Of a stretch of 34,772 bases of DNA, positions 1 through 34,772 are shown piece by piece (within the stretch, counting starts at the first letter, position 1; the number at the start of each line of letters is the position of its first letter). Both the position numbers and the translations under genes were made by a program. A model generated the notes under the pieces. It ran no database searches and was not told where the DNA came from. It saw only the letters and a program-made list of their open reading frames with translations. The DNA is from Prochloron sp. SulCav_FS08_3_32_3330 (GTDB lineage: Bacteria; Cyanobacteriota; Cyanobacteriia; Cyanobacteriales; DYNF01), in NCBI GenBank assembly GCA_020721205.1, contig DYNF01000042.1, positions 1 through 34,772 on the forward strand, given 5' to 3'.

Positions 1-158
1 ACCCGTCTTTACGGGTTTTAGGATTAAATATTAACTAATATTTAAAAATTCAACCCTGGGTCGGCAGTGGTTTTGCCTATGTAGCAAGGGGTTTCAACCC
101 GTTGCCTCCCGAGAATGAAAACGCCCTGCTCCGCAGGGCTAAAGCCCAACTACGAACT
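1..158. repeat. Right half of a nested palindromic dispersed element (copy R1)
   Basis: The stretch holds, in order, the hairpin ACCCGTCTTTACGGGT, an AT-rich palindrome around ATATTAACTAATATT, a decayed hairpin, a GGGTTTCAACCC hairpin, the border AGAATGAAAACGCCCTGC (112-129) and an outer arm ending CCCAACTACGAACT (to 158). The same modules recur at 6769, 8760, 17608, 30541, 34097 and 34663. The window begins inside the element, so its left half is not visible here. The outer arm overlaps the 3' end of the histidine kinase gene and contains its stop codon (150-152). Confidence 0.85.
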
Positions 159-3100
159 GTTTACTGATAACTGTAAAAGTGCTTCTGTCAGTTCAGCGAT
201 CGCAAGGGGTTTACTAATATAATCATTCATGCCTACATCTAAACACATTTGACGATCTTCTTCTAAAGCATTAGCCGTTAAAGCAATAATATAAGGTTGA
301 GTTTTTGATGATTGACGAATGATTTTAGTAGCAGTGACTCCATCCATTTCAGGCATTTGCATATCCATTAAAATTATGTCATAAAATTGTTTTTCTAACA
401 TCGCTAAAACTTCTAAACCGTTGTTAGCAATATCCGCACTATAACCAAGTTTTTTTAAGGTTAAAATAGCGACTTTTTGATTGACTTTATTATCTTCTGC
501 TAAGAGAATTTTCAGAGATTTATTAATCTCTATGTTAGCAGTAGAAACTTTAGGAGTTTGTGCTAATAATAGGGGTTCAGAAATTGATTTTAGTTTAATG
601 GTAAAGTAAAAAATTGAACCTTGATCAAGATTTTTTTCTGTTTCTAAATGCCAATAATCAGGAGGATATCCGCCTATAATAGAATGACTTTTTACCCAAA
701 TAGTTCCTCCCATTAAATTAACTAAACTTTTACTAATTGCTAATCCTAAACCAGTACCGCCATATTTTCTACTAATAGAAGCATCTGCTTGAGTAAAAGG
801 TTTAAATAATTGATGAAGACGATCTTTTTCAATCCCAATTCCTGTATCTTGAATATAAATTATTAATTCTGTTTCTGGTATAGAACAGGCATCTTGCCTG
901 TGATTACTACTAACAGATACAAAAATTGTCCCATCATGAGTAAATTTTATCGCATTTCCTAGTAAATTTAACAAGATTTGACGTAAACGGGAAGGATCCC
1001 CTAAAAAATGATTAGAAATAGAAGGATCAATGTCATAATTAAGTTTAATTCCTTTCTCTAAAACTTGTCTATTTAAGAGATTACAAACGGATTTAATCAG
1101 TTCTTTTAAGACAAAAGGATGTTCCTCTAATTGTAATTTTCCTGACTCAATTTTTGAGAAATCAAGGATATCATTAATAACTACTAATAAAGTTGAACCA
1201 CTATCTTGAATTGTTTGAACAATATCTTTTTGTTCCTCTGTTAAATCCGTACCTGAAAGTAATTGAGCCATTCCTAAAACTCCATTCATGGGAGTACGAA
1301 TTTCATGACTCATATTCGCTAAAAACTCACTTTTTGCTTTAGTAGCGGCTTCGGCGGCTTCTTTTGCTTCAGCTAAGGCTTTTTCTGTGTGAATACGCTC
1401 CGTAATATCCCTTGCCGCCGCATAAATAAGTTCACCTTTGGGTTTAGATCTCCATTCTAAATAAATATAAGAACCGTCTTTTTTGCGATATCTATTAATA
1501 AAGTTTACGATATCTATTCCTTTGTTTAGATTGCGCAGAGTTTCAAGGGTAGATTCCATATCATCAGGATGCACAAAATCCAGAAACTGCCTACCATTTA
1601 ACTCATCTACTGAATAGCCTAAAACATCAGACCATAACACACTAACTTTGCGAAAATAACCCTTAAGATCGGCAATACAAAGTAAATCTAAAGTAGTATT
1701 AAAAAATCCTTCTAATTCTTCCGTTTTATTGATTAATTCATCGGTTAATTTTTGGCGATCGCTGATATCACTGATATAACCATGCCAAATAATACTACCA
1801 TCTAATTGTTTTTGAGGTGTAGCATGACCGGAAACCCAGTTGATTCGCCCATTTTGATGAAAAACTCGATATTCACAATACCAAGGGGTGAGATTAGTGG
1901 CAGATTCTAAAATCGTCTGACTAATCAGTTCTAAATCGTCAGGATGTAACACTTTAAAAACGGCGGTAGCATCATCTTTGACTTGTTCGGGAGTGACATC
2001 ATAAATTTCTCGAATCCCATCACTAGAATAGGGAAAATGGCTAGTCTTATCAGTGCGGAGACGATATTGATAAATCATGCCCGGAATATGATGCGCAAGT
2101 TGATCAAGACGCTGTTTAGATTCCATTTGATCCGTTATATCTAATAACACTCCATATCGAGCAATATCACCATTTTCTCTGCGTTCAGTCGTAGTGCGTG
2201 CTTGTACCCATTTGACTTTTTTGCTTGGGGTAATAATCCGCCATTCATAGTGCAGAGGGGATAAATTTACTAGACTACGAACAGTGGCTTCTTGATAACC
2301 TGCCAGATCCTCGGGGTGGGTATGTTTAAGATAGATACTACTATCTGCCAAAAACTGCTCTACCGTAATTTCAAAAATGTTTTCCACGGCGGAACTGATA
2401 TATTCAAAATATTTTGAGCCATCTACACGATGAACAAGAATATAAATAACTCCCGGAGATGAGGAAGATATTTTTTGGAATCTGGCTTCACTTTCTCTGA
2501 GGGCGATTTCAGCTTGTTTTCTTTCTGTAATATCTTCTGATATCCCTAATAAATATTGAGGTTGACCAAATTCATCTGATATCGCTAGTTTTTTTGTATG
2601 AAGGAAACGAGTGCCATTATTTGTGTGGATAATTTCTTCAGGAATATCTAAAATTTTGCCACTTTCTAAGACTTCTCGATCTTTGGCAATAAAAAACTTT
2701 GCTTCTTCCGGGGGGAATAAATCATTGTCACTTTTTCCTAATAAGTTTTCTTTGGAATAACCTAATAATTCTTCCCCGGCTTTATTTAAACGCACAAATT
2801 GCAAATTTTGAGCATCTTTGACAAAAACCATATTGGGGATATTTTCAATAATAGAGTTAAGAAAATTTTGTAATTTCCATGTTTCTAGTTCCGCTTCTTT
2901 GCGATCGGTTACATCTAAAGTCACTCCATACCAAGCGATATCACCATTTTTACGACGTTCACAACGAGATCTCGCTTGAACCCATTTTATTTTTCCACTA
3001 GGGGTAATAATGCGCCATTCATGGAAAAAAGGCGCTAAATTTTCAGAACTTTGCGCAAATTTAGCCTCATAATCTTTGAGATCTTCGGGGTGAATTTGCT

Positions 3101-4415
3101 CAAGATAAAGATTCACATTCCCTAATAATTGTTCAAAAGTATATTCATATATGTCTTTAACGGCGGAACTTACATATTCAAAATATCTTGAACCATTAGG
3201 ACATTTCACAAAAATATAAATTATACCCGGAGAAGATAACGCTATTTTTTGAAATATTGCCTCACTTTCTTGCAGTGCTAACTCAATACTTTTGCGATCA
3301 TTTATATCCGTATGAGTGCTAATAAATCTTAAAGGTTGATTTTTTTCATCTCTTTCTACTACTTGACCTCGATCTAATATCCATTTATAAGTACCATTTT
3401 TACATTTTAAACGATGTTCATTTTGATAAACCTCAGTCTCACCTCGTAAATATGTAGCTATGTCCTCATAACATTGGATTTTATCCTCTGGATGTACTCG
3501 ACTATCCCATTCTGATAAATTATTACTAATTTCCTGTTCCTCATAACCTAACATCGCTTTCCATTGGCGAGAAAAATGCACTTCATTCGTTTGAGGATTC
3601 CAGTCCCAAGTGCCGTCTCCCGCCCCTTCTACCGCTAACTGCCAACGGGCTTCACTTTCCCTTAAGGCGATTTCTATGTGTTTTAATTTAGTAATATCTC
3701 GTCCAACGGAATGAATGGCGATTAATGCCCCCTGTTCGTCAAAAATGCCCTGATTTAACCATTGAGTCCAACCAATTGTACCATCTCCACGATGATCTCG
3801 ATTTTCCGCCAAAAAACTTGATTTTTCAGGGTTTAATCTGGATATTTGAGTAATAATACTTTGTAAATCATTGGGATCCGCAAAATCCAGCCATTTTTTC
3901 CCTTTTATCTCCTCTAAACTACAACCAAGGGCATCACAAAGGGCTTGATTGGCAAAATTAATCGTTGTATCAGGATGCGATCGCAAGATAAAATCCCTTT
4001 GTTGTTCTGCCAGTTGAAGATAACGATTTTCACTTTGTTCAAAAGATTGTTGAACTTTTGTGACCATTTCATGCAAAGAATCAGTCAGAATCCTCAGTTC
4101 AGTAATAGACTGAGGATTTGTCAACATTTCAGAGGGTTCTTTCTCGATTAAAGTTTTACTTACTTGACTAATGCGTAAAATCCAACGACTAAGCCAATGA
4201 GATGTTAAAATACCGATGCTTGTAGTGATAAACATAATCAGAAAACCCAATAAAATTAGATGCTGATTATTGATGTGTAAATAGTCAACTATTCCCACTA
4301 TTCCCACTATTCCCACTATTTGCACAAAAAAAGGAAAGATTAACACCCATTTTAAAGAGATGTTAGACACAAGCGATCGCTTATTTCTATTCTGAGAGTT
4401 TAACCGTTGTTGCAT
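150..4415 (-). CDS. Multi-PAS hybrid sensor histidine kinase with C-terminal receiver
   Basis: A 1421-residue membrane sensor kinase. Two hydrophobic segments (about 22-43 and 52-71) are followed by a HAMP-like stretch, then about seven PAS/PAC domains (about 130-1010) marked by repeated HPEDL and DITERK/DVTDRK signatures. HisKA follows with SHEIRTPMNG, phospho-acceptor His1037. Next come an HATPase domain with an N box (LLNLLGNAIKFT) and G box (DTGIGI), and a receiver with LLAEDN and phospho-acceptor Asp1351 in LMDMQMPEMDG. It should autophosphorylate and pass phosphate to its own receiver, so an external phosphotransfer partner is probable; none is nearby. The signal cannot be read from the sequence, and no PAS carries a LOV cysteine motif. 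Oddities are a 9-bp tandem repeat in the first membrane segment, a dispersed repeat inserted in frame in the HATPase domain, and a stop codon lying in a repeat. Family is certain, ligand unknown. Confidence 0.95.
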   Translation of the reverse strand: MQQRLNSQNRNKRSLVSNISLKWVLIFPFFVQIVGIVGIVGIVDYLHINNQHLILLGFLIMFITTSIGILTSHWLSRWILRISQVSKTLIEKEPSEMLTNPQSITELRILTDSLHEMVTKVQQSFEQSENRYLQLAEQQRDFILRSHPDTTINFANQALCDALGCSLEEIKGKKWLDFADPNDLQSIITQISRLNPEKSSFLAENRDHRGDGTIGWTQWLNQGIFDEQGALIAIHSVGRDITKLKHIEIALRESEARWQLAVEGAGDGTWDWNPQTNEVHFSRQWKAMLGYEEQEISNNLSEWDSRVHPEDKIQCYEDIATYLRGETEVYQNEHRLKCKNGTYKWILDRGQVVERDEKNQPLRFISTHTDINDRKSIELALQESEAIFQKIALSSPGIIYIFVKCPNGSRYFEYVSSAVKDIYEYTFEQLLGNVNLYLEQIHPEDLKDYEAKFAQSSENLAPFFHEWRIITPSGKIKWVQARSRCERRKNGDIAWYGVTLDVTDRKEAELETWKLQNFLNSIIENIPNMVFVKDAQNLQFVRLNKAGEELLGYSKENLLGKSDNDLFPPEEAKFFIAKDREVLESGKILDIPEEIIHTNNGTRFLHTKKLAISDEFGQPQYLLGISEDITERKQAEIALRESEARFQKISSSSPGVIYILVHRVDGSKYFEYISSAVENIFEITVEQFLADSSIYLKHTHPEDLAGYQEATVRSLVNLSPLHYEWRIITPSKKVKWVQARTTTERRENGDIARYGVLLDITDQMESKQRLDQLAHHIPGMIYQYRLRTDKTSHFPYSSDGIREIYDVTPEQVKDDATAVFKVLHPDDLELISQTILESATNLTPWYCEYRVFHQNGRINWVSGHATPQKQLDGSIIWHGYISDISDRQKLTDELINKTEELEGFFNTTLDLLCIADLKGYFRKVSVLWSDVLGYSVDELNGRQFLDFVHPDDMESTLETLRNLNKGIDIVNFINRYRKKDGSYIYLEWRSKPKGELIYAAARDITERIHTEKALAEAKEAAEAATKAKSEFLANMSHEIRTPMNGVLGMAQLLSGTDLTEEQKDIVQTIQDSGSTLLVVINDILDFSKIESGKLQLEEHPFVLKELIKSVCNLLNRQVLEKGIKLNYDIDPSISNHFLGDPSRLRQILLNLLGNAIKFTHDGTIFVSVSSNHRQDACSIPETELIIYIQDTGIGIEKDRLHQLFKPFTQADASISRKYGGTGLGLAISKSLVNLMGGTIWVKSHSIIGGYPPDYWHLETEKNLDQGSIFYFTIKLKSISEPLLLAQTPKVSTANIEINKSLKILLAEDNKVNQKVAILTLKKLGYSADIANNGLEVLAMLEKQFYDIILMDMQMPEMDGVTATKIIRQSSKTQPYIIALTANALEEDRQMCLDVGMNDYISKPLAIAELTEALLQLSVNSS
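885..901. repeat. Short ACAGGCA-TCT-TGCCTGT palindrome inside the kinase gene
   Basis: Perfect 7-bp arms with a 3-bp loop. Read on the minus strand it encodes the peptide RQDACS (within residues 1172-1178), between the strand ending FVSVSSN and the strand ELIIYIQDTG of the HATPase domain. The same palindrome occurs outside genes at 4689-4705 and, changed, at 4668-4684 and 16091-16107. The in-frame position in a surface loop suggests insertion of a mobile repeat that was tolerated. Confidence 0.7.
4288..4320. repeat. 9-bp tandem repeat (ACTATTCCC, about 3.7 units)
   Basis: Three full units and a partial one lie in the coding sequence of the histidine kinase. They encode the run IVGIVGIVGIV in the first membrane segment (about residues 33-43). 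Because the unit is three codons, gain or loss of a unit keeps frame but changes helix length by three residues. Confidence 0.9.
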
Positions 4416-4772
4416 TTTTAAACAAAGAATAGACTTCTTACAGAAGTCAAGTAATAAGTAATAAATAATAATTAATAAGTAATAACTAAGACATAATAAC
4501 TAATAAGTGAGAAAAGTGGATTATTTCTTTATTGTAATTGATTTTATTCTGACTTTCGTACATAAGTCCATTCAAAAAATAGATTGAGAAATCTTTTATT
4601 ATAAATTATAATATCAATTTTGGAAACTTTCATAAAATTTAGACGATTTTTACCCGATTTTTATCTCACAGGCAAGATGTCTGAAAACACAGGCAAGATG
4701 CCTGTTTTAAGATCAAGGGGATCATCGAAACAAAAATTGCTTATTTTACCAAATTATATTTAAGTTTTAAAA
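4416..4772. other. Gene-free stretch where a permease gene would be expected
   Basis: This 357-bp gap lies between the end of the ATPase gene and the start of the histidine kinase gene. It contains AT-rich tandem words (TAATAAGTAATAA-like, about 4450-4510) and two copies of the ACAGGCAAGATGCCTGT-type palindrome (4668-4684 and 4689-4705). No open frame with membrane character was seen on the minus strand. Confidence 0.6.
4689..4705 (-). terminator. Possible terminator of the mntC-mntA unit
   Basis: Arms ACAGGCA/TGCCTGT with a 3-nt loop are followed on the minus strand by GTTTTC, about 70 bp after the ATPase stop. It is the same palindrome as the dispersed repeat, so it may be a repeat that happens to act as a terminator. 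The U tract is short. Confidence 0.4.
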
Positions 4773-5522
4773 TTAAAACAAATAATTTACTTTCGGAGTC
4801 ATTCCATCAAAAGTACGAGTTAAATTTTCTTGAGTAAAAACATCTTTAATCGCCCCATAAGCTAACACAGTTTTATTAACTAAAATTACCTGATCACAAA
4901 ATGTACCGATCGCCTCTAAATCATGAGTAGAAATTAAAATTGTTTTGCCTAAATTTTTCAATTCAACTAACAACTCAATAATAATTTTTTCCGTTTTAAT
5001 ATCTACTCCATTAAAAGGTTCATCTAATAAAATAATATCCGCTTTTTGTGCTAAAGCCCTCGCAATAAAAGTCCGTTTTTTTTGACCACCTGATAACTCC
5101 CCGATTTGACGTTTTTGATAATCTAAAATTTGTAATCTTTCTAAACTTTCTGTCACAATCTGTTGATCTTTTTTACTAGGTATGCGCATAAAATTCATAT
5201 AACCATAACGCCCCATCATCACCACATCCCACATATTAACAGGAAAATTCCAATCTACTTCTTCCGTTTGAGGAACATAAGCAATTAAATTTTCTTTTTG
5301 TACTTGTTTAATCGGCATTTGATGAACTAAAATATTACCCTGTTGAGGTTTTAAAAAGCCCATAATCGTTTTAAAAAGAGTAGATTTTCCACTGCCATTC
5401 ATTCCCACTAAACCGCAAATAGAACCGGATTTTAATTGAAGATTAACGGCATTTAAAGCAATTTTACCATTATAGGCAACAGTAACATTATTAATATTAA
5501 TACTGGTAGTTTGTGTATTCAT
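4773..5522 (-). CDS. mntA: Manganese-type ABC transporter ATP-binding protein
   Basis: A 249-residue ATPase that would drive metal import at the inner membrane. Walker A is GMNGSGKST, the Q-loop region is AYVPQTEEVDWNFP, the ABC signature is LSGGQKKR, Walker B is ADIILLDEPF and the switch His is in STHDL. The length and the DWNFPVNMWDVVMMGRYGYMNF segment match the ATPases of Mn/Zn/Fe importers that work with cluster A-I binding proteins, as in cyanobacterial MntABC. It follows the binding-protein gene on the same strand, but a 174-bp gap containing a repeat element separates them. No permease gene follows, so the partner must be encoded elsewhere or be lost. The metal assignment rests mainly on the neighbouring binding protein. 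Confidence 0.85.
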   Translation of the reverse strand: MNTQTTSININNVTVAYNGKIALNAVNLQLKSGSICGLVGMNGSGKSTLFKTIMGFLKPQQGNILVHQMPIKQVQKENLIAYVPQTEEVDWNFPVNMWDVVMMGRYGYMNFMRIPSKKDQQIVTESLERLQILDYQKRQIGELSGGQKKRTFIARALAQKADIILLDEPFNGVDIKTEKIIIELLVELKNLGKTILISTHDLEAIGTFCDQVILVNKTVLAYGAIKDVFTQENLTRTFDGMTPKVNYLF

Positions 5523-5556
5523 TTTTATTAGTTATTTGTTATTAGTTATTTGTGAT

Positions 5557-5695
5557 TATAGCAGTCCTAAATCAGTCGTGAGAAATCAAATAATATTAAA
5601 AAGAGCTTTAAAGTCTTGTCCTAAAAGACCAATGACAAATGACCAATGACAAAAGCGATCAATTATTTTGTCACAACCTATTTAGGATCGCTATA
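5557..5695. mobile_element. MITE-like element between mntC and mntA
   Basis: Inverted ends TATAGCAGTCCTAAAT (5557-5572) and ATTTAGGATCGCTATA (5680-5695) match except for two adjacent bases. The 139-bp interior has heptameric words (ACCAATGACAAATGACCAATGAC, split here as ACCAATGACAAATG then ACCAATGAC, about 5628-5652) and no gene. It ends two bases beyond the stop codon of the binding-protein gene, which is on the opposite side. The arrangement fits a non-autonomous element inserted in the operon. Confidence 0.7.
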
Positions 5696-5696
5696 G

Positions 5697-6695
5697 TTAC
5701 TGATTAAGTCCATTAACTAAAGTTTCTATATTATATTTAAGTAAGTCTAAATAAGTAGGAACTTTGCCATCTTCCTTTGATAAAGAATCAACATAAAAAA
5801 CCCCTCCAAAATTTGCTCCTGTTTCTTTAACTACCTGTTTTTGTGCCTCATCACTAACAGTTGATTCACAAAAAACCGTAGGAATTTGATTATTTTTAAC
5901 CGTATCAATGACCCTTTGAACTTGTTTAGGAGTAGCCTGTTTTTCCGCATTAACAGACCAAAGATAAACCTCTTTTAAACCATAATCTTTTGCCAAATAA
6001 GAAAATGCTCCTTCACAACTAACAATATATCTTTTTTCCGGTGGAATAACAGAAATTATTGTTTTTAACTCCTGATCAATTGCTTTTATTTTATCACTAT
6101 AAATCCTAGCATTATTATTATAAATTTCTTGATTTATTGGGTCTAAATTAATCAATGCTTTGCGTATATTTTCCACATAAATTAAAGCTAATCGAGGAGA
6201 CATCCAAGCATGAGGATTAGGTTTTCCTTTATAATTATCCTCTGTAATATTAATAGGAGTAATTCCTTCACTAAGAGTAATATGAGGTACATTTTTTAGG
6301 TTATTATAAAATCTTTCAGCCCATTTTTCTAAACCAAAACCATTATCTAAGATTAAATCAGCTTTTTGCGCTCTAATTAAATCACTAGGAGTCGGTTCAT
6401 AACCATGAATTTCCGAGCCAATTTTCGTTAAAGACTCCACTTGTGCCGCTTCTCCCGCCACATTTTGTGCCAGATCAGCTAATACGGTAAAAGTCGTTAA
6501 AATGACCTTTTTCTCTTTAATTTGAGGATTTTGACTGGTACTATTTTGATCATTATTTGGGACTTGATTAGAAGGTGAAACCTCACATCCAGTTATTCCT
6601 GTTAATAAACATAAAGCCATGATCGGTAAAAAAAATAAAGCTTTTTTACTTAGGCGATCGCACAGTGAAAAATTTTGGCGAATTTTCCCTTTCAT
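5697..6695 (-). CDS. mntC: Manganese-binding lipoprotein of an ABC importer (MntC-like)
   Basis: A 332-residue cluster A-I (ZnuA/MntC) periplasmic metal-binding protein. An N-terminal hydrophobic segment ends in the lipobox ITGC, giving lipidated Cys37. The four expected metal ligands are visible: His97 (HGYEPTP), His162 (NPHAWMSP), Glu228 (SCEGAF) and Asp303 (YVDSLS). A Glu/Asp pair rather than a third His favours Mn over Zn. Cys227 and Cys276 fall where Synechocystis MntC has a disulfide proposed to control metal release, and there is no His-rich loop of the zinc-binding type. It is the first gene of the unit; a minus-strand TAGAAT box lies some 40 bp upstream of the start. A repeat element begins about 75 bp upstream. 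Confidence 0.9.
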   Translation of the reverse strand: MKGKIRQNFSLCDRLSKKALFFLPIMALCLLTGITGCEVSPSNQVPNNDQNSTSQNPQIKEKKVILTTFTVLADLAQNVAGEAAQVESLTKIGSEIHGYEPTPSDLIRAQKADLILDNGFGLEKWAERFYNNLKNVPHITLSEGITPINITEDNYKGKPNPHAWMSPRLALIYVENIRKALINLDPINQEIYNNNARIYSDKIKAIDQELKTIISVIPPEKRYIVSCEGAFSYLAKDYGLKEVYLWSVNAEKQATPKQVQRVIDTVKNNQIPTVFCESTVSDEAQKQVVKETGANFGGVFYVDSLSKEDGKVPTYLDLLKYNIETLVNGLNQ

Positions 6696-6768
6696 TTTTG
6701 TGTAATTTTCTTTTCATAATTCTTTCATATTCTATCATAACCGATCAGAGCGAGAATTTGTCAAAAAA

Positions 6769-6943
6769 GTTTTCATTCTTTTTTTTCAACGGGTTAAAAC
6801 CCGTTGCTACCCAAACAAAACCCGTCTTTACGGGTTTTCTAATTAAATATTAACTAATATTTAATCATAAAACCTGCGAAGGCAGGTTTTGTTTATGTAG
6901 CAAAGGGTTTCAACCCTTTGCCTTCTGAGAATGAAATAAGGGC
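6769..6943. repeat. Nested palindromic dispersed element (copy R2, complete core)
   Basis: Begins GTTTTCATTCT and ends AGAATGAAATAAGGGC, forming inverted borders. Between them are the hairpins AACGGGTTAAAACCCGTT, AACCCGTCTTTACGGGTT, an AT-rich palindrome, AACCTGCGAAGGCAGGTT and GCAAAGGGTTTCAACCCTTTGC. No coding frame is present. It fills the gap between the convergent end of the serine hydrolase gene and the mntC promoter region. Confidence 0.9.
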
Positions 6944-6985
6944 TTAATATAATTAAACTTTTAAATTTTATTTATGTTTAAAAAT

Positions 6986-8116
6986 TTAATATTCAATCAT
7001 ATTAAAATCAAAAGCAGGATGATCACCCCCTAAAGAAAAATTAACAGTTTCTTCACACATTTTTAAACCATTTTGACTATTAGTTAAAATAACGATTGCC
7101 GTTTGATCTTCTCTGGATCCCAAGGTAAAACTTTTGAAAATATTGCCATCTCCCCAATGCCAAAAATAACGCTTATTATTGCTTAATTCTAATGCCCAAC
7201 CTAACCCCCAGTCAAGCCATTGATTTAATCTAGTTTGAGGATTTAACATCTCTTGTAAAGTCGTTTCATTTAATAGAATAGGATCATTATTTCCACTATT
7301 CATCATCTTAATTAAAAACTTCCCATAATCCTTAGAAGTTGTGCGTAAACTCCCTGCGGCAAGGGCTTCCGTTGGTCTTCTCATCGGAAAAGCGTTACCA
7401 TTGCGATCGTGTCCATCACTAGCTTTACCTTCATATTTTCTTTCCCAAATATAACTACTATCATTCATTTCTAAAGGTAAAAATAACTCCTTTTGACTAT
7501 AACTACTAAAAGACTCCTGAGTAATTTCTTCTATTACTTTTTGTAGATAAAGATAGCCCTCACTAGAATAACCAAATCTTGTCCCCGGAGTTGTTTCAAA
7601 CCAGACAGGTTTATCCCCACTCCAATTAGGAAAACCCGGGGTATGATTTAAGATCATTCTAGCAGTAACTTGTGCAATTCTAGGATCAGAAATATAAGGT
7701 TTTGAGGTATAATTTGTTAAAGGAAGATCAAGATTTAATATCTCTTTTTCCACTAATTTCATTACTAAATAAGCAAAAAGAGGTTTTCCCAAAGAAGCGG
7801 CGGCGAAAATTGTCTCATGATTAACAGGAGTTTTAGTTTGATAATTTTTCACGCCAAAACCTTCACTCCATAATATTTCACTATTATTAATTAAAGCAAT
7901 AGATAGCCCCGGAATTAAATATTGTGACATTAATTGAGGGATTTTTTCCTGTAGAAAAGGGATTAAAATATCAGGAGTATTAACAAGATTTGGATTATTA
8001 AAAGTTTGACTATTTCCTTTTTTTGCTAATAAACTAAATAAAGTAAATGTAGAAAGTCCTAACAAAGCGGCACTAGAATGATTTAAAAATTGACGACGAT
8101 TTATTTTATTGAACAT
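6986..8116 (-). CDS. Exported beta-lactamase-family serine hydrolase
   Basis: A 376-residue protein of the class C beta-lactamase/PBP-like family. The N terminus NRRQFLNHSSAALLG followed by a hydrophobic stretch looks like a Tat signal, so it probably acts in the periplasm or thylakoid lumen. The catalytic SxxK is S108-L-G-K111 and the second motif is Y183-S-S. The usual KTG position appears as HWGDG near the C terminus, as in the esterase/peptidase members. These features support a serine hydrolase; whether it acts on peptides, esters or lactams cannot be told, and antibiotic resistance should not be assumed. It stands alone, with repeat R2 downstream and an AT-rich gap upstream. Confidence 0.85.
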   Translation of the reverse strand: MFNKINRRQFLNHSSAALLGLSTFTLFSLLAKKGNSQTFNNPNLVNTPDILIPFLQEKIPQLMSQYLIPGLSIALINNSEILWSEGFGVKNYQTKTPVNHETIFAAASLGKPLFAYLVMKLVEKEILNLDLPLTNYTSKPYISDPRIAQVTARMILNHTPGFPNWSGDKPVWFETTPGTRFGYSSEGYLYLQKVIEEITQESFSSYSQKELFLPLEMNDSSYIWERKYEGKASDGHDRNGNAFPMRRPTEALAAGSLRTTSKDYGKFLIKMMNSGNNDPILLNETTLQEMLNPQTRLNQWLDWGLGWALELSNNKRYFWHWGDGNIFKSFTLGSREDQTAIVILTNSQNGLKMCEETVNFSLGGDHPAFDFNMIEY

Positions 8117-8206
8117 TTTAATTTAAGAAATTTAACATAAATATATTATCTAATTTTTAATATATCATAAGATGATTCTAGTTACTTCACAAAATATTAA
8201 ATCTTT

Positions 8207-8237
8207 TTGTCACAAAATTTAAACGGAGTGCTATAAT
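8207..8237 (+). promoter_or_regulatory. Likely promoter of the antitoxin-like gene
   Basis: TTGTCA (8207-8212) and a perfect extended -10, TGCTATAAT (TATAAT at 8232-8237), are separated by 19 bp. The start codon is 45 bp downstream of the -10. Confidence 0.6.
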
Positions 8238-8281
8238 ACAAGTAAAACAGTACAAAACAATTTAATGAATGGAAAAAAATT

Positions 8282-8530
8282 ATGAACATTAAATTAATTG
8301 ATTCTCTCATTACAATTATTGACTCTCTCAGTCAAGAAGAAAGAAAATTATTACGCTCAAAAATTGACTCAATTAATCATCAAACAGAAACGGATACGAG
8401 AGTAGAAACAAAAGTAGAAAAACTTTTTAAGCCGACTTTAGACGAATATATTAATATTACTAGAGATGAAAGAAATGCTCAACAGGATGAACTAATAAAA
8501 AGTTGTTTTGGAGGCAATAATGACCAGTAA
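8282..8530 (+). CDS. Antitoxin-like small protein paired with a PIN fragment
   Basis: An 82-residue protein of unknown fold. The first half is an amphipathic stretch (KLIDSLITIIDSLSQEERKLLRSKI, residues 4-28 in part), and the second half is charged and probably flexible. Its last 11 bases overlap the start of the PIN-domain gene, the layout typical of VapBC-like pairs in which the first gene is the antitoxin. The function is therefore inferred from position only. A decayed relative of its 5' end appears at 15331-15370. Confidence 0.6.
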   Translation: MNIKLIDSLITIIDSLSQEERKLLRSKIDSINHQTETDTRVETKVEKLFKPTLDEYINITRDERNAQQDELIKSCFGGNNDQ

Positions 8531-8702
8531 TATAGTTTGTATTGATGCTAGTTTTATTGTTCGTTATTTAAGTCAAAATGATGAAAATTCTATCTATTAT
8601 CAAAAGTGGCAAAAATTGCAACAAAATAATTATAGTTTAATCGCACCTACTTTAATTATGTATGAGATTGCTAAAGTTGTTAATTTTTTTCTTTCTCAAT
8701 AA
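8520..8702 (+). pseudogene. Truncated VapC-like PIN-domain toxin
   Basis: The frame starts at the ATG at 8520, overlapping the antitoxin-like gene by 11 bases. It gives 60 residues: IVCIDASFIVRYL, with the first acidic PIN residue, and TLIMYEIAKV, with the conserved Glu. PIN toxins are normally about 130-140 residues and need further Asp residues in the missing C-terminal half. The frame ends just after a run of seven T (about 8686-8692), and no alternative frame restores PIN motifs before repeat R3 begins at 8760. It is most likely an inactive remnant. Confidence 0.75.
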
Positions 8703-8759
8703 CAATTGAGAATAAAATTATGGTAAGTAAGGACATGACATTTTATAATTAAATAATTA

Positions 8760-8936
8760 GTTTTCATTCTTTTTTTTTCAACGGGTTAAAACCCGTTGCT
8801 ACCCAAACAAAACCCGTCTTCACGGGTTTTTTAATTAAACATTAACTAATATTAAAAAATTCAACCTGCGTAGGCAGGTTTTGCTTATGTAGCAAAGGGT
8901 TTCAACCCGTTGCTTTTTGGAGAATGAAAACACCCT
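8760..8936. repeat. Nested palindromic dispersed element (copy R3, complete core)
   Basis: Same layout as R2: border GTTTTCATTCT (8760-8770), hairpins AACGGGTTAAAACCCGTT, AACCCGTCTTCACGGGTT, an AT-rich palindrome, AACCTGCGTAGGCAGGTT, a GGGTTTCAACCC hairpin, and border AGAATGAAAACACCCT (8921-8936). It lies between the broken PIN gene and the alpha-mannosidase stop codon, seven bases away. Confidence 0.9.
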
Positions 8937-8943
8937 ACCGTTG

Positions 8944-11900
8944 CTAATGAGATTCTAATTTATAAGAAACAATTTTCCAAGGTAAAATCGGATCATTTAT
9001 ATTATCTTCAATGTTACGTTCTAATAAATCAACTTTTTCCTTAATTTTTAAGTTTAAATCACTGGATAAATTAATTTTAGTTGTTTCTCCATAAGCTTCA
9101 TAACATCTTAAAATTATATCTTTGTTATCCTTATTTTCCCCTAATTTAAACGCCATTAAGATTAAATTATCCCCTTCTAAATTAAGAAATGTTCCTTCAT
9201 CTTGCAAAAAGAACTTACCACCTTTATTCTGATACATATTAATAAAAATGTCAAGGAATTTAGAATTAAATTCATAACCTTTTTGGACAATTTTTGCAGT
9301 TTTCCAGTCCCCAAGATGAGGATAAATACCGTAACTAAATTGATGTATTCCTCTGTCAGCGAGAGGATCTGGAAAAGTAGAACTTCTTAACAAAGTTAAA
9401 CGAATTTGATCCGGTTTACTATCATAACCATATTTACAATTATTAAATAATGTAACCCCATAATTATTATCACTTAAACTTGCCCAATGTAAAGCAGAAA
9501 CTTCCCATTTTGCCTGATCTATTTTCTGATCAGAAATAGTTTTACGATCTATCGTACCACAGGGCATTTCATAACTAACTTTATCACTTTCTATCGTTAA
9601 AGGGAAAGCAGTTTTAACTAATATATGATCTTCTAGCCATTTTACCGTTGTATTAATAGTTAATAAAGGAGAGTTAAAAGATAAAATATAGTCTTGAGTA
9701 AATTCAGATTTACCAAAAATTTTAATAATTCTCACTATTTGACGTAAATTTCCTTTTTCTAACCATTGAATAGATATTAATTCTGCCGGAAGTAATTTTT
9801 TACTTTCATAGTTTGGATCAATATTCCACGCATCCCAATATTGTCCTTGATCAGTAAAAAACTGTAATTCATTTCCTTTGCCCTTAAAAACTTGTTTTTG
9901 ATTAACTTTATCATAAAAGGTACTGATTTCACCCGTATTTTGATCTACTTCAATTTTTACCTGATCATTTTCTAAGATAAAATCTTTTTGACTTAATTTA
10001 ATCTCTTGCTGTTTTCGGTTTGAAAGACAAGCATAAAAAACTTTATAGCCGATAGAAGGTATATTTTCAGCCAAAAATAACCATTGATTTTCTTGGATTA
10101 GTTGAGAAGGAATTTCCTCCCCTTTATTATTTAAAAAATACCAATTTCCGGCGGGTAACTCTACAGTAATAAAGTCACTACGTTCCCAGTTTAAACTATT
10201 AAAAACTAAAATCGCTTCCCCTTCATTTATTAATGAATTATCTAACTTAATATAAGATGCAATTTCTTGTAAATATGTCCCGATCATCTTACTTATTAGC
10301 TGTTCAATTTTTTGCCATTTTTCGTTAGCTTCTATAAATACTTCAGGAATAGATGTACCGGGTAAAATATCATGAAACTGATTAAATAACATATCTTTCC
10401 ATAATGGGTCAATCTTTTGTTTTTCTCTTTGACAATTTTCTTGATTATAGCTATTGTTTGTCATCGAAAAACTTTTTTTCCTATAACTCCTCTTTTTCAG
10501 AGAAGATTGGTGTATAATATAATTAATAGTATTAAGTAATTCTGCTTGATATAAAAGGATTTCACTTTGACGATTAAACCATTTTTGTTCACTATGGGTA
10601 GTATAGCATCCCCTGTGAAATTCTAAATAAAGTTCATCCTCCCATACTGGAAACGGAGACTCTTTTTCTTTACTTTCTAATAGTTGTAAATAGGTTAAGT
10701 TAGTCGTAAATTTACTATCAGGAAAAAAGGGAGAATTAGACCATTTATTTTGTACTTCTAACATATCACGAGTAGGACCGCCACCATGATCTCCCACCCC
10801 CGGAAGCCATAACATTTCTTGTAAATTAGTTTGACTTTCCCAGTCTAACCAATAATTTACCATTGTTAAAGGATTAGTATTCATCACTCCTGCTTTATTT
10901 GGAGGAGAAATTAAAGTTAATATTTCACTTTGATCAGGAGATTTCCACCAAAAAACACCATGAGGAAATTTATTAGTATCATTCCAATGAAGTTTCCCCG
11001 TAACAAAATATTTAATCCCACTTTGTAAGAGAATTTGAGGAAGTTGCCAACAAAAACCAAAACTATCAGGAAGCCAAGCAATTTCTGTAATATTACCAAA
11101 TTTTTCGATATTATATTTTTGTCCATATAAGAGTTGACGGATCAAAGATTCTCCCGAAATAATATTAACTTCAGGCTCTACCCACATTCCCCCTATTACT
11201 TCCCATTTTTTAGCGATTATTTTTTCCTTAATTTTGGCAAAAAGATCGGGACGATTTTTCTCGATCCATTCATATAATACGGGGGTAGAGTGACAGAAAG
11301 TTAAGTCTTTATATTCCTCTTGTAAATTTAAAACAGAAGTAAAAGTTTTTTGTGCCACTTCCCAAGTTTCTTTCGTTTCCCATAGCCAAGCTAGATCTAA
11401 ATGGGTATTTCCTACTAAATAAAATTGACGCTGTTTAATCCCGATCGCAAGGGGGATTAAATTTGCTCTAATTTTGCTTAAATGTTGATCAAAAATATCC
11501 CTATTTCTTGCCAGTTGCCAATCAATTTTATTAACTTCTTTTGCCAAAATTTCTAACTGATCGGGCTTGAATTTTTCTAAATATTGGTGTAAGATCGTTA
11601 ACTCATCGGCAAAAGTAGCTAAACAAAAACCTGTATCATTTTCATAGATAGCTTTTGACTCCATTAAAGCCCCTAGATCATGATTTGGACTAACTAATCT
11701 TATTAATACCGTAATTTCTTGATTTATCTTACTATTAGAAGTTAAAATAATGCGGGTACTAGAATCAAATAGATCCCCCTCTTGAATCAGATTACCATTA
11801 AGATAAATTTTCGCATTTTCAGCATACCAAGTTAAACATAATCTTAAGGTTAAATTTTCAATTAAATAACCGTTAAAATCTTGAGGAATTATAAATTTTT

Positions 11901-12108
11901 GACCAAACCATTGTACTTGACAACCTTTTGGAAAGATGATCTGATTTTTATGATTAATTTCAACTTTTTGCCCTTTAGTTAAATCTAAATTATTTAACTT
12001 ATTAATATCTAAATCTTCGGAAAAATATAACCAGTTTGGCTGTGAATCCCATTGGATAAAATGACGTAGTTTGTCAATAGTTTGAGTAATAGTGTTTAAG
12101 TTTTTCAT
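8944..12108 (-). CDS. Glycoside hydrolase family 38 alpha-mannosidase
   Basis: A 1054-residue cytosolic-looking enzyme (no signal peptide) that should hydrolyse alpha-mannosides. The GH38 catalytic domain starts near residue 230: VGNTHLDLAWLW gives the zinc-binding pair His236/Asp238, and WLPDSFGFCWQLPQIL gives the nucleophile Asp348. Further marks are the GVGDHGGGPT loop and FNQFHDILPGTSIPEV. The C-terminal half is the usual beta-rich domain. A Lys/Ser/Asn-rich segment of about 35 residues precedes PLWKDMLFNQFHD and looks like a lineage-specific loop. No sugar transporter or other glycosidase is adjacent; possible substrates are storage or cell-surface mannosides, which is inference. Confidence 0.92.
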   Translation of the reverse strand: MKNLNTITQTIDKLRHFIQWDSQPNWLYFSEDLDINKLNNLDLTKGQKVEINHKNQIIFPKGCQVQWFGQKFIIPQDFNGYLIENLTLRLCLTWYAENAKIYLNGNLIQEGDLFDSSTRIILTSNSKINQEITVLIRLVSPNHDLGALMESKAIYENDTGFCLATFADELTILHQYLEKFKPDQLEILAKEVNKIDWQLARNRDIFDQHLSKIRANLIPLAIGIKQRQFYLVGNTHLDLAWLWETKETWEVAQKTFTSVLNLQEEYKDLTFCHSTPVLYEWIEKNRPDLFAKIKEKIIAKKWEVIGGMWVEPEVNIISGESLIRQLLYGQKYNIEKFGNITEIAWLPDSFGFCWQLPQILLQSGIKYFVTGKLHWNDTNKFPHGVFWWKSPDQSEILTLISPPNKAGVMNTNPLTMVNYWLDWESQTNLQEMLWLPGVGDHGGGPTRDMLEVQNKWSNSPFFPDSKFTTNLTYLQLLESKEKESPFPVWEDELYLEFHRGCYTTHSEQKWFNRQSEILLYQAELLNTINYIIHQSSLKKRSYRKKSFSMTNNSYNQENCQREKQKIDPLWKDMLFNQFHDILPGTSIPEVFIEANEKWQKIEQLISKMIGTYLQEIASYIKLDNSLINEGEAILVFNSLNWERSDFITVELPAGNWYFLNNKGEEIPSQLIQENQWLFLAENIPSIGYKVFYACLSNRKQQEIKLSQKDFILENDQVKIEVDQNTGEISTFYDKVNQKQVFKGKGNELQFFTDQGQYWDAWNIDPNYESKKLLPAELISIQWLEKGNLRQIVRIIKIFGKSEFTQDYILSFNSPLLTINTTVKWLEDHILVKTAFPLTIESDKVSYEMPCGTIDRKTISDQKIDQAKWEVSALHWASLSDNNYGVTLFNNCKYGYDSKPDQIRLTLLRSSTFPDPLADRGIHQFSYGIYPHLGDWKTAKIVQKGYEFNSKFLDIFINMYQNKGGKFFLQDEGTFLNLEGDNLILMAFKLGENKDNKDIILRCYEAYGETTKINLSSDLNLKIKEKVDLLERNIEDNINDPILPWKIVSYKLESH

Positions 12109-12197
12109 GATTGTTATTAATGAATAAAAGTAAAACTCGCTTGGAAATGAATGTCAAAGGGAATAAAAATCGTTAACTAATTTGAACTAAAATTAAT

Positions 12198-12689
12198 TTA
12201 TTCTTGATTTTCTTGTGCTAAAATCAAAGCATAATTATATAGTTTTGGACTAATTCTTGTGCCTTGAATAATTAAACTGTCTAAAACATTTTTGACATTT
12301 ATAATTAACTTTTTTTCTTTAGCTAAAATAATAACACCTACTAACCCAATAATAGATAAACCCCTAGAGAGTGCCACTTTTCTTCCAGCTTTTTCATCAA
12401 TTAAAAGTTGATCAGCGTTTAGTTCTTCTGCTAAAATAATTGCCGAACTTTCCCCAGTATCTAAACCTGTTTCTAATTCTAATTTTTTGATAGAGTTAGT
12501 ATTATTCACTGAATTTACTTTAAGCCATTTAGCTGACTTAACTGCGGTAACGGCGGGATGATTTCCAGTGGTAATTTCTTGATATACTTCTTCTGGTATA
12601 ACCACTGTACCAAATACTCCATAAAGTAATTCCAATTTACCTATTTTAGCTAGTTCACTTAAAGCAGTAGTATCGGAAATAATAATCAT
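12198..12689 (-). CDS. PIN-like toxin of the DUF3368 family
   Basis: A 163-residue predicted ribonuclease-type toxin. Acidic positions typical of PIN-like folds are seen in IISDTTALSELAK, LDTGESSAIILAEE and LLIDEKAGRKVA, followed by the RGLSIIGLVGVIILAKEK segment characteristic of DUF3368. Its ATG overlaps the stop codon of the preceding small gene (TAATG), so the two are translationally coupled. DUF3368 proteins are usually paired with UPF0175 proteins, as here. Full length and no defects were seen. Confidence 0.85.
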   Translation of the reverse strand: MIIISDTTALSELAKIGKLELLYGVFGTVVIPEEVYQEITTGNHPAVTAVKSAKWLKVNSVNNTNSIKKLELETGLDTGESSAIILAEELNADQLLIDEKAGRKVALSRGLSIIGLVGVIILAKEKKLIINVKNVLDSLIIQGTRISPKLYNYALILAQENQE

Positions 12690-12964
12690 TAATTCATAAC
12701 TCCTAACTTGATTTTTGCTTGATTAACTTCTGCTTGAAATTCATCAAATGTCATACTATCATCAAAGGGAGATAGATCATATTTAGCCATTAATTCTAAT
12801 ACCTCTAAACGAGAAATTCCTAATAATTTACCCGCTTTTCCACTACTAATTTCACCATATTTAAGCAATGTCATTATATAAGCTTCTTTTGCTTTTAATT
12901 CTGCTTCTTGACGACTGCTTTCGCTTAAGCGATCAAGGGAAATTATAAATTCTACTTTTGTCAT
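12689..12964 (-). CDS. UPF0175-family antitoxin / small DNA-binding protein
   Basis: A 91-residue protein with an alpha-helical part (AKEAYIMTLLKYGEISSGKAGKLLG) resembling a helix-turn-helix, then the UPF0175 tail LSPFDDSMTFDEFQAEV. I choose the ATG at 12964. An upstream in-frame GTG at 13015 directly follows a good -10 box, so transcription should start at or inside that codon. The gene precedes and overlaps the DUF3368 toxin gene. It likely neutralises the toxin and may repress its own promoter. Confidence 0.8.
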   Translation of the reverse strand: MTKVEFIISLDRLSESSRQEAELKAKEAYIMTLLKYGEISSGKAGKLLGISRLEVLELMAKYDLSPFDDSMTFDEFQAEVNQAKIKLGVMN

Positions 12965-13015
12965 AGTTTTTAAAAAAATAATTGAGGTTAATTTTATTCT
13001 ATCGTAATTTACCAC

Positions 13016-13045
13016 ATTATGTCTATAATTTTTTTAGAATGTCAA
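13016..13045 (-). promoter_or_regulatory. Promoter of the UPF0175/DUF3368 pair
   Basis: On the minus strand, TTGACA (13045-13040) and CATAAT (13021-13016) are separated by 18 bp. This is a perfect -35 and a five-of-six -10. Confidence 0.65.
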
Positions 13046-13050
13046 TATTA

Positions 13051-13070
13051 CCTTGAACTAAAGTTCAAGG
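13051..13070. promoter_or_regulatory. 20-bp palindrome just upstream of the toxin-antitoxin promoter
   Basis: CCTTGAACT-AA-AGTTCAAGG is perfect over both 9-bp arms and ends five bases before the -35 box. It could be an operator for the UPF0175 protein, or a hairpin unrelated to regulation. Confidence 0.45.
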
Positions 13071-13081
13071 ATCAAAACAAA

Positions 13082-13099
13082 AGTCGGTTAAAACCGACT
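13082..13099 (-). terminator. Rho-independent terminator of the PsiE-like gene
   Basis: Arms AGTCGGTT/AACCGACT are followed on the minus strand by TTTGTTTTG. It lies about 110 bp downstream of the PsiE-like gene. Confidence 0.6.
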
Positions 13100-13209
13100 A
13101 AATAATTTTAACTTTGATCTGTTTTTTTGATATTTTTTGATTAATTAATATCAAAATAAACCGAAAAATCTGATTAGAAAAAGGTTATTAAGATTAAAAT
13201 AACGAATAA

Positions 13210-13686
13210 CTAATTATTATTATTATTATTATTATTCATTCTTTTAATTAACCAATAACTACCCGCCAGACATAAAGTCGCAATGCCAAGAGCAATTAAA
13301 TCATGAGAATTGTATTTATTGGTATCAAAAATAATGATTTTTCTCGCTACAGCTATTAACGCTGTTACTAATACTAACTCCACTTGTACAATATGTTTTC
13401 TAATATAAGAAGTAATATTTTCTAATAATTCTAAAGCAATTAATAAATGTAAAAATAAACCAAAAATTTCAATTAATGCTTTATCTAAAAAGATGGCAGG
13501 TTGATTAGAAAAAAAATGGTTAATTAGAATATATAATAAGTCAAATAAAGAAACTAAAATAACAAGAATTAAAGCAATTGATAAAATTTTAGAAACTACA
13601 TTTTCTAACTGATGAATCATTTTCATAAATCCTTCATCTTTAAACAAAAATTTAATTTCTGTTAACCATTGTTCCAGTTTTTTCAT
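13210..13686 (-). CDS. PsiE-like integral membrane protein
   Basis: A 158-residue membrane protein with about four hydrophobic helices (roughly 30-53, 67-90, 100-114, 127-144). The segment LELLENITSYIRKHIVQVELVLVTALIAVARKIII is the hallmark of the phosphate-starvation-inducible PsiE family. Its biochemical role is not known, and no Pho box was recognised upstream. The C terminus is a run of eight Asn encoded by an AAT trinucleotide repeat, so the tail length probably varies between strains. It stands alone between the toxin-antitoxin pair and Get3d. Confidence 0.8.
   Translation of the reverse strand: MKKLEQWLTEIKFLFKDEGFMKMIHQLENVVSKILSIALILVILVSLFDLLYILINHFFSNQPAIFLDKALIEIFGLFLHLLIALELLENITSYIRKHIVQVELVLVTALIAVARKIIIFDTNKYNSHDLIALGIATLCLAGSYWLIKRMNNNNNNNN
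13213..13236. repeat. ATT/AAT trinucleotide microsatellite
   Basis: Eight units in phase with the reading frame encode the poly-Asn tail of the PsiE-like protein. Confidence 0.9.
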
Positions 13687-13893
13687 ATAATAAATTTATT
13701 TAAAATTTTCTCTAATAAAAAAATAACCACAGATTTAAGTTAAAAATCATTTTACAACAAAAATGACAAATAATTAATCACAAATAATAAATAACAAATA
13801 TAATAGTTGATTTTTTTAGAAAAATTGATTAATATTATCAATATATTAAATATTGTAAACTTTTCTCATTTTAAATTTTAACTCCGAAAAACT

Positions 13894-15069
13894 ATGCGTG
13901 TAATCTTAATGACTGGAAAAGGAGGTGTAGGTAAAACCTCTGTGGCGGCGGCAACGGGCTTACGTTGTGCTGAATTGGGCTATCGTACTCTTGTACTAAG
14001 TACCGATCCTGCCCACTCTTTAGCTGATAGTTTTGATTTGGAGTTGGGGCATGATCCCACACTGATCAAAAGTAATCTTTGGGGGGCAGAGTTAGACGCT
14101 TTAATGGAGTTAGAGGGCAACTGGGGCGCAGTTAAACGATACATCACTCAGGTATTACAGGCAAGGGGCTTAGACGGGGTACAAGCGGAAGAATTGGCAA
14201 TTTTGCCCGGAATGGACGAAATTTTCGGTTTAGTGCGCATGAAACGCCATTATGATGAGGGGGATTTTGATGTGTTGATTATTGATTCTGCCCCTACTGG
14301 CACGGCTTTACGGCTGTTGAGTTTGCCGGAGGTGGGGGGCTGGTATATGAGAAGATTTTACAAACCGTTACAAGGAATGTCTGCCGCTTTACGTCCTTTA
14401 TTTGAGCCAATTTTCAAGCCTTTGACGGGTTTTTCTTTACCCGATAATGAGGTTATGAACGCTCCTTATGAGTTTTATACGCAAATAGAGGCTCTGGAAA
14501 AGGTGTTAACGGATAATACTCAGACTTCTGTGCGTTTGGTGATGAATCCTGAAAAAATGGTAATTAAGGAATCTTTGCGCGCCCATGCTTATTTAAGTTT
14601 ATATAATGTGGCTACAGATTTGGTTATTGCTAACAGAATCATACCGGAGGAAGTTAATGATCCATTTTTCAAAAAATGGAAGGAAAATCAACAAATTTAT
14701 AAGCAAGAAATTTACGATAATTTTCATCCTTTACCCGTGAAAGAAGTGCCTCTTTATTCTGAAGAAATGTGTGGACTTCCGGCTTTAGAAAGATTAAAAG
14801 AAACTCTTTATCAAGATGAAGATCCTTCTCAGGTTTATTATGCTGAAAATACCTTAAAAGTGGTACAAGAAAATAATCAATATAGTTTAGAATTATATTT
14901 ACCAAATATTCCGAAAGAGCAAATTCAACTTAATAAAACGGGGGATGAATTAAATATAAGAATTGGTAATCATCGGCGTAATTTAGTGTTACCTCAAGCT
15001 TTAGCGGCACTTACGCCTTCTGGTGCTAAAATGGAGGATGATTATTTAAAAATTAAGTTTAGTAAGTAG
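13894..15069 (+). CDS. Get3d-type ArsA/Get3-family ATPase
   Basis: A 391-residue P-loop ATPase. The deviant Walker A is GKGGVGKT (residues 8-15), followed by [15 protein letters not shown] and the switch motif [19 protein letters not shown]. The last 60 or so residues ([20 protein letters not shown], then [18 protein letters not shown]) have the pattern of an alpha-crystallin/HSP20-like domain. That combination is known for the Get3d subgroup of cyanobacteria and chloroplasts. No CxxC zinc motif of the eukaryotic Get3 type is present, and the gene is not in an arsenic operon, so an arsenite pump role is unlikely. A role in handling hydrophobic clients is inferred from the family. Confidence 0.9.
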
Positions 15070-15075
15070 TTAGTT

Positions 15076-15108
15076 AAAAGTCGGAGATTTGTTAAATCCC
15101 CGACTTTT
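15076..15108 (+). terminator. Terminator of the Get3d gene
   Basis: Fifteen-base arms (AAAAGTCGGAGATTT and AAATCCCCGACTTTT, one mismatch) with a 3-nt loop start 7 bp after the stop codon. The T-rich tail is contained in the stem end. Confidence 0.75.
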
Positions 15109-15171
15109 GGGTTGATATTTTGAGTTTTAAACTGCTAAAATAGAAATTAATTAATCTTCTCTATTAATATT

Positions 15172-15336
15172 ATGAACAAAACTTTACAAATATCTATTCC
15201 TGAAAAAAGTTGTCAAAATCTTGAATCAGTTGCGCATAAATTTGGATTTTCTTTAACAGAATTTTTAGAAAGATTAGGAGACCAGAAACTTTTAATTTTT
15301 ACCCCTGAAGAATTAAGTGAGAGAATATCGAATTAG
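15172..15336 (+). CDS. Small hypothetical protein, possible orphan antitoxin-type protein
   Basis: A 54-residue frame starts MNKTLQISIPEKS and continues with a helix-rich part (LESVAHKFGFSLTEFLERLG). A strand (LQISIP) followed by helices recalls small DNA-binding antitoxins, but I do not recognise a family. Codon use matches neighbours. Its 3' end overlaps the relic described at 15331, so it may be the first gene of a decayed toxin-antitoxin unit. Confidence 0.5.
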   Translation: MNKTLQISIPEKSCQNLESVAHKFGFSLTEFLERLGDQKLLIFTPEELSERISN

Positions 15337-15370
15337 TTGATTCCTTAGCAATAATAATTGACTCCCTGAA
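15331..15370 (+). pseudogene. Possible relic of a second copy of the 8282 antitoxin-like gene
   Basis: In one frame these bases read ELVDSLAIIIDSL (starting one base earlier), close to KLIDSLITIIDSL at the start of the protein encoded at 8282. About 28 of 40 bases agree with 8292-8331. No start codon precedes it in that frame, and the similarity ends near 15370, after which the frame runs to a stop at about 15400. Confidence 0.4.
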
Positions 15371-15381
15371 TAATCTAATAA

Positions 15382-15636
15382 TTAAGTTTTATTTTGTTGA
15401 TGATTAACATAAGTACGAAGTACATTATTAATGATTGATTGATAACCTTTTCCTTGACTTTTAAACCAGTCTAAAATATCACTATCTAAACGAATAGAAA
15501 TAGATTTTTTCGTAATAGGATTTACCATTTTCGCATTTTCCCAAAAATGATCATCTAATTCAGGAATATCTGAGGTATCAATGGCAATATCCGGGATATT
15601 TTGGATTTCTTCAAGTCGCTTGGGCGAGATATTCAT
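15382..15636 (-). CDS. brnA: BrnA-family antitoxin
   Basis: An 84-residue antitoxin. The start at 15636 is chosen because AAGGAG lies eight bases upstream; an upstream in-frame start would add 20 residues that only read through the toxin gene in another frame. The C-terminal half (KKSISIRLDSDILDWFKSQGKG, shortened here to its core SISIRLDSDILDWF) is the ribbon-helix-helix DNA-binding part of BrnA. It overlaps the 3' end of brnT by 26 bases, the toxin-first order typical of BrnTA. It should bind BrnT and repress the shared promoter. Confidence 0.88.
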   Translation of the reverse strand: MNISPKRLEEIQNIPDIAIDTSDIPELDDHFWENAKMVNPITKKSISIRLDSDILDWFKSQGKGYQSIINNVLRTYVNHQQNKT

Positions 15637-15895
15637 AGTATTGTCTCCTTTCTTTAGGGGTGGCTTTTCGGGCTGAAATAAGGCGAATTTTACCATTTCT
15701 TTCAGTATAAACTACAGTGACAATGACGACTCCTTGTATTGAGCCAATACTAATTTCTCGAATTTCGTCATAGTCAAATCTTTCATCAATGAAAGTAAAA
15801 ACGATTCCAAAGAAAATTTCTTGTGCTTCTTCAAAACTAATCCCGTGTTTATTTCGATTTTGTCGGTTTTTGTTTTCATCCCATTCAAATTTCAT
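15611..15895 (-). CDS. brnT: BrnT-family ribonuclease toxin
   Basis: A 94-residue protein beginning MKFEWDENKNRQNRNKHGISF, shown here as FEWDENKNRQNRNKHGI, the BrnT signature. It continues with FDYDEIREISIGSI and the C-terminal IRLISARKATPKERRQYY, which also matches. BrnT toxins have a RelE-like fold and cleave RNA to halt growth. The gene is intact and first in the brnT-brnA pair. Confidence 0.9.
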   Translation of the reverse strand: MKFEWDENKNRQNRNKHGISFEEAQEIFFGIVFTFIDERFDYDEIREISIGSIQGVVIVTVVYTERNGKIRLISARKATPKERRQYYEYLAQAT

Positions 15896-15905
15896 TACAG
15901 TTCAA

Positions 15906-15925
15906 ATACATTTTGTATATACATT
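15906..15925 (-). promoter_or_regulatory. Candidate BrnA operator upstream of brnT
   Basis: The 20 bases hold two direct copies of ATACATT (15906-15912 and 15919-15925) and the palindrome TGTATATACA (15914-15923), ending about 10 bp from the brnT start codon. Repeated short sites close to the start fit binding of a ribbon-helix-helix repressor. Confidence 0.45.
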
Positions 15926-16000
15926 AACCATAACATAAGATTGAGGTTTTAAGTAAAGCCAGAAGACAAATCAAAAAACTTCCTAAAAATATTCATAACT

Positions 16001-16074
16001 GCCCACCCTACAACTTACTCTAGTTAGGGCTAAAGCCCAACTACAAACTTTTTTCTATATGACCATAATTATGA
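16001..16074. repeat. Partial dispersed repeats in the brnT-ccmP gap (copy R9)
   Basis: GCCCACCCTAC (16001-16011) matches one arm of the repeat at 26127. AGGGCTAAAGCCCAACTAC (16026-16044) followed by AAACTTTTTTCTATATGACC matches the right arm of the element at 24512. A changed ACAGGTA-CGA-TGCCTGT palindrome follows at 16091-16107. The 250-bp gap holds nothing else recognisable. Confidence 0.65.
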
Positions 16075-16145
16075 TTTAATAATTAAAGATACAGGTACGA
16101 TGCCTGTGCTACAAATAACCAATAATTAATCACAAATAACAAATA

Positions 16146-16784
16146 ATGGGTATTGAATTAAGAAGTTATGTTTTTATAGATAGTTTACAACCTCAACACG
16201 CCTCTTATATTGGCACTGTTGCTTTAGGTTTTTTACCTTTACCCGGTGACTCATCTTTATGGATTGAAATTTCTCCCGGTATTGAAATTAATCGGATTAC
16301 AGATATTGCTTTAAAATCCACTTTTGTGCGTCCGGGGGTACAATTTATTGATCGTTTATATGGTCTTTTAGAAATACATTCTTCCCGTCAAGGTGATACT
16401 CGTACCGCCGGAAAAGCGATTTTAGATGCGTTAGGAATGACGGAAAATGATCGCATTAAACCTCGGGTTATTTCTAGTCAAATTATTAGGAATATTGATG
16501 CCCATCAAGCTCAACTTATAAATCGGACTCGTCGAGGTCAATTATTATTAGCTGGACAAACTTTATATATATTAGAAGTTGAACCTGCGGCTTATGCTTC
16601 TTTAGCGGCTAATGAAGCGGAAAAATATGCTTCTATTAATATCTTACAAGTCACTTCTGTAGGCAGTTTTGGACGAGTTTATTTAGGGGGTGAAGAAAGG
16701 GATATTTTAGCAGGATCTAAGGCGGCTTTAACAGCGATCGAGAATATTTCTGGAAGGGAATATGAGACTAAAAAATATGAATAA
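16146..16784 (+). CDS. ccmP: Carboxysome shell protein CcmP (tandem BMC domains)
   Basis: A 212-residue protein built of two bacterial-microcompartment domains (about 1-100 and 105-205). The sequence [21 protein letters not shown], read here as [18 protein letters not shown], and the second-domain block [19 protein letters not shown] are those of CcmP of beta-carboxysomes. CcmP forms trimers that stack in pairs and have a gated central pore, thought to pass larger metabolites such as RuBP or 3-PGA. It lies away from any ccmK/L/M/N cluster, as is common for ccmP. The ATG at 16146 has no good ribosome site. Confidence 0.93.
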
Positions 16785-16830
16785 ATTTGTTATTTTTATT
16801 TATTAATTATACAATAATTACTGAAAAAAT

Positions 16831-17601
16831 ATGGCTAATCAAAATCATTTAGAAAACTTAAAAAAAGGGGCTGTTAATTGGATTTCATGGCGAAAAAATA
16901 GCTCTGAAAAACTGGATTTAAGTTCAATTAATTTAGAAGGTTTTAATTTAAGAGGATTTGATTTAAGTGAGGGAAATTTAAAACAAATTAATCTTTCTCA
17001 TGCTAAACTTATTCAAAGTAATTTAACTAATTCTGATTTAAGTAATGCTATTTTAATTAAGGCTCAATTAATAGATGCTAATTTAACTAATGCTCAATTT
17101 ATTAATAGTAATTTACAAAATGTTAATTTTGCCGGGGCTAATTTAGAAAAAGCGAATTTTATTGGTGCAAATTTAGCTTTTTCTAATTTTCAAGACGCAA
17201 ATTTAACCGATGTAAATTTAATTGGTACATCCTTAAGACAAGCTAATTTTAAAAGGGTTAATTTAGCAAAAATTAAGTTAATTCGTAGTAATTTAAGTGA
17301 GGCAAATTTAATCGAAACTAATTTAATTGAAGCGGATTTAACGGGGGCAAATTTAAACGAAACTGATTTAATGGGGGCTTATTTATATCAAACAATTTTC
17401 CATAAAGCTAATTTAATTAATGCTCATTTATGTAAAGCTTATTTATATGGTGCTGATTTAAGTTATGTTAATTTAACTAATGCTGATTTAAGATATACTA
17501 ATTTAACAAATGCCAACTTAAGTTATGCTAATTTAAAAGGGACAAAATTAAGGGGTGCAATTTTAACCAATACTAATTTAAAAGGGACAATTTTAGCATA
17601 A
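16831..17601 (+). CDS. Pentapeptide-repeat protein
   Basis: A 256-residue protein. After a 25-residue lead, nearly the whole length is A(N/D)LxX pentapeptides (for example ANLTNAQFINSNLQNVNFAG), about 40 units, giving a right-handed quadrilateral beta-helix. No signal peptide, membrane segment or added domain is seen. Such proteins are abundant in cyanobacteria and mostly of unknown function. It starts 46 bp after ccmP on the same strand, so co-transcription is possible, but a carboxysome role is not supported by the sequence. Confidence 0.9.
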   Translation: MANQNHLENLKKGAVNWISWRKNSSEKLDLSSINLEGFNLRGFDLSEGNLKQINLSHAKLIQSNLTNSDLSNAILIKAQLIDANLTNAQFINSNLQNVNFAGANLEKANFIGANLAFSNFQDANLTDVNLIGTSLRQANFKRVNLAKIKLIRSNLSEANLIETNLIEADLTGANLNETDLMGAYLYQTIFHKANLINAHLCKAYLYGADLSYVNLTNADLRYTNLTNANLSYANLKGTKLRGAILTNTNLKGTILA

Positions 17602-17607
17602 ATGAAG

Positions 17608-17729
17608 GCTCGTTGTTGGGCTTTAGCACTAACAAAATTAAGTCAAAAAGCAACGGGTTAAAACCCGTTGCTACATAAACAAAACCTGCCTACGCAGGTT
17701 AAATGTTTTAAATATTAGTTAATATGTAA
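17608..17729. repeat. Dispersed palindromic element, shortened copy (R4)
   Basis: A decayed outer arm (CGTTGTTGGGCTTTAGCAC) is followed by the hairpins CAACGGGTTAAAACCCGTTG (17651-17670) and AACCTGCCTACGCAGGTT (17683-17700) and an AT-rich half palindrome. It fills the gap between the pentapeptide-repeat gene and the permease gene. Confidence 0.8.
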
Positions 17730-17765
17730 TCAATTTTGTTTAATTCTTAATAATCTATCTTAAAA

Positions 17766-18845
17766 ATGTTTAACCAAAAAATTAGTATTTCTTTATCTAA
17801 TATCGCTTTAATTATTACCACAGGTTTACTAATATTACTGCTGTGGCAATTGAGAAGTTTATTAGTAGTTTTAATGATCTCAATTATCATTGCATCTACT
17901 TTAGTGCCAATCATTGAGAAGGCTGAAAAGTTAAAAGTTCCCCGTTGGTTAGCGGTAATTTTAGTTTATTTAGGTCTAATTTCTGTCTTAGTTGGGGTTG
18001 GTTTAATTATTGGTCCAACGGTAATTTCCCAATTAGAAAAACTTTTAAAAACTCTCCCTGCTTATTTAGCAATTTTACAAGAAATAACTGCTAATTTTGT
18101 CATGAGTTTTGGGATGAATGAACCAACTTTTATTGAACAAATTAATAAGATTTTTGATATTCAAGCTTTAACTGCTTGGTTATTTCGTTCATCTCAAGAA
18201 TTATTAATCCGATCTTATGATGTGACAAGGGGAATTATTGGAGGTATTTTAACGGTAATTTTAGCTGTATTATTATCGGGATATATGTTAGCAGGTTCTG
18301 ATTATTTAATCAATAGTTTGGTTAATCTTTTTCCTCACCCTTTAAATGAAAAATTAAAAGCACAAGTTAAACCAGTTAGTCAAAAAATGGGGGGTTATAT
18401 TCAAGGCAGAATTTTAGTTTCTGCTATTTTAGGTGTTGCTATTACTATCGGTTTAAAATTATTAGGTATTTCTGAACTAGCGTTAGGTTTAGGCGTGATT
18501 GCTGGATTTACTAATTTAATACCCTTTTTTGGTCCTGTTTTAGGCTCTATTCCGGCTTTATTGGTGGCGATCGCTCAAGGAGGTTGGGTCTTCTTTTCTG
18601 TATTATTACTATTTGTAATTATTCAAAATGTAGAAACCTATGTTTTAGATCCTTTATTAGTGGGATCCTCTGTTAAAATCAATCCTTTATATCAACTTTT
18701 AGCGGTATTAGGGGGCGCTCAATTATTGGGTATCTTAGGAGCATTAATTGTACCTCCTTGGATCGCCGGGGCTTCAGTTTTAATCGAAAATCTTTATTTA
18801 CAACCTAAATTATTAGCGGAAAAAACTCAACTATCTAATCATTAA
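17766..18845 (+). CDS. AI-2E family (UPF0118) membrane permease
   Basis: A 359-residue inner-membrane protein with about eight hydrophobic segments. Two N-terminal helices (about 10-60) are followed by a soluble loop (about 85-150) and the conserved block VILAVLLSGYMLAGSD. Next come QGRILVSAILGVAITIGL and the FTNLIPFFGPVLGSIPALL motif, which define the AI-2 exporter-like family. Substrates vary across the family, with Na+/H+ exchange and quorum-signal export both reported; none can be assigned here. The next gene starts three bases after its stop, so the two are co-transcribed. Confidence 0.9.
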   Translation: MFNQKISISLSNIALIITTGLLILLLWQLRSLLVVLMISIIIASTLVPIIEKAEKLKVPRWLAVILVYLGLISVLVGVGLIIGPTVISQLEKLLKTLPAYLAILQEITANFVMSFGMNEPTFIEQINKIFDIQALTAWLFRSSQELLIRSYDVTRGIIGGILTVILAVLLSGYMLAGSDYLINSLVNLFPHPLNEKLKAQVKPVSQKMGGYIQGRILVSAILGVAITIGLKLLGISELALGLGVIAGFTNLIPFFGPVLGSIPALLVAIAQGGWVFFSVLLLFVIIQNVETYVLDPLLVGSSVKINPLYQLLAVLGGAQLLGILGALIVPPWIAGASVLIENLYLQPKLLAEKTQLSNH

Positions 18846-18848
18846 ATT

Positions 18849-19529
18849 ATGTCTAATCTTCTCAAAACTCTTGAAAATCAATTAATTGTTTCCTGTCAAG
18901 CTCCGAAAAATTCTCCCTTATTTGAACCTCAAATTATGACGGCGATCGCCGGGGCTTGTGTGCTTAATGGGGTAAAAACTTTAAGAATTGATACTCCCGA
19001 TCATGTGAGGACTATAAAATCAAAATATCCTGATATTACGATTATTGGCTTATGGAAACAGATGAATTTAGGCTCTGAAGTCTATATTACTCCTCGTTTT
19101 GAAGATGCGATCGCCATAGCAGAGGCGGGGGCTGATCTGATTGCGATTGATGCCACTCGTAGACCTCGCCCTAACGGAGAAACGGTGGAGAACTTAATTA
19201 AGAGGATTCATCAAGAATTAGGTAAATTGGTAATGGCGGATATTGATACCGTTGAAAATGCTTTATTTGCCGAGGAAATGGGTGCAGATTTAGTGGGGAC
19301 AACCCTTTACGGTTATACTTCAGAAACTAAACATTTAAAGCCTCCCGGTTATGAGATCTTATCAAAGTTAGAACATAAATTAAATATTCCCCTAATTTGT
19401 GAGGGAGGAATAGACAATCCTGATATGGCAAAAAAAGCTTTAGAAATGGGGGCTTATGGTGTGGTAGTGGGTACAGCGATCACAGGGATTGATTTAAAAG
19501 TTCAAGCTTTTTTGCAATCCCTAAAGTAG
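18849..19529 (+). CDS. nanE: N-acylmannosamine-6-phosphate 2-epimerase
   Basis: A 226-residue TIM-barrel enzyme that interconverts ManNAc-6-P and GlcNAc-6-P. Family marks are the N-terminal LIVSCQAPKNSPL, IAIDATRRPRPNGETV, VMADIDTVENALFAEEMGADLVGTTLYGYT (in part) and the phosphate-binding ICEGGIDNP followed by GVVVGTAITG. No sialic-acid genes are nearby, so a role in amino-sugar recycling or in making ManNAc for surface glycans is inferred. It is tightly linked to the upstream permease gene. Confidence 0.9.
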   Translation: MSNLLKTLENQLIVSCQAPKNSPLFEPQIMTAIAGACVLNGVKTLRIDTPDHVRTIKSKYPDITIIGLWKQMNLGSEVYITPRFEDAIAIAEAGADLIAIDATRRPRPNGETVENLIKRIHQELGKLVMADIDTVENALFAEEMGADLVGTTLYGYTSETKHLKPPGYEILSKLEHKLNIPLICEGGIDNPDMAKKALEMGAYGVVVGTAITGIDLKVQAFLQSLK

Positions 19530-19622
19530 AGCCTTTTGAAATTTGATGATAAAATTCTTTAATACTCAAAACTAAGTAATTTTCAACTTGTGATCAAAAT
19601 CGTTACAAAGGAAGACTAAACC

Positions 19623-20933
19623 ATGATTCATGATATTTTTATGCCCGCATTAAGTTCTACCATGACAGAAGGTAAAATTGTTTCTTGGGCTAAATCCCCC
19701 GGAGATAAGGTAGAAAAAGGCGAAACGGTAGTCGTGGTAGAGTCTGATAAAGCAGATATGGATGTGGAATCATTCTACGAGGGCTATTTAGCTACGATCT
19801 TAGTGGAAGCGGGTCAAGAAGCTCCTGTCGGTGAGGCGATCGCCCTGATCGCTGAAACTATTGAGGAAATAGAAATTGCGAAACAACAAGTTTCTTCAGT
19901 TTCAGCAACCTCCCCTACCCCTGTTATTACAGCTCCTTCTATTCCCGTGACACAGGACATTTTGCCTGTAATAGAACCGATTTCCGTAGCACTCAGTGGT
20001 GGTAGTAACAGAATCGTAGCTTCCCCTCGGGCGCGGAAGTTAGCTAAACAGTTAGGGATTAACTTAAATACCCTCAGTGGTAGTGGTCCTTACGGCAGAG
20101 TTGTTACGGCGGATGTGGAAAGAGCCGCCGGAAAAGCCCCCACATCTGTGCTTATTTCAACTCCTCCCTCCCCTCCCTCTCCCCTTTCCCCTCCCTCTCC
20201 CCTTTCCCCTCCCTCTCCCCTCTCCCCTCCCTCTCCCCTCTCCCCTTCCTCTCCCCTCTCCGATGAAACAGTACCCTTTAATACTTTACAGAAAGCGGTG
20301 GTACAGAATATGACCGCCAGTTTAACTGCTCCTACTTTCCATGTCGGTTATACCATTACTACTGATGCCCTTGATGCACTTTATCAACAAATTAAGTCGA
20401 AAGGGGTCACTATGACTGCATTATTAGCAAAAGCGGTAGCTATGACTTTACGTCATCATCGGATTATGAATGCTAGTTATACGGATCAAGGTATTGCTTA
20501 TCATAGTGCTTGTAATGTCTCTGTAGCGGTGGCTATGCCGGGAGGAGGTTTGATTACCCCCGTTTTACAAAATGCGGATCGGGTAGATATTTATTCCCTT
20601 TCTCGTAGTTGGAAAGACTTAGTAGATCGCTCAAGATTGAAGCAACTTCAGCCCCAAGAATATAACTCAGGTACTTTTACCCTGTCTAACTTAGGAATGT
20701 ACGGAGTAGATCGTTTTGATGCGATTTTACCCCCCGGACAAGGCGCGATTCTGGCGATCGGGGCTTCTCAACCGCAAGTAGTAGCCACAAAAGAAGGTGC
20801 GATCGCTATTAAACGTCAAATGCAAGTTAATCTAACTTGTGATCACCGAGTTATTTATGGCTCGGATGGGGCTTCTTTCTTACAAGAGTTAGCGGATCTG
20901 ATTGAAAATAATCCTCAATCCCTTGTAATGTAA
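19623..20933 (+). CDS. pdhC: Pyruvate dehydrogenase E2 (dihydrolipoamide acetyltransferase)
   Basis: A 436-residue core subunit of the pyruvate dehydrogenase complex. One lipoyl domain (1-80) carries Lys43 in VESDKADMDVES, and the E3-binding domain is ASPRARKLAKQLGIN (about 134-172). A Pro/Ser linker spans about 180-213, and the acyltransferase domain ends with DHRVIYGSDGA, catalytic His408. The Tyr four residues after this His, where many bacterial E2s have Asp, is shared with cyanobacterial and plastid E2s as I know them. AAGGAAG eight bases before the ATG supports the start. The linker is encoded by a polypyrimidine tandem repeat, and the preceding linker contains a dispersed-repeat-like sequence. 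A terminator follows. Confidence 0.92.
   Translation: MIHDIFMPALSSTMTEGKIVSWAKSPGDKVEKGETVVVVESDKADMDVESFYEGYLATILVEAGQEAPVGEAIALIAETIEEIEIAKQQVSSVSATSPTPVITAPSIPVTQDILPVIEPISVALSGGSNRIVASPRARKLAKQLGINLNTLSGSGPYGRVVTADVERAAGKAPTSVLISTPPSPPSPLSPPSPLSPPSPLSPPSPLSPSSPLSDETVPFNTLQKAVVQNMTASLTAPTFHVGYTITTDALDALYQQIKSKGVTMTALLAKAVAMTLRHHRIMNASYTDQGIAYHSACNVSVAVAMPGGGLITPVLQNADRVDIYSLSRSWKDLVDRSRLKQLQPQEYNSGTFTLSNLGMYGVDRFDAILPPGQGAILAIGASQPQVVATKEGAIAIKRQMQVNLTCDHRVIYGSDGASFLQELADLIENNPQSLVM
19952..19969. repeat. Probable in-frame copy of the TGCCTGT-type repeat in the E2 linker
   Basis: ACAGGACATTTTGCCTGT resembles the ACAGGCATCTTGCCTGT palindrome found at 885 and 4689. It lies in the flexible linker between the lipoyl and E3-binding domains, where extra residues (TQDILPV) should be harmless. 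The match is imperfect. Confidence 0.4.
20161..20261 (+). repeat. 101-nt pure pyrimidine tandem repeat in the E2 gene
   Basis: Every base of the plus strand here is C or T, in units such as CCTCCCTCTCCCCTTTCC (18 bp, six codons). It encodes the PPSPLS-type linker before the catalytic domain. Units are multiples of three, so length changes keep frame. Mirror symmetry of such tracts can favour triplex (H-DNA) structure. Confidence 0.9.
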
Positions 20934-20959
20934 CTAAAAAATCAGAATTAAATCAGAGT

Positions 20960-20988
20960 AAACCAAGTTTCTTAATGAAACTTGGTTT
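20960..20988 (+). terminator. Terminator after the E2 gene
   Basis: Twelve-base arms AAACCAAGTTTC (20960-20971) and GAAACTTGGTTT (20977-20988) with a 5-nt loop, 26 bp after the stop codon. The following U tract is short. Confidence 0.8.
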
Positions 20989-21137
20989 TGACCTTAAAAA
21001 ATTTTCTCAATCATAAATAATCACAAAAAAAAAGAATCTTGCCAAATTTGTTACAAAACTTTATTCATTAACGATATTATTGTAAACTAGCGTTAATAAA
21101 ACGAAACAAAAGTATAACTAAAGGAGTAAAGGTAAAG

Positions 21138-22022
21138 ATGGAGTCGGCTCAAACCGTGCTGAGTGTTCCTAAAGAATATCTAAAAGCCGATGGAGGTTTC
21201 AATCTTAATGTAGGGATGTTTCTCTGCTCATTAACATTGATCTCTTTATCAGTGTGTGGATATTGGCTTTGGGGATGGGCAGACTGGTGCTGTTTTACAG
21301 CAAATGTTCTCGCTTTACATTTAGCAGGGACAGTTATTCATGATGCTTCCCACAATAGCGCCCACAGTAACAAAATTCTCAATGCTATTTTAGGGCATGG
21401 TAGTGCCTTAATGTTAGGCTTTGCTTTTCCTGTGTTTACAAGGGTACATTTACAGCATCACGCCCATGTCAATGATCCCGAAAAGGATCCTGATCATTTT
21501 GTCTCGACGGGAGGACCTTTATGGATGATTGCCGCCCGTTTCTTTTACCATGAAATCTTTTTCTTTCAGCGTCGTTTATGGCGTGATAATGAATTATTAG
21601 AGTGGTTTTTAAGTCGTTTATTTGTGATAACTTTAATTATCGTGAGTTATCAATACGGTTTTATGGAATATATTATGAACTTTTGGTTTGTTCCTGCTTT
21701 AGTCATCGGAATCGCTTTAGGTTTATTTTTTGATTATTTTCCTCACCGTCCTTTTCAAGAGAAATCTCGCTGGAAAAATTCGAGAGTTTATCCTAGTGCT
21801 ATTTTAAACATTTTAATTTTAGGACAAAATTATCATTTAGTTCATCATCTTTTACCCTCTATTCCTTGGTATCGTTATCAAAAAAGTTATTATGTAATGA
21901 AACCTTTATTAGATGAAAAAGGTTGTGATCAATCTTTAGGATTATTAGAAGGTAAAAATTTCTGGACTTTCCTTTATGATTTGCTGTTAGGTATCCGTTT
22001 TCATCGTAAAAAACAGGCATAA
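21138..22022 (+). CDS. crtR: Beta-carotene hydroxylase CrtR
   Basis: A 294-residue membrane di-iron hydroxylase that makes zeaxanthin and hydroxylates myxoxanthophyll precursors. It belongs to the fatty-acid-desaturase-like superfamily, not the CrtZ type. Three His clusters are visible: HDASHNSAH (68-76), HLQHHAH (104-110) and YHLVHH (232-237). Hydrophobic segments lie at about 25-65, 85-100 and 160-200. AAAGGAG lies 12 bases upstream of the ATG, with a second AAAGG at shorter spacing. It is preceded by the E2 terminator, so it likely has its own promoter in 20990-21110. A heptamer array begins directly after the stop. Confidence 0.95.
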   Translation: MESAQTVLSVPKEYLKADGGFNLNVGMFLCSLTLISLSVCGYWLWGWADWCCFTANVLALHLAGTVIHDASHNSAHSNKILNAILGHGSALMLGFAFPVFTRVHLQHHAHVNDPEKDPDHFVSTGGPLWMIAARFFYHEIFFFQRRLWRDNELLEWFLSRLFVITLIIVSYQYGFMEYIMNFWFVPALVIGIALGLFFDYFPHRPFQEKSRWKNSRVYPSAILNILILGQNYHLVHHLLPSIPWYRYQKSYYVMKPLLDEKGCDQSLGLLEGKNFWTFLYDLLLGIRFHRKKQA

Positions 22023-22023
22023 T

Positions 22024-22275
22024 TTGTCCTTTGTCATTTGTCCTTGGTCATTTGTCATTTGTCATTTGTCCTTTGTCATTTGTCCTTTGTCCTTTGTCCT
22101 TTGTCCTTTGTCATTTGTACTTTGTCATTTGTCCTTTGTACTTTGTCATTTGCTAAAAACTAAAAACTAATGACTAATGACTAATGACTAATGACTAATG
22201 ACTAAAAACTAATGACTAATGACTAAAAACTAATGACTAATGACTAAAAACTAATGACAAATGACTAATGACAAT
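22024..22275. repeat. Two heptamer arrays of opposite sense, forming a long imperfect inverted repeat
   Basis: From 22024 to about 22150 the unit is TTTGTCC/TTTGTCA (period 7). From about 22160 to 22275 it is TAATGAC with interruptions ACTAAAA (period 7). GTCATT in the first block is the complement of AATGAC in the second, so the blocks could fold on each other with about one mismatch per unit. It fills the 290-bp gap between crtR and the next gene; no frame is plausible as a protein. Confidence 0.85.
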
Positions 22276-22311
22276 TGTTGAATATCTTTTTTTTATCTAA
22301 TAATTTTTTTC

Positions 22312-23286
22312 ATGAAAAAGTCTTTTTTATCTTTGATAGAAATACCTTTAGCTTTCTCATCATTTTTATTTTACAAATTGATGAAATATTCCATTGGTAT
22401 TCTTTATACAGCATATTTATATTCTAATCAAGATAAATCTCAACAATGGCGAATTTTATCTCAAGAAACCATTGATTCTACCTTAAGTTTACCTGTGTTA
22501 ATGACTAAAGGTCCGAGGTGGAATACCCATGCTATTATTGGCACTTTAGGACCTTTTTCGGTGAAAGAATCTTTAGAAATAGATATTTTATCTCCTTGTC
22601 AATCTGCTCAATCTTGGATCGCTGTTATTTATAGTTTTCCTACTTATAAAACTATTACCAGTATTACTTCAAAAGAATTTGTTAATCAATCTTTATCTCA
22701 ACAAGATAAATGGAAAAATTTAACTCTTGCAAGGGGTAAATATTCTATTGGGATTCGCTATTATAATCGTAAAGAAGCAATTTATTTACCTCAAATTAAA
22801 ATAGATGGAGAAAATTATGTTTCCCCTCAGCCCGTTTCAGCTAATATTAATAATTTTTATTATAATTTAATTAAGAGAAAAAACTTTTTTTATCTCGCTT
22901 TACATTATTATATTTTTACGATTCTTAAATATCGCAAAAGTTTACCCGAAAAATTTGTCCATTCAGAATTTTTACCCGTAGGCGCACCGGATACTCAATT
23001 CATTTATAATTATTTATTAAAAGAAGCTATTTTAGAAATTAAGATTAAACCAGAAATTTTACAGGAATATCATATTTATTTAACGGTTTATGATCGTTGT
23101 AGTTTACCCGTAGAATTTACGGAAATTGAGTTAGAAACTTATACGACAAAATCATCAGTTAGTAACGGTTATTATTTATTAAGGATTCGTCCTAAAATCG
23201 AAACTATTTCGGTAAGTGATCACCCTCAGTTTATTAATCCCGAAATTCAGGATGAAAATACTTTACACCAAAAAGTTATCCTTTAA
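22312..23286 (+). CDS. Conserved-looking cyanobacterial protein of unknown function, possibly DUF6208
   Basis: A 324-residue protein. Residues 8-38 are hydrophobic (LIEIPLAFSSFLFYKL, then ILYTAYLY) and may insert in a membrane. The rest looks like two beta-rich parts joined by a helical stretch (about 175-215). Distinct blocks are GPRWNTHAIIGTLGPF, CQSAQSWIAVIYSFPTY and EFLPVGAPDTQFIYNYL. The overall pattern recalls the cyanobacterial DUF6208 family, but I recall this only loosely. The start codon is ATG with no clear ribosome site. It converges on prs with a shared terminator. No function can be given. Confidence 0.75.
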   Translation: MKKSFLSLIEIPLAFSSFLFYKLMKYSIGILYTAYLYSNQDKSQQWRILSQETIDSTLSLPVLMTKGPRWNTHAIIGTLGPFSVKESLEIDILSPCQSAQSWIAVIYSFPTYKTITSITSKEFVNQSLSQQDKWKNLTLARGKYSIGIRYYNRKEAIYLPQIKIDGENYVSPQPVSANINNFYYNLIKRKNFFYLALHYYIFTILKYRKSLPEKFVHSEFLPVGAPDTQFIYNYLLKEAILEIKIKPEILQEYHIYLTVYDRCSLPVEFTEIELETYTTKSSVSNGYYLLRIRPKIETISVSDHPQFINPEIQDENTLHQKVIL

Positions 23287-23310
23287 TCCCCGCTACCAAA
23301 ATCAACTAAA

Positions 23311-23344
23311 AGAAAACCGACCTCTGAAAGAAGTCGGGTTTTCT
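23311..23344. terminator. Bidirectional terminator between the unknown gene and prs
   Basis: AGAAAACCGACCT and AGTCGGGTTTTCT pair with one bulge around a short loop, with T-rich ends on both strands. It lies midway between the convergent stops at 23286 and 23362. Confidence 0.75.
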
Positions 23345-23361
23345 GAGTTTAAATATAATTA

Positions 23362-24360
23362 TTAACGAAACATAATACTCACAGAGCTATCCTCATGGAT
23401 CCGCCAAATAGTTTCACCCAGTAAGTTAGCCACAGATAAAACTTTTAACTGCTCAAAATGTTGATCTTTAGGAAAAGGAATAGTATTGGTAACAATAACT
23501 TCCTCAAAATCTCCCCCAGATAAACGATCAATCGCCGGACCTGAAAATACAGCATGGGTCGCACAAGCATAAACTTGCCTTGCTCCCTCTTTACGCAATA
23601 ATTTCGCCCCTTCAAGGATAGTTCCTGCCGTATCAATCATATCATCCACTAAAACGGCGGTTTTACCTTTCACATCGCCAATTAAATTCATTACCTCCGC
23701 TACATTATGCGCCTGACGACGTTTATCAATAATGGCTAAAGGAGCATCATTTAATTTTTTAGCGAAAGCCCTCGCTCTAGCAACGCCTCCCACATCGGGA
23801 GAAACTACTACCAGATCTGACAGTTTTTTACTAGCAAGATAATCAAAAATGACAGGAGAGCCGTACACATGATCTAGGGGAATATCAAAATAGCCTTGGA
23901 TTTGGGCGGAATGTAAATCCATTGCGAGAATGCGATCGGCTCCGGCTTCGGTAATCAAATTTGCCACCAATTTTGCTGTAATAGACTCTCTCCCTGCGGT
24001 TTTACGGTCTGCCCTAGCATAACCATAATAGGGAATAACGGCGGTAATTTGACGGGCGGAAGCCCTACGACAAGCATCAATCATGATCAATAATTCCATT
24101 AGATGATCATTGACGGGATAACAACAGGGTTGAATCAGGTAAACGTCGCATCCTCTAATGGATTCTTGAATCTGGATATATAATTCCCCGTCGGCAAATT
24201 GTTTGCGAATCATCGGACCAAGATCCATGCCCAAATATCGGGCAACTTCTTGAGCAAGGGGAATATTGGACGAGCCGGAAAATAGCCGTAAACGGTTACT
24301 TTCAGGAATCGGCGGTAATAGAGACGGTTTTTGTAGTGTTAAAGTAGCAGAAAGACTCAC
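23362..24360 (-). CDS. prs: Ribose-phosphate pyrophosphokinase
   Basis: A 332-residue class I PRPP synthase making 5-phosphoribosyl diphosphate from ribose-5-phosphate and ATP for purines, pyrimidines, NAD, His and Trp. Visible motifs are the metal/ATP segment MDLHSAQIQGYFD, VSPDVGGVARARAFAKKL and the ribose-phosphate loop VLVDDMIDTAGTI. The start is a GTG (24360); the next Met is deep in the first domain. AGAGG lies about 16 bases upstream, a weak ribosome site. The first 20 residues are an extension relative to bacterial enzymes that start at RLFSGSSN, as in other cyanobacteria. Confidence 0.95.
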   Translation of the reverse strand: MSLSATLTLQKPSLLPPIPESNRLRLFSGSSNIPLAQEVARYLGMDLGPMIRKQFADGELYIQIQESIRGCDVYLIQPCCYPVNDHLMELLIMIDACRRASARQITAVIPYYGYARADRKTAGRESITAKLVANLITEAGADRILAMDLHSAQIQGYFDIPLDHVYGSPVIFDYLASKKLSDLVVVSPDVGGVARARAFAKKLNDAPLAIIDKRRQAHNVAEVMNLIGDVKGKTAVLVDDMIDTAGTILEGAKLLRKEGARQVYACATHAVFSGPAIDRLSGGDFEEVIVTNTIPFPKDQHFEQLKVLSVANLLGETIWRIHEDSSVSIMFR

Positions 24361-24511
24361 GATAGTTTTTTTTAACCTCTAAATTCAGGTTAATGTTATG
24401 ATCTAGGTTAATTATAGGTTAACTAGAATTATATTAAAAAAATCACAAAAAAGTTCAAAATGATCAAATTTTTTTATATTTGGTTATTTGTGATTGGTTA
24501 TTCGTTATTTA

Positions 24512-24640
24512 TAAGTAGATGGTCATAAATAAAGTAACAGAAAGAAGATGGTTCGTAGTTGGGCTTCAGCCCTACAGGGGAGGGCTGAAGCCCAACTACG
24601 AACTTTTATATATATGACAATATTTATGACCACCTACTTA
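24512..24640. mobile_element. 129-bp MITE-like element with two nested inverted repeats (copy R8)
   Basis: Outer ends: 24512-24531 begins TAAGTAGATGGTCATA, and 24621-24640 is its reverse complement with one mismatch. Inner arms: 24551-24573 begins GTTCGTAGTTGGGCTTC, and 24581-24603 is its exact reverse complement over 23 bases around a 7-nt loop. No coding frame. The same outer and inner modules recur as half copies at 34663-34713 and 16026-16074, and the inner arm at 135-158. It sits just upstream of bioD and ends 33 bp before its ATG. Confidence 0.85.
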
Positions 24641-24672
24641 ATAATACTTTTTCGTTGAATTTTAAATTAGTT

Positions 24673-25335
24673 ATGAAATCATTATTAATTGCCGGGACAA
24701 ATACGGATGTAGGAAAAACGATTTTAACCGCATCTTTAACCGCTTATTTTCTTAAATATCATAGTCAAAAATCTTTAGCTATTCTAAAATTAATCCAAAC
24801 TGGTATTGGGGATTTTGAGTTTTATTCTAATTTATTTAACTGTCAAATTGTTGTTCCTTTAAGATTTAATGCTCCTTTTGCCCCTCCAATTTCGGCAAAT
24901 TTAGAGGGTAAAACTGTTGATTTAAAACCTGTTTGGCAGGAATTAGTTAAATTACAACAGGAAAAGGATTTAGTTTTAATTGAGGCTTTAGGAGGTTTAG
25001 GTTCTCCCGTAACTGAGGAGTTAACGGTGGCAGATTTAGCGGGAGAATGGCGTTTAGACACGGTTTTAGTGGCTGATGTGCGTTTAGGGGCGATCGCTCA
25101 AATTGTGGCAAATGGGGCTTTAGCACGTCAATCTAAGGTAAAATTAAAGGGAATTATTTTAAATTGTACATCAGAAATTAGTCAAGCAGAATTAGAAAAT
25201 TTAGCACCAAAAAATTTAATTGAAAAATTAACAAATATACCAGTTTTAGGCATAATTCCTCATTTAAAAGATTGTCAAGATTTAGATCAATTAGTGGCTG
25301 TTGCTTCTAATTTAGAGCTTGAAATGTTATTGTAA
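24673..25335 (+). CDS. bioD: Dethiobiotin synthetase
   Basis: A 220-residue ATP-dependent carboxylase of biotin synthesis that closes the ureido ring of 7,8-diaminopelargonate. The N-terminal AGTNTDVGKT is the P-loop, followed by LKLIQTGIG (the KPxxTG region, with L-I for the usual K-P), EALGGLGSPVT and VADVRLGAI. I start at the ATG at 24673; a TTG six codons earlier would add a non-conserved MNFKLV. No other bio gene is adjacent. The repeat element R8 lies directly upstream and probably contains or displaces the promoter. Confidence 0.88.
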   Translation: MKSLLIAGTNTDVGKTILTASLTAYFLKYHSQKSLAILKLIQTGIGDFEFYSNLFNCQIVVPLRFNAPFAPPISANLEGKTVDLKPVWQELVKLQQEKDLVLIEALGGLGSPVTEELTVADLAGEWRLDTVLVADVRLGAIAQIVANGALARQSKVKLKGIILNCTSEISQAELENLAPKNLIEKLTNIPVLGIIPHLKDCQDLDQLVAVASNLELEMLL

Positions 25336-25345
25336 GATGGGCTAT

Positions 25346-25454
25346 TAGTGGATAGTTGATAGTTGATAGTGGATAGTGGATAGTTGATAGTGGATAGTTG
25401 ATAGTGGATAGTTGATAGTTGATAATTGATAATTGATAATTGATAGTTGATAAT
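25346..25454. repeat. Heptamer array GATAGTT/GATAGTG
   Basis: About fifteen 7-bp units, GATAGTT, GATAGTG and, at the end, GATAATT. It occupies most of the gap between bioD and the DUF433 gene. The unit differs from that at 22024 although the period is the same. Confidence 0.9.
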
Positions 25455-25502
25455 TATTAAAAAAATTTTCATCGTTTATCGTTCATACTTCATCGTTTAT
25501 TT

Positions 25503-25751
25503 ATGAATCAAGAAAATTTATTAACAAGAATTGAATTAAATCCTTTAATTATGACAGGAAAACCAGTGATTAAAGGAACTCGTTTAACAGTAGAATATAT
25601 TTTAAAATTGTTAGCTAATGGTGCAACAATTTCGGAAATTATTGAAGAATATCAAGGTTTAAATGAACAGGATATTTACGCTTGTTTGTTATTTGCTAGT
25701 CAATCTTTATCTGAAACTTCTTTTATGCCTTTAATCTTAGAAACAGTTTAA
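25503..25751 (+). CDS. DUF433-family antitoxin
   Basis: An 82-residue protein with the DUF433 motif GKPVIKGTRLTVEYILKLLANGAT, seen at residues 19-42 (core KPVIKGTRLTVEYIL), and a short helical C terminus (EQDIYACLLFAS). This winged or three-helix fold is found in antitoxins of VapB45-like pairs. The next gene, a DUF5615 PIN-like protein, starts three bases after its stop. It is intact. Confidence 0.88.
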   Translation: MNQENLLTRIELNPLIMTGKPVIKGTRLTVEYILKLLANGATISEIIEEYQGLNEQDIYACLLFASQSLSETSFMPLILETV

Positions 25752-25754
25752 ACT

Positions 25755-26102
25755 ATGCGTTTTATTATTGATGAATGTACAGGATCATCAGTTGCTAATT
25801 GGCTCAAAAATCAAGGTTATGAGGTTTTTTCTGTCTATGATAATGCCAGAGGAATGATAGATGATGATATTATTATTAAAGCATTTATTGAAGGATGGAT
25901 TTTAATTACAAATGATAAAGATTTCGGTGAAAAAATTTATAGAGAGGGTTATTCCCATCAAGGAGTAATTCTACTTAGATTAGAAAATGAACGGACAAAA
26001 AATAAAATAGAAGTTTTACAAAAATTTTTAAGTCTTTATTCTAATCAAATTAGTAATCAATTTATTGTCATCACTGAAAATAAAGTTAGATTTTCTAAAT
26101 AA
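25755..26102 (+). CDS. DUF5615 PIN-like toxin
   Basis: A 115-residue Mut7-C/PIN-like protein: MRFIIDECTGSSVANWL with the first acidic residue, YEVFSVYDNARGMIDDDI, and LITNDKDFGEKIY with the second acidic cluster. The family is usually the toxin partner of DUF433 proteins. It probably acts as an RNase. The operon of two genes looks complete and in frame. Confidence 0.88.
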   Translation: MRFIIDECTGSSVANWLKNQGYEVFSVYDNARGMIDDDIIIKAFIEGWILITNDKDFGEKIYREGYSHQGVILLRLENERTKNKIEVLQKFLSLYSNQISNQFIVITENKVRFSK

Positions 26103-26126
26103 TGTTATGATGATGATAGTTTTTAA

Positions 26127-26183
26127 GGTGGGCAAAAAAAAACAAGCGTTAAAGTTAATTAATAATTATAATTTTTGCCCACC
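26127..26183. repeat. Inverted repeat GGTGGGCAAAAA / TTTTTGCCCACC
   Basis: Perfect 12-base arms (26127-26138 and 26172-26183) around a 33-base AT-rich loop, followed by CTAC. A half copy (GCCCACCCTAC) is at 16001. It fills the 110-bp gap after the DUF5615 gene and may act as a terminator on either strand. Confidence 0.75.
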
Positions 26184-26212
26184 CTACATTATAAATTTTT
26201 CATCGTTTATTT

Positions 26213-26497
26213 ATGAATCAATATCAAACCAGAAAACCTCAAGAAATTAAATTAAATTCCCTTAATTTATACGAAGATCAATTATTAAATGCTTTAGCAT
26301 TTTTTAGAACCAAAAGAGAACTTTCGATTCAGGCACGTCACTGTTTATCAATGTATTTAAGAAGCAGTGAAGAAAGAATTATGAAAGAAGTAGAATTTTA
26401 TGCCCGTCATTGTGGCATGAGTGCTGAAGAATTATTAGATTTAATGTATTATGCACCCGATCAAGCTCAAAATTTAATTAAAGGAATTATTAGTTAA
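26213..26497 (+). CDS. Small protein of unknown function
   Basis: A 94-residue, mostly helical soluble protein. It has a polar lead (MNQYQTRKPQEIKLN), a helix-rich core (LYEDQLLNALAFFRTKRELS) and two RH(C) motifs, QARHCLSMYL and YARHCGMSAEELLDLMYY. The paired HC positions could bind a metal or cofactor, which is speculation. I recall similar small proteins only from cyanobacteria and assign no function. The sequence CATCGTTTATTTATGAATCA around its start is the same as around the DUF433 gene start, suggesting a duplicated upstream segment. Confidence 0.75.
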   Translation: MNQYQTRKPQEIKLNSLNLYEDQLLNALAFFRTKRELSIQARHCLSMYLRSSEERIMKEVEFYARHCGMSAEELLDLMYYAPDQAQNLIKGIIS

Positions 26498-26525
26498 TTC
26501 ATATTTTTAAAAATTTTGAATTAAT

Positions 26526-28304
26526 TTACTTTTTTCCTAATAACCAATAGGTTAACATTTCCCCTTTTCCCTTAATATGAATTAAACCCCTTTTTTCCAA
26601 GATAAAATCTGATTTTAAATGTTCATAAACCACCTCTGTGACTTGAATATGACCCGCTTTCCCATGAGATTCCATTCTTGATGCAATATTAACCGCATCT
26701 CCCCATAAATCATAAATAAATTTTTTCTGTCCGATCACTCCTGCTACTACGGATCCCGTATTAATTCCAATTCTAATTTGAAAAGGTTTACCCGTTTTTT
26801 GTTGAAAATGTTTAATTGCTATTTGCAGATCTAAAGCCATATTTGCGATGGCAAAAACATGATTTTCTTGAGGGATAGGAATGCCTCCAGCCACCATATA
26901 AGCATCTCCAATCGTTTTAATTTTTTCCACTTCATGTTTATCAGCAAGGCGATCAAATGCGGAAAAAATATCATTTAATAAAGCAATTAATTCTAATGGT
27001 TTCATCTGAGCAGATAGAGGAGTAAAACCTACAATATCAGCGAATAAAATCGTCGCAGATTCAAATTGTTCTGCCACAGAATCCTGAACTTGTTTTAATT
27101 TTTGAACAATCGCTTTTGGTAAAATATTTAATAATAATCTTTCCGATTTTGCCTTTTCTAATTTTAACGCTTTGTTGGCATTTATTCTTTCAGTAACATC
27201 ACTTTGAATGCCAATAAAATGAGTTAATTTATTTTCTTGATTATAAATAGGAGAAATAGTTAATTCATTCCAAAAAGGGGTACCATCTTTGCGATAATTT
27301 AATAAAGTAACGGTACAATCTTTCCCTTCTTTAACTGCTTTTCTTAAAAAACTAACTGAAGCGGGGGAGGTCTTTTTCCCTTGTAAAAAACGACAATTTT
27401 TTCCTAAAGTTTCCTTCTTAGAATAACCTGTAATTGTTTCAAAAGCAGAATTAATATAAATTAAGGGCATATCAGGTAAATTAACATCAGCAATCACAAT
27501 CCCTACGCAACTCGCTTCAATCGCTTTATCTCTTAATAATAAAGTGTGTTGAGTCTCAATCCGTTGAGTTACATCGTTTTGAATCCCGACAAAATGAGTT
27601 AATTTTTGATCATGATTATAAATAGGAGAAATGGTTAATTCATTCCAAAAAGGAGTGCCATCTTTGCGATAATTTAAGAGAGTAATTGTACAATTTCTTT
27701 CCTCTTTTATGGCTTGGCGGAGTTGATTTAAGACGGGTTGATCTCGATTATTTCTTTGTAAAAAACGACAATTTTTTCCTAATACTTCAATTGCTGAATA
27801 ACCAGTAATTTTTTCAAAGGCAGAATTAACATAAATTAAGGGCATATCAGGTAATAAAGCATCGGCAATAACTATACCTACACTACTAGCTTCTATGGCT
27901 TTATCTCTTAAATTTAATGCCTGTTGAATATCATTTTGATAAATAATACCACTACGCCAATTATTATTAGTAATATCTTTGGCTATGCCATAACTAAAAT
28001 TTTTTTCATAAGGAGAAAAACGCCAAGATAACCAACGATAATTACCATTTTTAGCTAAAAACCGATGCGTAATTGTTAATATTTCATTTTCGCTAGTTTG
28101 ATAACATTTAATATCAATACTTTGGGTCACCGCAATATCATCAGGATGGACAAAATCTAACCAAGGACGAGATTTTAATTCCTCAATCGTCCAACCTAAA
28201 ATTTCGGTCCAGATTTGATTTAATTCAACAAAATAACCTACTTGACTACGAATAGATAATAAGTCAGTGGAAAGATTAAAAAAGTTGTGGATATTAGGGT
28301 TCAT
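26526..28304 (-). CDS. PAS-LOV-LOV class III adenylate cyclase (probable blue-light-activated)
   Basis: A 592-residue soluble protein predicted to make cAMP from ATP under blue light. It starts with a PAS domain (about 10-120). Two LOV domains follow, each with the flavin motif GKNCRFLQ (adduct cysteines Cys179 and Cys304), LLNYRKDGTPFWNELTISPI, and the Gln of THFVGIQ/THFIGIQ. A coiled linker (about 375-400) leads to the cyclase domain. Metal ligands are Asp423 (FADIVGF) and Asp467 (GDAYM); adenine-selecting residues are Lys463 and Asp532 (YDLWG); transition-state residues are Asn539 and Arg543. The Lys/Asp pair indicates adenylate, not guanylate, cyclase. The LOV domains are 125 codons apart and highly alike in DNA, so one arose by recent duplication. 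I start at the ATG at 28304; a TTG ten codons earlier is unlikely. Single-LOV cyanobacterial cyclases are known, whereas two LOVs are unusual. Confidence 0.93.
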   Translation of the reverse strand: MNPNIHNFFNLSTDLLSIRSQVGYFVELNQIWTEILGWTIEELKSRPWLDFVHPDDIAVTQSIDIKCYQTSENEILTITHRFLAKNGNYRWLSWRFSPYEKNFSYGIAKDITNNNWRSGIIYQNDIQQALNLRDKAIEASSVGIVIADALLPDMPLIYVNSAFEKITGYSAIEVLGKNCRFLQRNNRDQPVLNQLRQAIKEERNCTITLLNYRKDGTPFWNELTISPIYNHDQKLTHFVGIQNDVTQRIETQHTLLLRDKAIEASCVGIVIADVNLPDMPLIYINSAFETITGYSKKETLGKNCRFLQGKKTSPASVSFLRKAVKEGKDCTVTLLNYRKDGTPFWNELTISPIYNQENKLTHFIGIQSDVTERINANKALKLEKAKSERLLLNILPKAIVQKLKQVQDSVAEQFESATILFADIVGFTPLSAQMKPLELIALLNDIFSAFDRLADKHEVEKIKTIGDAYMVAGGIPIPQENHVFAIANMALDLQIAIKHFQQKTGKPFQIRIGINTGSVVAGVIGQKKFIYDLWGDAVNIASRMESHGKAGHIQVTEVVYEHLKSDFILEKRGLIHIKGKGEMLTYWLLGKK

Positions 28305-28431
28305 TTTTAATAAATAATAAATAATTTTGATCAAACTTATTTTAATATTAACTTAATAATTGTCAGATTTTTTGTCAGAAATTGTGGGAAATTTAATGGC
28401 GATCAATAGAAATAAATTACCTTTTGATCAA

Positions 28432-29010
28432 TTAATTATAAAGAGGTAATTTAAGCCTAAATCCGGGTAAAATATTTTCCCCGGATAATTGAGCGGGTAA
28501 ATTAACAGTTTCTACAGCCTTTTCTTGACGATAAATTTCTACTTTTTGATCTTGAGGATTGATTAACCAACCTAATTTTACTCCTGCTTCTAAATATTCT
28601 TTCATTTTTCCTTGTAAACTGATTAAATCATCGGTAGCTGATCTCAATTCTATCACAAAATCCGGGGCGATCGGCGGAAATTTTTTTCTTTGATTAGGTG
28701 TTAAAGCTAACCAGCGACTACCCTCAATCCATGAAGCATCAGGGGATCTATTTCCTCCATTTGGTAACTTAAAAACCGTAGAAGAACTAAATGTAAAACC
28801 TAAATTAGTTTGACGATTCCAAATTCCTAAATCACAAATTAATTCAGATTCTCGATTACCGCTATCTCCGCCGACTGGGGGCATAATTATTAATACTCCT
28901 TGGGGTGTTCTTTCAAAGTTTAATTCAGGGTTATTTTGACAAAGAGAATAAAACTGTTCATCTGTAAGATCAGTGTGATTAATATTTAATTTTAAAGGAC
29001 TAGCAATCAT
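28432..29010 (-). CDS. Uma2-family (DUF820) PD-(D/E)XK nuclease-like protein
   Basis: A 192-residue protein of a family greatly expanded in cyanobacteria. Motifs are LIIMPPVGGDSGNRE, NRSPDASWI (catalytic-type Asp), APDFVIELRSATDDL (Glu of the E-x-K/R motif) and KMKEYLEAGVKLGWLI. The fold is that of restriction-type nucleases, but the biological role is not established and many copies may be mobile or decaying. This one is full length and stands alone. Confidence 0.88.
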   Translation of the reverse strand: MIASPLKLNINHTDLTDEQFYSLCQNNPELNFERTPQGVLIIMPPVGGDSGNRESELICDLGIWNRQTNLGFTFSSSTVFKLPNGGNRSPDASWIEGSRWLALTPNQRKKFPPIAPDFVIELRSATDDLISLQGKMKEYLEAGVKLGWLINPQDQKVEIYRQEKAVETVNLPAQLSGENILPGFRLKLPLYN

Positions 29011-29098
29011 AATTTTAACCTAATTACAAAAGGTAAATTAATATTAATTTTAACACAAAAAAATTCATTTACTGTATAAACTTAACCATATTATTTAT

Positions 29099-30448
29099 TT
29101 ATAATTCTCTAGGAAATTGTCTTAAATATTTAACTGGATCACTAGGATCAAATTCCCTTTGATCAATAAAAACATTCGCAGGTTCAATTTTCATTCTTTC
29201 CCTAGGAATTTTAATATTTAAAGCTTTCGTAACTTCCTCATAAATTTCTAAAGGATAAACTTTTTTTAATTGATAATCTGCATTTTTTGGATACTCTTGA
29301 AGCTTAATACTTTTCCAACGAATCAGTTGAGTTAAAAACCAAATTCCGTGAGATAACCAAGGATAATTGGCGTGATCTTTTTCCCCAAAATAATCTTGAT
29401 TTTGATGATGAAATACATAAAAATCTGTTATTTTATCCTCCCGAATTTCCTGATCAAAACCTCCATATTGATAGGTTTCCCCTAACGCTTTTTTGATTAA
29501 GCTAGAATCTGAGTTTAAATAGCTATTCTGAGCTACAATAGCTCCGATTTCTGTTCTCTTTTCGGGTAAGTCACAAAACTGACAAGCCTCTAAAATTGCC
29601 GCCGTTAAAGCTCTGGCGGTGGTAGGATGATTCTCAATCCAAGGTATCATCGTAGATAAAACACTTCCGGGATGACCAGTCCAAATATTTTTACTGATCG
29701 AAGCAATAAAACCCTGTTTCTCAAAAATTCCCTGTTGATCCCAAGGGGCTTCACTACAATAACCGTTAATTAATCTTTTTTCTAAGTTTGTGGTGATTTC
29801 AGGAGGAGAAATTTCGACCCATTCCACCTCTTTTTTTGTGCGTATCCCGATCGTAGATAACCAATAACGAAATAAATAATAATTATTCGATGTGAGGGAA
29901 TCTATCCCATAAGCGAAAGGTTGATCCCCTTCTCGAATATATTTACGAAAATCTTTAGCAAATTCTTGAAAATTAAAATAATCCCTCGCCGGACGTAAAG
30001 AGGTATCCCATGCTGTCCTATCTAATACAATTGAACTACCATGACGATGTAAAACCATTAACGCGCTCATGGGAATATAATTATCACTAAATTGGGCGAT
30101 TAACGGCATAGCGTAAGGGGTTTGAGCCGCATCAAAACGATATTCTTTTAAACCTGTTTCAATCTCTAACCAATTAAGTTGAGCTTTGAGAGTCACATTT
30201 AAGCCGTATTTCTGAAAAAAACCTTTTTCTTTTGCAATAATCAGAGGAGTTGCACCCATTACAGGCAAAAAACCAAGGACGAGATCTTTTTTTTCGAGAT
30301 TGCCAAAATTAACGGCGGGATTAGGAAAGGGGTCTAAAGGGGGAGTAGTTTCGGGGGGAGAGTTCCCAAAATTGAAGCCTTTACAGCCAGAAAATACCAA
30401 ACTAGCAGTGCCTAAACTGGTATATTTCAAAAAGCGACGACGTTGCAT
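29099..30448 (-). CDS. Orphan Tat-exported lipoprotein of the NrtA/CmpA family
   Basis: A 449-residue ABC-transporter substrate-binding protein. The N terminus RRRFLKYTSLGTASLVFSGC joins a twin-arginine motif to a lipobox, giving lipidated Cys22 or so. A Pro-rich tether follows. The domain has LVLGFLPVMGATPLIIAKEKG, NWLEIETGL, FDAAQTPYAMPLIAQ, LHRHGSSIVL and GYCSEAPWDQQ, which match NrtA (nitrate/nitrite) and CmpA (bicarbonate) proteins. The Trp, Gln and His of these blocks correspond to known ligand contacts. The key residue separating nitrate from bicarbonate cannot be decided without alignment. No permease or ATPase gene lies nearby, so it must use components encoded elsewhere or act as a sensor. 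Confidence 0.85.
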   Translation of the reverse strand: MQRRRFLKYTSLGTASLVFSGCKGFNFGNSPPETTPPLDPFPNPAVNFGNLEKKDLVLGFLPVMGATPLIIAKEKGFFQKYGLNVTLKAQLNWLEIETGLKEYRFDAAQTPYAMPLIAQFSDNYIPMSALMVLHRHGSSIVLDRTAWDTSLRPARDYFNFQEFAKDFRKYIREGDQPFAYGIDSLTSNNYYLFRYWLSTIGIRTKKEVEWVEISPPEITTNLEKRLINGYCSEAPWDQQGIFEKQGFIASISKNIWTGHPGSVLSTMIPWIENHPTTARALTAAILEACQFCDLPEKRTEIGAIVAQNSYLNSDSSLIKKALGETYQYGGFDQEIREDKITDFYVFHHQNQDYFGEKDHANYPWLSHGIWFLTQLIRWKSIKLQEYPKNADYQLKKVYPLEIYEEVTKALNIKIPRERMKIEPANVFIDQREFDPSDPVKYLRQFPREL

Positions 30449-30540
30449 GAATTTGAAGATTTGAAAGGATTGATTTTTAAATTTATGTTAAATTTATTTA
30501 ATTATAAGATTTTTTGGTAATTCTTTTAAGCTATGGCAAA

Positions 30541-30702
30541 CAGGGTGTTGTCATTCTCCTAACGGGTTGAAACCTGTTGCTACATAAGCAAAACAGGCAT
30601 ACGCAGGTTTAATTTTTTTAATATTAGTTAATCAATATTTTGAAACTATATAACCCGTAAAGACGGGTTATGTTTGGGTAGCAACAGGTTTTAACCTGTT
30701 GG
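30541..30702. repeat. Dispersed palindromic element (copy R5) with co-varied arms
   Basis: The left border is CAGGGTGTTGTCATTCT. Hairpins follow: AACGGGTTGAAACCTGTT, a decayed AACAGGCATACGCAGGTT, an AT-rich palindrome, AACCCGTAAAGACGGGTT (30652-30669) and CAACAGGTTTTAACCTGTTG (30682-30701). In the last, both arms differ from the CAACGGG/CCCGTTG form seen elsewhere, so pairing is kept. The right border is missing. It fills the gap between the two divergent genes at 30448 and 30770. Confidence 0.85.
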
Positions 30703-30769
30703 AAAAACAAAATTAATCTTATTTTCTCACTCTACAATAATATATTAATTAAATCTGAGGTAATCAAAA

Positions 30770-31201
30770 ATGGAAGAATTATTACAACTTAAACAATTAT
30801 TATATCAAGGGAATATTCCATCAGCTTTAATCATAGTTGAGGAGCTTGAAGAAATGAGTAAAAGTGATAAAATTAATAAGATTTTTAGCTATGGTATTAT
30901 TTTGTTATTACATTTAATTAAACAAAGTGCTGAAAATCGCACTACTAAATCTTGGGAGGTTTCTATTCGTAATTCTGTTAAACAAATACAACGCAGTAAT
31001 CAACGTCATAAAGCTAAGGGAAATTATCTCACTGATGAGGAGTTAAAAGAAACTTTAGAAGATGCTTATGATTCTGCTTTAAATCAAGCATCTTTAGAGG
31101 CTTTTGGTGGTATTTATGAAGCAGAAAAATTAGACTCAATGGTTAACCAAAATGAGTTAATTCAAAAGGCTTTAGATTTATTAAATAATGAAGGATCATG
31201 A
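30770..31201 (+). CDS. DUF29-family protein
   Basis: A 143-residue helical protein. The pattern YGIILLLHLIKQSAENRTTKSWEVSIRNS (core ILLLHLIKQ and TKSWEVSIRNS) is the DUF29 hallmark. Such proteins are numerous in cyanobacteria and of unknown function; some are fused or linked to toxin-antitoxin-like genes. The C-terminal half is longer than in typical members and rich in Glu/Ala. It converges on the GGDEF-EAL gene with 44 bp between stops. Confidence 0.8.
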   Translation: MEELLQLKQLLYQGNIPSALIIVEELEEMSKSDKINKIFSYGIILLLHLIKQSAENRTTKSWEVSIRNSVKQIQRSNQRHKAKGNYLTDEELKETLEDAYDSALNQASLEAFGGIYEAEKLDSMVNQNELIQKALDLLNNEGS

Positions 31202-31245
31202 CATCATTAACTTATCTTTTTTAATCTTAATTTTTAAAATTTGAG

Positions 31246-34095
31246 TTAAGTGTTACAGATAAACTTTTCCGCCTCCGCAGGAGGTAAAGGTCGAGAAAAA
31301 TAATAACCTTGTCCATATTCACAGTTTAAAAGTTTTAATTTTTCTAAGTGAATATTTGTTTCAATTCCTTCTGCAATCACATCCATTTCTAAAGTTTGAG
31401 CTAAATTAATAATTGCTTGGACAATTTCTATATTTTCCCCCGTTTCACTAATTCTTTGCACAAAAGATTTATCAATTTTTAAAGTATTAATAGGAAAACG
31501 ATGTAAATAACTTAAGGAAGAATAACCTGTACCAAAATCATCTAAACTTACTTGAATATTTCTCTTTCTAATTTCCTTTAAAATATCAATTGCCGTTTCT
31601 TGATTATCAAGAAGGATACTTTCAGTAATTTCTAATTTTAAATTATAAGGATTAAAATCTATTTTTTCTAAAATATGATCAATCGTTTCAATTAAATCTT
31701 TTTGTTGTAATTGTTTACCCGAAAGATTAACACTAACTTTTAAATTTTCAGCACAAGGAAATTTTAATTGCCACAGTTTCATCTGTAAACAAGCCTCTAA
31801 TAAAATCCATTCTCCTAAAGGAATAATTAAACCTGTTTCTTCTGCTATGGGGATAAATTCATAAGGAGAAAGTAATTTCTGATTAGGATGTTTCCATCTA
31901 ACTAAAGCTTCAAAACCTGCCAATTTATTGATTTTTAAATCCACAATTGGTTGATAATATAAGATAAATTCTTTCCGTTCTAATGCTAATCTTAAATTAG
32001 TTTCCACTTCTAAAAAACGACTAATTTCAATGTACATTAAAGGATCAAAAATTTCGTAACGAGATTTCCCTTTTTCTTTCGCTCTATACATAGCTAGATC
32101 CGCATCTCGTAAGAGATCAGACCATTCTTGATAACCTGTAGAACTAAAAGCAATACCAATACTAGCACTGGTAATAATTTCCTTTCTTTCCAGATAGAAA
32201 GGTAAGGTTAATTCATAATTAATTCTTTCCGCTATTACCGTCGCTTCTTTTATATTTTTAATCGGATCTAATAAGATCGTAAATTCATCTCCTCCTAATC
32301 TTGCTAATGTATCCGAAGAACGCACAGTTTTTTCTAATCTTTGGGCGATCGCTACTAATAAATTATCGCCAATTTGATGACCTAAACTATCATTAATTAT
32401 TTGAAATCTATCTATATCAATAAATAAAATAGCAAATAAATAATCCGGCTCTCTTTTACTTAATTTAAGACATTGTTCTACCCTTTCTTTAAATAAATTA
32501 CGATTATATAAACCCGTCAAACTATCATGAAAAGCATCATAAATTAACTGATCTTCTATTTGTTTTCTTTGGGTAATATCCATCGCCGTAGATATTACTA
32601 ATCTTCTTTGATCAGGTAATTTTCCTAAAGGGGCAGAACTAAAATTCCAAATTCGCAAGTCTCCTCTTTTCGTATTAATTGTAAACTCTCCATTTTCTAC
32701 TTTATGATCTAACTTATAAAGTTGATCAATTAATAAATTAACTACATTTTTATCTTCTTGATATGCTTTTTCTGTCCAGTCATTAATCGTAGGAATATCT
32801 TCATGAGTATAGCCTGTAATATCTGTCCATGCCTGATTAATTTGGATCACTTCTCCATCTTCAGCATGAATAATTATCGGAAAAGGAGCATTAAAAACTG
32901 CCCTTTGAAAACGATTTTTTGTTTCCATTAATTCCTGTTCTAATTGTTTTCTATCTGTAATATCTATTGCCAATCCTTCAATAATTATTTCATCATTATC
33001 TAGTCTTTTCCCAATAGATTTATCATAAATCCAATGCCATTTTCCTTGAGCATCTTTCATCCGATATTCTATTTCAAAACTGCCATTTTTAGCAAATTTT
33101 TCAATAATTGAAACAACTTTCGGTAAATCTTCAGGATGAATTAAATTTTGCCAAGTCCAAGGATTTTGATAAAGATATTCAAGATCATATCCTAACACTG
33201 CCCTAACAAAAGGAGAATAATAAATTCCCCCTTTTTTACTAGAAAAAGTGTAAATCATAGCGGGTAAACCTTCCACTAATTTTTGATATTGATTTTTACT
33301 ATTTCTCAATTGAATTTCTACTAATTTTCTTTCTTCAATTTCCTTTTCTAACTGTTGAGTTCGTTGTTTAACTCTTTGTTCTAATTGATTATTTAATTTG
33401 ATTAATTCCCCTTCAATTTGTTTTAATAAAGTAATATCTCTCCCCACCGCTTGAAACTCAATTATTTCACCTTTTTTATCAAAAATAACCCGATCTGTCC
33501 ACTGATGCCAACAAATATTTCCTTGAGGATCATAAACTCGATGTTCACAAGTTAAAATCGGATTTTCTACGCCTAATTTTTCGATATATTGATTCACAAT
33601 TAATTGATCTTCTTCTGGTATTAAAGGGATAAAAGTATGACCGATTAATTGTTCTTTACTTAGATTAAAATAGCGACAATAAGCATCATTTACAAAGGTC
33701 AAAGTACCATTAGGTAAAAAGCGACAAATTAATTCAGTTTGATCTTCAACTATTCCCTTATACAGATTTTCACTGGTTTGTATTTGTTCTTGTAATTTTT
33801 TCAAAATCTTTAAAGATTGAGATGAATGGTAATAGCAGAAGATAAGAATACTAATCATAATGAAAATTACACCGATTAAAGTCATAATACGCCATTCTGT
33901 CCAGAAAGGATTAGCTTGATCATACCACTTCTGATCAAAATATTGGTATTCTTTTGTTCCTATAATATTTTTAACTGTGCGCTCTAATTTTACCAATAAT
34001 TCTCGATTATTCTGGATCAAATTATTACTATTCTGAGTAATAAAAATAGGGTATAATAAAATGATAATTAAAAAAGAAATAACAGCTATAATCAT
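31246..34095 (-). CDS. Membrane PAS-GGDEF-EAL cyclic-di-GMP enzyme
   Basis: A 949-residue protein. Two hydrophobic segments (about 2-19 and 70-89) flank a short periplasmic loop. Three PAS domains follow (about 107-230, 267-388, 392-512), with a coiled coil (about 232-262) between the first two. The GGDEF domain has an intact active site, G601-G-D-E-F605, preceded at the right spacing by an RSSD inhibitory site. The EAL domain has E729-A-L, KLEITES, DDFGTGYSSLSYL and IAEGIET, so both synthesis and hydrolysis of c-di-GMP look possible. I start at the ATG at 34095; a TTG three codons upstream lies inside repeat R6. No good ribosome site is visible, only AGG in the repeat. Confidence 0.93.
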   Translation of the reverse strand: MIIAVISFLIIILLYPIFITQNSNNLIQNNRELLVKLERTVKNIIGTKEYQYFDQKWYDQANPFWTEWRIMTLIGVIFIMISILIFCYYHSSQSLKILKKLQEQIQTSENLYKGIVEDQTELICRFLPNGTLTFVNDAYCRYFNLSKEQLIGHTFIPLIPEEDQLIVNQYIEKLGVENPILTCEHRVYDPQGNICWHQWTDRVIFDKKGEIIEFQAVGRDITLLKQIEGELIKLNNQLEQRVKQRTQQLEKEIEERKLVEIQLRNSKNQYQKLVEGLPAMIYTFSSKKGGIYYSPFVRAVLGYDLEYLYQNPWTWQNLIHPEDLPKVVSIIEKFAKNGSFEIEYRMKDAQGKWHWIYDKSIGKRLDNDEIIIEGLAIDITDRKQLEQELMETKNRFQRAVFNAPFPIIIHAEDGEVIQINQAWTDITGYTHEDIPTINDWTEKAYQEDKNVVNLLIDQLYKLDHKVENGEFTINTKRGDLRIWNFSSAPLGKLPDQRRLVISTAMDITQRKQIEDQLIYDAFHDSLTGLYNRNLFKERVEQCLKLSKREPDYLFAILFIDIDRFQIINDSLGHQIGDNLLVAIAQRLEKTVRSSDTLARLGGDEFTILLDPIKNIKEATVIAERINYELTLPFYLERKEIITSASIGIAFSSTGYQEWSDLLRDADLAMYRAKEKGKSRYEIFDPLMYIEISRFLEVETNLRLALERKEFILYYQPIVDLKINKLAGFEALVRWKHPNQKLLSPYEFIPIAEETGLIIPLGEWILLEACLQMKLWQLKFPCAENLKVSVNLSGKQLQQKDLIETIDHILEKIDFNPYNLKLEITESILLDNQETAIDILKEIRKRNIQVSLDDFGTGYSSLSYLHRFPINTLKIDKSFVQRISETGENIEIVQAIINLAQTLEMDVIAEGIETNIHLEKLKLLNCEYGQGYYFSRPLPPAEAEKFICNT

Positions 34096-34096
34096 T

Positions 34097-34157
34097 AAAT
34101 TCAACCTGCGTATGCCTGTTTTGCTTATGTAGCAACGGATTTCAACCCGTTGCCACC
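34097..34157. repeat. Dispersed element, right-end fragment abutting a start codon (copy R6)
   Basis: AATTCAACCTGCGTATGCC and GCAACGGATTTCAACCCGTTGC correspond to the last two hairpins of R3, the second as AGCAACGGATTTCAACCCGT. The match begins about two bases upstream of the ATG of the GGDEF-EAL gene, so the repeat forms its entire proximal leader. Confidence 0.75.
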
Positions 34158-34240
34158 CTTATTTACTGTCTCCAAACTTCCTTTGTAAAGTTTCTTAACA
34201 AAAATATAAAGTTATGTAACATTTTTCGCTTATGTAGCAT

Positions 34241-34270
34241 TTGATACAAAAAATATGTTATAAATATAAA
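34241..34270 (+). promoter_or_regulatory. Likely promoter of the small gene at 34316
   Basis: TTGATA (34241-34246) and TATAAA (34265-34270) are separated by 18 bp. A leader of about 40 nt would follow. Confidence 0.5.
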
Positions 34271-34315
34271 TAAGCAATCAAAGAAATTCTTAAATAAGCA
34301 ATTCGGAGGGACATT

Positions 34316-34513
34316 ATGAATACTCAACAACAAGCGCGGGCTTTAATGATGCGTCATCACCAGTTAATCAAAAATCGTCAACAATCTATGTTAGGTCGCA
34401 CTGCTTCTGCGATCGGTTTAGAAGTTGATGCTGATTATTGGGGCAATATTCAAGGAAAACCTTATGCAAATGCGTCAGACTCTTATGATCGCAGTCATGC
34501 TTCCTTAAGTTAA
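34316..34513 (+). CDS. Small protein of unknown function
   Basis: A 65-residue protein rich in Gln, His, Arg and Ala: MNTQQQARALMMRHHQLIK, then RTASAIGLEVDADYWGNIQG and a polar tail ending HASLS. The first half should be an amphipathic basic helix. A strong ribosome site (GGAGG, seven bases before ATG), a promoter and a strong terminator frame it, so it is almost surely a real monocistronic gene. I do not recognise a family; short size and basic charge would suit an RNA-binding or protein-regulating role, but that is speculation. Confidence 0.8.
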   Translation: MNTQQQARALMMRHHQLIKNRQQSMLGRTASAIGLEVDADYWGNIQGKPYANASDSYDRSHASLS

Positions 34514-34582
34514 AATTGGTTTGTTAAAGATAAAATTTACATATAAAAATATTTTTTTTGAATCTTGTTCTAAAAAATGTTA

Positions 34583-34621
34583 TAGGTATTCTTAATTCTC
34601 GTTAAGAATACCTAATTTTTT
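34583..34621 (+). terminator. Strong rho-independent terminator
   Basis: Perfect 13-base arms TAGGTATTCTTAA (34583-34595) and TTAAGAATACCTA (34602-34614) with loop TTCTCG, followed by ATTTTTTG. It ends the transcript of the small gene at 34316. Confidence 0.9.
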
Positions 34622-34662
34622 GTCCTTTGTCATTGGTCATTGGTCATTTGTTATTAGTCATT
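34622..34662. repeat. Heptamer array GTCATTG/GTCCTTT
   Basis: Units of seven bases (GTCCTTT, GTCATTG, GTCATTT, TTATTAG) run directly into repeat R7. They are of the same type as the block at 22024. Confidence 0.75.
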
Positions 34663-34772
34663 GGTCATAAATATTGTCATCTATAAAAAAGTTCGTAGTT
34701 GGGCTTTAGCCCTCCTCTGTAGCAGGGCGTTTTCATTCTTTTTTTTCCAACGGGTTAAAACCCGTTGCTACC
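34663..34772. repeat. Left half of the nested palindromic element (copy R7)
   Basis: Outer module GGTCATAAATATTGTCAT (34663-34680), inner arm beginning GTTCGTAGTTGGGCTTTAG (34691-34713), border GCAGGGCGTTTTCATTCT (34722-34739), then the first core hairpin AACGGGTTAAAACCCGTT. The window ends inside it. Each module is the reverse complement of one at the right end of copy R1 (112-158) or R8 (24581-24640). Confidence 0.85.

What the first reader, a model, noticed from the sequence alone, without database searches (positions are those of the whole stretch)
26526..28304. Tandem-LOV adenylate cyclase: probable light-switched cAMP synthase
Seen: two GKNCRFLQ motifs (Cys179, Cys304) in complete LOV domains, plus a class III cyclase domain with both metal Asp residues, the adenine-selecting Lys463/Asp532 pair and Asn539/Arg543. 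Known: LOV cysteines form a flavin adduct in blue light, and single-LOV cyclases from cyanobacteria are photoactivated. Inference: two LOV domains in series could widen the range of light response or change recovery kinetics. I know of no characterised PAS-LOV-LOV-cyclase.
Basis: partly seen in the sequence, partly recalled or inferred. Interest (0 to 1): 0.8.

Follow-up and report, generated by a model that had tools for sequence, protein, structure and literature searches.

The report
Adenylate cyclase with duplicated light sensor
A cyanobacterium carries a probable blue-light-switched enzyme that makes cAMP, like one already known, but its light-sensing module has been duplicated within the gene, so it has two flavin light sensors in a row where the relatives found here have one.

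Summary
On the minus strand (28304 to 26526, 592 aa) lies PAS-LOV-LOV-class III cyclase, and every residue it named is where it said. Both LOV copies keep the adduct cysteine, the flavin-contacting Asn/Asn/Gln set and the two phosphate arginines. The cyclase keeps both metal Asp, the ATP-type Lys/Asp pair and Asn/Arg. The protein belongs to a cyanobacterial family of single-LOV cyclases (PAS-LOV-CHD, about 490 aa); a single-LOV cyclase from that phylum, mPAC, is blue-light activated about 30-fold in the literature. The second LOV arose by an in-frame 375-bp tandem duplication inside this gene. The copies are 74-82% identical at DNA level, group together in a tree (92/80), share residues absent from all relatives, and have pairwise dN/dS about 0.26. 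The spacing of PAS to first LOV and of last LOV to cyclase is unchanged from the single-LOV family. No other tandem LOV turned up in 719 cyanobacterial genomes sampled. These are the only two exact LOV motifs in the host genome, which has no BLUF protein. Light activation, and any gain from the second LOV, remain inferred. Verdict: a real, apparently undescribed natural variant of a known light-switched cyclase.

The parts
26526..28304 (-). whole gene, PAS-LOV1-LOV2-class III adenylate cyclase, 592 aa
   Evidence: open frame and translation; Pfam/NCBIfam
27960..28283 (-). N-terminal PAS domain (about residues 8-115), ligand unknown
   Evidence: PAS_3 hit 26-99; fold in both models; shared with 17-18 single-LOV relatives
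27546..27920 (-). LOV1 (residues 129-253)
   Evidence: phmmer to solved LOV domains, best E 3e-37; model matches LOV structures at Z up to 21.2 over 128 residues
27768..27770 (-). Cys179, expected flavin-adduct cysteine of LOV1
27171..27545 (-). LOV2 (residues 254-378), next to the cyclase
   Evidence: phmmer to solved LOV domains, best E 1e-40
27393..27395 (-). Cys304, expected flavin-adduct cysteine of LOV2
27559..27933 (-). tandem duplication unit, copy 1 (375 bp; ends cannot be placed to the base)
27184..27558 (-). tandem duplication unit, copy 2 (375 bp)
27513..27569 (-). helix 246-264 joining LOV1 to LOV2, the new junction made by the duplication
   Evidence: one continuous helix in the AlphaFold2 model; spacing measured
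27090..27194 (-). signalling helix plus cyclase-transducer segment (371-405, LLLNILP)
   Evidence: helices 371-394 and 397-405; spacing from LOV to LLNILP conserved in the relatives; 5o5k/5o5l alignment starts at 373-378
26538..27074 (-). class III cyclase homology domain (411-589), with metal Asp423/Asp467, Lys463, Asp532, Asn539, Arg543
   Evidence: Pfam PF00211 E 9e-67; Z 29.2 to bacterial adenylyl cyclase 5o5k; residues checked

Best explanation
It is a blue-light-activated adenylate cyclase of the cyanobacterial PAS-LOV-cyclase family whose LOV unit was duplicated in frame. The protein is expected to be a parallel homodimer along a helical spine. Blue light makes a flavin-C4a adduct with Cys304 in LOV2 and Cys179 in LOV1. 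LOV2, which keeps the family's native linker to the cyclase, is the main switch: its output helix (371-394) re-registers the cyclase-transducer segment and brings the two cyclase halves into the active dimer, so ATP becomes cAMP. LOV1 feeds its own movement into LOV2 through the continuous helix 246-264 and tunes threshold, amplitude or off-rate. Rising cAMP then acts through CRP-type receptors in the cell. Shown here: architecture, complete motifs, duplication, conserved outer linkers, cAMP-receptor-like genes. Inferred: flavin loading, light activation and its sign, dimerisation, LOV2 as main switch, LOV1 as modulator.
For: Complete LOV motif sets in both copies. Class III cyclase with ATP-type residues. 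Closest relatives are all single-LOV cyclases. Single-LOV mPAC from a cyanobacterium is blue-light activated: 30-fold, FMN (PMC9614035); dark 1.55 and light 43.3 per min (PMC8522238). PAS-to-first-LOV spacing (72) and last-LOV-to-LLNILP spacing (26) equal those of the family. The copies have pairwise dN/dS about 0.26, and neither has lost a flavin-contact residue. The engineered LOV + heme-PAS tandem kinase YHF integrates both signals with positive cooperativity (PMC6798134). The genome has cNMP-binding proteins, among them CRP-sized ones with a GEM..PRST pocket motif, and no BLUF.
Against: No flavin binding, photochemistry or cyclase activity can be measured here. LOV1-to-LOV2 spacing (24 residues from the DIT-type Asp to the first Gly) is 9 shorter than PAS-to-LOV (33), so it is not a copy of the native inter-domain linker and its coupling is unproven, although the same 24 spacing occurs in two other cyanobacterial proteins. 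The full-length model has pTM 0.42, and a dimer could not be modelled. I could not read the mPAC paper or obtain its sequence, so whether mPAC belongs to the PAS-LOV-CHD or the REC-LOV-CHD branch is not settled.
Confidence: 0.6

Rival explanations
1. Both LOVs bind flavin, but LOV1 is a structural or dimerising spacer with no role in the light response; the duplication is tolerated and nearly neutral, and the enzyme behaves like a single-LOV light-activated cyclase.
For: The copy next to the effector keeps the native linker. The junction spacing differs from the native one by 9 residues, which need not transmit. LOV1 departs from family-conserved residues at 184, 202 and 251.
Against: All flavin-contact residues of LOV1 are intact despite dS about 0.84 between copies, and pairwise dN/dS is about 0.26. 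A free copy would probably have lost some.
Confidence: 0.25
2. The duplication changed the sign or basal state: with the altered register between the LOVs the enzyme is active in the dark and blue light lowers activity, or two-step illumination gives a bell-shaped response.
For: In the LOV kinase YF1, linker length sets activity and light response with a seven-residue period, and single-residue additions change the response (PMC6798134). The new junction is shorter than the native PAS-LOV linker by 9 residues, not a multiple of 7.
Against: The linker that meets the cyclase is unchanged (26 in window and relatives), so the last LOV should act on it as in single-LOV enzymes.
Confidence: 0.1
3. 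LOV domains here report flavin redox state or oxygen rather than light in the cell; the cyclase is mainly a metabolic sensor.
For: Flavin photoreduction can signal in LOV domains even without the cysteine (abstract of PMC4682037).
Against: The adduct cysteine is kept in both copies and in every relative compared. The single-LOV cyclase mPAC is light activated.
Confidence: 0.05

Closest known systems
mPAC, single-LOV photoactivated adenylate cyclase of Microcoleus (Coleofasciculus) chthonoplastes PCC 7420 (Raffelberg 2013; activity data in PMC8522238)
   Same: Cyanobacterial LOV domain joined to an adenylate cyclase; same expected FMN/blue-light chemistry and product.
   Different: mPAC has one LOV (as described in PMC4284465 and, from memory, 483 aa); the window protein has two LOVs and 592 aa. 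The mPAC sequence could not be compared here.
PAS-LOV-CHD proteins of Symploca, Spirulina, Zarconia and others (L009-L016, L093-L102, L104)
   Same: Same N-terminal PAS, same PAS-LOV and LOV-CHD spacing, up to 72% identity in the best matched segments.
   Different: One NCRFLQ motif each; no second LOV.
REC-LOV-CHD cyclases (L103, L106, L107)
   Same: LOV joined to the same cyclase with the same 26-residue spacing.
   Different: Response-regulator receiver instead of PAS, one LOV, separate clade.
Phototropins (LOV1-LOV2-Ser/Thr kinase of plants and algae)
   Same: Two LOVs in series before one effector.
   Different: Kinase effector, eukaryotic, different linkers. Here the two LOVs come from a separate duplication of a bacterial LOV.
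YHF, engineered LOV + heme-PAS tandem histidine kinase (described in PMC6798134)
   Same: Two PAS-type sensors in series feeding one effector.
   Different: Man-made; one LOV and one heme-PAS; histidine kinase.
LOV-activated diguanylate cyclase MsLadC (PMC12805367); 8c05 is a LOV-activated diguanylate cyclase structure
   Same: Best solved match of the LOV1 model is 8c05 (Z 21.2, 128 residues); LOV drives a nucleotide cyclase through a coiled-coil linker.
   Different: GGDEF effector making c-di-GMP; one LOV.

Membership tests
LOV photoreceptor domains | GXNCRFLQ motif with adduct cysteine in each domain | tested here: met
   C179 and C304 in GKNCRFLQ
LOV photoreceptor domains | Flavin contacts Asn, Asn, Gln and two phosphate Arg | tested here: met
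   LOV1 R180, R196, N211, N221, Q242; LOV2 R305, R321, N336, N346, Q367, at the places given for DsLOV (R73, R89, N104, N114, Q135) in PMC4335406
LOV photoreceptor domains | LOV/PAS fold | tested here: met
   LOV1 model Z 18.5-21.2 to LOV structures; LOV2 strands and helices and phmmer E 1e-40 to solved LOV domains; NCBIfam YtvA family above cut-off
LOV photoreceptor domains | Flavin binding and reversible blue-light adduct | not testable with these tools
   needs spectroscopy
Class III adenylate cyclases | Two metal-binding Asp, transition-state Asn/Arg | tested here: met
   D423, D467, N539, R543; PF00211 E 9e-67; Z 29.2 to 5o5k
Class III adenylate cyclases | ATP-selecting Lys/Asp rather than Glu/Cys | tested here: met
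   K463 and D532. ATP use itself not measured.
Cyanobacterial single-LOV PAS-LOV-CHD family (mPAC-like) | Common descent of PAS, LOV and cyclase with family spacing | tested here: met
   alignments and spacing 72/26; tree
Cyanobacterial single-LOV PAS-LOV-CHD family (mPAC-like) | Exactly one LOV domain | tested here: not met
   two LOVs from a 375-bp duplication: a derived variant, not a standard member
Cyanobacterial single-LOV PAS-LOV-CHD family (mPAC-like) | Blue-light-stimulated cAMP production | not testable with these tools
   needs an activity assay
Phototropin | LOV1-LOV2 followed by a Ser/Thr kinase | tested here: not met
   effector is a class III cyclase; its two LOVs group together among cyanobacterial LOVs

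The most novel reading that the evidence does not exclude
The two LOVs have diverged into a slow and a fast sensor. LOV1, with Arg at Cys+5 and Cys+8 (Cys+8 is, by my count, the place of Arg61 in slow PpSB1-LOV), holds its adduct long; LOV2 switches fast. The enzyme then needs or remembers both, acting as a cooperative light-history detector rather than a simple switch, made by nature through a single in-frame duplication.
Probability: 0.2. Interest if true: 0.7.

Novelty: new variant of a known kind. Interest (0 to 1): 0.45.

Why it matters
Single-LOV cyclases are used as optogenetic tools, and mPAC suffers from high dark activity (PMC8522238). A natural enzyme with a second LOV from a traceable duplication is a ready experiment on how stacked sensors integrate signals: the single-LOV layout exists in relatives with identical outer linkers, so adding or removing 125 residues gives a clean before-and-after comparison. 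It may also offer a cyclase with a tighter dark state or different kinetics. It does not create a new class of photoreceptor.

Tried and rejected
Assembly artefact: rejected, as the copies differ at 96 of 375 bases. Two unrelated LOVs brought together by domain shuffling: disfavoured by their grouping (92/80) and by shared residues K135/K260, S161/S286 and K177/K302 absent from all 20 relatives compared; support is moderate because LOV2 is a long branch. Guanylate cyclase: disfavoured by Lys463/Asp532. Other tandem LOVs: pattern NCRFLQ x2 about 375 bp apart found only this gene in 390 genomes of the class; a wider spacing found none in 390 genomes of the order; the protein search of 391 genomes of the order gave only single-motif relatives. 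These scans need exact motifs, and cover only cyanobacteria and a sample of them, so tandem LOV cyclases elsewhere are not excluded. Plasmid collection: no match. RNA features: none in the window. The pdb_via list for the full-length model was filled by the cyclase domain and so barely tested the rest; LOV1 was therefore folded again with the PAS only. The first alignment for folding (A1) gave LOV1 no depth. Operon reading: the same-strand upstream genes (a Uma2-family protein and an NMT1-like binding protein) give no functional link. Glantz 2016 and Raffelberg 2013 are not held. A first spacing script had a faulty pattern and was replaced.

Full report
What is there. The gene lies on the minus strand, ATG at 28304 to stop at 26526, and encodes 592 aa. 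Pfam places a class III cyclase domain at 411-589 (E 9e-67) and three PAS stretches before it; NCBIfam's YtvA blue-light photoreceptor model matches twice, above its cut-off. The named residues were checked one by one: C179, C304, D423, K463, D467, D532, N539, R543. Each LOV also has the second phosphate arginine (R196, R321) and the Asn/Asn/Gln trio (N211/N221/Q242 and N336/N346/Q367), which DsLOV uses to hold its flavin (PMC4335406). Both LOVs match solved LOV domains by sequence (E 3e-37 and 1e-40).

Fold. The full-length AlphaFold2 model has mean pLDDT 80.8 but pTM 0.42, so domains are credible and their mutual placement is not. The cyclase part matches the bacterial adenylyl cyclase 5o5k at Z 29.2, 2.1 A over 215 residues. 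A separate PAS-LOV1 model matches LOV structures, best the LOV-activated diguanylate cyclase 8c05 at Z 21.2, 1.6 A over 128 residues. LOV1 runs into LOV2 by one helix (246-264), and LOV2 into the cyclase by helix 371-394.

Origin. The region 27184-27933 is a tandem repeat of period 375, that is 125 codons, in frame. The copies, aligned by codon over residues 129-253 and 254-378, are 88/125 identical in protein and 279/375 in DNA, with dS 0.84 and dN 0.22 (ratio about 0.26; small sample); against single-LOV relatives dS is 1.6 or more, or saturated. In a tree of 23 LOV domains the two copies group together (92/80), with the caution that LOV2 has a long branch. Three residues are shared by both copies and absent from 20 relatives: K135/K260, S161/S286, K177/K302. 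The simplest account is one duplication within this lineage after it split from the sampled relatives. The host is the only genome held of its genus and family, so the date cannot be narrowed.

Relatives. The best relatives in the collection of 84,980 species genomes and in 391 genomes of the order are proteins of about 490 aa with the same PAS, one LOV and the same cyclase; three others carry a receiver domain instead of the PAS. Every PAS-bearing relative keeps 72 residues from the end motif of the PAS to NCRFLQ, and nearly all relatives keep 26 (one has 25) from the end motif of the LOV to LLNILP. The window protein keeps both numbers, and only the inner junction is new. That junction, 24 residues from Asp to Gly, is 9 shorter than the PAS-LOV one, but the same 24 occurs in two other cyanobacterial proteins. 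No other tandem LOV was found in the genomes sampled (719 distinct handles across), within the limits of exact-motif scans.

Setting. In the host genome these are the only two exact NCRFLQ sites, there is no BLUF protein, there are at least six other class III cyclases of 58-64% identity over the cyclase part without a LOV motif, and 14 cNMP-binding domains, two of them in CRP-sized proteins with a GEM..PRST motif. In cyanobacteria blue light raises cAMP and drives motility through Cya1, and SYCRP1 is the cAMP receptor needed for motility (PMC4284465), so a light-to-cAMP route has a plausible reader. The neighbours give no functional link.

Mechanism. A cyanobacterial single-LOV cyclase, mPAC, is activated about 30-fold by blue light. 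Because the linker between last LOV and cyclase is unchanged, LOV2 is the likely main switch and LOV1 an added input. Sensors in series are known to integrate: the engineered YHF answers light and oxygen with positive cooperativity (PMC6798134). LOV1 has Arg at Cys+5 and Cys+8 where most relatives have Gly and Thr. By my count Cys+8 is Arg61 of PpSB1-LOV. In that protein the nearby change Arg66 to Ile speeds recovery about 100-fold, presumably by loss of a salt bridge to the FMN phosphate (PMC6047819). LOV1 lacks an Arg at the Arg66 place (Cys+13 is Leu), so a slow LOV1 is only a lead.

Verdict. A real, well-formed, apparently undescribed tandem-LOV variant of a known light-switched cyclase, with a clear origin. 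The light response itself and the gain from the second LOV are untested.

Noticed in passing
window 25503-25751 (+) and 25755-26102 (+): Small ORF resembling (by eye) a DUF433-type antitoxin followed by a DUF5615 PIN-like protein: probable toxin-antitoxin pair, convergent with the cyclase gene.
   Followed up: partly
window 25346-25452: Fifteen copies of a 7-base repeat (TAGTTGA) that read as a probably spurious (INYQLST)n ORF; relative L015 has a similar (STLNSQL)n stretch in the open frame upstream of its LOV cyclase.
   Followed up: partly
L103, L106, L107: Receiver-LOV-cyclase proteins: a response regulator domain and a LOV on one adenylate cyclase, a separate clade that may combine phosphorylation and light.
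   Followed up: partly
window 27744-27761 (LOV1 residues 182-187): LOV1 has Arg184 and Arg187 where 18 of 20 and 17 of 20 relatives have Gly and Thr; possible change in flavin phosphate contacts and recovery rate.
   Followed up: partly
window 150-4415 (-) and 31246-34104 (-): Two further large PAS proteins in the same window: a hybrid histidine kinase with about seven PAS repeats and a three-PAS GGDEF-EAL protein.
   Followed up: no
window 8944-12108 (-): Glycoside hydrolase family 38 alpha-mannosidase of 1054 aa.
   Followed up: no
G000: The host is the sole genome held for its genus and family, 4.73 Mb, window G+C 32%: an isolated cyanobacterial lineage.
   Followed up: no
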